Below are positions 1 to 64,000 of a stretch of DNA of 64,000 bases, piece after piece. The notes under the pieces are model-generated. The model was not told the origin of the DNA. It did no database searches and worked only from the letters and a program-made list of their open reading frames with translations. The DNA is from Veillonella infantium. Lineage in GTDB: Bacteria > Bacillota > Negativicutes > Veillonellales > Veillonellaceae. Position 1 is the first letter of the stretch, and every line of letters begins with the position of its first letter. The position numbers were made by a program, and so were the translations under genes. Location of the stretch: positions 1 to 64,000 of the forward strand of contig NZ_PPDD01000006.1 in assembly GCF_002959895.1 (NCBI RefSeq), read 5' to 3'.

Positions 1-437
1 TATTCTTTAAAGTTTAATGTATCTTGCGCTATATCCTCTTGTAGTTGATTGCGAATATACTCTTTTATCGCTCCTTCATATCGTCCTACCGTATCCACAT
101 AATATCCTCTACACCAGAAATGTCTATTTCCATACTTATATTTTAAATTTGCGTGTTTATCGAATATCATGAGGCTACTTTTACTTTTTAAATATCCCAT
201 AAAACTCGATACGCTTAAATGTGGTGGTATCGTTACTAACATATGAATATGATCCGGACAGCATTCCGCCTCTATAATCTCTACATTTTTTCTCTTACAT
301 AAATCTCTTAAAATTTTACCTACATCAGCTTTTATCCGACCATAAATTATTTGTCTTCTATACTTCGGAGCAAAAACAATATGATATTTACATCTCCATT
401 TACTATGTGATAAGCTTTTTACGTCATTCATTGACAT
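1..437 (-). CDS. tnpA: IS200-type transposase TnpA (3'-truncated by window edge)
   Basis: HUH-family single-strand transposase (Y1 transposase fold), partial at its C-terminus because the window begins inside it. The visible part matches the two complete copies: a start region MSMNDVKSL, the HUH motif DHIHML, and the catalytic Tyr region YVDTVGRYEGAIKEY. The reading frame opens further upstream at 482, but the only strong ribosome binding site (AGGAGGT, reading from about 448) lies just before the ATGs at 437 and 431, so I start at 437. An upstream complement of that site (491-500) can fold over it, as in the other copies. Confidence 0.8.
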   Translation of the reverse strand, partial: MSMNDVKSLSHSKWRCKYHIVFAPKYRRQIIYGRIKADVGKILRDLCKRKNVEIIEAECCPDHIHMLVTIPPHLSVSSFMGYLKSKSSLMIFDKHANLKYKYGNRHFWCRGYYVDTVGRYEGAIKEYIRNQLQEDIAQDTLNFKE

Positions 438-438
438 T

Positions 439-500
439 GAACCTCCTATATTAAAATGTTGTGGTTGCCAGACCAACTTCATTTTATCACTAGGAGGTTC
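439..500 (-). promoter_or_regulatory. Hairpin hiding the tnpA ribosome binding site (copy 1)
   Basis: A perfect 10-bp inverted repeat (439-448 with 491-500) pairs TAGGAGGTTC, which holds the Shine-Dalgarno sequence, with its exact complement upstream in the leader. Known IS200 elements limit transposase translation this way; here it is inferred from the sequence. Confidence 0.6.
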
Positions 501-574
501 TTTCCTTTTCTCTAAGAATTTTTACCGACCCCCAGTTTAACTGGGGGTTTAGTCATGCCTATTCGGCGTACAGC

Positions 575-610
575 AAAAAATGCATCCCCTAGAAATCCAA
601 GGGATGCATT
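575..610 (-). terminator. Terminator of the cupin gene
   Basis: A 9-bp stem (ATGCATCCC with GGGATGCAT, 580-609) is followed on the minus strand by a run of six T. The IS copy 1 left end begins right after this T-run. Confidence 0.8.
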
Positions 611-623
611 CATTATGATATAT

Positions 624-959
624 TTATTTAACTACGGTCAACAGCATCTTGAAGTTTTCGCGAGCATCAAGGCTATGTGGCACTTCAGATGGCATAATCA
701 ATGTTTCTCCAGCTTTCACATTATGTTCAACATCGCCAACGACGATGTGCGCCTCCCCATCGAGGATTTGCACAATCGCGTCACCTACAGTTACATGTGT
801 AGAGATTTCTTCTCCCTTTGGCAACGCAAATAAGGTAATACTGAGGCGTTCATTTTGGGCAATCGTAATACTAATCACTTGCCCTTCTTTATACTCTAAA
901 CGATCTCCTAGATGTAAAATTTCGTTAACAGGGATATTTTTTGTGAAAGTCTTACTCAT
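624..959 (-). CDS. Small cupin-domain protein
   Basis: A 111-residue single-domain cupin. The two cupin motifs are readable: a first one around GEEISTHVTVGDAIVQIL and a second around VKAGETLIMPSEVPHSL, with a conserved HSL near the end. Such proteins usually bind a metal or small ligand in a beta-barrel; the ligand here is unknown. The frame extends to a GTG at 968, but the ATG at 959 has AAGGAG eight bases upstream, so I use it. It is monocistronic, ended by its own terminator, and IS copy 1 has landed just behind it. Confidence 0.8.
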   Translation of the reverse strand: MSKTFTKNIPVNEILHLGDRLEYKEGQVISITIAQNERLSITLFALPKGEEISTHVTVGDAIVQILDGEAHIVVGDVEHNVKAGETLIMPSEVPHSLDARENFKMLLTVVK

Positions 960-1264
960 AAAAATCACTCCTTATATAACTATATAATGGCAAAGATAAT
1001 TAAAAAGTAGATTAAAATAAATTTTGTCAAACCTCAATTGATGTAACTAAAAGGATTATCCTTTCGTTGACTTTATTATAATTTGACTGAGATTAAATTT
1101 CAGTAACTGCAGCAACAGAATTGAATGTATTTTATATAAACAAACAGACGAGGCCTCTACAGAGACCTCGTCTTGTTATGTATCAATATCGGTAAATATG
1201 ACAGATATTAAATATGCTTAATTATTAAGATGTTGATTATCTAAAGCTGTTAATCTTATATATT
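960..1264. other. Intergenic region between the cupin gene and moeA
   Basis: No gene is seen. It holds the moeA terminator (1140-1180) and the cupin-gene promoter region. A TTGACA-like -35 (1025-1030, minus strand) is present, but I could not place a convincing -10 at the usual distance. Confidence 0.5.
1140..1180 (-). terminator. Terminator of the thiT-mobAB-moeA operon
   Basis: AGACGAGG (1146-1153) pairs with CCTCGTCT (1166-1173), and the loop contains a further CTCT/AGAG pairing. The minus-strand tail is T-rich (TGTTTGTTT). It lies about 90 bases after the moeA stop. Confidence 0.65.
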
Positions 1265-2500
1265 TTAAATGGCTGGTAATAGGCCTAACAAATACACATT
1301 AAAGGTATCACCAGGGCGCACCTCATGTATACCACGAGGAATACATGCCAATGCATTCACCGTATAGAGGCCTAACATACTGCTACTATTAAAATGGCGG
1401 TTAGCCACAAAGCGTGGGACCCCACCACCAAATATGACTTTACCTTGTACGTACCGATCAAAGGCATTACGCTTAAAAATCTCTGAATCCATTACGCAGG
1501 CCACGACTGGTGTAGTCCAGTTTGCCAACCCTTTATAGCGTTTTAAGGTCGGTGCTACGATTAGATGCCAACCGTTAAACGCAGCCCCTGGATTACCAGA
1601 TAGGCCAAAAATAATTTGACCTTTAGGCGTTACAGCACCATAAGATGCTGCACCAGGCCGCATTTGAATGCGCGCATAAATAGATTTAGCGCCTAATTTT
1701 TCATAAATAAGAGGCATTGTATCAAACAGCCCTACGGATACACCGCCAGAGCTAATGATAATATCAGCATCTTCACTGAGCTGTAACACATGATTAATTT
1801 CAGACTCTAGTTCCTCTGGAGCATCACTCACATGATAATGCGTTATCTTATGAAAACCTAAATCCTCCAACAAGCCGCATATCATAGCTCGATTAGAGTT
1901 ATAAATCTTGCCAGGTGTTAAACTTTCACCAGGCTCAATCACCTCATGTCCTGATGTAAGAACTAACACCCGAGGCATCGCATTTACAGTTATTTCAGTA
2001 AACCCTAGACCAGTCAAAATAGTTTGTACTGTAGAGGTTACCTCTGTACCACGTGGAATCACAGTAGTTCCAGCACTACATTCCTCGCCTTGCGGGATGA
2101 TATGATCACCACATTTATAGTTACCTTGAATAGTAATTGTTGTGCCTGGTTCTCCGGAACCAACCACCTGTTCTTGCATAATAACGGTATCACATGTATC
2201 TGGTACGGGCGCACCAGTCATAATACGTACTGCATGTCCAGATTCAACAGGATGTTCCCATACAACACCAGCACCTATAATACCGTCAACAATATACTCA
2301 TTACAATCTGCTTTGAAAGTAATGGCATACCCATCCATGGCAGATTTAGGGAAGGCTGGTACATCTGTAGGGGCAATAATATCATCTGCTAACACATATC
2401 CTTTAGCAGTCTTAACATCAATGGTTTCTACTTTATGAACTTGTGTTTGTAAGGCCTCATCCCATAATCGAAGGGCCTCCTCAACAGTAACGACGGCCAT
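1265..2500 (-). CDS. moeA: Molybdopterin molybdenumtransferase MoeA
   Basis: Inserts molybdate into adenylated molybdopterin in the last step of molybdenum cofactor synthesis, in the cytoplasm. The 411 residues are normal for MoeA. The N-terminal motif AFPKSAMDGYAI (residues near 50), DTVIMQEQV, the SSGGVSVG loop of the central MoCF domain and GLSGNPGAAF are all present, followed by a C-terminal beta domain. The ATG at 2500 has GAGGAG at good spacing. It overlaps the end of mobAB by 20 bases, so the two are translationally coupled. The MoaC gene needed earlier in the pathway is at 34164-34676. Confidence 0.95.
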   Translation of the reverse strand: MAVVTVEEALRLWDEALQTQVHKVETIDVKTAKGYVLADDIIAPTDVPAFPKSAMDGYAITFKADCNEYIVDGIIGAGVVWEHPVESGHAVRIMTGAPVPDTCDTVIMQEQVVGSGEPGTTITIQGNYKCGDHIIPQGEECSAGTTVIPRGTEVTSTVQTILTGLGFTEITVNAMPRVLVLTSGHEVIEPGESLTPGKIYNSNRAMICGLLEDLGFHKITHYHVSDAPEELESEINHVLQLSEDADIIISSGGVSVGLFDTMPLIYEKLGAKSIYARIQMRPGAASYGAVTPKGQIIFGLSGNPGAAFNGWHLIVAPTLKRYKGLANWTTPVVACVMDSEIFKRNAFDRYVQGKVIFGGGVPRFVANRHFNSSSMLGLYTVNALACIPRGIHEVRPGDTFNVYLLGLLPAI

Positions 2501-3605
2501 GTAAACTCCTCATCATTTCCTGTATGTGACATACCAATTGAGGTATGTCTTGGTCTAACTTGCTAATTTCAATTGTAGCTACTCGGTCCGTTGCATCCGA
2601 GATAAGCTCTTCCGTATGTCCCTCTTGGGTAACCTCTATAATAGGCGCAATTCCTTGGGACCTTGTTTCTAGTATAACTATATCGACAGGCATAAACTGT
2701 GATATTTCATACAGATTTGACTGTTCCTTCGTGCGAATTCGAATCGCTGTTTCATTAGGTCCTGCAATAGCTACTGCATCAGCTCCAGCTTTATAGGAAA
2801 GGTCTGTATCGGTTCCTTCATGATCCATTTGAAATCCATGTTTATCACTCTTTACAACGCCAACAGAAAATCCCGCTTGTTGTAATTCAGATACAAGGCG
2901 AGTTACAACTGTAGTCTTACCAGTTTTACGTTTTGATGCTACTACACTGATAAGTGGAACTCGACGAAACTCATTTTCTGCTAAAGCACGAGCCCATTGG
3001 TAATCATCAAAATGATTTACATTACTTAACTCCCAGCTATAATCACTGGCATCGATACTTTCAACATGACCAATAGTATCAATGGCATGATGCAAGGAAA
3101 CATCATCACCAGCTAGAATAGATGAAAGTAACGATACAATATGTGGTCTATAAATCCCTGCCATAGGTTCTAGCTTACCAGCATTTCCCCTTGGGACAAT
3201 GGCATTCCAAGTATTACAATCCACTTGATATAACCAGTCGTAATACAGATCCATATCCATGAATGGCATATCTACTGCCATCACAGCGTAGGCTGCACTC
3301 TGTCCTACTGATAAGGCACTATATAGCCCACCTAGAGGGCCACATCGCTCAACAGAATCCCGAACAATAGAAATTTTTTCTTTTTCATCGTTCGATAAAG
3401 TATCTAAGATATGTGTCTGAATGGCATGACCTAATTGTTCATCATCCCCAACAGAAATCAAAATATCATGTACATCTGCTTCAAGCCCCTTGCGGAGGGC
3501 ATGGGATATGAGACTTTCACCATTAACCCAAGGCAATAAAGCCTTAGGCTCCCCCATCCTAGTACTAAGACCACCAGCTAAAATGATTAAACCTAAATTA
3601 TCCAC
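2481..3605 (-). CDS. mobA: MobA-MobB fusion: molybdenum cofactor guanylyltransferase plus P-loop partner
   Basis: A 374-residue two-domain protein. Residues 1 to about 205 form a MobA-type nucleotidyltransferase (LAGGLSTRMGEPKALLPW near the start, GPLGGLYSAL, AVMAVDMPF), which links GMP to molybdopterin to make the bis-MGD cofactor used by DMSO-reductase-family enzymes. Residues from about 217 form a MobB domain with the P-loop SKRKTGKTT (Lys near 228) and VGVVKSDKHGF. MobA-MobB fusions are known in several bacteria. The start overlaps the thiT stop by 8 bases and the end overlaps moeA, so this is a tight operon. Confidence 0.93.
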   Translation of the reverse strand: MDNLGLIILAGGLSTRMGEPKALLPWVNGESLISHALRKGLEADVHDILISVGDDEQLGHAIQTHILDTLSNDEKEKISIVRDSVERCGPLGGLYSALSVGQSAAYAVMAVDMPFMDMDLYYDWLYQVDCNTWNAIVPRGNAGKLEPMAGIYRPHIVSLLSSILAGDDVSLHHAIDTIGHVESIDASDYSWELSNVNHFDDYQWARALAENEFRRVPLISVVASKRKTGKTTVVTRLVSELQQAGFSVGVVKSDKHGFQMDHEGTDTDLSYKAGADAVAIAGPNETAIRIRTKEQSNLYEISQFMPVDIVILETRSQGIAPIIEVTQEGHTEELISDATDRVATIEISKLDQDIPQLVCHIQEMMRSLHGRRYC

Positions 3606-4128
3606 GACGCCCTAAACCTCGTTTAACACCTTGGTATAAGAATAATAAAACTACTATATTTAAAATTCCATCTGGCACCATATAAGATGCATTATAAATC
3701 ATGGAGTAAATCCATGGATTTTGTCCTTGCGGAGCATAACTAGCAAAGACAACTACACCACTCATAACAGAAGCAGCCCAGCGGAATACAATGGCCACAA
3801 TGGATCCTGAGATAAGTCCAGAAATAGAATCCTTGAAGTAACCGCAAACACCGATAGCACCATATGCTACCAAGTAATCTAAAATAATACTTAAATAGTG
3901 AATCGATGATTTAAAACCTAAGATAAAATGTAAAATACCATATACAACACCTGTAAAGATACCTCTTGTTCCGCCCCATCGATACGCATAAATCATGAGC
4001 GGTACTAAAGCTGCTGCTTTAATAGAGCCACCTTGTGGCATGTGGAAAATCGTGATAAATGACAATACTTGTGCAATAGCAATTGCTACGCCAGCTTCAG
4101 CAAGCATGCGTGTTTTTGACTGGTCCAT
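3598..4128 (-). CDS. thiT: ThiT-like S-component of an ECF vitamin transporter
   Basis: A 176-residue membrane protein with five or six hydrophobic segments. The stretch [18 protein letters not shown], then GVVYGILHF, and the C-terminal [16 protein letters not shown] are characteristic of the thiamine-binding S-component ThiT. It would work with an ECF energising module encoded elsewhere. The frame runs upstream to 4221, but the ATG at 4128 has a strong AGGAGGT eight bases before it. It is first gene of an operon with mobAB and moeA, an uncommon partner choice. No TPP riboswitch was recognised in the short leader. Confidence 0.8.
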
Positions 4129-4161
4129 TTCAATCGACCTCCTCTTTAGTATAACTTTTAA

Positions 4162-4206
4162 AACTGTAGTTTTATTTATACATCCTACTTGTATTGTACT
4201 ACAGTT
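4162..4206 (-). promoter_or_regulatory. Inverted repeat upstream of thiT
   Basis: AACTGTAGT (4162-4170) and its exact reverse complement ACTACAGTT (4198-4206) are separated by 27 bases in the thiT leader. A TATACT (-10-like, minus strand, 4148-4153) lies just downstream. It could be a paired operator or a loose hairpin; no regulator can be named. Confidence 0.4.
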
Positions 4207-4240
4207 CTCACATGACACCAAACAAAATATTCGGAACGTA

Positions 4241-4269
4241 TTGAAAATTTTACGCGTCTCTTGTATAAT
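4241..4269 (+). promoter_or_regulatory. Promoter of guaC
   Basis: TTGAAA (4241-4246), a spacer of exactly 17 bases, then a perfect TATAAT (4264-4269). It lies 44 bases before the guaC start and directs rightward transcription. Confidence 0.8.
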
Positions 4270-4312
4270 GGTACAGGTTCAATATGTAATACTCGAAGGA
4301 GATATAGAAAAT

Positions 4313-5299
4313 ATGATTAACACAACGAACATCTTTGATTATGAAGACGTGCAATTAATTCCTAATAAATGTATCGTAACTAGCCGTAGCGAATGTGATA
4401 CACACGTTAAATTAGGTAATCGCACATTCCGCTTGCCGGTAGTTCCTGCAAATATGCAAACTATTATCGACGAAGAATTGGCAGAAAAATTAGCTCGTGA
4501 AGGTTATTTCTATATCATGCATCGTTTCCAACCAGAACGTCGTATGGACTTTGTAAAACGCATGCACGACCTTAACTTATATTCTTCTATTTCCATTGGT
4601 GTAAAACCAGAAGAATTTGCTTTAGTTGACGAATTCAAAAAAGCAAATTTAACACCTGAATACATCACAATCGATATTGCTCACGGTCATTCCAATGCAG
4701 TAATCGATATGATTCAATACATCAAAAAGAACTTGCCTGGAACTTTCGTTATCGCTGGTAACGTAGGTACACCAGAAGCAGTTCGTGAACTTGAAAATGC
4801 TGGTGCAGATGCAACTAAAGTTGGTATCGGTCCTGGTAAAGTTTGTATCACTAAATTAAAAACTGGCTTTGGTACTGGTGGTTGGCAATTGGCTGCTGTT
4901 CGCTGGTGCGCAAAAGCAGCTACTAAACCTATCATCGCTGACGGCGGTATTCGCGATCATGGCGACATTGCTAAATCTATTCGCTTTGGCGCAACTATGG
5001 TTATGATTGGTTCCCTATTCGCTGGTCATGAAGAATCTCCAGGGGAAGAAAAAATCGTTGACGGCAAAGCAGTAAAAGAATACTTTGGTTCTGCTTCTGA
5101 GTTCCAAAAAGGTGAACGCAAAAACGTAGAAGGTAAAAAAATCTTCATCGATTCCAAAGGTTCTATCTTTGATACATTAGTTGAAATGGAACAAGATTTG
5201 CAATCCGCTATTTCTTACGCTGGTGGTACTACTCTACAAGCAATCCGCAAAGTAGACTATGTACTTGTTAAAAACTCCATCTTCAACGGGGACCGTTAA
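4313..5299 (+). CDS. guaC: GMP reductase (GuaC2 type)
   Basis: Converts GMP to IMP and ammonia with NADPH, feeding guanine nucleotides back into the purine pool. The 328-residue TIM-barrel protein has the IMPDH/GMPR flexible loop [11 protein letters not shown] with the catalytic Cys near residue 178, followed by [35 protein letters not shown] and [15 protein letters not shown]. It lacks the CBS domains of IMP dehydrogenase. An open frame extends to 3995, but the ATG at 4313 has AAGGAG at good spacing and lies just after a consensus promoter. It is monocistronic with its own terminator. Confidence 0.95.
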
Positions 5300-5316
5300 T
5301 ACGATATTACATGTAA

Positions 5317-5348
5317 AAGCCACAGGATAAATCCTGTGGCTTTTTTGT
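5317..5348 (+). terminator. Terminator of guaC
   Basis: A perfect stem (AAGCCACAGGAT with ATCCTGTGGCTT, 5318-5342) with a two-base loop, followed by a T-run. Confidence 0.9.
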
Positions 5349-5407
5349 ATGTAATCAATGTGATCTACAACATATTCGTAATAATATTGCCATATTTCAT
5401 AAATCAT

Positions 5408-5535
5408 AACCACCCGTAGAACGGGTGGTTTGCTCTGACCCTATAAGGGTCTTTCTCTAGTGGTGGCCCTCTAAAGAGGGCATTGAATGATCTGACAACC
5501 ACTCTATTACCACTGGCTGCCCCCTACTCGGGGGC
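5408..5535 (-). repeat. Four stem-loops at the right end of IS copy 2
   Basis: Stems of 9 bp (5408-5430), 6 bp (5437-5451), 6-7 bp (5466-5481) and 6 bp (5519-5535). They are repeated without change in copy 3 from 22923. In this family subterminal hairpins are recognised by TnpA, but usually there are fewer of them. Confidence 0.6.
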
Positions 5536-5546
5536 TTTTATTTTGC

Positions 5547-6017
5547 CTATTTTACTGGCTCACCCGTAAACGGGTCGGTATATTCTTTAAAGTTTAATGT
5601 ATCTTGCGCTATATCTTCTTGTAGTTGATTGCGAATATACTCTTTTATCGCTCCTTCATATCGTCCTACCGTATCCACATAATATCCTCTACACCAGAAA
5701 TGTCTATTTCCATACTTATATTTTAAATTTGCGTGTTTATCGAATATCATGAGGCTACTTTTGCTTTTTAAATATCCCATAAAACTCGATACGCTTAAAT
5801 GTGGTGGTATCGTTACTAGCATATGAATATGATCCGGACAGCATTCCGCCTCTATAATCTCTACATTCTTTCTCTTACATAAATCTCTTAAAATTTTACC
5901 TACATCAGCTTTTATCCGACCATAGATTATTTGTCTTCTATACTTTGGAGCAAAAACAATATGATATTTACATCTCCATTTACTATGTGATAAGCTTTTT
6001 ACGTCATTCATTGACAT
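5547..6017 (-). CDS. tnpA: IS200-type transposase TnpA (copy 2)
   Basis: Y1 transposase of the HUH superfamily that moves the element as single-stranded DNA. From the chosen start it has 156 residues: WRCKYHIVFAPKYRRQ, the HUH motif in CCPDHIHMLV, and the catalytic Tyr in the C-terminal helix YVDTVGRYEGAIKEY. The open frame begins at 6062, but the strong AGGAGGT site lies four bases before the ATG at 6017 (ten before a second ATG at 6011), so translation should begin at one of these. Differences from the other copies are nearly all silent, which suggests recent spread or selection. Confidence 0.9.
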   Translation of the reverse strand: MSMNDVKSLSHSKWRCKYHIVFAPKYRRQIIYGRIKADVGKILRDLCKRKNVEIIEAECCPDHIHMLVTIPPHLSVSSFMGYLKSKSSLMIFDKHANLKYKYGNRHFWCRGYYVDTVGRYEGAIKEYIRNQLQEDIAQDTLNFKEYTDPFTGEPVK

Positions 6018-6018
6018 C

Positions 6019-6080
6019 GAACCTCCTATGTTGAAATGTTGTGGTTGCCAGACCAACTTCATTTTATCACTAGGAGGTTC
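6019..6080 (-). promoter_or_regulatory. Hairpin hiding the tnpA ribosome binding site (copy 2)
   Basis: TAGGAGGTTC (6019-6028 complement) and GAACCTCCTA (6071-6080 complement) form a perfect 10-bp stem that contains the Shine-Dalgarno sequence. The stem is unchanged in all three copies while loop bases differ. Confidence 0.6.
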
Positions 6081-6151
6081 TTTCCTTTTCTCTAAGAATT
6101 TTTACCGACCCCCAGTTTAACTGGGGGTTTAGTCATACCTATTCGGCGTAC

Positions 6152-6193
6152 AATAAAAATAGCCCCAAAGACATTTCGTCTTTGGGGCTATTA
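6152..6193 (-). terminator. Terminator of the MFS gene
   Basis: A 15-bp stem (AATAGCCCCAAAGAC with its complement, 6159-6193) is followed on the minus strand by TTTTTATT. IS copy 2 begins directly behind it. Confidence 0.9.
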
Positions 6194-6194
6194 T

Positions 6195-7379
6195 TTAAGC
6201 TTCAGCTTCTTTTGATTTTTCCATTAACATATAAGCGTATTTACCAGTACCTGCACTTACTACAAGTAATGCAGTCAATACGATAAATGCTACTGTAAGA
6301 CTTGTGCCATGAGCAATGAAACCAATCAATGCTGGCCCCATCAAAATCCCCATATAGCCAAGCATGGTAGATGTTGCCACAGCTTGTGTCATAGGAATTA
6401 CATTTTGTTCCCCCATGGCAGAGAACAAGTTTGGTACTACCATAGCTAAGGCAATACCAAGTAATAAATACGTATACATAGAGCCATAACCTGGTAAGAA
6501 TACGATAAGGCCCATTGCAATAGCGCCTAATAAATACCCACCAACGACAACTTGTTTAGAGGTTAAATGTTTACCAATTGTATTCCCCAACAAACGGCCA
6601 ATACACATAGTACCATTAAAGAGCATAACGCCCATAACGGCCTCTTCAATAACGATACCTTTATCTTCGAACAGATATAATGCACTCCAGTCCCCTACGG
6701 CACCTTCAACTAAGTAGGATACAAAGGACAAGAGACCAAAGATAATAGCAATGGGATGGAAAGATAATGGGCTTTTGGATTTTTTAACAACCTTTGCATT
6801 TGGATCACTACCAAAGGTCAACATAAATTGGCTAATCACAACCATGGCAATAAATAATACGATGAGAAGTCCCCAAATACTTTCATTAACAGGTAAGGAT
6901 AATATTTTTAAGAGCACTAGCAAAACACCAGCGCCGGCAAAACCGCCTAAACTCCATCCACCGTGATAGGCACCCATTAAGTGTTTCTTACTCACCTTTT
7001 CTGTCAAGATAGCTTGTAAATTGGCAGACGCACCACTAAGACCTACACCTATACCAAAGAAGAACAAAGCAGCTGTAGTCGTAGCAATTGTAGAGCACAT
7101 GGTAACAATAGCAAGAGATAACATGCCAATAAAGCTAGCTAATAAAACGACTTTCTTGCATCCAAAGTTCTCTACTAGCTTACCAGCTATGGCCATGGAC
7201 AAACAAGAACCTACACCGAGCACTAAAATCATGGAACCCAGTACATCTTCACCAATGCTAAGCTTTGCCTTTAAATATGGTACAAAACCAGCCCATAAGG
7301 CTGTATACATACCTGGGATAAAGAACCCTCCAAAGGCACCACGAATATTTGCTGTTGAAATAGAAACTTGATCGCTCAT
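6195..7379 (-). CDS. Major facilitator superfamily transporter
   Basis: A 394-residue inner-membrane protein with about twelve hydrophobic segments. The loop GKLVENFGCKKVVLLAS between segments 2 and 3 is the MFS signature region, and GVGLSGASANLQAILTEKV follows. It resembles the YbjJ/FucP-like branch, but the substrate cannot be told from sequence. The frame continues upstream to 7469 with a charged, non-membrane stretch. The ATG at 7379 has AAAGGATG just before it and gives a normal N-terminus (MSDQVSIST). It is a single gene with its own terminator. Confidence 0.85.
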   Translation of the reverse strand: MSDQVSISTANIRGAFGGFFIPGMYTALWAGFVPYLKAKLSIGEDVLGSMILVLGVGSCLSMAIAGKLVENFGCKKVVLLASFIGMLSLAIVTMCSTIATTTAALFFFGIGVGLSGASANLQAILTEKVSKKHLMGAYHGGWSLGGFAGAGVLLVLLKILSLPVNESIWGLLIVLFIAMVVISQFMLTFGSDPNAKVVKKSKSPLSFHPIAIIFGLLSFVSYLVEGAVGDWSALYLFEDKGIVIEEAVMGVMLFNGTMCIGRLLGNTIGKHLTSKQVVVGGYLLGAIAMGLIVFLPGYGSMYTYLLLGIALAMVVPNLFSAMGEQNVIPMTQAVATSTMLGYMGILMGPALIGFIAHGTSLTVAFIVLTALLVVSAGTGKYAYMLMEKSKEAEA

Positions 7380-7613
7380 TACATCCTTTCTGGCTTCTAG
7401 AACCGTCCGGCGAAGAAAGGCCCTTTTTATCCGCAAAGCGCTAAAACTTGCATCCTTGCAGGAAACCATTTTAATTACATATGATTTATTATTGGAATAT
7501 AATAACTCTCTTTATGATACATGTAAAGAGGGTTTTCTAATTTTAAACTAAACTTAAAAAGCGATATATAGTATATCTGGTTAAATATAACTAATTAGTC
7601 TTTTAGATGACAG

Positions 7614-8969
7614 TTAGTAAAGGAGACATATCCCCACACAACTTGTAAGTAATGCTACAAGAACAGGTACAGCAGTTCGTTTAAGTAAATCTACTGATTT
7701 TATATGTGCCACGCCTGCTACGCCAACCATTACAGGACTAATAGGGCTAAGGAATAAGCCTAGGCTTGCACCGTTTTGCATACCAAGCATAGTAGTAATC
7801 GGATCAAGGCCTAGATGAGCTACGATATTAGGTACTAGTGGAACCAAAGTAAATAATGGCGCTACATTGCTACCTGTCACCATGCTAAGGCCTAACATGC
7901 CGCCCCCTAGCACAGAGGTAAGTCCTATGGAGTTAAGAGATAATGTTTGAAGTGCCCCAAGCAAGGATTCAATAAGACCTAAACTCACTAGTCCTTGTGC
8001 AAAGATTTGTCCCCCTATAATAAGTGTCACTGCATAAGAGAACTGGTTCCCCATACCTTCAAAGAAAATAGTTGTACTCTTAAGTACTGTTCTCAGATTT
8101 CGATGACGAATTAATTCAGCTAATAGAGCTATACCAAAGGCAAGCATCATAGCAAGGGTAACATTCATCTTCACACCAGGAAAGCCATATTGACTAAAGC
8201 CCAAAATAAAACACAATGGCAATAATGGGAATATCATATACGGCTTAGGCCCTATTGGCGCCTCTGGAATACTTTCACAAGCATCTATAGCCTTAGGTTC
8301 CTCCACCCGGTCACGATATTTCTGCCAGAAAAAGTGTGCTATAGCCGTCACAATGGCGACTAAGAAATAAAGGCGCAACTGGTAGCCTACAAAATAGTTT
8401 GGCACGGGCATATTCAAGGTCTTTGCAATGAGTAAGGTAGATACCGCACCAGGCCCTACGTCCATAAGATGCCCCGTTGCAATAACCGCTGCAGCCCCCA
8501 CTGGGCTCACCCCAAGGCGAAGCAATACGGGATACATAGTAACCATCATAAGAAGTGCAAGACTCAACGGATTAGGTACACAAATAGACAGTCCCATATT
8601 AAGAAGAAACATTAGGGCCAGTACAATATATGGACGATTTAGACGATATAAAGGACGTATAAATGTATGTGCCAATCTCGTCCCTGCCCCAATATGCTCC
8701 ATATATTTTGCATAACCAGCACAGGTCATAATCATGAGACCTAAATTTACTATATTCTCAGACGTAGTAATTCGCACAATATCCATGGCATCAAATATGA
8801 GAACTCCTGTGGATTGGTCACCAACTAATATGGCATCAATCCAGCTCGCCTCATAAGCGATGAACATCATAAGAATTCCTAAGCCAATCAAAATAGGTTG
8901 TGGCTGGTAGCGCTTCATCAATAAAAAGCCTGTAATAGCAATTATGATGAGACATATAACTATATTCAT
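7614..8969 (-). CDS. dcuC: DcuC-family C4-dicarboxylate carrier
   Basis: A 451-residue inner-membrane protein with about twelve hydrophobic segments. The N-terminal part (NLGLMIMTCAGYAKYMEHIGA, then MNMGLSICVPNPLSLALLMM-type helices and GHLMDVGPGAVSTLLIA) matches the anaerobic C4-dicarboxylate carrier family DcuC. Members export succinate or exchange fumarate, malate and succinate in fermenting cells. That fits an organism that decarboxylates succinate, but the substrate is inferred. The gene is alone, preceded by an 11-bp periodic array (9021-9108). No strong terminator was found behind it. Confidence 0.8.
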   Translation of the reverse strand: MNIVICLIIIAITGFLLMKRYQPQPILIGLGILMMFIAYEASWIDAILVGDQSTGVLIFDAMDIVRITTSENIVNLGLMIMTCAGYAKYMEHIGAGTRLAHTFIRPLYRLNRPYIVLALMFLLNMGLSICVPNPLSLALLMMVTMYPVLLRLGVSPVGAAAVIATGHLMDVGPGAVSTLLIAKTLNMPVPNYFVGYQLRLYFLVAIVTAIAHFFWQKYRDRVEEPKAIDACESIPEAPIGPKPYMIFPLLPLCFILGFSQYGFPGVKMNVTLAMMLAFGIALLAELIRHRNLRTVLKSTTIFFEGMGNQFSYAVTLIIGGQIFAQGLVSLGLIESLLGALQTLSLNSIGLTSVLGGGMLGLSMVTGSNVAPLFTLVPLVPNIVAHLGLDPITTMLGMQNGASLGLFLSPISPVMVGVAGVAHIKSVDLLKRTAVPVLVALLTSCVGICLLY

Positions 8970-9020
8970 AAGTACCTCTCATAGAGAATGTATTAGACTT
9001 ACAGAGGATTTATATCACAA

Positions 9021-9108
9021 GTACTACACTTGAATTATACTTATATAATACTTGTATCATACTTGCATCACATCCAACTTATACCTATATTATACCTATA
9101 CTATACGG
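9021..9108. repeat. Eight-unit array with an 11-bp period
   Basis: Consecutive 11-base units starting at 9021, 9032, 9043, 9054, 9065, 9076, 9087 and 9098 follow a consensus close to RTATTATACYT. For example GAATTATACTT, ATATAATACTT and GTATCATACTT are adjacent. The array lies 50 bases upstream of dcuC and behind an amidohydrolase gene. Units contain -10-like TATAAT/TATACT words on both strands. Confidence 0.65.
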
Positions 9109-9130
9109 AAAATATAAATAAAAATACAAT

Positions 9131-9166
9131 GAAAAAGCACCATATCCCGTAAGATATGGCACTTTT
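9131..9166 (-). terminator. Terminator of the M20 amidohydrolase gene
   Basis: GCACCATATC (9137-9146) pairs with GATATGGCAC with one G-T mismatch (9153-9162), followed on the minus strand by TTTTT. Confidence 0.8.
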
Positions 9167-9175
9167 ATACGCTTA

Positions 9176-10354
9176 CTATTTATGTTCTTGTAACCACTGA
9201 ATAGCATATTCAGCATATACCGCTGATGCAGCAGATAGTACGGTATCATCCATATTAAATCTATTATTATGATGATCGTAGGTAGCCTCTATTTCAGGGT
9301 TTTGAATACCAATAAAGGCAAAGCACCCTGGTTTATCTTGTAAATACCATGCAAAATCTTCCCCTGGCATTACTTTACGCATTTTAGAAAGCTTGTCTTT
9401 ACCTAATGTATCAATAACGACACGTTCCGCCAATTCGCTAGATGCAGGATCATTAATAGTAGGCGGTACTTTTTTTATATATTCTAATGTAGCAGTTGCT
9501 CCATAAGCCTCAGCCGTATGTTCTACTACGCGTCGTATAGATTCAACATAGTACTCTTCTTGGTCTGGGTCAAAGAATCGAATAGTGCCCCCCATTTTAG
9601 CTTCACCAGGGATAACATTCCATTCAGATCCAGAGTGAATATTACCAATAGTGAGTACAAGAGAATCTAAGGCACTCACATTACGAGATACTACGGTTTG
9701 CAAGTTCATGACGATAGCACTAGCTACTACAATGGCATCAATCGCTTGATGTGGCTGTGCACCATGGCCTTGTTTGCCTTTTACATTAATAGTAATCTGA
9801 CTACTTGCAGCCATACGAGGACCTTCTTCTACAGATATGAGTCCTGCTGGTAAGTCGATCCACACGTGACCGCCAAAGATAGAATCTATCTTATCATACC
9901 AATCACCAAATTTGATGAAATCTGGTGCACCCGCTCCTGTCTCCTCAGCAGGTTGAAAGGCTAAATATACGTCGCCTTCGATGCGGTCTTTCATAGACAT
10001 TAACATCTTGGCAGCGCCTAGCAAGATAGCCATATGACCATCGTGACCACAGGCGTGCATTTTGCCTTCAGTTTCTGATTTATAGTCTACTGTATTATGT
10101 TCGTGAACAGGTAATGCATCAATATCAGCACGCAATGCGATGGCCTTACCTGGTTTATCACCGTGGATGATACCAATCAAGCCGATGCCACGCTCTGTAT
10201 CTACATGAACCTCTACGCCCATAGATTCTAATTCTTTAGCGAGAGTCTTTGTCGTTTCAAACTCTTCATTGCTCAGCTCTGGATGTTTATGAAAATATCT
10301 ACGCCAATCTTGAACGTAGCCTTTATATTGTTCGATTAAATCGCGACTATGCAT
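9176..10354 (-). CDS. M20-family amidohydrolase (N-acyl amino acid or peptide hydrolase)
   Basis: A 392-residue zinc hydrolase of the M20D/HipO branch. WRRYFHKHPELSNEEFET opens the protein. ACGHDGHMAILLGAA holds metal ligands His and Asp, FQPAEETGAGAP the catalytic and bridging Glu pair, and YDHHNNRFNMDD the C-terminal His. The lid domain lies at about residues 185-300. The start has AAGGAGG at good spacing. It is a paralogue of the gene at 15032-16216, which sits in the arginine operon, whereas this one is monocistronic. Substrates in the family include N-acetyl amino acids, hippurate and IAA conjugates; none can be chosen here. Confidence 0.88.
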   Translation of the reverse strand: MHSRDLIEQYKGYVQDWRRYFHKHPELSNEEFETTKTLAKELESMGVEVHVDTERGIGLIGIIHGDKPGKAIALRADIDALPVHEHNTVDYKSETEGKMHACGHDGHMAILLGAAKMLMSMKDRIEGDVYLAFQPAEETGAGAPDFIKFGDWYDKIDSIFGGHVWIDLPAGLISVEEGPRMAASSQITINVKGKQGHGAQPHQAIDAIVVASAIVMNLQTVVSRNVSALDSLVLTIGNIHSGSEWNVIPGEAKMGGTIRFFDPDQEEYYVESIRRVVEHTAEAYGATATLEYIKKVPPTINDPASSELAERVVIDTLGKDKLSKMRKVMPGEDFAWYLQDKPGCFAFIGIQNPEIEATYDHHNNRFNMDDTVLSAASAVYAEYAIQWLQEHK

Positions 10355-10399
10355 GGTATCGCCTCCTTATAAAATCCCATAATCAAGGGGAATAACAGG

Positions 10400-10445
10400 G
10401 TAAAAGTAAAAGAAAACGACAGGCAGCGCCATGTCGTTTTCTTTA
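10400..10445 (-). terminator. Terminator of the 60-residue protein gene
   Basis: AGAAAACGACA (10411-10421) pairs with TGTCGTTTTCT (10432-10442), and the minus-strand tail is T-rich. Confidence 0.8.
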
Positions 10446-10449
10446 TGTC

Positions 10450-10632
10450 TTATCGGTTGCGCAATACTGCTTGTACCGCCAAGGATACAACAGCTGTTGC
10501 AACTGCCACAGCAGCAGTGATTTTTGCTGTTGTGAAAAGCTCTTCTTTTGTAGGTTTTGCTTTTGTAGCAATATCTAATGTTTTTGCTACAGCAGGAACC
10601 AACACTTCGTTACGTAAGGATTCTGTATTCAT
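10450..10632 (-). CDS. Small hypothetical protein, 60 residues
   Basis: I do not recognise a family. The protein has a charged N-terminal half (MNTESLRNEVLVPAVAKTL) and a strongly hydrophobic Ala/Val-rich segment near residues 36-55, ending in basic LRNR. It could be a single membrane helix or an amphipathic helix. It looks real: GGAGGAG lies five bases before the ATG, and a good terminator follows the stop by about five bases. It is alone between an amidohydrolase gene and argD. Confidence 0.7.
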   Translation of the reverse strand: MNTESLRNEVLVPAVAKTLDIATKAKPTKEELFTTAKITAAVAVATAVVSLAVQAVLRNR

Positions 10633-10770
10633 ATTTACTCCTCCAATATAGACTGTTTCTTCTAGGGTAACACGAATGAGAACTAAAGTCTATATATTCA
10701 TCGATTTATTTCAATAATTATACGGTTACGCAACTATTTTAAATGATATTTATGAAAGTTATCCTTAAAA

Positions 10771-11958
10771 TTATTTTGCAGATAACTCTGCAATAGCTTC
10801 AGCTACAATGGTAATCGCTTTTTCCAATTGGTCTTGAGGAATATTAAGAGCTGGTAAAAGACGTACTTTATTTTTTGCAGACAAGCATACAACGCCTTTT
10901 TCAAGACATTTCGCAATGACTGCTTTTGGATCTACTGTAGTTTCAATACCAAGCATAAGGCCCATGCCGCTCACACCTAGAATACCAGGTTTGCCGACTA
11001 AGGTAGTTTTTACATAGTCTCCTTTTACTTTTACAGAATCTAAGAATTCTGGTGTTAAACGATTAATGATAGTATTGCCTGCTGCCGCACAGATTGGATT
11101 GCCACCAAAGGTTGTAGCATGTGCACCAGCATTTAACACATATTGCATCTTTTCATTGAATAATGTAGCCCCCATAGGAAGGCCACCTGCTAAACCTTTT
11201 GCAGTAGATACTACATCTGGGTCAATGCCAAATTGTTGGTATGCGTATAGACTACCAGTACGGCCATTACCAGTTTGTACTTCATCGATTAACACGAGTT
11301 GATCGTGTTCATGAGCATATTTTGTTACTGCTTGTATGAACTCTTTATCTAGTGGCATAACACCACCTTCACCTTGAATAGGTTCCATCATGATGGCACA
11401 AACTGCTGGATTATCAAGAGCTTGTAAGGCCGCATCAATATCATTAGCAGGTGTATGAATAAAACCTTCTGTAAATGGGAAGAAATGTTGATGGAATACA
11501 TCTTGGCCTGTAGCAGACAAGGTAGTAATAGTACGACCATGGAAACTATTAACCAAGGTGACGATGACATGACGACCTTCACCGTATTTGTCATGGCTAT
11601 ATTTACGAGCTGCTTTGATGGCACATTCATTAGACTCTGCACCAGAGTTAGAGAAGAATACCTTCTTCATACCTGTCTTAGCGCATAGTTGTTTTGCCAA
11701 TTCAATTTGTGGTAAAGAATAGTACAAATTAGAGATATGGTTCAAAGCATGAGATTGCTTTGTTACCGCCTCTGTCCATTCATCGTCATCTACACCAAAT
11801 GCGGTTACACCAATACCGGATCCAAGATCAATGTATTCTTTGCCATCTACGTCCCATAAAAGAGAACCTTTACCTTTTTCAAAACATACGTTAAAACGGC
11901 CATACGTATTGGCTATATATTCTTTATCTTGTTGTTCAAAATCGATTGTATTACTCAT
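10771..11958 (-). CDS. argD: Acetylornithine aminotransferase ArgD
   Basis: PLP-dependent class III aminotransferase converting N-acetylglutamate semialdehyde to N-acetylornithine. It has 395 residues from the ATG at 11958, which has GGAGGA upstream; the frame opens slightly earlier at 11982. Landmarks are FSNSGAESNECAIKAAR, NSFHGRT, DEVQTGNGRTG and the PLP-lysine loop STAKGLAGGLPMGA, then TFGGNP. It is the last gene of the arginine operon, following argB across a 90-base gap that contains a hairpin. Confidence 0.95.
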   Translation of the reverse strand: MSNTIDFEQQDKEYIANTYGRFNVCFEKGKGSLLWDVDGKEYIDLGSGIGVTAFGVDDDEWTEAVTKQSHALNHISNLYYSLPQIELAKQLCAKTGMKKVFFSNSGAESNECAIKAARKYSHDKYGEGRHVIVTLVNSFHGRTITTLSATGQDVFHQHFFPFTEGFIHTPANDIDAALQALDNPAVCAIMMEPIQGEGGVMPLDKEFIQAVTKYAHEHDQLVLIDEVQTGNGRTGSLYAYQQFGIDPDVVSTAKGLAGGLPMGATLFNEKMQYVLNAGAHATTFGGNPICAAAGNTIINRLTPEFLDSVKVKGDYVKTTLVGKPGILGVSGMGLMLGIETTVDPKAVIAKCLEKGVVCLSAKNKVRLLPALNIPQDQLEKAITIVAEAIAELSAK

Positions 11959-12009
11959 TACATCCTCCAAACGTACGGCCATGCCGTCGTCTATCTATAT
12001 GAAAGGTAA

Positions 12010-12034
12010 CGATGGTAATAAATGATTACCATCG
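12010..12034 (-). other. Hairpin between argB and argD
   Basis: CGATGGTAA (12010-12018) pairs perfectly with TTACCATCG (12026-12034) around a seven-base loop. There is no T-run, so it is more likely an mRNA processing or stability element than a terminator. Confidence 0.5.
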
Positions 12035-12048
12035 CTATACCTACTATA

Positions 12049-12906
12049 TTACTTTACAAACATCGTGCCAAGACCTTCATCGGTCAATAGCTCGATAAGA
12101 ATAGCATGTGGGATTTCACCATTGATGATAAATACCTTTTGGGCACCAGATTTAATAGCCTCTAAGCAGCAATCTACTTTAGGAATCATACCGCCTGCAA
12201 TAATACCATCTGCTTTTAATTGATCCGCCTCTGCCATAGTGATTTTAGAGATTAGAGAACTAGGATCATGTACATCACGTAGCACACCATCAATGTTAGT
12301 CATAGCCACCATTGTTTCCGCCTTAAGGGCACCGGCAATTTTTGCGGCTACCGTATCAGCATTGATATTATATGTCTTACCATCAGCCCCCATACCAATG
12401 GAAGAAATGACAGGAATATAACCTCTACTGATAACATCGTCGATAATACTTGTATCAATCGTATCGATAGAGCCTACATAACCAAGCTCATCATTTTGTT
12501 TATGAACTTGAATCATATTACCATCCACACCACAGAGACCAACAGCCTTACCACCAAGGTCTGTTAAGTCTGCTACAAGGCCTTTATTAACCTTACCGGC
12601 TAATACCATTTGTACTACATCCATTGTCGCTTCATCTGTGACACGCAAGCCATTTGCAAAACGGGATTCAATTTTCATGGCATCTAGTGTGTTATTAATA
12701 GCTGGTCCACCGCCATGAACGAGTACAACTTTTACCCCTACTAATTGAAGTAGCATTAAATCCTTCATAACAGATTTTTTTAATTCTTCATCAATCATAG
12801 CATTGCCGCCATATTTAACGACAACGTATTGATCTGTATATTGTTTAATATATGGAACGGCCGCAGTTAAGATATGCGCCCGCATTGCATTTGTTACGTC
12901 CTTCAT
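12049..12906 (-). CDS. argB: Acetylglutamate kinase ArgB
   Basis: Phosphorylates N-acetylglutamate, the usual control point of arginine synthesis. At 285 residues it is typical. VVKYGGNAM (phosphate-binding Lys), VLVHGGGPAIN, and the ATP-site region NINADTVAAKIAGALKAE are seen. Arginine-sensitive forms carry an N-terminal helix; the opening MKDVTNAMRAHILTAAVPYIKQY could be this helix, so feedback inhibition is plausible but inferred. A ten-base gap separates it from argC. Confidence 0.95.
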   Translation of the reverse strand: MKDVTNAMRAHILTAAVPYIKQYTDQYVVVKYGGNAMIDEELKKSVMKDLMLLQLVGVKVVLVHGGGPAINNTLDAMKIESRFANGLRVTDEATMDVVQMVLAGKVNKGLVADLTDLGGKAVGLCGVDGNMIQVHKQNDELGYVGSIDTIDTSIIDDVISRGYIPVISSIGMGADGKTYNINADTVAAKIAGALKAETMVAMTNIDGVLRDVHDPSSLISKITMAEADQLKADGIIAGGMIPKVDCCLEAIKSGAQKVFIINGEIPHAILIELLTDEGLGTMFVK

Positions 12907-12916
12907 AGTTCCCTCT

Positions 12917-13867
12917 CTAACCTAGTGCTAGGCCTGTATCCTCAGGCAAACCTAAAGCAATGTTCATGCATTGAACAGCGGCACCAGATGCACCTTTGCC
13001 TAAATTATCGAAAATGGCATTAACCATAATTCGTTCATTGTTACCAGTTACATAGATTTTCATGCTATCTGTATTGCTCATTTGATTGGCATTTAACATA
13101 CCAGTATTGCTGTTCTCAGTAAATGGTACGACAGTAACGACTGTGCTATCTTTGTAAAAGTCTTCCAATGTTTGTTGCACTTTATCGATGCTAACTGACT
13201 TTTGACATAAACGACTATGGATGCCCACAGTTACTTCCATGCCGGAATAATAATCGTCAACAATAGGAATAAAAATAGGTGCTTCACTAAGTCCACAAAC
13301 ATGTTGAACCTCTGGCAAATGCTTATGTTGTTGACTAAGACCATATTGACGCGGTGCATAGAGAAAATAATCCTTTGGTTCACTTTCATATTGGCCAATC
13401 ATCTTTTTACCACCACCGCTATAGCCTGTTAAGGATGTGATAGTGAAAGGATAATCTGTTGGCACAAGACCAGCTTTTACAAGAGGTGCAATACAAGCAA
13501 TCATCCCACTCGCATGACAACCAGGGTTAGCAATATGTTTTTCAGTAGCGATGGCTGTTTTATAATCCGCACCGAGCTCTGGGAAACCATAGGACCAATC
13601 AGCAGCCGTTCTAAAGGCAGTCGATGTATCAATTACCTTACATGGTAATTCACCGATAGCGGCCATGATTTCTTTAGATGCAGCATCAGGCAAGCAGAGG
13701 AATACAATATCAGCCTCTTTAGCTACCTCTTTAATGGCCTCTACATTTTTACGATCCTCATCAGCTGTAGCTAATAATTCTATATCTTTTCTATCAGATA
13801 ACCGTTCATGAATTCTTAAACCTGTCGTACCTTCATGCCCGACAATAAATACTTTATACGGTGCCAT
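12917..13867 (-). CDS. argC: N-acetyl-gamma-glutamyl-phosphate reductase ArgC
   Basis: NADPH-dependent reductase after ArgB in the pathway. It has 316 residues and the shorter ArgC2-like layout: Rossmann start VFIVGHEGTTGLRIHERL, active-site Cys in NPGCHASGMIA, and HKHLPEVQHVCGL. I start at the ATG at 13867, which has GAGGTTT upstream; the frame opens four codons earlier. A TCACC/GGTGA hairpin lies just before the ribosome binding site. Its position between argF and argB supports the assignment. Confidence 0.93.
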   Translation of the reverse strand: MAPYKVFIVGHEGTTGLRIHERLSDRKDIELLATADEDRKNVEAIKEVAKEADIVFLCLPDAASKEIMAAIGELPCKVIDTSTAFRTAADWSYGFPELGADYKTAIATEKHIANPGCHASGMIACIAPLVKAGLVPTDYPFTITSLTGYSGGGKKMIGQYESEPKDYFLYAPRQYGLSQQHKHLPEVQHVCGLSEAPIFIPIVDDYYSGMEVTVGIHSRLCQKSVSIDKVQQTLEDFYKDSTVVTVVPFTENSNTGMLNANQMSNTDSMKIYVTGNNERIMVNAIFDNLGKGASGAAVQCMNIALGLPEDTGLALG

Positions 13868-13989
13868 AGTAAACCTCAATTCTCACCTATTGGTGACTCA
13901 TACCTATATATACAGCTCTCAGTTATTACTTTCATCGATTATAAATAGGAAACAAACTATACCATACATCACCTTCTAGGGAGATGAAA

Positions 13990-15000
13990 TTATTTCAAAG
14001 GATAGTCACTAAAGGTAGCAACCATAACAGCTTTGATAGTATGGAGACGATTTTCTGCTTCTTGGAATGCTAAGGAGTTTGGACCTTCAAATACCTCTTC
14101 CGTTACCTCAATACCATTCATGCCGAACCGTTCAAAGATATCTTTACCTACTTGAGTTTCCGTATTGTGGAATGCTGGCAAGCAGTGACAGAATTTTGTA
14201 TTTGGATTACCAGTTAATGCCATCATTTCAGCGTTAACTTGGAATGGTTTAAACGTATTGATACGTTCTTCCCACATATCGTATGTATCACCCATAGTTA
14301 CCCATACACCTGTATAGATTACATCTAAGCCTTTAACACCTTCCGCTACATCGTCTGTACATGTAATGGTAGCACCTGTTTCTTTCGCAACTTTCAAACA
14401 TTCTTCATAGAATGGACCGGCTGGCCAGTATTGTTTAGGACCGATAAGTCTAAAGTCCATACCCATTTTAGCGGCGCCACTCATTAAGGCATTACACATA
14501 TTAGATTGACCGTGACCTACATAAGCATAGGAGATTTCATTCAATGGTTTGTCGATATTTTCTTGAAGTGTCAAAAAGTTTGCTAATGTTTGTGTTGGGT
14601 GGTCCATATCGGTAAGGCCATTCCAAACAGGTACGCCAGAATAATCAGCTAATGTATCTACATCGGCTTGATCAAAACCTCTAAACTCGATGGCATCATA
14701 CATAGATCCTAGAACACGAGCTGTATCTTTTAAGGATTCTTTTTTATTCATTTGGGAACCTGTAGGGCCAAGATATGTTGTATGAGCACCTTGGTCCGCA
14801 GCACCTACTTCAAAGGCACAACGTGTCCGTGTAGAGTCTTTTTCAAAAATTAATGCAAAGTTTTTACCTACTAATGTTTTGATTTCTTTGCCAGCTTTTT
14901 TATCGGCTTTTAACTTTGCAGCCAAGTCCAAGAAGTATTTAATTTCTTCTGGTGTGTATTGAAGCATTGTTTTAAATGATGTATGTTGTAAACTCTTCAT
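13990..15000 (-). CDS. argF: Ornithine carbamoyltransferase
   Basis: Transfers a carbamoyl group to ornithine to make citrulline. The 336 residues contain the carbamoyl-phosphate motif [13 protein letters not shown], and the ornithine-site motif [10 protein letters not shown] catabolic ArcB role cannot be excluded by sequence, but its place with argCBD and the absence of arcA or arcC nearby favour biosynthesis. The gap to the upstream amidohydrolase gene is about 30 bases. Confidence 0.94.
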
Positions 15001-15031
15001 AATAACCTCTTATTTCAAACTACTTATTTAA

Positions 15032-16216
15032 CTACTTTTCTTGTAAAAATTCGGCGGCAATAGCAGCCATCATTGTTATACCAGTTTCCAGGATGCTTTC
15101 ATCAATGGTGAAAGCCTCATTATGCAAGGCCGGATTACCTTCAAATCCAGTACCTAACCAAAGGAAAGCACCTTTTATTTTATGAAGATACGCGGAGAAG
15201 TCCTCTGCAGCCATAGACGGGAATTCAGGATGTACCACAGCTTCTTTACCAAGATATTTCTCTACAATAGATGTGGCATAATCAATGGCGTCTGGATTGT
15301 TGATAGTAGCACCATGACCACGTTTATAATCTAAGGTACTCTTTGTTTTTAATAACATATCGAGAGCTTGTAAACTTTCACCAAGACGTCGTTCTATATA
15401 ATCCCGTTTTGCTGGTTCATAGGTACGGCATGTTCCTTCAAGGTATACATCGCCACAGCCTATATTGTATCTGTCGCCACCCTTGATAACACCGATGGTA
15501 CACACGAGATTTTCCATTGGATTTGTTTCACGAGCCACAATAGATTCTACGTTTACAATCCAGTTTGCGGCTGCTACGATGGCATCTACCCCATTATGAG
15601 GCTCCGCACCATGAGTTGATTTCCCCTTAATATGAACAAGGAAGTGATCCGATGCAGCCATCAAATTACCTTTTTTTAAGCCTACAGTACCAACTGGAAG
15701 TTGAGGCCATACATGAAGACCATATATTTCATCTACATCATCGAGGATACCGCTATCTACAATGCCTTGTGCACCGGGGAATAACGCTTCCTCTTCAGAA
15801 GGTTGGAACACAAGCTTTACAGTACCGTGCAATTGATCCTTAATAGATTGTAAAATCGCTGCAGCACCAAGCAAAATTGCTATATGGCTATCATGACCAC
15901 ATGCATGCATAACACCATCGTTTTGTGATGCGAATGGCAAGCCTGTAGTTTCATGAATTGGCAATGCATCTATATCAGCACGCAAGGCAATGACTGGCCC
16001 GGGTTGAGCTCCTTCGATTTTACCGATAACTGCATAGTCAGAAACATCATTTACAAAAGGAATACCTAATTCACCAAGAACCTTTTGAATAAATAAGGAT
16101 GTATTTTTTTCTTCACCAGATAATTCTGGATGACTATGGATATGTCGACGCCAGGCTACAACTTGTTCTTTATATTGTGCGGCATACTTCTTAATCAAAT
16201 CTTGTAATGTGCTCAT
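15032..16216 (-). CDS. M20-family amidohydrolase, first gene of the arginine operon
   Basis: A 394-residue zinc hydrolase with WRRHIHSHPELSGEEKNT, ACGHDSHIAILLGAA, FQPSEEEALFPGA and a C-terminal FPSMAAEDFSAYL. It is paralogous to 9176-10354. Because it leads an operon with argF, argC, argB and argD, and no argJ or classical argE is visible, it may release ornithine from N-acetylornithine; this is inferred from context only. The ATG at 16216 has AAGGAG nine bases upstream, so I prefer it to the in-frame start at 16246. Confidence 0.85.
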   Translation of the reverse strand: MSTLQDLIKKYAAQYKEQVVAWRRHIHSHPELSGEEKNTSLFIQKVLGELGIPFVNDVSDYAVIGKIEGAQPGPVIALRADIDALPIHETTGLPFASQNDGVMHACGHDSHIAILLGAAAILQSIKDQLHGTVKLVFQPSEEEALFPGAQGIVDSGILDDVDEIYGLHVWPQLPVGTVGLKKGNLMAASDHFLVHIKGKSTHGAEPHNGVDAIVAAANWIVNVESIVARETNPMENLVCTIGVIKGGDRYNIGCGDVYLEGTCRTYEPAKRDYIERRLGESLQALDMLLKTKSTLDYKRGHGATINNPDAIDYATSIVEKYLGKEAVVHPEFPSMAAEDFSAYLHKIKGAFLWLGTGFEGNPALHNEAFTIDESILETGITMMAAIAAEFLQEK

Positions 16217-16241
16217 TACTCTATCTCCTTTATACACTGTA

Positions 16242-16338
16242 TGCATATTTTATACATATTTTGTGTATTTTTATAACTCATGTACGTATTATAATACTAT
16301 TGCTCGTATTATTCAAGTTTTATACATAATTATTGTAT
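16242..16338 (-). promoter_or_regulatory. ARG-box-like dyads around the arginine promoter
   Basis: TGTAT-TTTT-ATAAC (16264-16277) and ATACA-7-TGTAT (16322-16338) resemble the ArgR/AhrC layout of two pentamers around an A/T core; TGCATATTTTATACA (16242-16256) is a third. They straddle the promoter at 16288-16316. Binding is inferred. Confidence 0.35.
16288..16316 (-). promoter_or_regulatory. Promoter of the arginine operon
   Basis: On the minus strand TTGAAT (16311-16316), a 17-base spacer and a perfect TATAAT (16288-16293). Confidence 0.75.
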
Positions 16339-16499
16339 TTTTATTTGTCATGCTATGGATTAATTTTTATCATAGTCCTTAAAACTGTAATTTACATGAA
16401 CTTTATTTAGCATATAAAATACCTAATAAATATATAATTATCTTTTATATGTTAACCTATTTTATGGATACATTTTAGAAAACAATTTGTATAAACACA

Positions 16500-16535
16500 C
16501 AAAAAAGACACCTTCCAAAGAAGGTGTCTTTTACT
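16500..16535 (-). terminator. Terminator of the phosphatase gene
   Basis: AAAAGACACCTTC pairs with GAAGGTGTCTTTT (16503-16533), with a T-run on the minus strand. Confidence 0.88.
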
Positions 16536-16568
16536 TTTATATTCTTATGCTTTTGTACTCTTGTGCTT

Positions 16569-17891
16569 TTATTTCTCTATAACCGACTCATCTAGCTGTG
16601 TACCATCAGGTAAGAAAGCTTTTACAATCAATTTATTAGGTGTAACAGTCATCGCCATATAGTTATTCTTATCTCGATCTGGTGCCACATATACATCTAA
16701 AGGATGTTCTTTCCACTTAGGGCGACGAGTATCTCCGGCAATACCAGTCAGAATATATAATGGTCCCGAAGCATCTCGATTAAAGTTACGTACATGCCCT
16801 CTATTACGATAAGAATGTAAATGAGCTGACAACACTAAATCTACATTAAACTCATCAAAGATAGGCATAAACAATACGCCCTCTTCGTTGAATCCTACAT
16901 CACGACTTGCGCCAGGGCGGTCAATGGCATATTGGAATGGATCCCGATGCATGAGAACTACGGTCCACTTTTTAGTATTTGCTGTCAAATCTTGGCGTAG
17001 CCACTGAATCTGTACATCGTATAAATCAGGATGATGCGTATCATGATTATCCTCATGATTGCTTTCATAAAGTTGCGTATCTAATACAACGTAATGAACA
17101 TCACCGAAGTCATAGGAATAATAACGACGATTAAAAGTTTCATTCCCATTAGGCGGTACTGCGAAATAATTCAAATACGCATAAGGCTCGCGCATTTTCC
17201 AATCTAATGTATACATCTCGTGATTGCCTAATGTCGTTGCTAACGGCACATTAGCACTCAACGGTCTAATGGAATTTAACCAAGTGCGCCATTGATAGTC
17301 TTGTTCCCCATTATCTACAAGGTCCCCCATACTAATATACAGGGCTGTCCTTGGATTGCGATGTGCTGAGTCCTTTACAATCTCTTCCCATTGAGAATAA
17401 TCCCCCGACTGAGAGTCTGGATAGATAAGAACATCATAGACACTAGCGCCAGCCGTTTCCAGGGAGTACCAATCACTACGGCGATCACTGCCATACCCAA
17501 CACGATACTCATACTTTGTTTCAGGTGTTAACCCTGTCAAAGTGCCCTCATGAATATAGGTAGTACTGCCATCATCGGTAAAAGCTTTATCTGTAGCATT
17601 TATGGTTTGTATAGTATCGGTCCCATCTTGGCGATATTCTATGATAGCATCAGATTCACTACTATCAGACTGCCACATAATGGTACGGCTTGTGCTATTA
17701 TCTTGAGCTACAATTTGCCGAATATAACGACTTTCAGAATCGAGTAGTGGTTTTATCTCTTGGCCACTCACTACAGCCGCTGTTCTAGCTATACGACTCT
17801 GTATAGCATCTTTATATACATAGCCACCTATGACTAATACAACCAATGCTGCAATAGCTATAATTGTTTTTAATAGTTTACTTTTATTCAT
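16569..17891 (-). CDS. Membrane-anchored purple-acid-phosphatase-like metallophosphoesterase
   Basis: A 440-residue protein with an N-terminal hydrophobic helix (residues 8-27), so it is probably exported and either anchored or cleaved. A fibronectin-III-like domain typical of purple acid phosphatases follows (TSRTIMWQSDSSESDAIIEY to TPETKYEYRVG). The catalytic domain has YPDSQSG, MGDLVDNGEQ, LGNHEMY, LMHRDPF and SAHLHSYRN, which supply the two-metal site. It likely releases phosphate from organic esters outside the membrane. It is monocistronic with its own terminator. Confidence 0.85.
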   Translation of the reverse strand: MNKSKLLKTIIAIAALVVLVIGGYVYKDAIQSRIARTAAVVSGQEIKPLLDSESRYIRQIVAQDNSTSRTIMWQSDSSESDAIIEYRQDGTDTIQTINATDKAFTDDGSTTYIHEGTLTGLTPETKYEYRVGYGSDRRSDWYSLETAGASVYDVLIYPDSQSGDYSQWEEIVKDSAHRNPRTALYISMGDLVDNGEQDYQWRTWLNSIRPLSANVPLATTLGNHEMYTLDWKMREPYAYLNYFAVPPNGNETFNRRYYSYDFGDVHYVVLDTQLYESNHEDNHDTHHPDLYDVQIQWLRQDLTANTKKWTVVLMHRDPFQYAIDRPGASRDVGFNEEGVLFMPIFDEFNVDLVLSAHLHSYRNRGHVRNFNRDASGPLYILTGIAGDTRRPKWKEHPLDVYVAPDRDKNNYMAMTVTPNKLIVKAFLPDGTQLDESVIEK

Positions 17892-17980
17892 ATAGTTCCT
17901 TTATGTAAATATGTATTAAGTACTAATATGAACACATTATAAAACTTAAACTTAACTTTAAGTCAAACAAGATTTACCTA

Positions 17981-18568
17981 CTATTTTTCGTAATATTGCT
18001 TCATTTGTGTATAGCCATTAACGATGACTTCAATTTCACCTGTTCTAGGATGGAAGATAAGACCGTGAATAGGTACGTCTTTCGGAATCAAAGGATTCAT
18101 ACGCAATTCGTCTACTGTGTCTTCTACATTTTCTACAGGATGTGTAAATCCATCTGCCCAGCGTTCCATTTCTTTACGGACCATATGAATCGCTTCTGGT
18201 GCAATACCACGAGCCAACATTTTTTCTGTTAGATCTTTTGCTGTAGTTTTTGCCATACCACATTCATGATGACCAATGATAAAGATTTCGTTAACGCCTA
18301 GCTCATAGATACATACAAGTAAGCTACGTACAACGCCATCAAAGGGACCTGTAATACAGTTCCCTGCAGTCTTTACGATTTTCGCTTCACCGCGTCCAAT
18401 ATCCATGGAATCTTCTAAGAAATTAACAAGACGTGTATCCATGCATGTAACGATTGCCATTTCTCGACTAGGCATCTTACTGCATTTAGTATCTGTTTCT
18501 ACATAACCTGTATTTTGATCTTCTACATATTCTCTATTATGGGCTAAAATATCATCTAATAAACTCAT
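17981..18568 (-). CDS. Beta-class carbonic anhydrase
   Basis: Zinc enzyme interconverting carbon dioxide and bicarbonate. The 195-residue protein has the zinc/active-site motif CMDTRL and the second ligand pair HHECGM, with TAGNCITGP between them. It belongs to the short bacterial beta branch often annotated as a carbonic anhydrase-like protein. The ATG at 18568 has AGGAGGT directly before it; the longer frame to 18598 lacks a site. An intrinsic terminator hairpin lies just upstream of this ribosome binding site. Confidence 0.9.
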   Translation of the reverse strand: MSLLDDILAHNREYVEDQNTGYVETDTKCSKMPSREMAIVTCMDTRLVNFLEDSMDIGRGEAKIVKTAGNCITGPFDGVVRSLLVCIYELGVNEIFIIGHHECGMAKTTAKDLTEKMLARGIAPEAIHMVRKEMERWADGFTHPVENVEDTVDELRMNPLIPKDVPIHGLIFHPRTGEIEVIVNGYTQMKQYYEK

Positions 18569-18582
18569 AGTACCTCCTATAT

Positions 18583-18611
18583 AAAAAGACCTTGGCATAC
18601 AACCAAGGTCT
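18583..18611 (-). terminator. Terminator hairpin in the leader of the carbonic anhydrase gene
   Basis: AGACCTTGG (18588-18596) pairs perfectly with CCAAGGTCT (18603-18611), followed by TTTTT on the minus strand. It ends the ilvBN unit but lies only about six bases from the next gene's ribosome binding site. Confidence 0.7.
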
Positions 18612-18637
18612 CTATATCAATAATGGTCGATATAAAT

Positions 18638-18646
18638 ATTATATCA
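18638..18646 (-). promoter_or_regulatory. Possible extended -10 promoter of the carbonic anhydrase gene
   Basis: TGATATAAT reads on the minus strand (18638-18646), a TG-extended perfect -10. No good -35 is seen. It lies upstream of the terminator hairpin, so transcripts from it would have to pass that hairpin. Confidence 0.4.
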
Positions 18647-18729
18647 TATTCAGTTGTACCCATTCTAAATCACTACCAGTCTTAGATCATTATCCTCCAG
18701 AAATAGATTTAGAATAATTAAGTTAAGAC

Positions 18730-19242
18730 TTATCTATCAGGTGTAGATAGTGCTTCAATAGCTACGCTACCACCGCGTACAACTTCAATGCGATTGACAA
18801 ACATATCTTTAAATAGAGCAATCATATCGTTATTTTTGGATACTGTTTTTACACATTGTACGAGAACAGATTTGCGGTTATAATCAACTACCAACAAGTC
18901 AAAGGTTTGAGCAATGCGGAAGATTTCTTGTTTATCTGCTTCTTTGCAACTGTTGACCTTAATAAACAATAGTTCTTTCTTTGTAATCCGCATATCTGTA
19001 AAGTCGATAACCTTAATCACCTCTACACTGCGATTAAGCTGTTTAATGATTTGTTCGTATGTCAAATCATCGCATGTGAGCTCAATGGTCATACGAGACA
19101 TGGTAGGATCTTCAGTTTCCCCTACTGTCAATGTATCAAGGTTATAGTTTTTACCTGCGAAGAGGCCAGAAATTTTAGCCAATACGCCGATTTGGTTTTC
19201 TACATACGCTGAAATACAGCGTTTTTCCATATGTAATTCCAT
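18730..19242 (-). CDS. ilvN: Acetolactate synthase small subunit
   Basis: Regulatory subunit that binds valine and activates the catalytic subunit. The 170 residues comprise an N-terminal ACT domain (ISAYVENQIGVLAKISGLFAG, residues 10-80) and a C-terminal ALS_ss domain that ends in VEVVRGGSVAIEALS. It follows ilvB by eight bases, with AGGAGG in the gap. A second possible start (MEKRC) lies four codons in. Confidence 0.94.
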   Translation of the reverse strand: MELHMEKRCISAYVENQIGVLAKISGLFAGKNYNLDTLTVGETEDPTMSRMTIELTCDDLTYEQIIKQLNRSVEVIKVIDFTDMRITKKELLFIKVNSCKEADKQEIFRIAQTFDLLVVDYNRKSVLVQCVKTVSKNNDMIALFKDMFVNRIEVVRGGSVAIEALSTPDR

Positions 19243-19250
19243 AGCCCCTC

Positions 19251-20978
19251 CTATTTTTTATCCTTTAATAACATATCGCTTAAAGATTTGCCAGCTGGTA
19301 CCATTGGCAATACATTGAGCTCTGTTGGAATGATGAACTCAAGTAATGTAGGACCATCTTTGAAAGTATCTGCCAATTGGAACCCTTTTTCGATATCCTC
19401 TGCCTTCGTGATACGCATAGCTTTAGCACCATAAGCTTCTGCCAATTGTACAAAGTTTGGAACATATTCAAACTCATCATTATCGATCATATCACGCGTT
19501 ACAATAGAGCTTTCATCCATCAACAAATTAGTACAAGCATATCGTTTATCGTAGAACAATTGTTGCCATTGCCGTACATTACCAAGGAAGCCATTATTCA
19601 AAATGATGAGAGTTACAGGTAAACGGTAATGCATAGCTGTGGCAAATTCTTGGATATTCATTTGTACACCACCATCACCACAGATAGCAAATACTCGTTT
19701 ATCAGGGTTGCCAATTTGAGCCCCTAACGCCGCTGGGAACCCATAGCCCATCGTGCCAAGGCCACCAGATGTCAACATTTGGTGTTGTCCTTTAATTTCG
19801 AGGAACTGAGTAGTCCACAATTGATTTTGTCCTACATCAGTAGCAACAATAGGTCGTGCATAGTGGTTATTAATATAATCAATAACAATTTGAGGTGTTA
19901 AGCCTTCTTCACCAGCTTGTGTAACAGGGCGGTCAGCCTTAAGTTGTTGTAATTGTGCAGGCCATTCACCAAGATCATGAGGTTCAATATATTCTAATAA
20001 TTTTTCAATAGCTAATTTAGCATCTGCTACAATCGGAATATCTACCTTAATATTTTTAGAAATAGATGCTGCATCCACATCAATATGGATAATCTTACAA
20101 TTTTGTGCAAAGGTACTTAACTTGCCTGTAATACGGTCGTTAAAGCGTGTACCAATAGAAATCATTACATCACAATCAGTGAGTGCCACATTCGGTGCAT
20201 AGCCACCATGAATACCAATATTGCCGAGATATAAAGGATGTCGACTATCGATAGCACCTTTACCCATCAATGTAGTTACAACAGGAATGCCTGTTTTTTC
20301 TACTAGCTTCATCATGAGGTCGTTAGCACCACTAATGCTAACGCCACCGCCTAATAAGAATAGTGGTCGTTTAGCCTTGCTGATAATAGAACATGCTTTT
20401 TTTACTTGTCCTACGTGAACTGTTGTATTTGGTTTATAGCCACGAATATTGACTTCTGTAGGATACTCATCAGAGCCCATAGCCTTTTGAATGTTTTTAG
20501 GAACATCCACCACTACAGGACCAGGACGACCAGTACGGGCAATATAAAATGCTTCTTTCAAAATACGCCCTAGCTCTTTACGATCACGAACGGTAACAGC
20601 ATATTTACAGATATTGCGCACAATACCGACTGTATCCACCTCTTGGAATGCGTCATTACCCATGAGGCCCAAGTCTACTTGACCTGTAATACAAACAAGG
20701 GGAACACTATCAGCGTATGCTGTAGCAATACCTGTCACAAGGTTTGTAGCACCTGGTCCAGAGGTTACCATGCACACCCCTACTTTACCTGTACTGCGAG
20801 CATAACCATCTGCTGCATGAGCCAATGCTTGCTCATGACGTGGCAAAATCACTTTTACCTTATCTTGTTTATATAATTCATCCATGATATCAATGGTTGC
20901 TGCCCCAGGATAGTTAAATAGTATATCTACCTGCTCCTCTTGAAGGGCCTTCACCACATATGCTGCGCCTGAAATCAT
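19251..20978 (-). CDS. ilvB: Acetolactate synthase large (catalytic) subunit
   Basis: Thiamine-diphosphate and FAD enzyme making acetolactate or acetohydroxybutyrate for branched-chain amino acids. The 575 residues contain the N-terminal PYR domain (NYPGAATIDIMDEL, GYARSTGKVGVCMVTSGPG), the central FAD domain, and the PP domain with the ThDP motif GDGGVQMNIQEFATA to NNGFLGNVRQW. An upstream open frame to 21173 carries no similarity; the ATG at 20978 has AAGGAGG six bases before it. Paired with ilvN; no T-box leader is visible. Confidence 0.96.
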   Translation of the reverse strand: MISGAAYVVKALQEEQVDILFNYPGAATIDIMDELYKQDKVKVILPRHEQALAHAADGYARSTGKVGVCMVTSGPGATNLVTGIATAYADSVPLVCITGQVDLGLMGNDAFQEVDTVGIVRNICKYAVTVRDRKELGRILKEAFYIARTGRPGPVVVDVPKNIQKAMGSDEYPTEVNIRGYKPNTTVHVGQVKKACSIISKAKRPLFLLGGGVSISGANDLMMKLVEKTGIPVVTTLMGKGAIDSRHPLYLGNIGIHGGYAPNVALTDCDVMISIGTRFNDRITGKLSTFAQNCKIIHIDVDAASISKNIKVDIPIVADAKLAIEKLLEYIEPHDLGEWPAQLQQLKADRPVTQAGEEGLTPQIVIDYINNHYARPIVATDVGQNQLWTTQFLEIKGQHQMLTSGGLGTMGYGFPAALGAQIGNPDKRVFAICGDGGVQMNIQEFATAMHYRLPVTLIILNNGFLGNVRQWQQLFYDKRYACTNLLMDESSIVTRDMIDNDEFEYVPNFVQLAEAYGAKAMRITKAEDIEKGFQLADTFKDGPTLLEFIIPTELNVLPMVPAGKSLSDMLLKDKK

Positions 20979-21048
20979 AGGTGCCTCCTTAACTATGTAA
21001 AAAATGCATATCGCATTCTCAATATTCTCATTCGATATATCTAAAAAA

Positions 21049-21077
21049 TTGAATATCTTATATAGATGTGTTATACT
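21049..21077 (+). promoter_or_regulatory. Promoter of the glutaredoxin-like gene
   Basis: TTGAAT (21049-21054), 17-base spacer, TATACT (21072-21077). The -10 overlaps the outer arm of the large palindrome at 21073-21111. Confidence 0.7.
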
Positions 21078-21111
21078 CAGTAGTGTACCACATGTTGTGG
21101 TACATGAGTAT
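21073..21111. promoter_or_regulatory. Large palindrome between ilvB and the glutaredoxin-like gene
   Basis: The inner arms GTACCACA (21085-21092) and TGTGGTAC (21096-21103) are perfect, with a TGT centre. The outer arms ATACTCA (21073-21079) and TGAGTAT (21105-21111) are also perfect. There is no T-run. It covers the -10 and predicted start of the rightward promoter, so it is either an operator or a 5'-end stem-loop. Confidence 0.65.
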
Positions 21112-21171
21112 GTAATAAATCTCAAATTATAGAAATATATATTAATTTTGTCTGGAAAGGACTGTAAAACC

Positions 21172-21450
21172 ATGAAAGAAATCTTAGGTTTCCACTTAAA
21201 CGGTTGCCCTTATTGTGCAAATGCATTCCGTGCTATCGATGAACTTGTTGCAGAAAACCCTGCATATGCAGACATTCATATCAACTGGGTTGAAGATCAA
21301 GACGCTCATGAGCTCTTCAAAACTCACCCTTATGAGTACTATCCAAACTTATGGTTCGACCTCGACAAACAATATGAGGCTCAACCTGGTGAAAGCTATG
21401 ACCAAACAAAAGCATTAATCAAAGCTGTATTGGACAAAGCAATCGCATAA
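21172..21450 (+). CDS. Glutaredoxin-like protein with a CPYC motif
   Basis: A 92-residue thioredoxin-fold protein. The glutaredoxin redox motif CPYC is at residues 12-15 (LNGCPYCANAF), with YYPNLWFDL where the cis-proline strand would be. The C-terminal half is richer in acidic residues than classical glutaredoxins, so its partner is uncertain. The ATG at 21172 has GGAAAGGA upstream; an earlier in-frame start at 21148 has none. It is transcribed divergently from ilvBN across a strong palindrome and has its own terminator. Confidence 0.82.
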   Translation: MKEILGFHLNGCPYCANAFRAIDELVAENPAYADIHINWVEDQDAHELFKTHPYEYYPNLWFDLDKQYEAQPGESYDQTKALIKAVLDKAIA

Positions 21451-21484
21451 GATTATTACATGAAAACGTGATAAATCCATTAAG

Positions 21485-21517
21485 AAAGAGGCTAGCAAAT
21501 GCTAGCCTCTTTTTTTG
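21485..21517. terminator. Terminator between the glutaredoxin-like gene and ygbA
   Basis: AAAGAGGCTAGC pairs with GCTAGCCTCTTT, followed by seven T on the plus strand. It is convergent, and the ygbA stop codon (21502-21504) lies inside the stem. Confidence 0.85.
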
Positions 21518-21831
21518 TCTTTCCATTCAAGATACATATGTCTAATAACTTGGATTGGTGATACAAATAACATCCTTGGTCCACCATAACGCATAATTTC
21601 ACGGATTTTTTCACGATAATTAGGTGCATAGCAATGGGTTTTACATACACTACAGAATGTTTTACTATCCATATGCGGACATGCATCAATGCGATGCTCT
21701 GCATATTCCCAAACCTGCTCGCAATCCTCACATAGCTGACCCTTAGGAGTATGGTGCTTATTATGACAATAGATGCCAATGATTTGGTACATAGTTTTTA
21801 GTTCTAACTTACGTTTTTCATCAACTGTCAT
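21502..21831 (-). CDS. ygbA: YgbA-family protein (nitrous-oxide/nitric-oxide-responsive family)
   Basis: A 109-residue cytoplasmic protein with conserved cysteines: LCEDCEQVWEYAEHRIDACPHM, FCSVCKTHCYAPNYREKIREIMRYGGPRML. This pattern matches the YgbA family, named for a nitrous-oxide-stimulated promoter; E. coli YgbA is linked to nitric oxide stress. The cysteines could bind zinc or an Fe-S cluster. Its ribosome binding site (AGGAGA) overlaps the methyltransferase stop codon, so the two are coupled. Its own stop lies inside a terminator stem. Confidence 0.82.
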   Translation of the reverse strand: MTVDEKRKLELKTMYQIIGIYCHNKHHTPKGQLCEDCEQVWEYAEHRIDACPHMDSKTFCSVCKTHCYAPNYREKIREIMRYGGPRMLFVSPIQVIRHMYLEWKDKKRG

Positions 21832-21840
21832 ACTGTTCTC

Positions 21841-22656
21841 CTATTTCACAGACCATGATACCCAAGCCACTTTATCAACTGTTTTATTATGAATTTCTCC
21901 ATTAATGGCTAATGGTTCAATGAGATTTCTAATTTCTACCTTCATATCTTCTATATCGCCCCATGTATTATTATGAAGTCGCATAGCAAAGTAATTAACC
22001 GCTTTATCAAGGCTCATAACCTCTGTTTCAGGCACTGTCTTATAGGTTACTTTTACATTATGCCCTATTTCATGAATAACATCTAAACATGCTTTCATCT
22101 TACCATCCCAAGGGAATGAATCGCGACCAAAGAAATGTTCAGATAACATATCTACTGTTTCATCACTGCGTTCACTAAAAGCGATCCACAAGCATTTGTC
22201 CTTACTTGATTCATGCATGGCGCGAATGTTTTCTACATCAAACATGATAGGGCAAAAAATACTATATGTTAAATCAAAGGTTTTATCCCATTTTAGTTCA
22301 CGGCGAGTTTCATCAGACCACGGTGCAATATATAAGCTAAGATCTAAACCTTCTGCCTCTGCTAATTGTTTAGCACCACGAATCATACCATCAGATAGAT
22401 CTATACCGGTTGCCTTATGGCCTTCACGAGCCAATCCTAACGCATAGTCACATACACCACAACCAATATCAAGGGTACAACCGCCTTTAGGGGGCAAAAG
22501 ATTTTCATCCTTCAAGAAGGATAAAAACTTTGTAACCTGCGCCTTACGATCGTCCCGATTGTGCATTTCTACAAAGTAATTAGATCGATTATTCCACGCA
22601 TCTTGCTCATTACGCCAAGTTTCATCGACGGTGAGTTCTTGTATTCTATTTGTCAT
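21841..22656 (-). CDS. SAM-dependent methyltransferase, class I
   Basis: A 271-residue Rossmann-fold methyltransferase. Motif I is LDIGCGVCDYALGLAREG and motif II ATGIDLSDGMIRGAK. The C-terminal part (SLDKAVNYFAMRLHNNTWGD) fits a group of small-molecule methyltransferases found in anaerobes. The substrate is unknown. It has a GAGGAG site before the ATG at 22656 and is coupled to ygbA downstream, which may place it in a stress response; that is inference. Confidence 0.82.
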   Translation of the reverse strand: MTNRIQELTVDETWRNEQDAWNNRSNYFVEMHNRDDRKAQVTKFLSFLKDENLLPPKGGCTLDIGCGVCDYALGLAREGHKATGIDLSDGMIRGAKQLAEAEGLDLSLYIAPWSDETRRELKWDKTFDLTYSIFCPIMFDVENIRAMHESSKDKCLWIAFSERSDETVDMLSEHFFGRDSFPWDGKMKACLDVIHEIGHNVKVTYKTVPETEVMSLDKAVNYFAMRLHNNTWGDIEDMKVEIRNLIEPLAINGEIHNKTVDKVAWVSWSVK

Positions 22657-23061
22657 TCTATCTCCTCTATATCACTACATCAAAACTATGCAATGATACA
22701 ATTTAGTACTTTATTAATCTTAATTAGATAATCTATATATTATTCATCACGTCCTATATGCCTAGTGTTCCAGCTAAGATGTTCAGATTTTCACAAGGAC
22801 ATTTTTATTGTACATCATTCTCAAAATAAAATGTGTTACTCAAATCACATTTACACGTTATCTTGATATTATTAAATATATATTTTTACATAAATGCTAT
22901 ATTAGATGGTATTTTCAATCATAACCACCCGTAGAACGGGTGGTTTGCTCTGACCCTATAAGGGTCTTTCTCTAGTGGTGGCCCTCTAAAGAGGGCATTG
23001 AATGATCTGACAACCACTCTATTACCACTGGCTGCCCCCTACTCGGGGGCTTTTATTTTGC

Positions 23062-23532
23062 CTATTTTACTGGCTCACCTGTAAACGGGTCGGTATATTC
23101 TTTAAAGTTTAATGTATCTTGCGCTATATCCTCTTGTAGTTGATTGCGAATATACTCTTTTATCGCTCCTTCATATCGTCCTACCGTATCCACATAATAT
23201 CCTCTACACCAGAAATGTCTATTTCCATACTTATATTTTAAATTTGCGTGTTTATCGAATATCATGAGGCTACTTTTACTTTTTAAATATCCCATAAAAC
23301 TCGATACGCTTAAATGTGGTGGTATCGTTACTAACATATGAATATGATCCGGACAGCATTCCGCCTCTATAATCTCTACATTTTTTCTCTTACATAAATC
23401 TCTTAAAATTTTACCTACATCAGCTTTTATCCGACCATAAATTATTTGTCTTCTATACTTCGGAGCAAAAACAATATGATATTTACATCTCCATTTACTA
23501 TGTGATAAGCTTTTTACGTCATTCATTGACAT
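23062..23532 (-). CDS. tnpA: IS200-type transposase TnpA (copy 3)
   Basis: Same protein as at 5547-6017: the HUH motif DHIHML and the catalytic Tyr in YVDTVGRYEGAIKEY are intact. The only amino-acid change seen lies in the untranslated upstream part of the open frame (Lys to Glu at the second codon of the longest frame), which supports the downstream start chosen by the ribosome binding site. Confidence 0.9.
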   Translation of the reverse strand: MSMNDVKSLSHSKWRCKYHIVFAPKYRRQIIYGRIKADVGKILRDLCKRKNVEIIEAECCPDHIHMLVTIPPHLSVSSFMGYLKSKSSLMIFDKHANLKYKYGNRHFWCRGYYVDTVGRYEGAIKEYIRNQLQEDIAQDTLNFKEYTDPFTGEPVK

Positions 23533-23533
23533 T

Positions 23534-23595
23534 GAACCTCCTATATTTAAATGTTGTGGTTGCCAGACCAACTCCATTTTATCACTAGGAGGTTC
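23534..23595 (-). promoter_or_regulatory. Hairpin hiding the tnpA ribosome binding site (copy 3)
   Basis: The same 10-bp perfect stem as in the other two copies (23534-23543 with 23586-23595), although nearby loop bases differ. Confidence 0.6.
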
Positions 23596-23671
23596 TTTCC
23601 TTTTCTCTAAGAATTTTTACCGACCCCCAGTTTAACTGGGGGTTTAGTCATGCCTATTCGGCGTACAAAAA

Positions 23672-23698
23672 CAAAAAACTCCACTCAACGAGTGGAGT
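23672..23698 (-). terminator. Terminator of lemA
   Basis: ACTCCACT (23678-23685) pairs with AGTGGAGT (23691-23698), with a six-T run on the minus strand that abuts IS copy 3. Confidence 0.85.
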
Positions 23699-23765
23699 CT
23701 TTTATCTCTCATTTTACAAATAGATTTATATACTATCTGCTCATATACATCAATTGAATATATGA

Positions 23766-24521
23766 TTACTTCTCTTCTTGTTTCTCTACTGAAGCAGACG
23801 CCTCTTCAATTTTAGGAGCTTCTGTTTCAGTTTTCTCTTCAGTCTTTACACTCTCATTATTAGAAGAAGATTCACGCTCTTGTTTAAGACGTGCTTCTCT
23901 CTTCGCTTGTGCTTCTTGCTCGCGTTTTTCAAAGGATTCTCTAATTTTATCTGTTGTATCCTTCAACTTGTCTGTGCCCTTTATAGCAAGATCTTTAATT
24001 GCTTCTGGATCAGCACCACTAAATTCAGCTAAAGCCTCTTCATTATTTGGATCAAAGAATGGGGCCTGTTTAAATCCCAATAAGGATGCCACAAATACCA
24101 TTGGAATTTGGGCAATCTCACTATTATACTCTTTTACTTGGAAGTTATAAGTCTCACGTTTATTAGAAATGAACGTTTCATTTTCACTAATCGCTTCTAA
24201 GAATTTACTATATTGAGTATTGGCTTTTAACTCTGGAAATTGATTAGCTAAAGCTGTAATATTTTGAACTGCTTTTGCTGTTTCACGAGCCATATCTACA
24301 AAGTTATCAGACACTTTTAATTGAATTAATTTTTCATAATCATCATACTCATTTACAAGACCTGTAAACTGATTAACAATAGCTACTTTTTTCTCGTAAG
24401 CAACGATAATATTGGCACGTGCCTCTTTAATCTCTACAGTCAATTTTTGTAGTAAATTGTATTGCTTAACAAAAAAGAAAATTAAGAATATAATTATAAA
24501 AAATATAAGCGTAGAAAACAT
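23766..24521 (-). CDS. lemA: LemA-family protein
   Basis: A 251-residue protein with one N-terminal membrane helix (MFSTLIFFIIIFLIFFFVK) and a helical LemA domain: YNLLQKLTVEIKEARANI, ANQFPELKANTQYSKFLE, then SENETFISNKRETYNFQVKEYN and MVFVASLLGFKQAPFF. Family members run to about 190 residues. Here an extra C-terminal tail of about 60 residues is rich in Lys, Glu and Ser (EKREQEAQAKREARL to the end), probably disordered or coiled. Function in the family is unknown. The ATG at 24521 has GGAGAG upstream; the frame opens earlier at 24554. Confidence 0.87.
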   Translation of the reverse strand: MFSTLIFFIIIFLIFFFVKQYNLLQKLTVEIKEARANIIVAYEKKVAIVNQFTGLVNEYDDYEKLIQLKVSDNFVDMARETAKAVQNITALANQFPELKANTQYSKFLEAISENETFISNKRETYNFQVKEYNSEIAQIPMVFVASLLGFKQAPFFDPNNEEALAEFSGADPEAIKDLAIKGTDKLKDTTDKIRESFEKREQEAQAKREARLKQERESSSNNESVKTEEKTETEAPKIEEASASVEKQEEK

Positions 24522-24680
24522 AGAACTCTCTCCATTTCGATTACAAATAACCATGCAATTTTGAGAATATTATACATATGTAAGATATAACCAATATGAA
24601 ATTTCATTCATGAAGTGATATAAAATGATTTCATACATTACTTATATTTATTATAATAGAGATAAGGAGGACTTAATTGT

Positions 24681-25100
24681 ATGGGAAAATATATGATAAT
24701 CCTTATATTTCTATTGATTGCTATCGCTGTAGTTTTTGCTACTTATAACTTATCTATCATTAGATCTATGCCTCCTGAAGAGCGTTATAAACTTCTTTAC
24801 TTTAAGGATGATCAAGTCTCTATAGGCATTGGCTTAGTAAGAAGAACATTTAAATTAAGCGATATTCGTGAGGTACGTTTTTCTAAAGGAAAACAATTCC
24901 GTAGTATGGGCAGTTGGGCCGGCAGAATACAAATTTGTAAACTAAATGGTAAAACAAGCCGTTGGATAGAATTTGATGGTACTGTCTATTACAAAAAGAT
25001 GGTATATATAACTAATGAAGAAGTCATTGATAAATCAATAGACTTACTGATGAATGAATTCCAATCAAGAGGTATTCATTGTAATAAATATAGATGCTAA
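24681..25100 (+). CDS. Membrane-anchored hypothetical protein, 139 residues
   Basis: I do not recognise a family with certainty. A hydrophobic helix covers about residues 4-24, followed by a soluble domain with alternating beta-like segments (DDQVSIGIGLVRRTFKLSDIREVRFSKG), reminiscent of a small PH-like or DUF-type membrane-associated domain. AAGGAGG lies about ten bases before the ATG. It diverges from lemA and shares a downstream terminator with the tRNA gene on the other strand. Confidence 0.7.
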   Translation: MGKYMIILIFLLIAIAVVFATYNLSIIRSMPPEERYKLLYFKDDQVSIGIGLVRRTFKLSDIREVRFSKGKQFRSMGSWAGRIQICKLNGKTSRWIEFDGTVYYKKMVYITNEEVIDKSIDLLMNEFQSRGIHCNKYRC

Positions 25101-25147
25101 CATATAATTTTCTGAACTATACATCAACCTAAAGAATAAAGACACAT

Positions 25148-25181
25148 AAAAAGGCTTCTCGAAATTTCGAGAAGCCTTTTA
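25148..25181. terminator. Bidirectional terminator (hypothetical gene / tRNA-Arg)
   Basis: The 32 bases 25149-25180 are a perfect self-complementary palindrome (AAAAGGCTTCTCGAAA and its complement), with T-runs in both directions. It serves the gene to the left and the tRNA to the right. Confidence 0.88.
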
Positions 25182-25183
25182 TT

Positions 25184-25258
25184 TGGTGCGCCTAGCAGGA
25201 TTCGAACCTGCGCACCCGGTTCCGGAGACCGGCGCTCTATCCCCTGAGCTATAGGCGC
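25184..25258 (-). tRNA. tRNA-Arg (anticodon CCG)
   Basis: A full cloverleaf reads on the minus strand. The acceptor stem is GCGCCTA/TAGGCGC, the D arm AGCTCAGGGGATAGAGC, and the anticodon stem CCGGT/ACCGG around loop CTCCGGA (anticodon CCG, codon CGG). The T arm contains GGTTCGAATCC, and an encoded CCA ends the gene at 25184. It is a single gene followed by a strong terminator. Confidence 0.97.
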
Positions 25259-25336
25259 ATGAATACCTAAAAATTATACCATATTACGTTATGGTTCGAT
25301 AGTATAAAGTATAAAGCAAGATAGTCTGTATATAGA

Positions 25337-25425
25337 AAAGACCTTACTATTAAATCAATTCAAGATTGGAATAACTATAGTTAAACTCAATCACTATTGC
25401 TACATCATCTAATAGTAAGGTCTTT
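25337..25425 (-). terminator. Long-loop hairpin behind the LMW phosphatase gene
   Basis: A perfect 16-bp stem (25337-25352 with 25410-25425) encloses a 57-base loop. On the minus strand the right-hand arm begins about five bases after the gene's stop, and the closing arm ends in TTTT. It may work as a terminator, but the loop is unusually long; a small inverted-repeat insertion is an alternative. Confidence 0.55.
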
Positions 25426-25429
25426 ATAT

Positions 25430-25888
25430 TTATATTTTTTCTTTAATCAACGCTAATAGAGCATCACAGCTACGACTGACATCATCATAGGTTTCGTCAA
25501 AGTTTCCCGTATACCAAGGATCCTTTACATCACGGCTTTCACTAACAAAGGACATAGCCTTGTACACCTTAGAGTCTACATCATCGCCAATGATACGTTT
25601 TAAATTACGTCCATTATTCTCATCCATGATAATGAGGTAATCAAAATTATGATAGTCATCAACGGTCACTTGACGAGCCTTGCGACGAGTGTAAGGAATA
25701 CCCATTTCATCTAGCTTTTGCTTAGTCCCATAATGAGTATCGTTACCTATCTCCTCACGAGATGTGGCGGCAGACTCAACGTAAATAGAATCGCTAAGTC
25801 CAGCTTTCGCAACGATATGCCTCATATAAAACTCAGCCATCGTTGAACGACAAATATTACCATGACAAATGAATAAAATTTTAACCAT
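25430..25888 (-). CDS. Low-molecular-weight protein tyrosine phosphatase
   Basis: A 152-residue cytoplasmic phosphatase. The P-loop CHGNICRST lies at the N-terminus with the catalytic Cys and Arg, and the general acid Asp is in VKDPWYTGNFDETYDD near residue 120. Bacterial members act on phosphotyrosine in capsule or stress regulation; the target here is unknown. Two adjacent ATGs exist. The second (25888) is five bases from AGGAG and fits better. Confidence 0.9.
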   Translation of the reverse strand: MVKILFICHGNICRSTMAEFYMRHIVAKAGLSDSIYVESAATSREEIGNDTHYGTKQKLDEMGIPYTRRKARQVTVDDYHNFDYLIIMDENNGRNLKRIIGDDVDSKVYKAMSFVSESRDVKDPWYTGNFDETYDDVSRSCDALLALIKEKI

Positions 25889-25924
25889 CATAACTCCTAT
25901 AGTACCTCACCAAGGGCTAAGGTA

Positions 25925-26566
25925 TTAACGTACAAAGTTCGTAGATACTTTTTTCTCTTTATCTGTATCTGGATATGGCACACCTTGCTCCTTAGCTACA
26001 GCAAAGCTACGCATCATCCAAACCATATTTCTCGCCAAGTTGCGCATGGTTTGCATACCTTCTTCATCTTGCTTAGCATCGTCGGCTACTAGACCATGGC
26101 TAATATTCCAATACGTAGAGCCTGCAATTGGCATTTGAGAAATACCAAAGTATTTATTGAGTACATCAAAGGATGCAGTTGTACCGCCGCGACGAGCTAC
26201 GGCAATAGATGCACCGGGTTTAAAGGCAAATGGATTTGGCTTTACGCTTTCTGCACTATAGAATACGCGATCTAAGAAGGATAAAATACGTCCACTCGGA
26301 TGTGCGTAGTATACAGGTGTTGCAAAGATAAAACCATCTGCATCTTTCGCTTTTTCTATGAAGGCATTTACATCATCATCCTTGAATACACATTCACCAT
26401 GTTCAGAACAATAGCCGCATTGAATACAATCACGGATAGGTTTATTGCCTAGCTGAATGACCTCTGTATCTACATTGGCTTCACTAAATACCTTTTGCAC
26501 CTCTTGTATAGCTTGCATTGTTGTGCCATTTACATGGCTACTACCATTTACGATTAGAACTTTCAT
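25925..26566 (-). CDS. Flavodoxin-fold NAD(P)H-dependent FMN reductase
   Basis: A 213-residue flavoprotein of the NADPH-dependent FMN reductase/iron-sulfur flavoprotein group. The FMN phosphate loop is NGSSHVNGTTM, ATPVYYAHPSG lines the flavin, and CIQCGYCSEHGECVF gives four Cys in the spacing seen in iron-sulfur flavoproteins. Whether it holds a cluster cannot be told. It probably acts as a general reductase in the cytoplasm. GGAGGAT lies upstream of the ATG. Confidence 0.85.
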   Translation of the reverse strand: MKVLIVNGSSHVNGTTMQAIQEVQKVFSEANVDTEVIQLGNKPIRDCIQCGYCSEHGECVFKDDDVNAFIEKAKDADGFIFATPVYYAHPSGRILSFLDRVFYSAESVKPNPFAFKPGASIAVARRGGTTASFDVLNKYFGISQMPIAGSTYWNISHGLVADDAKQDEEGMQTMRNLARNMVWMMRSFAVAKEQGVPYPDTDKEKKVSTNFVR

Positions 26567-26722
26567 ATTATATCCTCCAAACTCTTACTTAAGAAGTTAC
26601 ATATTAACTAGCCTTTATATACTATCACAGAAATACAAAATTGTTAAAGTCTGTCCATCACAGCAAGCCAGTTAATATTTGCCTATTTGCCGCTATAGAA
26701 TAATTCAAATAAACACTTTTAC

Positions 26723-26766
26723 AAAAAACTCTGTAGCAGCTCGATTTAAAGCTACTACAGAGTTTT
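26723..26766 (-). terminator. Terminator of the autotransporter gene
   Basis: AAAACTCTGTAG (26725-26736) pairs with CTACAGAGTTTT (26755-26766), with an A-run on the plus strand giving T on the minus strand. Confidence 0.85.
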
Positions 26767-26777
26767 GATATGCCTAA

Positions 26778-29024
26778 TTAAAAGTTATGTCTAACGCCAG
26801 CATCGATACGCCATGTATTATCTATAGTAGCACCAAAGTTTTTAGTGAGTGTGCCATATAGATATGTGCTAGGACGAACACTCCAAGAACCGCCGATTTC
26901 CGCATCAAGCCAAGTATCCTTCAAGTCAACTGTGGTTTGAACTGTTGGGTTACCTGGTGCAGAATATGTAGTATTTACCTTACCAGAGAATTCATGAGCT
27001 AGTGCTAATTTAGCAAAGATATTGGATTTTTCTGTTTCTTTACCAATACCAATGCCGATTCTACCTACAGCAGAGTTCACAGCATCAGATTTAACATGCA
27101 TAGATCCGCCGCCTGCAATAGTTGCATCATAGGATACACCATTTAAACGACCTAGAATAAATTCTACACTAGGGTCGATATAGAAACCATTTTGTTTTTT
27201 AATGCGTTTGCCATATTCAGCACTCAAAGATGTACCAAATGTATGGTAGTTACCATTCAAACGTTGGCCACTAATTGAGTTAAGGCTATAGTCGTTGGAT
27301 AATCTATTACCACGAGCGATGATATCAATATACCGACCATCGTCATGTTGTTTTGTACCATATAAGGCTATACCGCCAAGCTTACCGTCGCCACTGCCGT
27401 TGGCATAAGAGTTACTAGATGTACTGTAATCTAGGGCACCGCCGAAAATCCAGCCATTGGAGGCTTTATGATCATATCCGATTTGTACGCCATTGTACGT
27501 CATATGTGCATCAGCACCATCTGTAATCTTAGATTTACCGCCTATATATTTAGCCCATATTCCTTTATCTGTATTAGCTAGACGAAGATCACCTAAACGA
27601 CGTTGTAAATCATTCGTATTATTTTTCCAGGCCATAACTGTTGAAGTAAGGGCAGATTTTGTGCCACTTACGAGTGATGATTCGCTAGCACGAATAACTT
27701 TTGTTGTATCATCTACAATGAGATGGCCTTGAGAATCAAAATGATCTGCCCCTAGATCTGCAACAGCACCAGGTGTAGTAACGCCTTCATTGATTTGAAC
27801 TCTTGTGCTAAGCTTCTTATCATTGCCTGTGTATTGTAATTTCTCAGCTAATGCTTGAATATCCTTTTTGTAGCTTGCATCGTCGATGGTATTACCGGAA
27901 TGGTCGCCTTGCATTGTAATATGGCTATTATCCGCCGCATGTTCAACGATGATTTGCCCTTTTCCTGTATCACTAGCCGGCACACCAGATTTATAAATAG
28001 CATTCACATAACCGCTATAGTTCTGAATTGTTATAGGCCGCGCATCGATAGGATGAATGTTACCTGCTGCAGTTGGGTTAACACCACCTACAAGATTGCG
28101 AATCTTACTGCCCTTGTATAGGTACGCTGCATTATCCCCTGATGGACGTTCTTTTTTAGGTGTAGGGCGCTCCATACCAATCCACTCATTATTCCAAGTA
28201 GCACCATTTTGTAGATAAATATCTGCACCAGAATTATGAGGGTTTTTATTGCTTTCAGCATATTCATTCAAAACAGCACCGGTAAGGCTAGAGTTAGGTG
28301 TTGTGAAAGCTAGTGCTATATTAGTTGGTTCTACATTGTGATTTGGATCTCGGCCATAATCCTTGTTGATAAGGCCCACATTACCAACAGCAACTAAGTC
28401 ATGAGTGCCTGGATGTTTGCCATCAGCGCCTGCATTAACATATACATCCCCTTCTTCTGCTACTACAGAATAGGTATCAGATGTTTCTACAGGATGAGTG
28501 ATAATCTTACCGCCTCCATCAACAAGGATATGACCTCGTTGATTGACTTGTAAACCAGAGCCGATAGCATCGATATCCACATTACCTTTTACATGAATAT
28601 TAGTATCACCATAGTCTCGATCAGGGTTATCTTTACTTAGACGTGGCACCTTCCCACCGTAACCAGCATAAACAGCACTCATATAATAATGACCTAATTC
28701 TCGCTTCGATGCTGGTGCATCATTCTTTAATCGTACAATAAGGTCTTTATCTACCGTTAGTTGTGAACCAAATCCATTATAAATACCTGTAACATTCTTA
28801 CTTTTACCAGCCTCTGTTAAACTTTTACCATGTACATTAACTGTTAATGTATCCTCTATGTGTTTAACCTCAGGTTGCGTTTGTACTGGTGAGCCCATTG
28901 TTAAACCCAGTAACTCCTCTGCTTTATCGCTAGAAACATTAATTTCTGTAGCCATTGCAGAATAAGATATACCTGTTAATACTAGTGCAGTCATCACGGC
29001 TGATACATGACGTCTAATCTTCAT
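26778..29024 (-). CDS. Autotransporter (type Va secretion) outer-membrane protein
   Basis: A 748-residue exported protein. The signal peptide is MKIRRHVSAVMTALVLTGIS followed by a likely cut after AMA. Residues up to about 470 form a passenger rich in Gly, Asn and Asp with beta-helix-like repeats (NVDIDAIGSGLQVNQRG and similar). The rest is an autotransporter beta-barrel: GIWAKYIGGKSKITDG, VQIGYDHKASNGWIFGGA, ending in WRIDAGVRHNF with the terminal Phe used by the BAM complex. Function is probably adhesion, which is inferred. AAGGAGAG precedes the ATG. Confidence 0.9.
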   Translation of the reverse strand: MKIRRHVSAVMTALVLTGISYSAMATEINVSSDKAEELLGLTMGSPVQTQPEVKHIEDTLTVNVHGKSLTEAGKSKNVTGIYNGFGSQLTVDKDLIVRLKNDAPASKRELGHYYMSAVYAGYGGKVPRLSKDNPDRDYGDTNIHVKGNVDIDAIGSGLQVNQRGHILVDGGGKIITHPVETSDTYSVVAEEGDVYVNAGADGKHPGTHDLVAVGNVGLINKDYGRDPNHNVEPTNIALAFTTPNSSLTGAVLNEYAESNKNPHNSGADIYLQNGATWNNEWIGMERPTPKKERPSGDNAAYLYKGSKIRNLVGGVNPTAAGNIHPIDARPITIQNYSGYVNAIYKSGVPASDTGKGQIIVEHAADNSHITMQGDHSGNTIDDASYKKDIQALAEKLQYTGNDKKLSTRVQINEGVTTPGAVADLGADHFDSQGHLIVDDTTKVIRASESSLVSGTKSALTSTVMAWKNNTNDLQRRLGDLRLANTDKGIWAKYIGGKSKITDGADAHMTYNGVQIGYDHKASNGWIFGGALDYSTSSNSYANGSGDGKLGGIALYGTKQHDDGRYIDIIARGNRLSNDYSLNSISGQRLNGNYHTFGTSLSAEYGKRIKKQNGFYIDPSVEFILGRLNGVSYDATIAGGGSMHVKSDAVNSAVGRIGIGIGKETEKSNIFAKLALAHEFSGKVNTTYSAPGNPTVQTTVDLKDTWLDAEIGGSWSVRPSTYLYGTLTKNFGATIDNTWRIDAGVRHNF

Positions 29025-29097
29025 AATTCTCTCCTTCTTATATCATGCTTATAATGTTCTCACTAAATCACATAAAATTTATAACACCTAAAAAGCA

Positions 29098-29132
29098 CAA
29101 AAAGACCCCCTTAGTCCAACTAAGGAGGTCTT
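29098..29132 (-). terminator. Terminator of the DUF4198 gene
   Basis: A 13-bp stem with one mismatch (29102-29114 with 29120-29132), T-rich on the minus strand. Confidence 0.75.
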
Positions 29133-29174
29133 CTATTAACTCACACACTCGGTAAGTACTAAAATTACTAATTA

Positions 29175-29897
29175 TTATTCTTCAGGAGAAATAAGGAAGG
29201 ACAATGCACTAAAGTATTTATTTTGTTCCCCTTTATTTTGTGTAGGGAATGCAACTTCAACACCTACTACATTTAAGCCATCTGCTGTAACAGCTACAGT
29301 AGCTTTACCATTTTCATCTGCTTTAGCTTCACCAGTTAAATCATTTACTAAATCTTTGATAAGAGGTGCATTCGCATATGGTTTACCATCTTTAAACACT
29401 TGGATTTCATATGTATCACCTTTTCTTAATGTCAATGGATTAACAGAAGGTACAATTTGAATAAATGCATTCTTATCTACAAATGGTTTTGCTTGTGCAT
29501 TCCAGTAATGAACATCATATTTGATAGCATGTGTACTTTTAACCGCACCAGGAACTTCGGTGATTGGTTTATGAATTGTTTTACCATCTTTAGTCTTAGT
29601 CCAGTAGCCATAATCAAAATTAGTTACAGTTACACCAAGGTCTGTTGGTGGAATAATAGCTACATTTTTTTCATGCTTCACAACTTGTACAGGAATTTGT
29701 TTGCCTTGTACATCATATCCAGTAATATTTTTTACCATATCTGCACTATAAGCATTATCTACAGGACCCTCACCTAATACAAGTACTTTTTCATCTGTAC
29801 GGTTAGCGAAAAACACACCATGTGCATCAACAGAAGAGCATACACTACCTGCAGCTAAACCTACAGCAAATAAAGATGCTAAAATTTTCTTATTCAT
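29175..29897 (-). CDS. Exported DUF4198-domain protein
   Basis: A 240-residue secreted or periplasmic protein. The signal peptide is MNKKILASLFAVGLAAGSVC with cleavage around SVDA, leaving a mature N-terminus HGVFFANRTDE. The body matches DUF4198: an N-terminal beta domain and a C-terminal transthyretin-like part (GDTYEIQVFKDGKPYANAPL, ADENGKATVAV). The family is often linked to nickel or cobalt uptake, and the exposed N-terminal His would suit metal binding; this is inference. The ATG at 29897 has GGAGG upstream. A TGATAA-AA-TTATCA dyad lies further upstream at 30045-30058. Confidence 0.85.
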   Translation of the reverse strand: MNKKILASLFAVGLAAGSVCSSVDAHGVFFANRTDEKVLVLGEGPVDNAYSADMVKNITGYDVQGKQIPVQVVKHEKNVAIIPPTDLGVTVTNFDYGYWTKTKDGKTIHKPITEVPGAVKSTHAIKYDVHYWNAQAKPFVDKNAFIQIVPSVNPLTLRKGDTYEIQVFKDGKPYANAPLIKDLVNDLTGEAKADENGKATVAVTADGLNVVGVEVAFPTQNKGEQNKYFSALSFLISPEE

Positions 29898-30110
29898 AAG
29901 AACCTCCATAATCAATAATTGATTTCAACAAACTTGCTATTATTATACATCGATATGGATATTCCGTATATACCGATACCCGTATCAGCAAGATATTATG
30001 CAAACTCCATATATACAAGGTTCTATATTCCTATTAATCATAAATGATAAAATTATCACCAATTTTTCATATGAATATAATAAATAGGAATATCTTCTTT
30101 GTTATATATA

Positions 30111-30142
30111 ATAAAAACGACGCCCCCATAGGAGCGTCGTTT
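30111..30142 (-). terminator. Terminator of typA
   Basis: AAAACGACGC (30114-30123) pairs with GCGTCGTTTT, with a T-run on the minus strand. Confidence 0.88.
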
Positions 30143-30158
30143 TATATCACTAAGGATA

Positions 30159-31970
30159 TTATTTTTTGTTTTTAGCAGCTTTCGCACGTGCGTTACGATC
30201 AAGGATTGTTTTACGCATACGAATACTTTCAGGTGTTACTTCAACAAGTTCGTCATCGTTGATCCACTCAAGAGCTTGTTCCAAGGAGAAGATACGAGGT
30301 GGAGTCAAGCGAACTGCTTCATCAGAGGAGCTAGAACGCATGTTAGTAACGTGTTTTTTCTTACATGGGTTAACATCCATATCAAGTTCACGAGTGTTTT
30401 CACCGATAACTTGGCCTGCGTACACGTCTTGGTTAGGACCAACGAACAATGTACCACGGTCTTGAACAGAGTTCAAACCATATGGAGTAGTTTCGCCATT
30501 TTCGAATGCTACCAAGGCACCGCGTGTACGGGAAGGAATTTCGCCTTTGTATGGTGCATAACCATGGAATACATGGTTCATGATACCATTACCTTTTGTA
30601 GCTGTTAAGAATTGTGCACGGAAACCGATCAAACCACGTGCAGGAATTACGAATTCCATGCGAAGGTAACCAGCTAACTCAACCATGTTAGTCAATTCAG
30701 CTTTACGTTGACCAAGATTTTCCATTACAGTACCCATGAATTCTTGAGGTACATCGATAGTCAATGCTTCTAATGGTTCGCACAATTTGTCGTTAATAGT
30801 TTTGAAAATTACGCGAGGTTTACCTACTTGTAATTCATAGCCTTCACGACGCATAGTTTCGATCAATACAGCCAAATGCAATTCGCCACGGCCAGATACT
30901 TTGAAAGCATCTGCAGAATCAGTTTCTTCTACCTTCATAGAAACGTTAGTTTCTACTTCGCGGAACAAACGATCACGTAAGTGACGGGATGTAACGAATT
31001 CACCTTCGCGACCTGCGAATGGAGAGTTGTTTACGGAGAATACCATGGACAATGTTGGTTCGTCGATGGAGATGGATGGTAATGCTTCAGGATTTTCAGC
31101 ATCTGCTACAGTTTCGCCGATATTGATATCGTCGATACCAGCGAACGCAATGATATCACCCATTTCAGCTTCGTCAGTTTCAACACGGTTCAAACCATTG
31201 TATGTATATACACGACCGATTTTCGCTTTACGAGTGCTTTCACCAGTCATGATAGCCACTTGTTGGTTAGGTTTCATTTTACCGCGAACGATACGGCCTA
31301 CTGCGATTTTACCGATGAAGTTATCGTAATCAAGTGTAGTAACCATGAATTGAAGAGGACCTTCCAAATCACCTTGTGGTGCAGGAATTTCTTCGATCAA
31401 TGTTTCAAACAATGGTTCCATATTTACAGCTTCGTCATCCCAGTTAGTTTTAGCCACACCAGCACGAGCAGATGCGTATACTACAGGGAAATCTAGTTGG
31501 TCATCATCAGCTTCAAGTTCCATGAACAATTCAAGAACTTCATCTTCAACCTCTTTAACGCGTTGGTCAGGACGGTCGATTTTGTTGATAACTACGATTG
31601 GTTTCAATTTTTGTTCTAAAGCTTTACGTAAAACGTATTTAGTTTGAGGCATTGGACCTTCATAAGCATCTACGAGAAGCAATACGCCGTCAACCATGTT
31701 AAGTACACGTTCTACTTCGCCGCCGAAGTCAGCATGGCCTGGAGTATCAACGATGTTGATTTTAATGCCATCATGCATAACAGCAGTGTTTTTAGACAAA
31801 ATAGTAATACCGCGTTCACGTTCCAAGTCGTTGGAGTCCATTACGCGTTCTGCTACTTTTTCATTTTCACGGAACACATGGCTTTGTTTTAATAACGCGT
31901 CCACCAAAGTAGTTTTACCATGGTCAACGTGGGCGATAATCGCTACATTACGAAGATTTTCGCGAATCAT
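30159..31970 (-). CDS. typA: Ribosome-associated GTPase TypA/BipA
   Basis: Translational GTPase that binds the ribosome and helps assembly of the large subunit under stress or cold. The 603 residues are typical. G1 [15 protein letters not shown], switch region [10 protein letters not shown]3 [15 protein letters not shown] and G4 NKIDRP are intact, followed by domain II, two alpha/beta domains and the TypA-specific C-terminal domain ([18 protein letters not shown]). GGGAGG precedes the ATG, and a consensus promoter is at 32065-32094. Confidence 0.97.
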
Positions 31971-32064
31971 AAGATCCTCCCTTTAATTCCTTTAGTATAT
32001 TCTATATCATATAACGCTTGTGAAAGTCGCTATATAGGTATATTCCCAAAATTGGCAACACTTA

Positions 32065-32094
32065 ATTATAACGTAGTCTATAGAAAAAAGTCAA
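32065..32094 (-). promoter_or_regulatory. Promoter of typA
   Basis: On the minus strand TTGACT (32089-32094), an 18-base spacer and TATAAT (32065-32070). Confidence 0.75.
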
Positions 32095-32185
32095 AGAAGT
32101 ACAGAATTTCTAATCATGGCAATTTCTACATTTGATTATACTTTTGAGTCATCTTAAGGCTAAATTAGCTACATAAGCATATGGT

Positions 32186-32252
32186 ATTAAAAAAGATTTC
32201 TTATGATACCTTGCCTCAAATAAGATAAGAGGAACGTCACATAAGAAATCTT
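32186..32252 (-). terminator. Long-loop terminator of murB
   Basis: A perfect 13-bp stem (AAGATTTCTTATG, 32193-32205, with its complement at 32240-32252) has a 34-base loop, followed by TTTTTT on the minus strand. Confidence 0.75.
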
Positions 32253-32272
32253 GTATTAATATTTAGTTTGTA

Positions 32273-33205
32273 TTAGTCTTCACCAATCATACGTACTTCT
32301 GGCTCCAGATGTACACCATGTTGATCATATACGCGTTTTTGTACCTCTTTGATAAGATCAAGTACATCTTTAGCTTTAGCATTACCAGTGTTGATAACAA
32401 AGCCAGCATGCTTATGAGATACTTGTGCATCACCAACAGATAATCCTTTAAGACCTGTTTGTTCAATCAAAGTACCTGCAAAATACCCTGGTGGGCGCTT
32501 AAAGGTTGAACCTGCGCTAGCATACTCTAAAGGTTGTTTAGATTCGCGCTTTTCTGTGAGCTCATCCATGCGAGCCTTAATAGCATCCTTATCACCAGGT
32601 TGTAACGTCATAATAACCTCTCCAATAACCTCATGGTTATCGTGGAATACGCTATGACGATATCCAAAATCTAAGTGAGATGCATCGTACTCCTTAATAT
32701 TGCCCTCGAAGTCTACAGCTAGTACTGAAGTGACCACATGGCTCATTTCCCCGTCATAAGCACCTGCATTCATAAATACAGCACCACCAAGTGTACCTGG
32801 AATACCAATGGCAAATTCAAGGCCAGATAGTCCGTTTTCCCAAGCAAATTCAGAAGCATCTTTTAACATATAACCAGAACCAATGCATAATACATTATCA
32901 TTGCAATCCATGATTTGTGTCATATGTCGAACCGATACGACAGCACCGCGAATACCACCATCCTTCACCAAAATATTGGAGCCGCAACCGATAACAGTTA
33001 CAGGCACTTTGAGTTCATGAATGGTGCGTAGCGTAAAGCTCAACTCATCCATCGTTGTAGGTTCAATAAATAAGTCAGCAGGACCACCAATTTTAAATGT
33101 CGTATGATGACAAAGCAGTTCCTGTTCTCGTACACGTGTACTAGGTAATTTCTCTAATAAGGCTTCTTTTAAGGCCTTAATGTTTTGGTTGTTGTTGTTC
33201 GCCAT
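32273..33205 (-). CDS. murB: UDP-N-acetylenolpyruvoylglucosamine reductase MurB
   Basis: FAD enzyme that makes UDP-MurNAc for peptidoglycan. The 310 residues contain the FAD-binding segments HTTFKIGGPADLF, GCGSNILVKDGG and GIPGTLGGAVFMNAGAYDGE, the catalytic Ser loop YASAGSTFKRPPG, and the final catalytic Glu in LEPEVRMIG. This is the shorter type II form. Its start lies 29 bases inside the end of ylbF, with no strong site of its own nearby, so translation is probably coupled. Confidence 0.96.
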   Translation of the reverse strand: MANNNNQNIKALKEALLEKLPSTRVREQELLCHHTTFKIGGPADLFIEPTTMDELSFTLRTIHELKVPVTVIGCGSNILVKDGGIRGAVVSVRHMTQIMDCNDNVLCIGSGYMLKDASEFAWENGLSGLEFAIGIPGTLGGAVFMNAGAYDGEMSHVVTSVLAVDFEGNIKEYDASHLDFGYRHSVFHDNHEVIGEVIMTLQPGDKDAIKARMDELTEKRESKQPLEYASAGSTFKRPPGYFAGTLIEQTGLKGLSVGDAQVSHKHAGFVINTGNAKAKDVLDLIKEVQKRVYDQHGVHLEPEVRMIGED

Positions 33206-33545
33206 GATCTAACACTTTCATCCCCTCAGTGATTGGTTCGCTAATGATTTTATAAATATCATTAGAGATTTGGCTCCAACGCATTTGTGCTTGTAAATAA
33301 GCAGCCGCTGCAGCATTTTCTTGAATTTGAGGCATCATTTCCTCTTGTTTCTTTTGCAATTCATCAGCTTCTGGTGCACCAGACAACTTCGCGTATTCCC
33401 ATTGCATTTGTTGTGCCATAAATGTGCGTACCAACGCCGCTGCTACTGCGTCAGCTTTCAAAGCTTCTTGAGCTGCCATTAACTCTTTGTACTCTTCGGA
33501 TTCACGCATAGCGTGAGCTAAATCATGAGCTTTATCGTAGTTCAT
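33177..33545 (-). CDS. ylbF: YlbF/YmcA-family protein
   Basis: A 122-residue all-helical protein (AHDLAHAMRESEEYKELMAAQEAL to AAYLQAQMRWSQISNDIYKIISE). In Bacillus, YlbF, YmcA and YaaT form a complex affecting RNase Y and developmental choices; whether that holds here is unknown. The ATG at 33545 has GAGGAGG upstream, which I prefer over the in-frame start at 33566. It overlaps murB by 29 bases. Confidence 0.82.
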   Translation of the reverse strand: MNYDKAHDLAHAMRESEEYKELMAAQEALKADAVAAALVRTFMAQQMQWEYAKLSGAPEADELQKKQEEMMPQIQENAAAAAYLQAQMRWSQISNDIYKIISEPITEGMKVLDHGEQQQPKH

Positions 33546-33649
33546 AATATCCTCCTCTAACAACACCTGTCAAAATACTACCTCTCATGTAGATTGGGTA
33601 GGATTTCTAACATATATTTATTGTATATATCTCAATGGTGAAAGTATAT

Positions 33650-34135
33650 TTATTTAGGTTGAATCCAGTTGCCTTCGGCTTTAAGATCTGGATAATCAAG
33701 TTGGCGCATAGCTTCATAGGCAATAATGGCTACCGCATTAGATAAGTTTAAAGAACGCGCCTCATCTACCATTGGTATGCGAATGCATGTTTCTTCAACA
33801 CCTTCTAATAAGCTTTCAGGCAAGCCTCTTGATTCAGGGCCAAATACGAGCATATCTCCGATTTCATACTTTACCTCGGAGTGGGTATGCTTTGCTTTTG
33901 TAGTAGCGTAGAAATATCTGCGATCAGGATATTTCGCATACAACTCTTGAATATTTTCATGTACCTGCACATCTACCAAATGCCAATAATCGAGACCAGC
34001 TCGTTTCACGTGCTTATCGTCGATAGAAAAACCAAGTGGTTTGATAAGATGTAGGGTCATGTGATTAGCTGCGCATAAACGCGCTATATTTCCTGTATTG
34101 CCAGGGATTTCTGGCTCATAAAGTACTATTTCCAT
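33650..34135 (-). CDS. trmL: tRNA (cytidine/uridine-34-2'-O)-methyltransferase TrmL
   Basis: SPOUT-class methyltransferase for the wobble base of leucine tRNAs. The 161 residues show the N-terminal LYEPEIPGNTGNIARLCAAN, and the SAM-binding trefoil knot VFGPESRGLPESLL, IRIPM and SLNLSNAVAIIAYEAMRQ. It follows moaC by 28 bases on the same strand, so the two may be co-transcribed. Confidence 0.94.
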   Translation of the reverse strand: MEIVLYEPEIPGNTGNIARLCAANHMTLHLIKPLGFSIDDKHVKRAGLDYWHLVDVQVHENIQELYAKYPDRRYFYATTKAKHTHSEVKYEIGDMLVFGPESRGLPESLLEGVEETCIRIPMVDEARSLNLSNAVAIIAYEAMRQLDYPDLKAEGNWIQPK

Positions 34136-34163
34136 TTTCGTTCCCCTATTCTTTATATCTATA

Positions 34164-34676
34164 TTATTCTACAAAGGAACGCACAAAATGTCCACTTTTC
34201 CCGCCTTCTTTTTCTACGAGGTATGTAGGGCCCATAATCATGCCTTTATCAATGGCCTTACACATATCGTATACGGTGAGCAATCCCACTTGTACAGCTG
34301 TAAGGGCCTCCATTTCAACGCCCGTTTTTCCCGTAGTCTTAACGATGGCACGTACCTTGACGGCCTTGTTATGATTTTCATCAGTGCAAGCAGGGCTTTC
34401 ACCATCTACTAAAGTGCAGTGAACCTCAACCTTAGTCAATGCCAGCGGATGGCATAGGGGAATGAGATTACTCGTTTGCTTAGCCCCCATAATAGCTGCT
34501 AATTGAGCTACACTAAGGACATCGCCCTTTTTTATAGTACCTGCAGCAATGCGCTCATAAATTGCATCATTGATTGCTATGAATCCTTCTGCGATAGCTG
34601 TGCGGGATGTGACATCCTTATCGGATACGTCTACCATCCAAGCATTACCATCTTGGTCAAAATGTGTTAAATCCAT
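34164..34676 (-). CDS. moaC: Cyclic pyranopterin monophosphate synthase MoaC
   Basis: Second step of molybdenum cofactor synthesis, converting the MoaA product to cyclic pyranopterin monophosphate. The 170 residues contain [48 protein letters not shown] and [23 protein letters not shown], all family hallmarks. It is unlinked to the moeA operon at 1.2-4.1 kb but belongs to the same pathway. It diverges from the hydrolase gene at 34785. Confidence 0.95.
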
Positions 34677-34784
34677 ACTATATCCTTACTAATTATGCAT
34701 AAATTATCATCAATAGTTTTATTTTCATTAGTTATATTATACAATAGAATTAAGATTTATATGTATAAGGAAGGAAGTGTTCCT

Positions 34785-35462
34785 ATGAAAACAAAATTAA
34801 CTTATTTCGGCCACGCTTGCTTTATGCTCACTCGCGGTGATGTATCCATGATTTTCGACCCATTCTTAACGGGTAATACATGGGATATCGCAAAAAAAGA
34901 AGATATCAAATGCCAATATATCTTTGTTAGCCACGGTCACGATGACCATTATGGCGATACAGATTTCATCGCTAAAGCAAACGATGCTCTCGTCATCTCT
35001 ACAGCTGAGGTAGCTGGCAAAGCAGCCGCTGCAGGATGTCGTACTCATGCAATGCATTTAGGCGGTAAATTTGACTTTGAATTCGGTTCTGTTCGCATAG
35101 TACCTGCCTTCCATGGTGCTGGTGTGCCTGGTGGCCATGCAGCAGGTTGTATCGTAGATTTCTATGGAGATATTGTATACTTCGCAGGTGATACAGCACT
35201 CTTTAGCGATATGAAATTGTTGAATCGCTTTGGCGATATTGACTACGCTTTACTTCCTATCGGCGATAACTTCACGATGGGCGTTGAAGATGCAGCTCTT
35301 GCTGCTTCTTATGTAAAAGCGCGTATCTCCATTCCAATTCACTACAAAACATGGCCTGTTATCGACCGTGAACCAGGTGTATTTACAAGCTTAGTTGAAG
35401 GCAAATACAATCAAACAGCCCTCATTATCGATCCAGGTTCCTCTATCGAGCTCAATAGCTAA
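34785..35462 (+). CDS. Metallo-beta-lactamase-fold hydrolase (UPF0173/YtkL type)
   Basis: A 226-residue cytoplasmic metal hydrolase. The signature SHGHDDHYGD gives the HxHxDH metal ligands, with a His in FHGAGVPGG, Asp in YFAGDTALF and a final His in PIHYKTWPV. The family keeps the two-metal site, but the substrate is not known. The ATG at 34785 has AAGGAAGG upstream; the longer frame to 34695 has an unlikely hydrophobic lead. It is a single gene with its own terminator. Confidence 0.88.
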   Translation: MKTKLTYFGHACFMLTRGDVSMIFDPFLTGNTWDIAKKEDIKCQYIFVSHGHDDHYGDTDFIAKANDALVISTAEVAGKAAAAGCRTHAMHLGGKFDFEFGSVRIVPAFHGAGVPGGHAAGCIVDFYGDIVYFAGDTALFSDMKLLNRFGDIDYALLPIGDNFTMGVEDAALAASYVKARISIPIHYKTWPVIDREPGVFTSLVEGKYNQTALIIDPGSSIELNS

Positions 35463-35486
35463 AATAAAAAATAACATCTACGTAGA

Positions 35487-35520
35487 AATGACGCAATTCT
35501 AAGGAATTGCGTCATTTTTA
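35487..35520 (+). terminator. Terminator of the metallo-hydrolase gene
   Basis: AAATGACGCAATTC pairs with GAATTGCGTCATTT, followed by a T-run. Confidence 0.9.
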
Positions 35521-35586
35521 TATTCTTTTATAAACGCTTCTCTAGGTTAAACCAAAATATATCACTGCGCACCTTTATAAAGCAGC

Positions 35587-37233
35587 CTAAACCTCTTGGT
35601 TAGCCATAGAAAAGCCACTACGACTAGACATACGTACAAATTCATCTATATCTTGTGTTTCATCTACACCTACATAACCTAGCTCGCGAACCATACCGTA
35701 TGGATTATGCAAGGATAATTGAGGGTTTTCACCGGTCAATACCCAAAGTACTTTATAGCCTTTTGGAGCTTCCCGGAGGCGCTCCTCGCCTTTACCATCC
35801 GTAAAGTATACTAGTAAATCTACACGATTTTGATTAGCTAAAGAAAACACAGGCCCGAAAGCTGTGGCACCGCGCACATCAAGGCGAGGCTTTACATCTT
35901 TTACTGATTCCATCGTATACGTACGGCGCACCTCATTATCACATTCTACAACGGTAATGCGATGGTTATAGGCATGTACAATTTGCAGTACTTGTTCTAA
36001 GGCGTTCGTAAACTCTGCATCGGTAATACTACCACTCATATCGAGAGCAACCCATACATTAGCCTTATGTTGACGCAAGGTACCAGACAACTCCAAGCGC
36101 TCAGGTTGACGACGATTGCGCCGCATCGTCGTTTTTTTGTACCCACTTGCTACCTTGCCCATGAGCTTTTTAAGGTAGAAATACCACGGAAGAGCACGAC
36201 GTGTCTTTTGGAAGGTATCGATGAGACTCTTCACATACCCTTCCATATCACCTTTTGAGGCTTCGTTGATATAGCGCTCCGTAATTTGGTCCATCGTATC
36301 TGTATCAATGGAATCAGATTCATCCCAAATATCATGGCTAGTTTGAGGGTCAAACTCCATAGCTACAGCTGTATCAGAATTATCTACAGGTACAAAGAGT
36401 TCAGGCTTTTCCTTCATCGCCTTATCGATGGCCTTGGCGTAATACTCAATGGTACGGAATCGTTTGAGCATCAATCCAAAACGTTCATTAACATTGGCTA
36501 CAGTAACCGCATCACGATCAACATGTTCTAAGTAGTCATTTACAACCATATCCATCGCCATATGTACGGCCGTTTTATTAAAGCTTTGACTCAATGTTTT
36601 TACGCGCATCAAATGTGCAGAAATAATATGAAGAATTTCACGCTTAATGCCATCTTTCATAACATCTGGTGGCTGGCGTAGTAAGATAAAAGGATTTACA
36701 TATAATACATAGCCACCTTGTTTTAAGTTAATACCGAAGGCACTGGTCATATCAAAACGAATACGATGAGCCATTTGTAAATAGAAATAACCAAAGAATT
36801 GGTCCTCTTCAAGGAGTAAGCTATTTACATCATGCAAAATATTCCATAATCGTTGCTCAAAGGCAGGTGTCATCACGGCTTGTTGCATTATCGCAAAATC
36901 GGTGCCTTCAATTTGTATCTCATCTAAGGCACGTCCTATGGTCCCTATATGACTGTCTGACATATTGTGATTCATCAAGTCCGCCGCTATGCGTTCTGGT
37001 TCCATGCTATGATGTTGTGCTTCATAACTATCTACATAGGCTTCGTAGGCAGCATAGATTTGCGTGTACAAGGCCTCTGATTCACGATGAATACGTTCCC
37101 GTTTTGCATGCCAACGATCGAGAGCCTCGATGGCCTTCTCATCATAGGAACCTGTTTTCTCCCACCCGTCTATATGAGTGAGTAAATCAGAGGCGTCGCG
37201 AATATCATCTTTATCTAAATTTCGTTGCATCAT
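35587..37233 (-). CDS. VWA-like domain protein (DUF2201 type), partner of a MoxR ATPase
   Basis: A 548-residue cytoplasmic protein. The N-terminal part is a helical putative metallopeptidase-like domain (KREILHIISAHLMR is the degenerate counterpart of an HExxH helix). The C-terminal 150 residues are VWA-like, with a MIDAS-type motif VALDMSGSITDAEF and VYFTDGKGE. The frame opens at 37257, but AAGGAGG lies just before the ATG at 37233. It follows the MoxR ATPase gene and the repeat-protein gene, so these three probably act together. Such pairs usually remodel or load cofactors into other proteins. Confidence 0.8.
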   Translation of the reverse strand: MMQRNLDKDDIRDASDLLTHIDGWEKTGSYDEKAIEALDRWHAKRERIHRESEALYTQIYAAYEAYVDSYEAQHHSMEPERIAADLMNHNMSDSHIGTIGRALDEIQIEGTDFAIMQQAVMTPAFEQRLWNILHDVNSLLLEEDQFFGYFYLQMAHRIRFDMTSAFGINLKQGGYVLYVNPFILLRQPPDVMKDGIKREILHIISAHLMRVKTLSQSFNKTAVHMAMDMVVNDYLEHVDRDAVTVANVNERFGLMLKRFRTIEYYAKAIDKAMKEKPELFVPVDNSDTAVAMEFDPQTSHDIWDESDSIDTDTMDQITERYINEASKGDMEGYVKSLIDTFQKTRRALPWYFYLKKLMGKVASGYKKTTMRRNRRQPERLELSGTLRQHKANVWVALDMSGSITDAEFTNALEQVLQIVHAYNHRITVVECDNEVRRTYTMESVKDVKPRLDVRGATAFGPVFSLANQNRVDLLVYFTDGKGEERLREAPKGYKVLWVLTGENPQLSLHNPYGMVRELGYVGVDETQDIDEFVRMSSRSGFSMANQEV

Positions 37234-37365
37234 TCCACCTCCTTTTTCGTTTAACATCAGATTTTATGTATATCATGTTTTATATATTGGTTATTGTATC
37301 CCCAATCATTCGCTAAATTTCTTTGTCCATATAGACAGCTTCATTTAATTAACTATGGAGCAGAA

Positions 37366-38466
37366 CTATTTTTGTGCTTCAAAGAAGGTATCGATGAACA
37401 AGTCATCTTCAATCGCATAGGCGTATACCCGTTCATAAGTGTTTCGTAAATCTTTCATAACTGCTACGCGTAGATCACCAGGATACAATGTAAGGAATTC
37501 AATGAAGTGATGAACTTCTTCGGCATTGCTATTGCGGTTTAAACGATGCAACATATTTTTAGCCGCTACGTATAAGCGTGTTGGACTTTCACTTTTAACC
37601 TGTTCAGCCATAGACATAATGGCCCCTGGCTTTTGAACCGCCGCCAATACATCATCAAATGTAATAAGTGGTTCTTGGTCTGACTCGATAAAGTTTACAA
37701 ACGCCTCAGCAATGAGTTTACCTACGTTACCGCGGATAACATTCATAAATACATCGCGACTATAGGCTGAATCTTCTTGGTTTTTATAAATCGTATACAG
37801 GCCAGATACGCGTTCAAAGGAGCGTGGTGTAGCATCAATATCATCTTCATGTCGTTGATTTAAATACTCTGGATAGGAAGAAATGAATTCGATAACTTTT
37901 TCCTCAATACCAGCACTTATAGCCCAATCAATCCATTGCATATAATCAGCATTCATATAGAGCCATACAAAACGGTTTTGTTGTGCCGGGTCCATGTCGA
38001 TAGTTTGGTAGTCAAAAGAATCCTCAGGGTTCATAGCGGCGATGATACGCACTTGATCACTTAAAGAGAAGCCATTGATTTCACGATTCAAGATAAGATT
38101 CATTAACTCCTGTTGTACTGCATGTTCAGCACGGTTAATTTCATCGATAAATAGTAATACTTGACGACCTTTATCCACAGCTTGAGCCACATGTTCCAAC
38201 GTATGATGTACAGCATACACTGTAGTCTTTACAGAATGTGTGTTACCACGACCATCTGTATGTGTTACAGATTCTACAGTTGGTAAACCACCAATTTCAC
38301 CTTCTTTTAAAAGATTTCCATCAATGGTTACCAATTCCCAGTCATGCACAGTAGCTACGCGTGCCGCAAGAGATGTTTTACCAATGCCCGTTTCACCAAC
38401 GAGCAAAGGCACTTGATTAGCGGCAAGCACTAATTCTACACTTGTCATTGTATCTATAAAGTTCAT
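37366..38466 (-). CDS. MoxR-family AAA+ ATPase
   Basis: A 366-residue ATPase. Walker A is VGETGIGKTSLAAR, Walker B VLLFIDEINRAEHAVQQELMNL, sensor 1 IIAAMNPED and an arginine-finger region near FERVSGLY. MoxR ATPases act with VWA proteins as chaperones for metal-centre insertion or complex assembly, and the VWA partner is the next gene downstream. GGAG lies upstream of the ATG. The gap to the upstream repeat-protein gene is about 13 bases. Confidence 0.9.
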   Translation of the reverse strand: MNFIDTMTSVELVLAANQVPLLVGETGIGKTSLAARVATVHDWELVTIDGNLLKEGEIGGLPTVESVTHTDGRGNTHSVKTTVYAVHHTLEHVAQAVDKGRQVLLFIDEINRAEHAVQQELMNLILNREINGFSLSDQVRIIAAMNPEDSFDYQTIDMDPAQQNRFVWLYMNADYMQWIDWAISAGIEEKVIEFISSYPEYLNQRHEDDIDATPRSFERVSGLYTIYKNQEDSAYSRDVFMNVIRGNVGKLIAEAFVNFIESDQEPLITFDDVLAAVQKPGAIMSMAEQVKSESPTRLYVAAKNMLHRLNRNSNAEEVHHFIEFLTLYPGDLRVAVMKDLRNTYERVYAYAIEDDLFIDTFFEAQK

Positions 38467-38479
38467 TGTGTCTCCATTT

Positions 38480-39286
38480 CTAATACTTCAAATATTCACT
38501 GACTGCAATTTTCTTAACAGCCCTAGTTCCATAAGCGTCTATAAGTGACAATAAGTCGATATGCCATTTAGATTGGCGACCACCGATAGCTTGGTTGTTA
38601 ATCAATTCACGAATATAGTCTTCATCAGCTGTATCACTAGAGATGGCACTAATGATGATCGATTTAATTTCGTCCACAGTGACACCTAAATTATTTGGTA
38701 TATACCCTAGTGTGGCAGCACTTACACCAAATAGGTGCAATGCCAAATCCTTTGTAAGCTTTGTAATTTGTCGCATCGCTTGAGAGTCTTGTTTAACTGC
38801 TGCTTCTAATACGGCTACGCTAGGCTCATCAATATAACGTAATGCCAAGTAATTCTCTTTAACCGCTTGCAATTGTACGGCTTCACTAGGCTCCTTAATA
38901 TATTGCAAAGCATCGTAGTTAGACTTTACAGCTTCTAACTGCAGTGCTTCAGATGGATTTGCAATATAGCGAATAGCCCACCCAGATTGATCGAGTGCAC
39001 ATTGAACAACTGCATCAGATGGGTTGTCGATATATTCTAAAACAGCCCAATCTTTTTCCACCAAGGCCTGTAATAGTTCTTCTGTAGGATGTTCCACGAA
39101 TTGTATGGCTCGTGGTGATTGTGAAAGCGCCGTTTCAATAACCTTTTCGGTAGGTTCTTTAATGTATTGCAACAACATGCCATTTTGAGCTACGCAGGTA
39201 AGTTGCATTGCTTCTGTAGGGTTTGGAATATTCCGAATTCCATGGGGGTTATTGGTCAGCGCCGTTATGTATTGTTCTTCTGTCAT
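38480..39286 (-). CDS. DUF4116-like repeat protein in the MoxR/VWA operon
   Basis: A 268-residue protein made mostly of repeats of about 22-23 residues with the pattern A-x-x-Y-I-x-x-P-[ST]-x-A, such as ALQYIKEPSEAVQLQAVKEN and AIRYIANPSEALQLEAVKSN (seven or eight units, residues 15-190). A non-repeat helical tail follows. The repeats resemble DUF4116-type helical hairpins, which form a scaffold. The ATG at 39286 has GAAGG five bases upstream; the ATG at 39298 has none. It is probably the substrate adaptor of the ATPase/VWA pair, which is an inference. Confidence 0.75.
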   Translation of the reverse strand: MTEEQYITALTNNPHGIRNIPNPTEAMQLTCVAQNGMLLQYIKEPTEKVIETALSQSPRAIQFVEHPTEELLQALVEKDWAVLEYIDNPSDAVVQCALDQSGWAIRYIANPSEALQLEAVKSNYDALQYIKEPSEAVQLQAVKENYLALRYIDEPSVAVLEAAVKQDSQAMRQITKLTKDLALHLFGVSAATLGYIPNNLGVTVDEIKSIIISAISSDTADEDYIRELINNQAIGGRQSKWHIDLLSLIDAYGTRAVKKIAVSEYLKY

Positions 39287-39303
39287 ACTAACCTTCATTT
39301 CTA

Positions 39304-39334
39304 TCTAAAAAGGCCATACGAATACGTATGGCCT
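39304..39334 (-). terminator. Terminator of ktrA, in the leader of the MoxR/VWA operon
   Basis: AGGCCATACG (39310-39319) pairs with CGTATGGCCT (39324-39333), with TTTTT on the minus strand. It lies only a few bases before the start of the repeat-protein gene. Confidence 0.8.
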
Positions 39335-39352
39335 ATACTGAATTCTATTTTT

Positions 39353-39360
39353 ATTGTATC
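39353..39360 (-). promoter_or_regulatory. Possible promoter of the MoxR/VWA operon
   Basis: An extended -10 (TGATACAAT, core TACAAT at 39353-39358, minus strand) lies upstream of the terminator hairpin, not after it. Confidence 0.35.
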
Positions 39361-39399
39361 ACATTTTTTCGATATAATTATATCTCTTTCGTATACTTA

Positions 39400-40050
39400 C
39401 TACACCGTTAATGCATCTAAATCAGAATTATTCCCAATTACTAATAATTTATCATCTTCACCGAGAATGGTAGTTGGGTTTGGTGGAACTTCTAAATCTT
39501 CACCACGTCTTATGCCTACTGCATTAAGATTATATTTCTCACGCAAATTAGAATCCTTTAAGTTAGACCCTACCAAGAATGTTGGCACCTTAATTTCTAT
39601 GAGACTAATGTTTTTAGATAGTTGTAAATAATCCATCACATGGTCTCTAGTTAAAAACTGTACAAGGCGTAATGCCATATCGTATTCAGGGTAAATCACT
39701 TGATCTACACCTATTTTATGAAGCATTTTGCCTTGTATATTATTTTCAGCCTTGGCCACAATTTTAGGTGCATTTAATTCTTTAAGAAGCATAGCTGTCA
39801 TTAAATTAGCTTGAAGATTTCCACCTATAGCCACAATAACCATATCAAACTGGCTTAGGGCCAATTCTTTGATTGCCTCTTCATCGGTTGTATCTGCAAC
39901 TATAGCATGTGTTATAAATGGCGAAATTTTCTGTACAACTTCTGGATCAATATCTACACCTAATACCTCATGCTTCATGGAAGCTAACATCTTGGCAACA
40001 GTGCCACCAAATTGACCAAGACCTATTACTGCTATCGTTTTATGTTTCAT
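39400..40050 (-). CDS. ktrA: Potassium channel regulatory subunit, TrkA/KtrA family
   Basis: A 216-residue RCK protein that gates the KtrB/TrkH pore according to nucleotide binding. The Rossmann motif VIGLGQFGGTVAKML, acidic VLGVDIDPEVVQ and AIVADTTDEEAI form the RCK_N domain. The C-terminal RCK_C half (PTFLVGSNLKDSNLREKYNL, ILGEDDKLLVIGN) binds ligand. It follows the membrane subunit by 35 bases. GGGAGC lies before the ATG. Confidence 0.93.
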   Translation of the reverse strand: MKHKTIAVIGLGQFGGTVAKMLASMKHEVLGVDIDPEVVQKISPFITHAIVADTTDEEAIKELALSQFDMVIVAIGGNLQANLMTAMLLKELNAPKIVAKAENNIQGKMLHKIGVDQVIYPEYDMALRLVQFLTRDHVMDYLQLSKNISLIEIKVPTFLVGSNLKDSNLREKYNLNAVGIRRGEDLEVPPNPTTILGEDDKLLVIGNNSDLDALTV

Positions 40051-40084
40051 ATATGCTCCCTTTTATATTCAATCTAATCTATTT

Positions 40085-41446
40085 TTATAACAATACACGC
40101 TCTTCTGCATAGCTAATTGGTTTAGTCGGTGCCGTTCTTAGCGCCCATGTACCAATAACAGTCATAACCCCTACACGCCCCGCAAACATAACAAGCATCA
40201 ACACCCATTTACTACTTTCAGATAAATCAGGTGTAATACCCGTTGTAAGACCTACGGTCCCAAAGGCAGAAGTTACCTCAAAAAGCAGTCGAATAAAGTC
40301 ATATGGCTCATCCCAAGCCAAATAACAAGTAGCAAATAAAACAAAAAGGATAGATAAAAAGATTATCCCATTTGCCTTAAGTACAGTAATCAACGAAATA
40401 CGACGTTCAAAAACCTCTGTATCAGGACGGTTATTAAATAATGTACGCGCTGCTAGAAAAGCGACGGCAATAGTACTAATCTTAACACCGCCCCCTGTAG
40501 AGTTAGGACCTGCCCCAATAAACATAAAAATGATGGTAATAAACAGTGTAATTGGATGTAAATCATTATAATCTACAGTTGCAATACCCGCTGTACGAGG
40601 TGTAATCGATTGAAACAGGGATGCCATGACCTTGTTCCATATAGGTAAAGGGCCAAACGTTTTGGGATTCGCCCACTCAACCCCCAAGAAAATAATAGTT
40701 CCTAAAAGGATGAGCGCCGTTGTACCAACTAACATTATTTTTGTATGTAGTTTTAAATCTACAAATCGTCGTAGCTTGCGATGCGACCAAATATCAAAAG
40801 TCGGGAGATAACCAAAACCACCTATTACAATAAGGGCCATTGTATTCATATTAAATAATACATCACCCACCATAGCATAAGGTAAATCATTATCAAAGAA
40901 TATAAATCCTGCATTACAAAAGCTGGAAATAGATTGCATAATCCCCGTATATAAAGCAGCATCACCAATATAGGGATATAGCTGAATAGTATAGATAATA
41001 CCCCCAATTATTTCGACACAGAAGGTATAAATGGTTAGCTTCTTCGTAATGTGTAGAAGCCCTTTCATACCATCTTGCCCTACATCCTCTGACAAAAGCA
41101 CGCGATTTTTCAGACCTACCCGTCGCCCTAATACTAGAGCAATAATAGTGGTAAAGGAAACAATCCCCAAACCACCTAATTGGATAAGGATTACCATGAC
41201 GATTTTGCCAAACAAGGACCAATGATGATAGGTATCTACTGTTGACAATCCAGTTACAGAAACACAAGATACTGCGGTAAAAGCTGCATCTACAAGCGTT
41301 GTACTATGGCCTTGAGCATTTGATATGGGCAACATGAGTAATATCGTCCCTATAGTCATGGTAGCCAAAAAGCTAAGGGCTAATAGGCGATAAGGATTTT
41401 GTTGCATATATTGCTGAACTTGATTTTTTGAAGTATTTTTCCACAT
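40085..41446 (-). CDS. ktrB: TrkH/KtrB-family potassium uptake membrane subunit
   Basis: A 453-residue membrane protein built of four pore-loop units. Selectivity-filter-like glycines are in VSCVSVTGLST, SFCNAGF, GAGPNSTGGGVK and SAFGTVGLTTG. The length and the partner KtrA place it in the KtrB branch, which takes up K+ with Na+. Its start lies ten bases after the end of the PfkB gene, so kinase, pore and regulator may be co-transcribed. Confidence 0.93.
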   Translation of the reverse strand: MWKNTSKNQVQQYMQQNPYRLLALSFLATMTIGTILLMLPISNAQGHSTTLVDAAFTAVSCVSVTGLSTVDTYHHWSLFGKIVMVILIQLGGLGIVSFTTIIALVLGRRVGLKNRVLLSEDVGQDGMKGLLHITKKLTIYTFCVEIIGGIIYTIQLYPYIGDAALYTGIMQSISSFCNAGFIFFDNDLPYAMVGDVLFNMNTMALIVIGGFGYLPTFDIWSHRKLRRFVDLKLHTKIMLVGTTALILLGTIIFLGVEWANPKTFGPLPIWNKVMASLFQSITPRTAGIATVDYNDLHPITLFITIIFMFIGAGPNSTGGGVKISTIAVAFLAARTLFNNRPDTEVFERRISLITVLKANGIIFLSILFVLFATCYLAWDEPYDFIRLLFEVTSAFGTVGLTTGITPDLSESSKWVLMLVMFAGRVGVMTVIGTWALRTAPTKPISYAEERVLL

Positions 41447-41456
41447 AACTATAGTC

Positions 41457-42473
41457 CTATCCTATTAGTTCCTGCACTGACTTTAACGTTGGTAGTGGAC
41501 TGCGCCCGCCTATGCCTTGTGTATTTAAAGAAGCTACTGCAGATGCAAAAATAGCAGCCTTCTCTAAATCGGAATGCGCACAAGCTTTTAGCAACTCTAC
41601 AGCATGTATAGATGCACGGTCATGCTTAGTCGTCGAAGTTGTGTCTTGCCCCTTCATATGATTAATTGTATGCACTAAATTAGCTAAAAAAGCCCCATGG
41701 AAGCTATCCCCAGCCCCCGTTGTATCTACTACGGTAGCTTGAGTAAATGGTTCACATCGATAAAATGTTCCATCAGGCCATACAAAATAACTGCCATTAG
41801 CACCATCTGTAACACCTGCAATACATGCACCTCGTTCATGAATGATACGACAAGCATCTTCTAGATTAGTTGTGCCCGTATATTTTTCTGCATAATCACG
41901 AGCTACGATAACGATATGACTGGCTTCTGTAATAGGCTTCATGTCTTCATCGTAACGCTGAGCACCACCATCTAAAGAAATAATAGTGCCTACCTCTTTT
42001 GCAACGGCAATAGCAGAGCGCATGAGTTGGCGATGTCGACCATTGATATGCAGAATATAGGCAGATCCTATGAGCTGCTTATGGGTATCTAAAAACTCAG
42101 GCTCAGTTGCAGTAGACCATTCAAAAAATACAGCACGCTCACCAGTACTCTGTTTTACGAGGATTGTTGCCACACCGCTCTTAGCACCGCGTTCAACTTG
42201 AATTGCCTCTGTATTAACATTGTATTTTTCAAAGTCATCTAATATATGACGACCTACCATGTCATCACCAATGCTATCAATCATAGCGGTACGGGCACCA
42301 TATTTTCCTGCCACCGCTAGTGCTGTAGCCACTGGCCCACCACCATCTGTAGTAGACGATACGACTTGTTGTACCTCACGGCCTGTAGGATAATGATCGA
42401 CGACGATAAATCGATCTAATGTACTGGCACCTATGCCAACAATATCTATATGTTTTTGAGGAAATGTACTCAT
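41457..42473 (-). CDS. PfkB-family carbohydrate or nucleoside kinase
   Basis: A 338-residue ribokinase-fold enzyme. The N-terminal di-glycine region TTDGGGPVATALAVAGKYG and the C-terminal ATP/anion-hole motif DTTGAGDSFHGAFLANL are clear. The substrate could be a sugar, sugar phosphate or nucleoside; nothing nearby decides it. AGGAG precedes the ATG. It lies between the hutW terminator and ktrB. Confidence 0.88.
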   Translation of the reverse strand: MSTFPQKHIDIVGIGASTLDRFIVVDHYPTGREVQQVVSSTTDGGGPVATALAVAGKYGARTAMIDSIGDDMVGRHILDDFEKYNVNTEAIQVERGAKSGVATILVKQSTGERAVFFEWSTATEPEFLDTHKQLIGSAYILHINGRHRQLMRSAIAVAKEVGTIISLDGGAQRYDEDMKPITEASHIVIVARDYAEKYTGTTNLEDACRIIHERGACIAGVTDGANGSYFVWPDGTFYRCEPFTQATVVDTTGAGDSFHGAFLANLVHTINHMKGQDTTSTTKHDRASIHAVELLKACAHSDLEKAAIFASAVASLNTQGIGGRSPLPTLKSVQELIG

Positions 42474-42556
42474 ACTAATCTCCTGACTCCGAAAACATAA
42501 CTATTCATACAACAATATTACTTCTTATAGTTACAGAATACCTTTCACCTTATAAA

Positions 42557-42587
42557 AAGTAAACCCCAGACCATGGTCTGGGGCTAC
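42557..42587 (-). terminator. Terminator of the haem operon
   Basis: CCCCAGACCATGGTCTGGGG (42564-42583) is a perfect 20-base palindrome, followed on the minus strand by TTTACTTTTT. It lies about 100 bases after the hutW stop. Confidence 0.85.
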
Positions 42588-42685
42588 TTTGTAGTACAAA
42601 GTGTACTGTATGTCACGTAGTTTGTCTTATTTAGTATATGTTGTATGTGAGAAAGGTTGTTAGATATAAGGTGTAATATAACAGG

Positions 42686-44326
42686 TTAAGACATCATACG
42701 TTCCATCATATATTCAATTTCATCAGCACTCAAATTGTACATAGCCTGTACCATTCGCTCTGCTGACTCACCAGATGCACCACTTTTCGCAATTTCTGCT
42801 TTTGCCTTAGCTATAAGGGCTTCCTTGCGTTGTGCTTCGGAATCTTCATCTGTTGGTACGGAAATATTAGCTTTACCTTGACCAATACCACGTACCTCTT
42901 GGTTAGGATTATCTTTAGACGTTGTTTTCGTATCTTGGGCGGCCACCGCTTCCATAGCGAAGGAGTTTTTACCAGTCATGATATACTCCACAGCCTCCAA
43001 GGTACTTTGTGTAAGATTTACAGTCCAGAATTCACCAGCTGCAGTCAATTTATAAAGTAACCCATTGTAAGCTACAAGACCACGTTCTTCCCATAATTTA
43101 TAGAGCCAGTTTAATTCTTCTAGTCTTGGATCTAGTGTTACTAAACTCATAATATTGAGGAACCCTTGTTCAAGTTGGCTTACCACTTGATTTACGACGG
43201 GTTGTAACTCACTTTGTTTCATAAGAGCCATGAATGGTTTTTCACCGCGACTAACCATATCTTCGTATGGCTTTAATGCACGATGTAACATCATGCCGTA
43301 CCCATCAACGTTACCACCGGCACCGCTACCAAATGGGAACATAGGCACGCCCGCTTTAGCCAAGATATTATAAAGGCTACGTTCACGGTTGTTAGCACTC
43401 CAGTGGGCTGCACTCAATCGACGATAGGAACGCTCATCAAGGTACTTACGACCGAGTTCGAACATATCCCCTTGCATAGAAGTTGTCGCTGCCGCTGGCA
43501 CTTTGCCCTTTGCAATGTCTTTATTAAGATCACTGCCATCAAATACGTTCAATTGATAAAGGTCAGCACCATCTACGCCAGAACTTACTAAATCGGCTAA
43601 GTCTTGTTCCCAAATTTCCATAGTTTGACCAGGTAAGCCATAGATTAAGTCGATAACCACAGAACATTGTCCATACGCTTTCAGCGCAGCTAAACGTTCT
43701 AACACGGTTTCTTTCGTATCTAAACGACCTACCATTTGACGTACTTCTGTATTGAAAGATTGTACGCCGATAGACATGCGGTTAACACCATTTGCCATCC
43801 ACACATCGAGATTTTCAGGAATCAAATCGTGAATACGGCCTTCTAATGTAAGCTCGTAATCGTTAGCTAGTGGCAAATATTCTTTAATTGCTTTTAACAA
43901 TCGTTCAGAGTTTGTTGGAGACAACGATGTTGGCGTACCTCCGCCGATAAATACGGCGTGGATTAATCCATTTTTCAATCTTGGACGTTCACTAGCCATC
44001 TTTAATTCACTAATGAGTCCATCAATATATTGGTCCTCTACGCTTTGACTCGTACCATTTTGGAAGAAGCCACAATATGTGCATTTTGTCTTACAAAACG
44101 GAATGTGAATATAGACGCATTGCATTTCACCCTTTTTAGGTGTGCCATTCATTACAGTATCCCAAACGGCTTGTGTTTCCTTTGGAGAAACTAAGATACC
44201 ATTTAGCCCTGCATGAACAACCCGTTTATGAGGGAATGCATCACTCATCGGATTATCGCATTCTAAACCTAGTTGTAGATTGCGTTGTTTCTCCGGAATG
44301 GATTCAAAGAAACTTGCTAAACTCAT
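42686..44326 (-). CDS. hutW: Anaerobic haem-degrading radical SAM enzyme, ChuW/HutW/HmuW type
   Basis: Opens the haem ring without oxygen, using SAM and electrons from a flavodoxin, and frees iron. The 546-residue protein has the radical SAM cluster motif YIHIPFCKTKCTYCGFFQN. This CGFFQN form, together with SAAHWSANNRERSLYN and PFGSGAGGNVDGYGMM, separates ChuW/HutW from coproporphyrinogen enzymes. An in-frame extension to 44443 is discarded because AAAGGGG precedes the ATG at 44326. The last 90 residues are an Ala/Lys/Glu-rich tail beyond the usual family end. It follows a flavodoxin gene by 20 bases. Confidence 0.9.
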   Translation of the reverse strand: MSLASFFESIPEKQRNLQLGLECDNPMSDAFPHKRVVHAGLNGILVSPKETQAVWDTVMNGTPKKGEMQCVYIHIPFCKTKCTYCGFFQNGTSQSVEDQYIDGLISELKMASERPRLKNGLIHAVFIGGGTPTSLSPTNSERLLKAIKEYLPLANDYELTLEGRIHDLIPENLDVWMANGVNRMSIGVQSFNTEVRQMVGRLDTKETVLERLAALKAYGQCSVVIDLIYGLPGQTMEIWEQDLADLVSSGVDGADLYQLNVFDGSDLNKDIAKGKVPAAATTSMQGDMFELGRKYLDERSYRRLSAAHWSANNRERSLYNILAKAGVPMFPFGSGAGGNVDGYGMMLHRALKPYEDMVSRGEKPFMALMKQSELQPVVNQVVSQLEQGFLNIMSLVTLDPRLEELNWLYKLWEERGLVAYNGLLYKLTAAGEFWTVNLTQSTLEAVEYIMTGKNSFAMEAVAAQDTKTTSKDNPNQEVRGIGQGKANISVPTDEDSEAQRKEALIAKAKAEIAKSGASGESAERMVQAMYNLSADEIEYMMERMMS

Positions 44327-44345
44327 ACTCCAATCCCCTTTCAGT

Positions 44346-44864
44346 TTAGGCTTGCAACTTTGCAAGTACAGATTTAGTGAATTCTTTTGCATTTGCAAAG
44401 TCTTGTTCATCTGGATGCGTTTCAGCCGCCTTATGTAACGCATCCCGTTCAGGGCTTTGTCCGTGGGCAGATCCAGGTGGGAACATTTTATACATCATTT
44501 CGATTACTTTAGGGTCGATTTTGCCTTGGCATACAAAACCATCTACAAGAGACTCTTTATTATGTAGTAATTCAGATGCTTTTTCAATACTTTCACGAGC
44601 ATGATCAGAATCTGCATACATACCTAATGTCCCAAAGAATACGATGTTAGGATTTGTTAAGGTTTCAATCAATTTTGCAGCCTCTTTATTTGCTGTACCA
44701 CGGTCTACCCAGAAACCTACGAATACTGTGTCATAATCAGCTAAATTTTCAGGCGCTTCTTTTACAGGAACGCAAGGTGTACCTTCAGGCATTACAGAAG
44801 CCATTGCTTCCGCTACGCTTTTTGTATTTCCCGTGAGGGAAGAATATAAAATAATGGATTTCAT
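44346..44864 (-). CDS. Flavodoxin, probable electron donor to the haem-degrading enzyme
   Basis: A 172-residue flavodoxin. The FMN phosphate loop YSSLTGNTKSVAEAM is followed by VFVGFWVDRGTANKEA, which binds the flavin ring, and GTLGMYADSDHA. In Fusobacterium a flavodoxin gene (hmuF) pairs with the radical SAM haem enzyme HmuW, and this arrangement is the same. It is most likely the electron donor. AAGGAG precedes the ATG. The tonB gene lies 62 bases upstream. Confidence 0.88.
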   Translation of the reverse strand: MKSIILYSSLTGNTKSVAEAMASVMPEGTPCVPVKEAPENLADYDTVFVGFWVDRGTANKEAAKLIETLTNPNIVFFGTLGMYADSDHARESIEKASELLHNKESLVDGFVCQGKIDPKVIEMMYKMFPPGSAHGQSPERDALHKAAETHPDEQDFANAKEFTKSVLAKLQA

Positions 44865-44926
44865 AATTAGCTCCTTTAATTCTTGGATGAGTATATTACT
44901 AAAATAGATCTATTACATAGATACTT

Positions 44927-45721
44927 TTATTCGTCCTCATCATCAGAGGATTCGTGACCTCTAAACTCAACTGGTACTTTGACATCGATATCTTCGCCTG
45001 TTGGATTTCGATATGGTGTTGCGGCCACTACGGCAGACATTGCCGCATCATTGAATATTTCATTTGTAGAAGATACGATACTTTGTCCAATAAGACTACC
45101 ATTTGTATCAAGTGTTACTTGTACAGTCACATCGCCTTGTAATTTTCTTTTTAAAGCCATGGAAGGCATTTGTGCATTGTCTTGCACTCTTGCACGGAAC
45201 CCTTCCGCATCAAATGCAGCTTTCACTGTACCATGGTTGTTACCATTGCCGTTTCCATTGCCATTGCCATTACCTTGACCTTGACCATCCCCATCACCAG
45301 GGCCAACACCTGTACCGTTACCACCGCCAGAGCCGCCACCATGTCCGGGGCCGGAACCACCTGCGGAATTATCACCAGAGGTATTACCTTTATGTTCGCC
45401 GCCTTTTTGGGATACATCTACTGCATCAGGAATATCTGTTGCAGTAGATGGATCTATATTCGCTACAACAGCCTTTGTTCTTGCCGCCACTTCATCAGCC
45501 GATAGTGGTTTAGGGAATAGGTCTGACCTATTACCGCCACCACCGCCGGCATGACCACTGCCGCCATCATCGAGTACACTTTGTGTAAGATCCACTTCAT
45601 AGGTATCCATATCTTGAATAGCTGGAACGACCACAAAAAAGATGACCGCAATAAAGAGAGCAATGAGATGAACTACGGCGGATATAATGGCTGCTTTTTT
45701 CCATGATATGCCTAGTCCCAT
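44927..45721 (-). CDS. tonB: TonB with a Gly/Asn-rich linker
   Basis: A 264-residue energy-transducing protein. One N-terminal membrane helix (AAIISAVVHLIALFIAVIFFVVV, about residues 10-32) carries the His used in TonB. The periplasmic span at about residues 117-166 is almost only Gly, Asn, Asp, Gln and Ser, instead of the usual Pro/Lys/Glu. The C-terminal TonB domain (GDVTVQVTLDTNGSLIGQSIVSS to DIDVKVPVEF) follows, then an acidic tail SSDDEDE. The exbD stop overlaps its ribosome binding site. It would energise the receptor encoded in the same operon. Confidence 0.9.
   Translation of the reverse strand: MGLGISWKKAAIISAVVHLIALFIAVIFFVVVPAIQDMDTYEVDLTQSVLDDGGSGHAGGGGGNRSDLFPKPLSADEVAARTKAVVANIDPSTATDIPDAVDVSQKGGEHKGNTSGDNSAGGSGPGHGGGSGGGNGTGVGPGDGDGQGQGNGNGNGNGNGNNHGTVKAAFDAEGFRARVQDNAQMPSMALKRKLQGDVTVQVTLDTNGSLIGQSIVSSTNEIFNDAAMSAVVAATPYRNPTGEDIDVKVPVEFRGHESSDDEDE
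45243..45274. repeat. Six-base repeats coding the Gly-Asn run of TonB
   Basis: The plus strand reads CCATTG-CCGTTT-CCATTG-CCATTG-CCATTA. Slippage of one unit would add or remove one Gly-Asn pair without changing frame. Confidence 0.55.
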
Positions 45722-45723
45722 AA

Positions 45724-46131
45724 TTATCCTTTCTGTTCAGCTGCAATCGCCAAGCGTTTAACGCCAGATTGTTTTAACATATCCATAATCGCTACTACTT
45801 GACCATGGGCAGCCCGTTTATCGGCTTGCAAGATAACACTGGCATTCGGATTTTCTTGAATACGTTGTTTAACCATTGCCTCAGCATCATCAATGCTCAT
45901 AGGATTGTTATCAATCGTAATATGACCTTCTGCATCTAATGTGAGTACTATAGGCAATTGAGCTGGTGCCGAAGCGCTAGTCGCCTGTGGTAATTGTACA
46001 GACAAGGCTTTTTGAGCCACTGTTTGTAAGCTGTTCATCATGAAGAATACCAACAAGAAGAAGATGATATCAATCATTGGGATAATCATGAATTCCGGCT
46101 TACTTTTCATACGAAAGCTTTGTAAATTCAT
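45724..46131 (-). CDS. exbD: ExbD, inner-membrane proton-channel subunit
   Basis: A 135-residue ExbD/TolR protein. One membrane helix (MIDIIFFLLVFFMMNS) has the essential Asp in MIDI, and the periplasmic domain has VILQADKRAAHGQVVAIMDMLKQSG. The ATG at 46131 is preferred over a GTG at 46143; a GGTGG lies at reasonable distance. The exbB stop is two bases upstream, so the pair is tightly coupled. Confidence 0.93.
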   Translation of the reverse strand: MNLQSFRMKSKPEFMIIPMIDIIFFLLVFFMMNSLQTVAQKALSVQLPQATSASAPAQLPIVLTLDAEGHITIDNNPMSIDDAEAMVKQRIQENPNASVILQADKRAAHGQVVAIMDMLKQSGVKRLAIAAEQKG

Positions 46132-46133
46132 AA

Positions 46134-46751
46134 TTATTTCCACCCTTCTCGTTTAGCAGTCACAAGGCTTACACACATATTTTCAATTTGGTTAATAATA
46201 GAATCTAAACGATGACTAAAGATTGTATACACAATAAATGCCATGATAGCTACGCACAAACCAGATGCTGTGGCGATGAGGGCTTCACCGACACCACCAG
46301 TAATGGCAGATGCACCAGCACCAGAGTCGAGGATGCTGAAAGAACCAATCATACCTGTTACAGTACCAAGCAACCCTAACAATGGAGAGATTGTTACTGT
46401 TGCACTGAGGTAGTCCATATATTTACGGAAACCTACTACATCTACCCCCATTTGGTCCGTAAAGGCTGTTTTCATCGCTTCTTCGCTAGAAGCATTATGT
46501 AAACCTGCTTCTGCAATGCGGCTAGCAATAGATGGGTTTTCTTTGATTACTTTATCAATTTCTGCCCAATTTTGTAACTTTGCTAGTTCATTGACTGCAT
46601 GAGTAACAACGAATGTTTTACCAGCATATTTGCGATAGTAGAAAGCTCGTTCTACAGCGATAGCGATAATCATAAGAGACAAAAACAATAATGGATACAT
46701 TACATACCCACCACTATGAAACAAGTGAATGACATAATTTAAGTTTTCCAT
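46134..46751 (-). CDS. exbB: ExbB, MotA/TolQ/ExbB proton-channel subunit
   Basis: A 205-residue inner-membrane protein with three helices: the first at residues 15-37 (MYPLLFLSLMIIAIAVERAFYY), and the second and third around TVTISPLLGLLGTVTGMIGSF and GVGEALIATASGLCVAIMAFIVY, which hold the channel Thr and Glu. It forms the proton channel with ExbD that powers TonB. It follows the receptor gene by 35 bases. Confidence 0.94.
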   Translation of the reverse strand: MENLNYVIHLFHSGGYVMYPLLFLSLMIIAIAVERAFYYRKYAGKTFVVTHAVNELAKLQNWAEIDKVIKENPSIASRIAEAGLHNASSEEAMKTAFTDQMGVDVVGFRKYMDYLSATVTISPLLGLLGTVTGMIGSFSILDSGAGASAITGGVGEALIATASGLCVAIMAFIVYTIFSHRLDSIINQIENMCVSLVTAKREGWK

Positions 46752-46786
46752 ATTAGTAACCTTTCTGCCTGTTTACAGACTGAACA

Positions 46787-49700
46787 TTAGAACCTGTAAG
46801 TCCCTTGAATTCTTGTATAATCGCCTAACTTAAAGCTTTCACTACCATACAAAGTATCTCGTTTATTAGTACCCTTCGCATCGAATGTATAGAATGCCTC
46901 AAGGAGCAAGTCCTTGCGAGGTACATAGCCGGCACCAAATGTAAAGCTGCGAATACCATCGAGATAACGATCCGGCACTGCGCCAGTACCATTGCCACCA
47001 AAGAAGGAGCCATGTTCGAAATGTTTGTAATCGATGAAGGCATTCCAAGATTTTGGAATATCTAGGTCAGCACGGCCAATATCTAGACGAGCCATCCAGA
47101 AGTGTGGTGTACCACCCATTTGATGACCTTTAAGGGCAAAGTCTGCTGTACCTCGTTCATGTTCATAAACAGTATTACCATTTAAGTAACGGCCAAGGTT
47201 AGAACGGTTTTGTCCGTAGTCAACAGTAACAGATGCATTAGCACCCAGTTGATATTTAGCGCCGATACCGAATACATGAGCTACATTGGAGAAACTGTAT
47301 TCATCATTACCGTTGCCATTTGCATTGAGGTATGTATGCGTTTTACCACCAAAGGAGCGTAAATACCAGGCTTGTAAACCAAGACGAGAGCCAATTTGTT
47401 TCTTATATTGAACAAAGGCGGCTTTATCGATAGCTGGCACAGTATCTTTTTCAAGAACTACCCCTTCTGTGCGAATCAAGTTGCCAATGATCTTACCAAT
47501 CGCTTCACGAGGCAATTTGTTTTCAGACTCTGCATCATGTACAACTTTTTCAAGATTATACATATAGTTAAACATTGCATTTGGCATGCCCCAACCATAA
47601 TAAGAGCTACCTTCACCCCAATCATTGGAGGACATGGTAAAGTTCTTTTTATAAATGGCATCTTTAGCATCAAAATCGCTAAATACATAACTACCACTAT
47701 CGTATTTATACGTTTTAGCACCTACATAACCAGTGAACTCATAATCACTAGATGGTTGTCCATAGTAATCATAAGATTGTTTGAACGTCCCATCTGGCTG
47801 TTTAACCCAAACTACATCAAGCTCACTATTGTTATAGTTACTCCAGTTATCTGTAGCATTATAGTTAGCAATTTCTGCTACCGATTGATTGATGTCGTCA
47901 CCATGTTTTTCAACATAGGCTTTAGGATTTACTAAAGCATCTTTATTATCAGTAGATACGATAAGACCTTTAGCTTTTTCTTTTAAGTATTCAGGGTATA
48001 AAGAAGAGTTCACATTATACATAATGTCACTAGTCTTATATAGTTTTTCCCCTGTATTCTTATTAGTGATTTCGTACATTGCATAACCACCAGATGGAAT
48101 ATCGAGGGAGAATTTTTTCTCCGCCATATCTGTAGGATATGCCTTTGTAAGAATATCTTGTAAGCGGCTCATAATTTGAGCTTGTTTTTGTTGTGTTTCT
48201 GCAAGCTTAGCATTAGCCTTTTCAATTTCTTGATCTCGATTTGGATTACTCCAACTTAGATTCAATGTAGCTTTATACGCATCATATTCATCTTGTAATC
48301 CTTTTAGCTGTTGATAGAAGTAAAGACTATCGGTCTTACCTTTGTAAGTAGAATCATAAATACCATTAGGGCTATCTGGTGCAGCTGCATCTTCATCAGA
48401 TTTTTTCTCACCATCAGAACCTGTTTTTGTAGCACTACTTATATCGTATGGGAACTCATCTCGGTTAATACCAATCAATTCAGCCGCTGTTGGTGGTCTG
48501 TAGATAACTTCATGTACTGCATGAGTGTAGGCAGAATCAGTGATACCTGTACTATGTTTGAAAGTACCAACACCGATACGAACTTGAGAGTCATGACCGT
48601 TCCAAACGGCACGAACACCATCATAGGATTGACCAAACCAGTAACCACTAGCCCCCATTGGCTCTGTTAAGCGGCCCACTGATACATCCCATTTTTTAAC
48701 CCGTCTTGTGAGATCCACCGTATCGAGTCGTTGATGGTTAAAGCCTTTAGAATCAGATTGAGTCCAGCTTGTATCGACACCACTCATGCCAGTCGCACTG
48801 CCGATAACCTTAAGATTTGTAAACTCATTAAGGCGTGCATCAAAGCCAAGACGCAATCGTTGTTCAAAGCTATGACGATTAGCATCGTACATATTCGCTT
48901 TTGCAGAACCGATAGCGGAGTTAGCTCTAAATGGAGATTGAGGTCTATTAGATCCATCATGTGCCATCCAGCGTGCTCTATAATCGCCGACTAATGTAAC
49001 ACCACGCTCTTTAGTGGTATCAAAATCAGAATGAATAAAGTCAGTTAAGCGAACTACATCAGCTACATTTTGTACGCCAGATTCAGCACTACCAACATCA
49101 CCATTTGCATTTGCATTTGCATTTGCACCTGCTACGCCAGCCTTTCCACCATCTTTGGTCTTACCGATAGCCGTAGTTTTTGTACCATCGCCACCACCGA
49201 ATTTAAGGTTAACACCCACGCGGTATACCCGTTCTTGTGTAGCACGGTCATCATCGCGATGGTTAAAGATATTGTTAATACCAAAGTACATCATGGCATT
49301 TTTATTGAATCGTTTTTGAACCATTACGTTCCAAATGCCAAATGTTTTCTTTTCATAAGTTTGCTTATTATAAACGCCTGCATCACCGGACAAGATATCT
49401 GGCCAGTAGTTACCGCCATTGTTAAGGGTATTACTATCAAGCATGTTGATATAGTAATCACCCCAAATAGAACCATTCCAACCGGATTTAGGATTATCAT
49501 AAGTAATGCCGATGTCAATCTTGTGCATTGGTTTATCAAGCAATTGACGAGGCATTGAAGGATCGCTCTTATTGATGGCATGTAAGTATGTATAACCTAA
49601 CTTACCAGACCAATATTTGCCGAACTTTTGCTGTACTTCCGCTTGAACACCGGTAATCTCTGCTTTACCAATATTTTTAAAGCTGTAAATCATGTCTGGT

Positions 49701-51874
49701 GCCCGTTGGTACTTCGCATCGCCTTTGAGGTATGGCGCAAAGTCCATGAAGTCCCCTGTGAAGTACACGGACATATAGTTCTTGATGCGGTTGTGGAATA
49801 CACCTACGCGGGCATAGGTATTTTTATTTTCCCCTTCTAAACTCATATCAAAGTTGACAGATTTTTCTGGTTTTAAATTAGGATTACCAGCCCAGTACCA
49901 ACCGAGTTTTGCCACCCCAATCCCTACAGGATTGGAAGCGTACATTTCCCAGTTGTACCATAATTCGCCCATGCCAGGTTCAGTATAACCCGTGCCTACA
50001 TTGGCTTTAAACCTACGATGTGTATTGCCCTTTACGTTATAGGTCATACCTAAGGAAGCAGAGAGATTAGAACCAAACAAGCTACTATTGTCAAAACGTA
50101 AAATTGGAGACAATGTTAAATTCTTATTCACTTGCCAAGTATCAGAAATATACGCGTTTAACTTGCGGATTGTACCGCTACCAGTGGTCAATCGTTGATC
50201 CCGATTACGGTACTCTTCCAAGAAGGCTTTGCCATTTAATTTAGGCGCCTTTTTACGCATTTCTGGGTCATTGGACTCGCCATATTTAAAATAGTCACCT
50301 ACGATATTGGCACGTGTGGCAGATAATACGGGATTTTCTGCTTTTAAACGATCCTCTAAGGCTTTATAGCGAGCTTTAAACTCATCCGTTACAGGTTGAT
50401 TATTTGGGGATGTACTAGACCAATCACTTAATCGGCTTTCAGACAAACCATAGTTTACATAATCATCATATGTAATGCCTGGCTTTTGTGCATCTGTAGC
50501 GGCACCATAGTATTCGTAATCCATATCCCATTGGGGCATACCACCACCGGAATTGATGAATTTGTAGTCGTGGATATGAGAGTAAACTTTAATACTATTA
50601 TCACCTTTACGTCTTACAAGACGATCGAGTTTATCCACTAGCAAGCTTTTATCGTAATCCCATGGATCGATGTACATTGTGCTTGTATTAGGAGAGCTCT
50701 TCAATCGGCTACCAGAACCTTCTTCACGAGCATAGCTGACGCCGTAGCTAAGCAAGTGATTTTTATTGAGTTGTGTATTCGCATTAGCTCGAATGTCTAA
50801 TTGACGATGATCGATATTATCGATATAGCGCAACTCATTGGAGCCTTCATAAGCAGAACGACCAGTATAACTAATGAGGGCTACGTCATTTTCTTTGATG
50901 CGGGAGTAGTTAGTTTCAACCGTCCAGTCGCTTTTACCAGCTCGAGAGGACCATTGTAAGTTTGCTGTATTACGGTCCGCAGTACGTTTGAAATGTTGTT
51001 GTGGCTCTAAGTCGGAGTCAGAGTGTTTAACATCGCGTACAAGATCTTCTGTATAGCGGTTGAGACGCATTTCAAATTTATTTTTATCATTTGCCTCGTA
51101 AGTTGCTACAAGACCGATATCGGCCGCATCACCGTAGTAACGAAGTACATTGGGCTTAAAATTATGTTTTGCATAGTCATAAGCCATACCGGATGCACGG
51201 CGGCTAACGGATGCTAAGACAGGCATGAGATCACGTTTACTACCAGATAAACCGACCTTCAATTTCCCCATTTGACCGGAGTCGGCACGAATGAAGAAGT
51301 TCTGGAATGGGAACGTATCGCCATCGCTCTTACGGCGCATACCTTCTGTATTTAATTGCAAGGTTGGTTTCTTTTGTGCCTTTTTAGTGATGATATTAAC
51401 TACACCACCTATAGCATCAGAGCCGTATTTAGCACTGGCCGCACCTTGAATAACCTCTATACGTTCAACGTTTTCTGTACCTAGCCGTTGTACTTCGTCT
51501 GCTGCACCAGAGTACTTATCAAAATCGCCGAGAACGGGTTGACCATCTACGAGAATCAGTGTGTGACGCACTTCGGCACCGCGGATAGATACACCAACAC
51601 GGCCCATAGCATCAACGGTTCTAGATACACCTGTTTGAGTAAATATAATATCTTCGACGGACTTCGCCTGTTTCTTTTCAATCTCTTTCTTGGTAATGAT
51701 TTGCACTTGCTGTGAGTTCAATTTTGCTTCTTCTTCAGCCCATGTTCCTTTAACATGAACTACATCTGTCGTAACAGTCGCATTCTCCGCCCATACTACA
51801 AGCGGTGCACTAAGCCACAAGGCAACTGCACTGGACAGAATAATACTGCGTTTTGCATGTCCCCACCGGTTCAT
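46787..51874 (-). CDS. TonB-dependent receptor fused to a second, porin-like beta-barrel
   Basis: A 1695-residue outer-membrane protein. A signal peptide (about 1-29) is followed by a plug domain with QVQIITKKEIEKKQAKSVED, VSIRGAEVRHTLILVDGQPV and ASAKYGSDAIGGVVNIITKK. A 22-stranded-type barrel includes GNPNLKPEKSVNFDMSLEG, the NPNL motif seen in haem receptors, and ends in RVYRVGVNLKF (Phe 892). A Gly/Ala/Asn linker spans about 893-936. Residues 937-1695 form a second barrel that begins TLVGDYRARWMAHDG, has RLRLGFDARLNEFTNLKVIG strands as in Negativicutes porins, carries a coiled-coil insertion near 1180-1240, and ends YTRIQGTYRF. GAGGAGG precedes the ATG. The frame is unbroken. Confidence 0.9.
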   Translation of the reverse strand: MNRWGHAKRSIILSSAVALWLSAPLVVWAENATVTTDVVHVKGTWAEEEAKLNSQQVQIITKKEIEKKQAKSVEDIIFTQTGVSRTVDAMGRVGVSIRGAEVRHTLILVDGQPVLGDFDKYSGAADEVQRLGTENVERIEVIQGAASAKYGSDAIGGVVNIITKKAQKKPTLQLNTEGMRRKSDGDTFPFQNFFIRADSGQMGKLKVGLSGSKRDLMPVLASVSRRASGMAYDYAKHNFKPNVLRYYGDAADIGLVATYEANDKNKFEMRLNRYTEDLVRDVKHSDSDLEPQQHFKRTADRNTANLQWSSRAGKSDWTVETNYSRIKENDVALISYTGRSAYEGSNELRYIDNIDHRQLDIRANANTQLNKNHLLSYGVSYAREEGSGSRLKSSPNTSTMYIDPWDYDKSLLVDKLDRLVRRKGDNSIKVYSHIHDYKFINSGGGMPQWDMDYEYYGAATDAQKPGITYDDYVNYGLSESRLSDWSSTSPNNQPVTDEFKARYKALEDRLKAENPVLSATRANIVGDYFKYGESNDPEMRKKAPKLNGKAFLEEYRNRDQRLTTGSGTIRKLNAYISDTWQVNKNLTLSPILRFDNSSLFGSNLSASLGMTYNVKGNTHRRFKANVGTGYTEPGMGELWYNWEMYASNPVGIGVAKLGWYWAGNPNLKPEKSVNFDMSLEGENKNTYARVGVFHNRIKNYMSVYFTGDFMDFAPYLKGDAKYQRAPDMIYSFKNIGKAEITGVQAEVQQKFGKYWSGKLGYTYLHAINKSDPSMPRQLLDKPMHKIDIGITYDNPKSGWNGSIWGDYYINMLDSNTLNNGGNYWPDILSGDAGVYNKQTYEKKTFGIWNVMVQKRFNKNAMMYFGINNIFNHRDDDRATQERVYRVGVNLKFGGGDGTKTTAIGKTKDGGKAGVAGANANANANGDVGSAESGVQNVADVVRLTDFIHSDFDTTKERGVTLVGDYRARWMAHDGSNRPQSPFRANSAIGSAKANMYDANRHSFEQRLRLGFDARLNEFTNLKVIGSATGMSGVDTSWTQSDSKGFNHQRLDTVDLTRRVKKWDVSVGRLTEPMGASGYWFGQSYDGVRAVWNGHDSQVRIGVGTFKHSTGITDSAYTHAVHEVIYRPPTAAELIGINRDEFPYDISSATKTGSDGEKKSDEDAAAPDSPNGIYDSTYKGKTDSLYFYQQLKGLQDEYDAYKATLNLSWSNPNRDQEIEKANAKLAETQQKQAQIMSRLQDILTKAYPTDMAEKKFSLDIPSGGYAMYEITNKNTGEKLYKTSDIMYNVNSSLYPEYLKEKAKGLIVSTDNKDALVNPKAYVEKHGDDINQSVAEIANYNATDNWSNYNNSELDVVWVKQPDGTFKQSYDYYGQPSSDYEFTGYVGAKTYKYDSGSYVFSDFDAKDAIYKKNFTMSSNDWGEGSSYYGWGMPNAMFNYMYNLEKVVHDAESENKLPREAIGKIIGNLIRTEGVVLEKDTVPAIDKAAFVQYKKQIGSRLGLQAWYLRSFGGKTHTYLNANGNGNDEYSFSNVAHVFGIGAKYQLGANASVTVDYGQNRSNLGRYLNGNTVYEHERGTADFALKGHQMGGTPHFWMARLDIGRADLDIPKSWNAFIDYKHFEHGSFFGGNGTGAVPDRYLDGIRSFTFGAGYVPRKDLLLEAFYTFDAKGTNKRDTLYGSESFKLGDYTRIQGTYRF
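49103..49126. repeat. (ATTTGC)4 repeat in the linker of the double-barrel protein
   Basis: Four exact hexamers code for alternating Asn and Ala. Gain or loss of units keeps the reading frame and changes linker length. Confidence 0.8.
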
Positions 51875-51924
51875 TGTGCCCTCCTCAATTTCTAACTAAC
51901 CATATGTTTTGTATCTCCCACACA

Positions 51925-52001
51925 AAATAAAAAGATACACTTTACCAACATATAATGACATTGAAAATCATTTACATTTTAATGTTAGCAAAGTGTATCT
52001 T
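51925..52001 (-). terminator. Long-loop terminator-like hairpin behind the AraC gene
   Basis: A perfect 12-bp stem (AAGATACACTTT, 51932-51943, with 51990-52001) encloses 46 bases, and TTTTTATTTTG follows on the minus strand. It lies in the leader of the receptor gene, with a Fur-like site in the loop. Confidence 0.6.
51957..51975. promoter_or_regulatory. Fur-box-like site upstream of the haem receptor
   Basis: GACATTGAAAATCATTTAC agrees at 14 of 19 positions with the E. coli Fur consensus by my own alignment. It lies 83 bases before the receptor start, which suits iron control of the operon. Binding is inferred. Confidence 0.45.
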
Positions 52002-52142
52002 GCATATCTACTCCGAAAAGACCAAAAATATACATTTCGGACAATATTAAGTTTTTATAACCTACTAGTTCTAAACCTTAAACACTTATATTTTAAATAT
52101 TACTAATACTATAATCCATGTCTTGGTTTAGTTTGAAGGTAT

Positions 52143-53033
52143 TTATACTTTACGATAAGCACTAGGCGTTACACCTGTGGCCTCTTTGAATGCACTAGTA
52201 AATTTACTACCATTCTCGTAGCCTACGGCATTAGCAATTTCTAAAATAGATTGATCTGACTCTTGAAGCAAGTGCTTAGCTGCATTAATACGACATTCCT
52301 TTAAATATTGATGGATTGTCGTACCATATACCCCTTTAAAACAACGCTTTAATGTTGATGTAGGAATATCAAATTGCTCAGATAAAGAGTCTATAGTAAT
52401 CCGTTTCATAAACTGTGTAGATATATATTTATTAACAGCTTTTACAATATCTACTTGTTGTTTACGATAAGAGCTTCTCTTTTCATGATTAGCTGTCGAA
52501 ATAACAGATAACAGTAAGAAGATTTCAATGACTTTTAATTTAAAATAGTGCCCCTTAATTTGATTAGGCACTTTATATAAACTAGAAAAAATCTGACGAA
52601 CAGATTCCGTTTCTTCCATCATCATACCAAAGTCAGAATGCTCACAAAATCGATTTGCTAATTGAGTCAAATCGATGCGCGCTTCAGTAACAAGTCCATC
52701 TAATACGGGTTGAGCCTTTTCAACATCTACAAGTAATACAATCCCCTTAAAGAGTTTTGTAGGGAAGTAGTTCTCATGTTGATAATCAGCATGAGTATGC
52801 CATCCTAAGGACATATCCCCTGGCCCCATATATAAATATTCACCAGATGTAAACTTGCACTCTATGCGCCCCTCTTCACAATGATTTATGGCAAACGTCT
52901 TTGTATGTGATTTAGCATAAAATTGAATCGTTTCTTGCTTCACATCAAGGAACATCAAATCAATACCGTCAAACACTGTATGTCTCGACATAGAAGTTCC
53001 TGCATATGAAACTGCATGATTATGTGAATTCAT
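52143..53033 (-). CDS. AraC-family regulator, PchR-like
   Basis: A 296-residue transcription factor. The N-terminal part has YFPTKLFKGIVLLVDVEKAQ, the pattern seen in PchR/YbtA-type regulators that sense iron chelates. The C-terminal AraC DNA-binding region has two helix-turn-helix units (IDSLSEQFDIPTSTLKRCFK and ILEIANAVGYENGSKFTSAFKEATG). It lies directly upstream of the receptor operon on the same strand, so that operon is the probable target. The ribosome binding site is weak (GGTGAT). Confidence 0.88.
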   Translation of the reverse strand: MNSHNHAVSYAGTSMSRHTVFDGIDLMFLDVKQETIQFYAKSHTKTFAINHCEEGRIECKFTSGEYLYMGPGDMSLGWHTHADYQHENYFPTKLFKGIVLLVDVEKAQPVLDGLVTEARIDLTQLANRFCEHSDFGMMMEETESVRQIFSSLYKVPNQIKGHYFKLKVIEIFLLLSVISTANHEKRSSYRKQQVDIVKAVNKYISTQFMKRITIDSLSEQFDIPTSTLKRCFKGVYGTTIHQYLKECRINAAKHLLQESDQSILEIANAVGYENGSKFTSAFKEATGVTPSAYRKV

Positions 53034-53170
53034 ACGATCACCATATACACAAATACTATAAAAATTATTATATACACATTTATCATAGTATATTTATTGA
53101 TATTCACTGTCAAATTCAAATTAGTAATAATTCATTTTTTCTTTAAAAATATAAGTTTTTGATTTTACAA

Positions 53171-53219
53171 TAAAATAAGCCTTGCAAGTTAAACGAATGC
53201 AGTCTAACTTACAAGGCTA
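53171..53219 (-). terminator. Terminator of the PTS/YbaN operon
   Basis: AGCCTTGCAAGTTA (53178-53191) pairs with its complement ending at 53218, with one mismatch. The minus-strand tail is TTATTTTATTG. Confidence 0.75.
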
Positions 53220-53245
53220 TATTTAGAATTATCAGAGATAATTCT

Positions 53246-53641
53246 TTATTTTTTTGTTTTTACAATAAAGACTAATGCTATAACATGACCAATCCATACA
53301 AAGGCCATAACGATAAGTGCAATGGACATATCTTGACTAAAATAGGCACCAATTGCCATTATTGTACTAACCGATAAGAGAATGGACAACTTTGTCCGCA
53401 ACGTCAACGCTTTATCGCGTTCATAAGCACCAACAGTCTTTTGATATAAACTAGATTCTAAAAATATTCTATGAAAACGTTCAGAACCTCGAGCTAAACA
53501 AAACAAGGTAAGCATATAAAAAGGTACTGTTGGCAACATTGGTAATACGATACCTGCTGTACCGAGAGCAAAACTTACGGCCCCTACGGTGAGGAATATA
53601 TATCGTATTACAACATTACTATGTTGCTCAGTTGTTTTCAT
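53246..53641 (-). CDS. ybaN: YbaN-family (DUF454) inner-membrane protein
   Basis: A 131-residue protein with about four membrane segments. The family signature GTAGIVLPMLPTVPFYMLTLFCLARGSERFH is present. Function is not established, though members have been seen next to haem and iron uptake genes. Its ATG shares one base with the stop of the upstream EIIC gene, so it belongs to that operon. Confidence 0.85.
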   Translation of the reverse strand: MKTTEQHSNVVIRYIFLTVGAVSFALGTAGIVLPMLPTVPFYMLTLFCLARGSERFHRIFLESSLYQKTVGAYERDKALTLRTKLSILLSVSTIMAIGAYFSQDMSIALIVMAFVWIGHVIALVFIVKTKK

Positions 53642-55008
53642 TACTCCTCTTCTACATAATTAATAACTTTACCTTTTGTTTTAATAAAGTTTGGAATAAT
53701 AAGTACAAGAGCTGCAATGGCTACGATACCATAGATACCAGCCATTCCGATCCATTCGAATGCATGACCTAATACAAGACCCATTACTGCAAAGTCCGCA
53801 TCACCAAATGTTGTATTTTGGAAACCTAATTGACCAAGAACTGGCAATGCCAATGCTGGTAAGAAAGTAATAGCCAAACCATTAAGGAAAGCACCTACTG
53901 CTGCACCACGGCGGCCGCCTGTAGCATTACCATAAATGCCAGCTGTTGCACCGCAGAAGAAATGAGGTACTAGACCAGGAATAATCAATACACCACCTAC
54001 AGCACCAAGGATGAGCATACCGATGATACCACCGATAAAGGAACTTATGAAACCTAATACTACCGCAGTTGGCGCATATGTAAAGAATACGGCACAGTCT
54101 ACTGCTGGGATGGCATTAGGAATAATTTTTGTAGCAATACCTTGGAATGCTGGAATCAAGTCACCTAAGATCATACGAACACCAGAATATACGATAGCTA
54201 CACCTACAGCAAAGTTCATAGCACTCATAACTGCGAATAAATATGGGCTCATGGACCCAGATAATGTTGCTACAAATTCAGAACCGGCAGCTAAAGCAGC
54301 AATCAAATAGAATACAATCATAGTCAATGCAGTAGATAATGTAGAGTCACGTAAGAAACCCCATTTTTCAGGAATTTCAATATCTTCCGTGCTATCTTCT
54401 GCCTTACCTACATACTTTGCTACCCATGCTGATAGGTAATAACCTAAGCTACCAAAGTGGCCAAGTGCAATTTCATCACCATCAGTAACTTTAGAAGTAT
54501 AGCTTTGACCAATGGCTGGAGAAATTGCAGACCATGCGCCCATTAAGAAACCACCTATAAGGATGAGCTCCATACCGGACAAACCTGCAGTACCAAGTAC
54601 GGCAGACATGAGACATGCCATAAACAAGCTATGATGACCTGTTAAGAACACATATTTAAACTTGGTGAAACGAGCAATACATAAGTTCATTAATAAGCCT
54701 ACTACGAGAATAGACATCGTTTCAACGCCAAGAACTTTTTGTGCAACAGCCACGATAGCTTCATTGTTTGGTACAACGCCAGTAATATGGAAGCCATGTT
54801 CAATCATCTTGCCTAGTGGATCAAGATTGCTAACGATAACGCCAGCGCCTGCTGCGAGCATTAAATAGCCAAGAATCGGTTTCAACGTACCTGTCATTAC
54901 CTTATGAAACGGACGCTTCAAAGCAACTAAGCCTACACATGACATAATACCAATTAAAAGTGCTGGTTGAGACAGCACGTCACGTAAGAACTCTAATACC
55001 ATTTCCAT
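53641..55008 (-). CDS. ulaA: PTS EIIC component, ascorbate (UlaA/SgaT) family
   Basis: A 455-residue membrane permease of the L-ascorbate PTS family. The segments GHHSLFMACLMSAVLG, GSMSPYLFAVMSAMNFAVGVAIVYSG and GGVLIIPGLVPHFFCGATAGIYGNATGG match UlaA. The real sugar is uncertain because none of the ascorbate catabolic genes (ulaD, E, F, G) is in the window. The order EIIA-EIIB-EIIC-YbaN reads as one operon. AGGAGGT precedes the ATG. Confidence 0.9.
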   Translation of the reverse strand: MEMVLEFLRDVLSQPALLIGIMSCVGLVALKRPFHKVMTGTLKPILGYLMLAAGAGVIVSNLDPLGKMIEHGFHITGVVPNNEAIVAVAQKVLGVETMSILVVGLLMNLCIARFTKFKYVFLTGHHSLFMACLMSAVLGTAGLSGMELILIGGFLMGAWSAISPAIGQSYTSKVTDGDEIALGHFGSLGYYLSAWVAKYVGKAEDSTEDIEIPEKWGFLRDSTLSTALTMIVFYLIAALAAGSEFVATLSGSMSPYLFAVMSAMNFAVGVAIVYSGVRMILGDLIPAFQGIATKIIPNAIPAVDCAVFFTYAPTAVVLGFISSFIGGIIGMLILGAVGGVLIIPGLVPHFFCGATAGIYGNATGGRRGAAVGAFLNGLAITFLPALALPVLGQLGFQNTTFGDADFAVMGLVLGHAFEWIGMAGIYGIVAIAALVLIIPNFIKTKGKVINYVEEE

Positions 55009-55039
55009 GGCACTACCTCCTATATATAGTTGTTACATT

Positions 55040-55315
55040 TTATTGAGCAGCTTGTTTCAATGCTTCAAGAATATCTTCTTTGATTTTCTTTTTATTGATG
55101 TAGCTACGAACAACAGCAACATTCTTATCTTCAAATTGTTCAGCTAACTCTTTTACGGTTACAATAAGGTCTGCTTTGCGGCCTTGTGCGGCATTAAAAT
55201 CAATAGATTCAACTTGTGCATCAATACCATTTTCAGCACAAATCTCTTCAATTTTCATTTTTAGCATCAAGCTAGAACCAATACCATTGCCGCATACAGT
55301 TAATACAGAAATCAT
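55040..55315 (-). CDS. ulaB: PTS EIIB component (UlaB type)
   Basis: A 91-residue phosphocarrier. The phosphorylated Cys is residue 8 in the P-loop VCGNGIGSSLMLKMK, and the rest follows the small Rossmann-like EIIB fold. It accepts phosphate from the EIIA partner at 55328-55792 and passes it to the sugar moved by the EIIC component. Confidence 0.93.
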   Translation of the reverse strand: MISVLTVCGNGIGSSLMLKMKIEEICAENGIDAQVESIDFNAAQGRKADLIVTVKELAEQFEDKNVAVVRSYINKKKIKEDILEALKQAAQ

Positions 55316-55327
55316 ACTTGCCTCCTC

Positions 55328-55792
55328 CTAAACGTATTCTTGATCTTCTAAATGCTCTGCCAAGAATTCTTGTACATCTTCAATACATTCAAAATCAGCT
55401 GCCGCATCTAAAAATTCGTCATCTTCAAATAATGTAGCAATATCAGTCAACAATTGAATATGTTCATCCTTGTTAGGAGCACATAAGAATAATGCAACAG
55501 AAACCGGATCGTTATCAGGGCTACCAAAGTTTAATGGTTTTTCTAAGGTTACTAAAGCAGTACCTACACGTTTTGCCCCATTTTCTGGGCGAGCATGTGG
55601 CATAGCAAGACCTGGTGCCAATACAATATATGGACCCATTTCACGTACAACCTCTACCATAGCCTCTGTATAAGATGGGGTAGTAAAACCTGCATCAACC
55701 ATAAGTTGACCACCATGACGAATTACCTCTTCCCACGTTTCTGCGGGATAATGAAAAGATACATTATCCTCAGATAGTAAATCTTGTAACAA
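55328..55792 (-). CDS. ulaC: PTS EIIA component (UlaC/mannitol-fructose type)
   Basis: A 154-residue EIIA protein with the phosphoacceptor His in LAPGLAMPHARPENG (near residue 66) and the C-terminal EIIA_2 layout. The start codon is TTG at 55792: AGGAGGT lies six bases upstream and no nearby ATG would leave the fold complete. It is the first gene of the PTS operon. Confidence 0.9.
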   Translation of the reverse strand: MLQDLLSEDNVSFHYPAETWEEVIRHGGQLMVDAGFTTPSYTEAMVEVVREMGPYIVLAPGLAMPHARPENGAKRVGTALVTLEKPLNFGSPDNDPVSVALFLCAPNKDEHIQLLTDIATLFEDDEFLDAAADFECIEDVQEFLAEHLEDQEYV

Positions 55793-56149
55793 GCTAACAC
55801 CTCCTAAATTTACTCACGTATATACTTGTATTATATCTATTCTTGCAGTTTTTTCATATAACAAAATAGGAATACGGTAATAAAAATAAATAAAATTAAC
55901 CTTTTCCCTATTATTTTATTAATAGATTACCCAAAATTAAATAACGAATATTTATTCTTAATTCTAAATTTTTATTAATGCTGAAACCCTATTTTAAATT
56001 TCACTTTGAGTTTAATTCTATAAAGATTTTCTATAGAATTATACTTATTATAATCAATACCTATACACGTATGTATATTGTATATATATAGAAAGTTCTC
56101 TATACTTAGATAAGGTTATATTACCTTTAAAACAGAATAAGGAGATTTT
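55793..56149. other. AT-rich divergent control region between the PTS and ABC operons
   Basis: No gene is seen. Leftward there is a TATAAT (55830-55835, minus strand). Rightward there is a TATAAT at 56049-56054 just after a perfect inverted repeat (56014-56022 with 56032-56040, AATTCTATA). The last 90 bases form the ABC-operon leader. Confidence 0.5.
56014..56054 (+). promoter_or_regulatory. Inverted repeat and -10 of the ABC importer operon
   Basis: AATTCTATA-9-TATAGAATT covers the -35 zone of a TATAAT at 56049-56054. It could be an operator; no regulator can be named. Confidence 0.4.
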
Positions 56150-57157
56150 ATGCAAACTTCTATAAAAGCATTAATACTATGTGTAATATTATGTATTTCA
56201 TTGGTAACAGCCTTGCAATTTGGGGCCAATTTTATCCCTTTAGATCAAATTATTTCAGCTCTTATGTCGATGATTGATCCCAACGCCAAAGCCTCTATGA
56301 CAGATACAATCATTACAGATATACGCTTACCACGACTTATTTACTCGGTACTGACAGGCATTGGCCTGTCGCTTGTGGGTTTGTTAATGCAAACGGTAAC
56401 TAGAAATGCTCTAGCAGATCCCTATGTATTAGGTGTTTCATCGGGCGCTAGTACAGGTGCCGTCTTTGCTATTATCATGGGCGGTATTCCACTACTAGGG
56501 GCCTATAATACACCTGTTTTTGCAGCCCTAGGTGCAACGCTCTCTATTATCTTGGTATTGCTCTGTGTTGGTAAAAGCAACAGCCCGGTAAAGCTCATCC
56601 TAATCGGTATGGGCATGACGGGGATATTCTCGGCTTTAACTATGATGATCATCTACGGAGCCAAGCATGAGGCACAAGTTCGAAGTGCTATGTTCTGGCT
56701 CCTAGGTAGCTTCGCAGGCATTCAATGGGGTGATTTACCATTAACGGCTATCATTGTAACCTTGTTTATGCTATACATCTATATGTTTAATCAAGATCTT
56801 GATGTGCTACTACTGGGTAATCATGAAGCAGCACAAATGGGCTTATCAGTTAAACAGTTACAGCTAAGCATCGTTATTATATCCTCTATTGTCATTGCCA
56901 CATTAGTATCAAAAGTGGGTGTAGTTGGTTTTATAGGACTCATAATTCCACACCTAGCTAGAATTGTAGGTGGCCCTAAGCATAGAAACACATTACTTTT
57001 TAGTGCTCTAATCGGTAGTATCGTCATGATATGGTCAGATGTATTATCAAGAGCCCTATATAGTCCGGAAGAAATCCCAATCGGTGTTCTTACATCCTTA
57101 CTAGGGGCGCCACTCTTCATTTGGATTATTATGAATCGTTACAAACACAATGGTTAG
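56150..57157 (+). CDS. FecCD/BtuC-family ABC permease (iron, haem or B12)
   Basis: A 335-residue inner-membrane permease with about ten helices. The motifs DIRLPRLIYSVLTGIGLSLVGLLMQ, NALADPYVLGVSSGASTGAV and VGFIGLIIPHLARI are standard for the family. It is first in an operon followed by its ATPase and binding lipoprotein. The ligand could be haem, siderophore-iron or cobalamin; the haem locus next door makes haem or iron plausible. AAGGAG lies five bases before the ATG. Confidence 0.9.
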   Translation: MQTSIKALILCVILCISLVTALQFGANFIPLDQIISALMSMIDPNAKASMTDTIITDIRLPRLIYSVLTGIGLSLVGLLMQTVTRNALADPYVLGVSSGASTGAVFAIIMGGIPLLGAYNTPVFAALGATLSIILVLLCVGKSNSPVKLILIGMGMTGIFSALTMMIIYGAKHEAQVRSAMFWLLGSFAGIQWGDLPLTAIIVTLFMLYIYMFNQDLDVLLLGNHEAAQMGLSVKQLQLSIVIISSIVIATLVSKVGVVGFIGLIIPHLARIVGGPKHRNTLLFSALIGSIVMIWSDVLSRALYSPEEIPIGVLTSLLGAPLFIWIIMNRYKHNG

Positions 57158-57183
57158 TGTATATCATATCTATAGGAGATACT

Positions 57184-57930
57184 ATGTATCAAATTAATCA
57201 GCTGTCCTTCTCCTACGAGAAGAAAGAAGTGTTAAAGAATATTTCTGTAACATTTCCTAATAATAAAATTACAGCCATCATTGGGCCAAATGGATGTGGT
57301 AAGTCTACATTACTGAGCCATCTTTATCGACTACTACCATCAAAAGATAAAATCACATTAAATCAAAAGCCATTAGAGTCTTATAAAGGTCGTGAGTTTG
57401 CTCAATTAGTAGCAGTTTTAACACAGTCTAGGGACTCTATGATTGATGATTTTCTCGTAAAAGACATCGTCCTCATGGGACGTTATCCATATAAGCAACA
57501 CTTTGGCACCTATAGCGCAGAAGATGTAAAAATTGCAGAGCACTATATGAACGAAGTAGGCATTACACATTTAGCTGACGAAGAAATTCATCACCTCTCA
57601 GGTGGCGAGAAGCAACGCGTTTTTATTGCGAAAGCGTTAACGCAAAAACCTCAAATACTGCTTTTAGATGAACCTACTAACCATCTAGATATGAAGTATA
57701 AGGTAGCACTTATGAAACAATTGCGAGCTTTCAAAGGTACAACCATCGTAGTTCTACACGATTTAAATCTAGCTGCTCAATATTGTGATCATATCGTGAT
57801 TATGAATAAAGGAACAATCCTCAAGGAAGGTTCCCCAACTGAGGTACTAACACCCGAAATTCTTGAACCCATATTTGAAGTTCCGTTCAAAACCTCTTGG
57901 GATGAAAGGCGCTATCACTTATATTATTAA
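57184..57930 (+). CDS. ABC ATPase of the FecE/BtuD type
   Basis: A 248-residue ATPase. Walker A is IGPNGCGKSTLLSHL, the Q-loop follows at VLTQSRDSM, the signature is LSGGEKQRVFIAKAL, and Walker B LLLDEPTNHLD and the switch His in VVLHDLNLAAQYCDHI are intact. The ATG at 57184 has AGGAGA upstream, which is better than the longer frame from 57121 that overlaps the permease gene. Confidence 0.93.
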   Translation: MYQINQLSFSYEKKEVLKNISVTFPNNKITAIIGPNGCGKSTLLSHLYRLLPSKDKITLNQKPLESYKGREFAQLVAVLTQSRDSMIDDFLVKDIVLMGRYPYKQHFGTYSAEDVKIAEHYMNEVGITHLADEEIHHLSGGEKQRVFIAKALTQKPQILLLDEPTNHLDMKYKVALMKQLRAFKGTTIVVLHDLNLAAQYCDHIVIMNKGTILKEGSPTEVLTPEILEPIFEVPFKTSWDERRYHLYY

Positions 57931-57949
57931 TTAAAAGAAAGGACTTACT

Positions 57950-58954
57950 ATGTTTCAAAAATTAAGAAAGTCAAAAAAATTAGTATTAATTGCTATGGCA
58001 TGTGCCACATTTGCTATCGCTGGTTGTGGTTCTGATACAACTAAAAGCACAGCTGACAATGGCAAATCTGTAACGTGGAGTGAAACATTTGACGGTACAA
58101 AAACTGACTTTGCTGTAAAATCTTCCCCTACTCACGCAGTATCCATGTCTCAAGCAACAACAGAAATGATGCTTCAATTAGGTCTTGAAGACAAGATGGC
58201 TGGTACCGCTTTTAAAGAAGAGGAAATCTATCCACCTCTACAAGCCGCTTATGACAAGGTAAAAGTATTATCCGATAAATGGCCGTCCTACGAAGTATTT
58301 ATGTCTGTAAAACCTGACTTTGCAACAGGTTGGCCTGACTCCTTCAGCAAACGCGCCATCCCTGCTGATAAAATGATTGCACAAAAGGTTAACATCTGGC
58401 TTCCTGAATCTATGCTATCTACAAAGGCCGACTTGGAAACTAACTTTAATGACATGATTAAATTAGGTGAAATCTTCGGTGTTAAACCTAAGGCTGAAGA
58501 ATGGGTTGCAGGTCAACGTAAAACATTAGCTGCTATCCAAGATAAGCTAAAAGACTTACCTCGTAAACGGGTCTTCATTTATGACTCCGAAGATGGCCAA
58601 CCATTCACAGCCTTCGAAGGCTACACTACTAACATCTTGAAACTCATCGGTGCTGACAACGTAATGAGCGGCTTAGGTGTTGATAAAACATGGGCCAAAG
58701 GATCTTGGGAAACTGTAATTGCTCAAAATCCTGATTATATCATCATCGCTGACTATGGCAACTCTATCCGTAACGATGACGATTTCCAACAAAAAGTCGA
58801 AAAAATCAAAGCTAATCCTCAACTTCAAGACATTACAGCTGTTAAAGAAGGTCACTTTATCCGTGTAAAACTATCTGAAATCACTCCTGGTGTACGTACA
58901 GTTGATGCTCTAAAACGATTAGCTGAAGAAATTCACGGTGTGAAAATCGACTAA
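57950..58954 (+). CDS. Substrate-binding lipoprotein of the ABC importer
   Basis: A 334-residue lipoprotein. The signal peptide ends in the lipobox AIAGC (Cys near residue 26). The mature part is a TroA/FepB-type binding protein: HAVSMSQATTEMMLQLGLEDKMAGTAF, then VKPDFATGWPDSFSK and a C-terminal VRTVDALKRLAEEI. It is the last gene of the permease-ATPase-binding protein operon and ends in a strong terminator. Confidence 0.9.
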   Translation: MFQKLRKSKKLVLIAMACATFAIAGCGSDTTKSTADNGKSVTWSETFDGTKTDFAVKSSPTHAVSMSQATTEMMLQLGLEDKMAGTAFKEEEIYPPLQAAYDKVKVLSDKWPSYEVFMSVKPDFATGWPDSFSKRAIPADKMIAQKVNIWLPESMLSTKADLETNFNDMIKLGEIFGVKPKAEEWVAGQRKTLAAIQDKLKDLPRKRVFIYDSEDGQPFTAFEGYTTNILKLIGADNVMSGLGVDKTWAKGSWETVIAQNPDYIIIADYGNSIRNDDDFQQKVEKIKANPQLQDITAVKEGHFIRVKLSEITPGVRTVDALKRLAEEIHGVKID

Positions 58955-59027
58955 TAAACCATAATAATTCAGGAATTCGCTACGTAATATAAGGATTCCT
59001 AAAATTATAGCAACATAACAAACGAAG

Positions 59028-59060
59028 AAGGTCCCAATTCTATAAATTGGGACCTTTTTC
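59028..59060 (+). terminator. Terminator of the ABC importer operon
   Basis: AAGGTCCCAATT pairs with AATTGGGACCTT, followed by a T-run. Confidence 0.9.
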
Positions 59061-59189
59061 GTACTGCTTGTATTGCACACAGCATATTGTAGAGAGTAGA
59101 GATGTGTTGTAGTTGAAAGATTTTAAAATGGATTATTGTAAAATAGATGTAAAGTTTATTAAGTTGTATATGCTGTGACAATGCCTTTT

Positions 59190-59363
59190 TTATCCATTTC
59201 GATTATATTGTTGCTTATATCTTTTATCATTATTTGCCTTAATGGCCATAATTAATGGTTTGAGTGAAAGAAACTCTTCATCACTGAGTCGAATGGTTCT
59301 ACCAATACGTTTAATCGGATTACGTGGGCGCCCGGCACCGCGTCTAGTTCCACCCCATGCCAT
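59190..59363 (-). CDS. Small basic protein, 57 residues
   Basis: I translated this from the sequence by hand. It begins MAWGGTRRGAGRPRNPIK, continues RIGRTIRLSDEEFLSLKPLI, and ends in a helix rich in Lys, Asn and Gln. The part RTIRLSDEEF resembles the first strand of ribbon-helix-helix DNA-binding proteins, and the basic Gly/Arg N-terminus could contact nucleic acid. GAGG lies seven bases before the ATG. A second in-frame ATG two codons upstream is too close to that site. It is alone, with no evident partner gene; the family is unknown. Confidence 0.65.
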   Translation of the reverse strand: MAWGGTRRGAGRPRNPIKRIGRTIRLSDEEFLSLKPLIMAIKANNDKRYKQQYNRNG

Positions 59364-59779
59364 ATACATACCTCACTTTTCACTTGAAAAACTCCTTCTA
59401 CCGATAGTATAACCGCTCATACATAAGTATGCAATATCCATTCATTATAAACAATCTCATAATAGTCTTTAAACGTGCAATAAACTGCATTTATTAATAA
59501 AATGCATAATCAAGAAAACCACATATTTATAAGCATTTTCCTATTCTCAACTTGAATTGCAACATCAACGTTGCCAAATATAGATAAATCGCTTTTATAG
59601 AATATAGTATTTAAAATCTAATGTATACCTATATTCTTTGATTACATACTAGATACAACTAGTCAAATTAAAGTGTTAAAATCTAATCAACAAATGGGAT
59701 AACTTAATCAATCTAATACTTTAACTACAGAAAAAAAAAGACTGCTTTCGCAGTCTTTTTATTTATATATATGATTGTA
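59364..59779. other. Intergenic region before the Pit operon end
   Basis: Apart from the small-protein leader and the Pit terminator at 59731-59760 I see no gene. A short dyad GCAAC-ATCAAC-GTTGC-like sequence lies near 59560. The region is AT-rich with stops in all frames. Confidence 0.45.
59731..59760 (-). terminator. Terminator of the DUF47-Pit operon
   Basis: AAAAAGACTGC pairs with GCAGTCTTTTT across a short loop (59735-59760), with nine T on the minus strand. Confidence 0.9.
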
Positions 59780-60778
59780 TTAACCAAATAATAAGTGACC
59801 TACTTCATACGCAATAGCTGCTACAATACCAGATAATGGAATTGTTACAAACCACGCCAATACCATAGATCTTGCTACGCCCCAGTTAACAGCTTTCAAA
59901 CGTTTAGAGGACCCAACGCCTAGCAAGGAACCACTGACAACGTGTGTAGTACTTACAGGTAAATGTAAGAATGTAGCTGTAAAAATAGTGATGGCAGAAT
60001 TTAAGTCAGCAGCGAAACCATTGATAGTTTCCAATTTGAAAATCTTAGTCCCCATAGTAGAGATGATTTTCCAACCGCCTACTGCTGTACCCATGGCCAT
60101 AGCCGTAGCACAACAAAGTTTAACCCATAATGGTACATCTAATGTATCGATAAAGCCCCCGCTAAGTAATGTTAAGGTAATAATCCCCATCGCCTTTTGC
60201 GCATCATTAGAACCATGAGAAAAGGCCATCATGATAGCAGATACAATTTGCATGGATCTAAATCGATCATTCAATGTAATTGGAGAAAATCTACCAAAGA
60301 TAAGCAACAATACTTTCATCACAATATAGCCACCAATCATGGCTACAATTGGAGATAAAATAAGGGATAAGAAAATCTTTATAATCCCTGCCTCATTTAA
60401 AGCATCGAACCCTACAGACCAACCTACAGCACCGATGATACCACCGATAAGAGCATGAGATGAAGAACTAGGAATCCCCCAATACCATGTAAGCAAGTTC
60501 CATGTTATGGCACCAATAAGAGCTGCTGAGATAATCGCACTATTAATGAGAGACGCAGACATTACGATGTCACCACCGATTGTCTTTGCAACGCCTGTAC
60601 TAACCATGGCTCCCAAGAAATTGAGCGCTGCAGTCATCATAATTGCCTTTTTAGGCTCAATAGCACGGGTTGAAACAGATGTAGCAATGGCGTTCGCCGT
60701 ATCGTGGAAGCCATTGATATAGTCGAAGGCTAATGCTAAAAATACTACTAGCCATACTAAATAATGAGCATCAAGCAT
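59780..60778 (-). CDS. pit: Low-affinity inorganic phosphate transporter, PiT family
   Basis: A 332-residue membrane protein. The two inverted PD001131-type signatures are seen: FDYINGFHDTANAIAT near the start and FSHGSNDAQKAMGII in the middle, with STTHVVSGSLLGVG after the second. It moves metal-phosphate with protons or sodium. It overlaps the DUF47 gene by 8 bases. At 332 residues it is the short form found with PhoU-like partners. Confidence 0.94.
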   Translation of the reverse strand: MLDAHYLVWLVVFLALAFDYINGFHDTANAIATSVSTRAIEPKKAIMMTAALNFLGAMVSTGVAKTIGGDIVMSASLINSAIISAALIGAITWNLLTWYWGIPSSSSHALIGGIIGAVGWSVGFDALNEAGIIKIFLSLILSPIVAMIGGYIVMKVLLLIFGRFSPITLNDRFRSMQIVSAIMMAFSHGSNDAQKAMGIITLTLLSGGFIDTLDVPLWVKLCCATAMAMGTAVGGWKIISTMGTKIFKLETINGFAADLNSAITIFTATFLHLPVSTTHVVSGSLLGVGSSKRLKAVNWGVARSMVLAWFVTIPLSGIVAAIAYEVGHLLFG

Positions 60779-61400
60779 ATTTCAATACTACCCGGCGGAA
60801 TGTACCAACCAAATCTTCGCAACCATCAATTACATCCTCCATGGCGCTAAGGATTTCCTTCCATTTGATAATTTCAATAGGATCTGTACACTCAGTAAAG
60901 AGTTTAGCCATTTCTTCGTGGTAAATATTATCCGCTTCAGACTCAAGTTTCAACACTTGGTGCACACGGCCTTCTACCTTCACATGGTCCTTTTTAAGGC
61001 TGCCCATGTAACCAATAGATTTGTTAATATGCTTAACGCATTTCACAACAATTTCACTCATACGGATAGCACCATCACTTGGATTACCAACGTGGTACAT
61101 AACCATTTTATCCATGATTTCTTTAATATTATCCAAAGTAGTATCTAATTGATCGATTAAAAGCTGAATATCTTCACGATCCATTGGGGTGATGAATGTT
61201 TTACGCAAACGTTCTACAGTTTCGGTTACTAATTCATCGGCAGCTTTTTCCTTTGTATCAATTTCAAGAAATGCCTCTTCTTTAGAAGTCTCGCCTTTAA
61301 ACACACGTTCCATCATCTCTGCACTTTCATATGTAAGAGCAGCATGATTTTCTAAAATACTGAAAAATTTTTCTTCTTTTCCTTTTAATTTAAAAGCCAT
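60771..61400 (-). CDS. DUF47 (PhoU-like) Pit accessory protein
   Basis: A 209-residue all-helical protein similar to YkaA/PhoU: EEKFFSILENHAALTYESAEMMERVF, ADELVTETVERLRKTFITPMDREDIQ and EILSAMEDVIDGCEDLVGT. It probably regulates the Pit transporter encoded next. Its promoter likely uses an extended -10 (TGCTATAAT, core 61448-61453, minus strand). The start has GGAGGAT upstream. Confidence 0.92.
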   Translation of the reverse strand: MAFKLKGKEEKFFSILENHAALTYESAEMMERVFKGETSKEEAFLEIDTKEKAADELVTETVERLRKTFITPMDREDIQLLIDQLDTTLDNIKEIMDKMVMYHVGNPSDGAIRMSEIVVKCVKHINKSIGYMGSLKKDHVKVEGRVHQVLKLESEADNIYHEEMAKLFTECTDPIEIIKWKEILSAMEDVIDGCEDLVGTFRRVVLKYA

Positions 61401-61805
61401 GAAGATCCTCCTGAAACAGTATTGATTGCTTCTATAAATATAATTTAATTATAGCACACTAACAATAATTCCTAAACAATTTACCATGCTCTATATTCTA
61501 ACCCCTATGCGTATATGGCATATATAGTATCTCATTCTGTGAAAACAGCTATAATTGTATTTACGTATCATAGGTGTACTCTCTAAACATTCTAGCTCAC
61601 AATAACTCGTAAGATGAATAGTTCTATGATTCTTCATAACATCCAATACAAGTCTAAAGACAATAAAAAGCAGATAGCTGATTAATTATCAACTATCTGC
61701 CTTTTAACTTAAGCCACATACGAGCTTTTATAGTATATAGCAACTAATTACAACAGTTAACAGTTAGAAATACGGTTAATTATTCCTATTACTATTTTTT
61801 ACCTA
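61401..61805. other. Intergenic region between the Pit operon and the hydrogenase gene
   Basis: It holds the extended -10 of the Pit operon (61448-61453) and the hydrogenase terminator (61664-61705). No gene is seen in between. Confidence 0.5.
61664..61705 (-). terminator. Terminator of the hydrogenase gene
   Basis: GCAGATAG (61670-61677) pairs with CTATCTGC, with a near-palindromic TGAT/ATCA core inside, and T-rich sequence on the minus strand. It lies about 110 bases after the stop. Confidence 0.7.
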
Positions 61806-63275
61806 TTAGTTATTAGCTTCCGCTGCTGCTTTAGCCGCCTCTGCTGCCTTTTTCAAATTAGGCACAGATGTTGGACATGTAGCAGGCGTACAAGCACCAT
61901 TAGGACCTAAGTCTTCTGCACGGCTCACAAATGTAGTATGTAACATGTGATGTGCTTTATGGCTCATAGGTTTGCCATCGAAGAACTCAGCATATAATTT
62001 TTGGATATCTGGATTATCACAAGCTGCTTTCACTTGTACCTCTGCATCGCGAGTATACAAGGACGCAATACGAGCTTCACGAGCTTTATCAGCCATTGGT
62101 AATTTAACGCGTGGTTGACCACCACCACCAATACAGCCACCACGGCAAGCCATTACTTCAATGAAGTCATAATGGATGTTTTCTGCACGCATGCGTTCGA
62201 TGAATTTACGCAAGTTGCCTGTACCATGTACTGCTGCTACGTGCAATGTTTTATCTCCAATTACTACATCAGCTTCACGAGCACCATCCATACCGCGAAT
62301 CGCTTCAAATGGGATCAATGTTCGAGGTGCATCTTCACCAGTTGCTAATTTGTAAGCCGCACGCATAGCCGCTTCCATAACACCACCAGTATTACCGAAG
62401 ATGATACCGCCACCAGAAGCTTCACCCATCAACGGATCGAATGAGGAATCTTCAAGGTCATCAAAGTTGATTTCTTCTGCACGTAACCATTTTGCAAGCT
62501 CACGTGTAGTAATACAGTAGTCTGTATCGCGCATTTCTGGTACATCCCAGTATTCAGCAGAGGAGTTCATTTCGTCACGACGGATCTCGAATTTCTTAGC
62601 TGTACAAGGTGTTACTGCAACAGCAACGATTTGTTTTGCATCAAGGCCCATTTTTTCAGCAAAATATGTTTTTTGCGTAGGCGCTTGCATAGCAATTGGA
62701 CTCTTAGCAGTAGACAAGTTTGGCAAGAATTCTGGATAGAATGTTTCAGCAAACTTAACCCAAGCAGGACAGCAAGATGTGAATTGAGGTAATACCGCAT
62801 CACTATTGATAACGCGTTCCAACAATTCAGATGCTTCCTCCATGATAGTCATGTCAGCACCAAAGTTTGTATCTAAAATATAGTCGCCACCCAATTTACG
62901 AAGAGCAGCTACCATTTTACCTTCTACGAATGTACCCGCATCAAGACCGAACTCTTCACCTAAGCCTACACGTACAGCAGGTGCCGTTTGGAAAACGACG
63001 ATTTTATTAGGGTCAGCAATAGCTGCTTTTACTTCATCAATTTCAGAGCGTTCATTAATGGAATCAAATGGACAAATAGATGCACATTGACCGCAATGAA
63101 TACAAATTGGATGATCCCCATTAGTTGTTAAGTCATAATAATCAAATACGCCCATGTCTACAGCACACGCTTTACGACACAAGGAGCAGTTTTTACATTT
63201 GGACAAATCTTGAACTAATGCAATATTGCCGTCTTCAATAGGTACACGACGGTCTAAAAATTGGTACTTACTCAT
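61806..63275 (-). CDS. Monomeric [FeFe] hydrogenase, group B-like
   Basis: Reduces protons to hydrogen or the reverse, in the cytoplasm. The 489 residues start with two 4Fe-4S motifs (CKNCSLCRKAC and CIHCGQCASICP). The H-cluster motifs are TSCCPAW, TPCTAKKFE and EVMACRGGCIGGGGQP. The TPC in place of MPC and the lack of longer N-terminal domains point to the group B-type single-subunit forms. The C-terminus has an extra NGACTPATCPT with two Cys and an Ala/Lys tail. GGAGGA precedes the ATG; the gene is alone. Confidence 0.9.
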   Translation of the reverse strand: MSKYQFLDRRVPIEDGNIALVQDLSKCKNCSLCRKACAVDMGVFDYYDLTTNGDHPICIHCGQCASICPFDSINERSEIDEVKAAIADPNKIVVFQTAPAVRVGLGEEFGLDAGTFVEGKMVAALRKLGGDYILDTNFGADMTIMEEASELLERVINSDAVLPQFTSCCPAWVKFAETFYPEFLPNLSTAKSPIAMQAPTQKTYFAEKMGLDAKQIVAVAVTPCTAKKFEIRRDEMNSSAEYWDVPEMRDTDYCITTRELAKWLRAEEINFDDLEDSSFDPLMGEASGGGIIFGNTGGVMEAAMRAAYKLATGEDAPRTLIPFEAIRGMDGAREADVVIGDKTLHVAAVHGTGNLRKFIERMRAENIHYDFIEVMACRGGCIGGGGQPRVKLPMADKAREARIASLYTRDAEVQVKAACDNPDIQKLYAEFFDGKPMSHKAHHMLHTTFVSRAEDLGPNGACTPATCPTSVPNLKKAAEAAKAAAEANN

Positions 63276-63319
63276 GAGTTCCTCCTACTTAGGTAACGTT
63301 GTTATCGTTAATCGATGAA

Positions 63320-63348
63320 ATTATACTATACATTGTGATTTTTATCAA
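63320..63348 (-). promoter_or_regulatory. Promoter of the hydrogenase gene with an FNR-like site
   Basis: On the minus strand TTGATA (63343-63348), a 17-base spacer and TATAAT (63320-63325). The -35 is part of TTGAT-AAAA-ATCAC (63335-63348), nine of ten conserved positions of an FNR/CRP-type dyad. Confidence 0.6.
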
Positions 63349-63407
63349 TAAATTCACATGTAATTCCTTTGCATAACAGATATTAAAAAATCGCATGATA
63401 CAAGGAA

Positions 63408-64000
63408 TTATAGGCGTTCTTCTAATTCCATCCACCGTTCTGTGAGCACATCTATTTGGGATTGAGTCTCTTCTCGCTCAGCCATCAAGGATTGCATCTT
63501 TTCATAATCAGTAGCAACTTGACTAATCATGACATCGAGCCCCTTTACTAAATGCTCTAATTTAGGTAATTCATCCATGATGTTAGCATACTCTGCTTCT
63601 TCCGCTTTATTGAGTCCCTTCTTCGGTGTTTCTTTGAAAGTATCTTCCCCAACTGTAGCCATATTACTATCACTACCATCTACCGAAGTACTTAATGATG
63701 AACCATCACACCCAGTACTAGTTTCAGATTTGTTAGTTTTATCAGTTTTAGAAGCAATAGATGTATCAGTATTAGCCATGTAGAATGGGCGCTTTCCACC
63801 ACTACTTTCATCTAAAGAATCCTTGTAATCGGAATAGGAGCCGTGAACAATTTCAATTTGACCATCACCACTAAAAACAAAGAGTTTGTCCACAACACGG
63901 TCTAAGAAGTAACGATCATGGCATACTGTGATAATGACCCCACTAAAGGAATCAAGGAAGTCCTCTAGCACCTCTAATGTAGGAATATCAAGATCATTGG
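63408..64000 (-). CDS. ABC-F ATPase, C-terminal part (5' end outside the window)
   Basis: The reading frame runs through the window edge: [15 protein letters not shown], then [19 protein letters not shown], which is the second Walker B/switch region of an ABC-F protein, close to Uup. A GTG inside the frame at 63971 is not the start. About 60 residues rich in Ser, Thr and Asp follow, then a C-terminal coiled coil ([21 protein letters not shown] to [11 protein letters not shown]) typical of Uup. ABC-F proteins act on the ribosome. The Ser/Thr-rich spacer is unusual. Confidence 0.88.

What the first reader, a model, noticed from the sequence alone, without database searches (positions are those of the whole stretch)
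46787..51874. A TonB-dependent receptor and a second beta-barrel in one polypeptide
The 1695-residue protein reads as two full outer-membrane barrels. The first has a plug and ends in the usual terminal strand RVYRVGVNLKF (Phe 892). A Gly/Ala/Asn linker follows, then about 760 residues of porin-like strands ending in another C-terminal Phe. Receptors of this class normally end at the first barrel (about 650-900 residues). A fused pair could couple haem capture to a second pore or surface receptor. I am not aware of a described two-barrel TonB receptor, but I could not search.
Basis: partly seen in the sequence, partly recalled or inferred. Interest (0 to 1): 0.85.

Follow-up and report, generated by a model that had tools for sequence, protein, structure and literature searches.

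The report
Haem receptor fused to a porin
One unbroken gene of a Veillonella encodes a TonB-dependent receptor joined end to end to a second complete barrel from the porin family of its outer membrane; the fused form is conserved across many Negativicutes and sits in a haem-use operon, which adds an unusual member to the few known proteins with two barrels in one chain.

Summary
The ORF lies on the minus strand (46787-51874, 1695 aa). Residues 1-892 are a TonB-dependent receptor: plug plus 22 predicted strands, best match Cir, Z 39.9. After a ~50-residue disordered linker, residues ~958-1695 form a second complete 16-stranded barrel. Its nearest solved relative is OmpM1, the Veillonella tether porin (Z 28.9; profile match 99.9% once an extracellular insert is removed), but it lacks OmpM's SLH domain. 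Eleven other Veillonella genomes hold it full length and in frame (86-97% identity). In class-wide scans every strong match to either half sits in a fused ORF or a visibly broken or contig-end copy. Both halves are under purifying selection and their trees largely agree. The operon continues with exbB-exbD-tonB, a flavodoxin and hutW (anaerobic haem degradation), so haem is the likely cargo; that is inference. It is the only plug-domain receptor found in this genome. Multi-barrel outer-membrane proteins are already described (Solan 2021; GfcD), so this is a new variant of a known kind. I found no report of this pairing, but the key paper was not readable here. What barrel 2 does is unproven; its pore-lining loops are its most conserved part.

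The parts
46787..51874 (-). Two-barrel TonB-dependent receptor gene, 1695 aa
51785..51874 (-). Signal peptide (residues ~1-30)
   Evidence: Sequence inspection; N-terminal hydrophobic stretch
51746..51772 (-). Candidate TonB box TTDVVHVKG (residues 35-43), aligned with TDQVVVTAS of single-barrel relatives
   Evidence: inference
51401..51715 (-). Plug domain (residues 54-158)
   Evidence: PF07715 E 1.6e-21
49199..51364 (-). Barrel 1, 22 predicted strands (residues 171-892), ending RVYRVGVNLKF
50195..50710 (-). Extracellular insert of barrel 1 (residues 389-560), absent from the ~694-aa single-barrel relatives
49043..49198 (-). Linker (residues 893-944): low complexity, predicted disordered, fast evolving, no second signal peptide visible
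46790..49003 (-). Barrel 2 (residues 958-1695), 16 strands, OmpM-type
47423..48562 (-). Insert in extracellular loop 4 of barrel 2 (residues 1105-1484); conserved edges, variable mostly helical body
48617..48673 (-). Loop 3 of barrel 2 (residues 1068-1086)
46955..47017 (-). Loop 7 of barrel 2 (residues 1620-1640, EHGSFFGGNGTGAVPDRYLDG), most conserved segment of barrel 2
46134..46751 (-). exbB
   Evidence: PF01618
45724..46143 (-). exbD
   Evidence: PF02472
44927..45721 (-). tonB
   Evidence: PF03544
44346..44864 (-). Flavodoxin, in the position of hmuF of published haem operons
   Evidence: PF12641; BilS model below cut-off
42686..44443 (-). hutW/chuW anaerobic haem-degrading radical SAM enzyme (true start probably downstream, ORF start overlaps flavodoxin)
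   Evidence: TIGR04107 494 bits, cut-off 400
52143..53033 (-). AraC-type regulator upstream
   Evidence: synteny
51928..51999 (-). Conserved leader hairpin followed by T-run, upstream of both receptor paralogues

Best explanation
A two-barrel outer-membrane receptor for haem or a haem-like iron compound. Shown by sequence and model: barrel 1 is a plugged 22-strand TonB-dependent transporter; barrel 2 is a complete 16-strand barrel of the OmpM porin lineage that has no SLH tether and carries a large extracellular loop domain; both are encoded by one in-frame gene that is inherited and selected as a unit, and the gene heads an exbB-exbD-tonB-flavodoxin-hutW operon. Inferred: the chain is exported once, through the N-terminal signal; barrel 1 uses its own TonB-ExbBD to import haem, which HutW and the flavodoxin then open in the cytoplasm. 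Inferred and least certain: barrel 2 is a permanently attached co-receptor placed beside the mouth of barrel 1; its loop-4 domain meets the variable ligand source (host haemoprotein or other carrier), while its conserved loops 3 and 7, which form the eyelet in OmpM1, hold or guide a ligand or seal the pore. It would play the part that separate partners such as HpuA or HmuY play elsewhere (comparison from general knowledge, not tested).
For: Single ORF. Plug and barrel HMMs. Models: 22 strands with Z 39.9 to Cir; 16 strands with Z 28.9, 2.5 A over 284 residues to OmpM1. hhalign of barrel 2 without the insert against OmpM barrels: 99.9%, E 4.6e-34; none against SLH. Conservation and in-frame fusion. 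Ka/Ks 0.01-0.04 for barrel 1 and 0.01-0.08 for barrel 2 core; N- and C-half trees share 15 of 18 splits, Mantel p 0.0005. Operon and synteny to distant Negativicutes; published hmu clusters of Veillonella with HmuW/HmuF/HmuR (PMC10404700). Loop 7 conservation 0.92 against 0.39 in OmpM.
Against: No experiment on this protein. The receptor scores 104 bits against the TonB-hemin model, cut-off 317, and no histidine lies between its FRAP-like and NPNL motifs. The strongest conservation is in the pore, which also fits a selective channel. The insert body is the least conserved part, which can mean relaxed constraint as well as ligand diversity. The relative position of the two barrels was not modelled (1200-residue limit). 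The FecCD/ABC/binding-protein genes in the window (56150-58954) are on the other strand and not in the operon.
Confidence: 0.5

Rival explanations
1. Barrel 2 is a working selective porin: the fusion puts a passive channel beside an active receptor, letting through a small ligand, a chelator freed of its metal, or a product of haem breakdown.
For: 16-strand OmpM fold; OmpM1 is a diffusion porin (PMC10628300); loops 3 and 7, which form the OmpM1 eyelet, are among the most conserved parts.
Against: Intact haem is at or above the usual porin size limit; the invariant Gly-rich loop 7 may close the pore; no pore size could be measured here.
Confidence: 0.25
2. Barrel 2 is mainly an assembly or clustering module: OmpM barrels form trimers, so barrel 2 would gather receptors into trimers or place them among tethered OmpM porins.
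For: OmpM1 is trimeric (PMC10628300) and barrel 2 matches it over the whole barrel.
Against: SLH and stalk, part of the OmpM assembly, are absent; the trimer contact surface was not analysed; conservation peaks at the pore loops.
Confidence: 0.15
3. The fused chain is only a precursor: it is cut in the linker after export into two ordinary barrels.
For: The linker is low-complexity, disordered and fast evolving (Ka/Ks up to 0.57).
Against: No processing site seen; no intact lone copy of either half was found among strong matches; no precedent known to me.
Confidence: 0.1

Closest known systems
OmpM (SLH-porin, V. parvula OmpM1, PDB 8bys/8bym)
   Same: 16-strand barrel, homologous over the whole barrel; loops 3 and 7 correspond to the inward loops of OmpM1
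   Different: No SLH domain or stalk; fused behind a TonB receptor; ~380-residue loop-4 insert; loop 7 nearly invariant
Colicin I receptor Cir / BtuB / FecA class TonB-dependent transporters
   Same: Plug, 22-strand barrel, TonB partners
   Different: Solved members end at strand 22; here 803 residues with a second barrel follow; extra ~170-residue extracellular insert
Multi-barrel outer-membrane proteins (Solan et al. 2021), GfcD/YjbH
   Same: Two complete barrels in one chain, predicted from sequence and models
   Different: GfcD pairs 12- and 13-strand barrels around a periplasmic domain, proposed for polysaccharide export (PMC11494523); here a plugged 22-strand receptor pairs with a 16-strand porin barrel
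hmu haem operons of oral anaerobes (F. nucleatum; Veillonella in Fig. 1 of PMC10404700)
   Same: Receptor with HmuW/HutW, flavodoxin, exbBD, tonB
   Different: The passages I read do not mention the size or second barrel of the Veillonella receptor; the F. nucleatum locus includes hmuTUV

Membership tests
TonB-dependent transporter | Plug domain | tested here: met
   PF07715 E 1.6e-21
TonB-dependent transporter | 22-strand barrel | tested here: met
   AlphaFold2 model, my strand count; Z 39.9 to Cir
TonB-dependent transporter | TonB box | tested here: inconclusive
   Candidate TTDVVHVKG only
TonB-dependent transporter | Chain ends at the receptor barrel (usual, not strictly defining) | tested here: not met
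   803 further residues with a second barrel
Haem receptor subfamily | Curated TonB-hemin model above cut-off | tested here: not met
   104.3 bits, cut-off 316.85; hence not filed as a member by sequence
Haem receptor subfamily | Haem transport or binding | not testable with these tools
   Only operon context: hutW, flavodoxin, tonB system
OmpM | OmpM-type 16-strand barrel | tested here: met
   hhalign 99.9%, E 4.6e-34; Z 28.9
OmpM | N-terminal SLH domain and stalk | tested here: not met
   No SLH match by Pfam or hhalign
OmpM | Trimer | not testable with these tools
   No multimer prediction available
Multi-barrel outer-membrane proteins | Two or more complete barrels in one chain | tested here: met
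   By prediction:
Multi-barrel outer-membrane proteins | Both barrels folded in the membrane as one product | not testable with these tools
   Needs the protein

The most novel reading that the evidence does not exclude
The two barrels work as one machine: TonB-driven movement of plug and barrel 1 is coupled to the conserved lumen of barrel 2, so that an energised receptor gates or feeds a porin-derived channel in the same chain.
Probability: 0.1. Interest if true: 0.9.

Novelty: new variant of a known kind. Interest (0 to 1): 0.62.

Why it matters
It joins active and (by descent) passive outer-membrane transport in one chain. It is the only plug-domain receptor found in this Veillonella genome, so all TonB-dependent uptake there may pass through it. 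The first barrel's terminal strand, normally the C-terminal signal for the BAM machinery, lies 803 residues from the end, which makes it a natural test of whether BAM accepts an internal signal. It also suggests a route by which OmpM barrels gained new roles, in a lineage where OmpM paralogues were called the only general diffusion porins of V. parvula (PMC10628300).

Tried and rejected
Sequence search of the C-terminal half against PDB found no relative (only weak chance hits); profile-profile and fold comparison showed OmpM. The two halves are not repeats of each other (hhalign 0.1%). First hhalign of the whole C-half aligned only the last 128 columns; removing the loop-4 insert extended it to 307 columns. 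A Fur box upstream: 14 matches in the window against 12.6 expected, so not supported. Rfam: nothing for the leader hairpin. The phylum-wide scan with the C-half profile matched 3 of 398 sampled genomes, all of the same class; it scored at most two candidates per listed genome, so absence elsewhere is not shown. Whether the V. parvula proteome of 2017 detected this protein could not be settled: Table 1 lists five TonB family proteins, and I could not firmly map their locus tags to this gene. Solan et al. 2021 is not held, so it may already list this architecture. A first selection script failed and was replaced; the SKV38 annotation was not available. Folding the full chain was impossible (1200-residue limit).

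Full report
Observation. The ORF at 46787-51874 is on the minus strand, starts with ATG and encodes 1695 residues without interruption. Pfam finds a plug (54-158) and a TonB receptor barrel (467-869), nothing in the C-terminal half. NCBIfam gives only sub-cut-off matches to TonB receptor families.

Barrel 1. AlphaFold2 on an alignment of 20 sequences gives plug plus strands that I count as 22 (pLDDT 76.2). The nearest solved chains are Cir (Z 39.9, 559 residues), BtuB and FecA. Compared with ~694-aa single-barrel relatives it carries an extra extracellular stretch at 389-560.

Barrel 2. AlphaFold2 on 25 sequences (pLDDT 80.4) shows a low-confidence stretch at 893-940, then a barrel whose strands I count as 16, assigning strands by working back from the C-terminus; a ~380-residue stretch (1105-1484) falls between strands 7 and 8, so on the extracellular side by that count. 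The best solved match is V. parvula OmpM1 (Z 28.9, 284 residues, 2.5 A), eight units above the next family; Foldseek also ranks OmpM1 first. With the insert removed, hhalign against 13 OmpM barrels gives 99.9%, E 4.6e-34 over 307 columns, and nothing against the SLH domain. Barrel 2 therefore shares ancestry with the OmpM barrel but is not an OmpM.

Conservation. Eleven other Veillonella genomes carry the full-length protein at 86-97% identity. In a 300-genome sample of the class, the C-half matches 58 genomes in 14 of 97 genera, the strong matches mostly in ORFs of 1450-1850 aa; the weak matches that I fetched (about 50 bits and below) are ~440-530-aa OmpM proteins. The N-half shows the same gap: matches above 270 bits lie in long fused frames or in copies split over neighbouring frames, and the next matches (152 bits and below, 34-39% identity) are to 669-721-aa single-barrel receptors. 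Some long copies are broken by frame changes or stops. Ka/Ks is 0.01-0.04 for barrel 1, 0.01-0.08 for the barrel 2 core, 0.07-0.11 for the loop-4 insert and 0.16-0.57 for the linker; several Ks values exceed 1 or are saturated, so these are rough. N- and C-half trees of 21 proteins share 15 of 18 splits (Mantel p 0.0005), as expected if the two halves have mostly been inherited together.

Pore loops. Within barrel 2 the most conserved segments are loop 7 (0.92) and strand 13 (0.90), with loop 3 at 0.86; the insert body is at 0.36. In OmpM1 loops 3 and 7 fold inward and form the eyelet (PMC10628300). In the OmpM alignment loop 7 is below the barrel average (0.39 against 0.59). The alignments differ in depth and divergence, so the contrast is indicative. 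It suggests that the lumen of barrel 2 has acquired a specific role.

Surroundings. Downstream on the same strand lie exbB, exbD, tonB, a flavodoxin and hutW (TIGR04107, 494 bits); upstream an AraC regulator. The order is the same in the seven other Veillonella loci examined, and receptor, exbBD, tonB and flavodoxin also cluster in two distant Negativicutes loci (L082, L083), one of which shows hutW. V. parvula SKV38 and V. caviae hold two fused receptors in tandem. McGregor et al. 2023 describe such clusters, Veillonella included, with HmuW and HmuF acting in haem breakdown and trafficking. The window's genome has no other plug-domain protein (completeness 99.95%), while SKV38 has eight.

Mechanism. 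Shown: architecture, conservation, operon. Inferred from family knowledge: TonB-driven import through barrel 1. Inferred from context: haem as cargo. Open: role of barrel 2. I favour an attached co-receptor, because the fusion would hold a large surface domain next to the receptor mouth; a selective pore and a clustering module remain live.

Novelty. Two-barrel outer-membrane proteins were described computationally by Solan et al. 2021, and GfcD is a modelled example (PMC11494523, PMC8592465). I did not find the present combination in the papers I could search, but that library lacks the central paper. I therefore call it a new variant of a known kind.

Noticed in passing
window 51928-51999 (-), and upstream of the receptors in L002, L003, L004, L005, L006, L007, L008: A long hairpin followed by T's (z-score -6.2) is conserved upstream of the receptor and of its tandem paralogue, with three main-stem pairs showing changes on both sides; no Rfam match. 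It may be an attenuator, terminator or operator.
   Followed up: partly
window 56150-58954 (+): FecCD-type permease, ATPase and periplasmic binding protein genes near the haem operon but on the other strand; possible inner-membrane partner.
   Followed up: partly
L002 2776-7812 and 8001-13070; L008 2762-7813 and 8001-13064: Two fused two-barrel receptors in tandem; the first of each pair is 56% (N half) and 42% (C half) identical to the window's protein, the second is its orthologue.
   Followed up: partly
L078, L079, L080, L081: Fused receptor copies broken by frame changes in other Negativicutes, beside intact copies elsewhere in some of these genomes.
   Followed up: no
L083 9551-9778 and 9914-11641: A remnant matching the end of barrel 2 (85% identity) next to a 576-aa ORF on the other strand that looks like a transposase, between receptor copies.
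   Followed up: no
window 26778-29024 (-): Autotransporter with a C-terminal beta-domain (PF03797).
   Followed up: no
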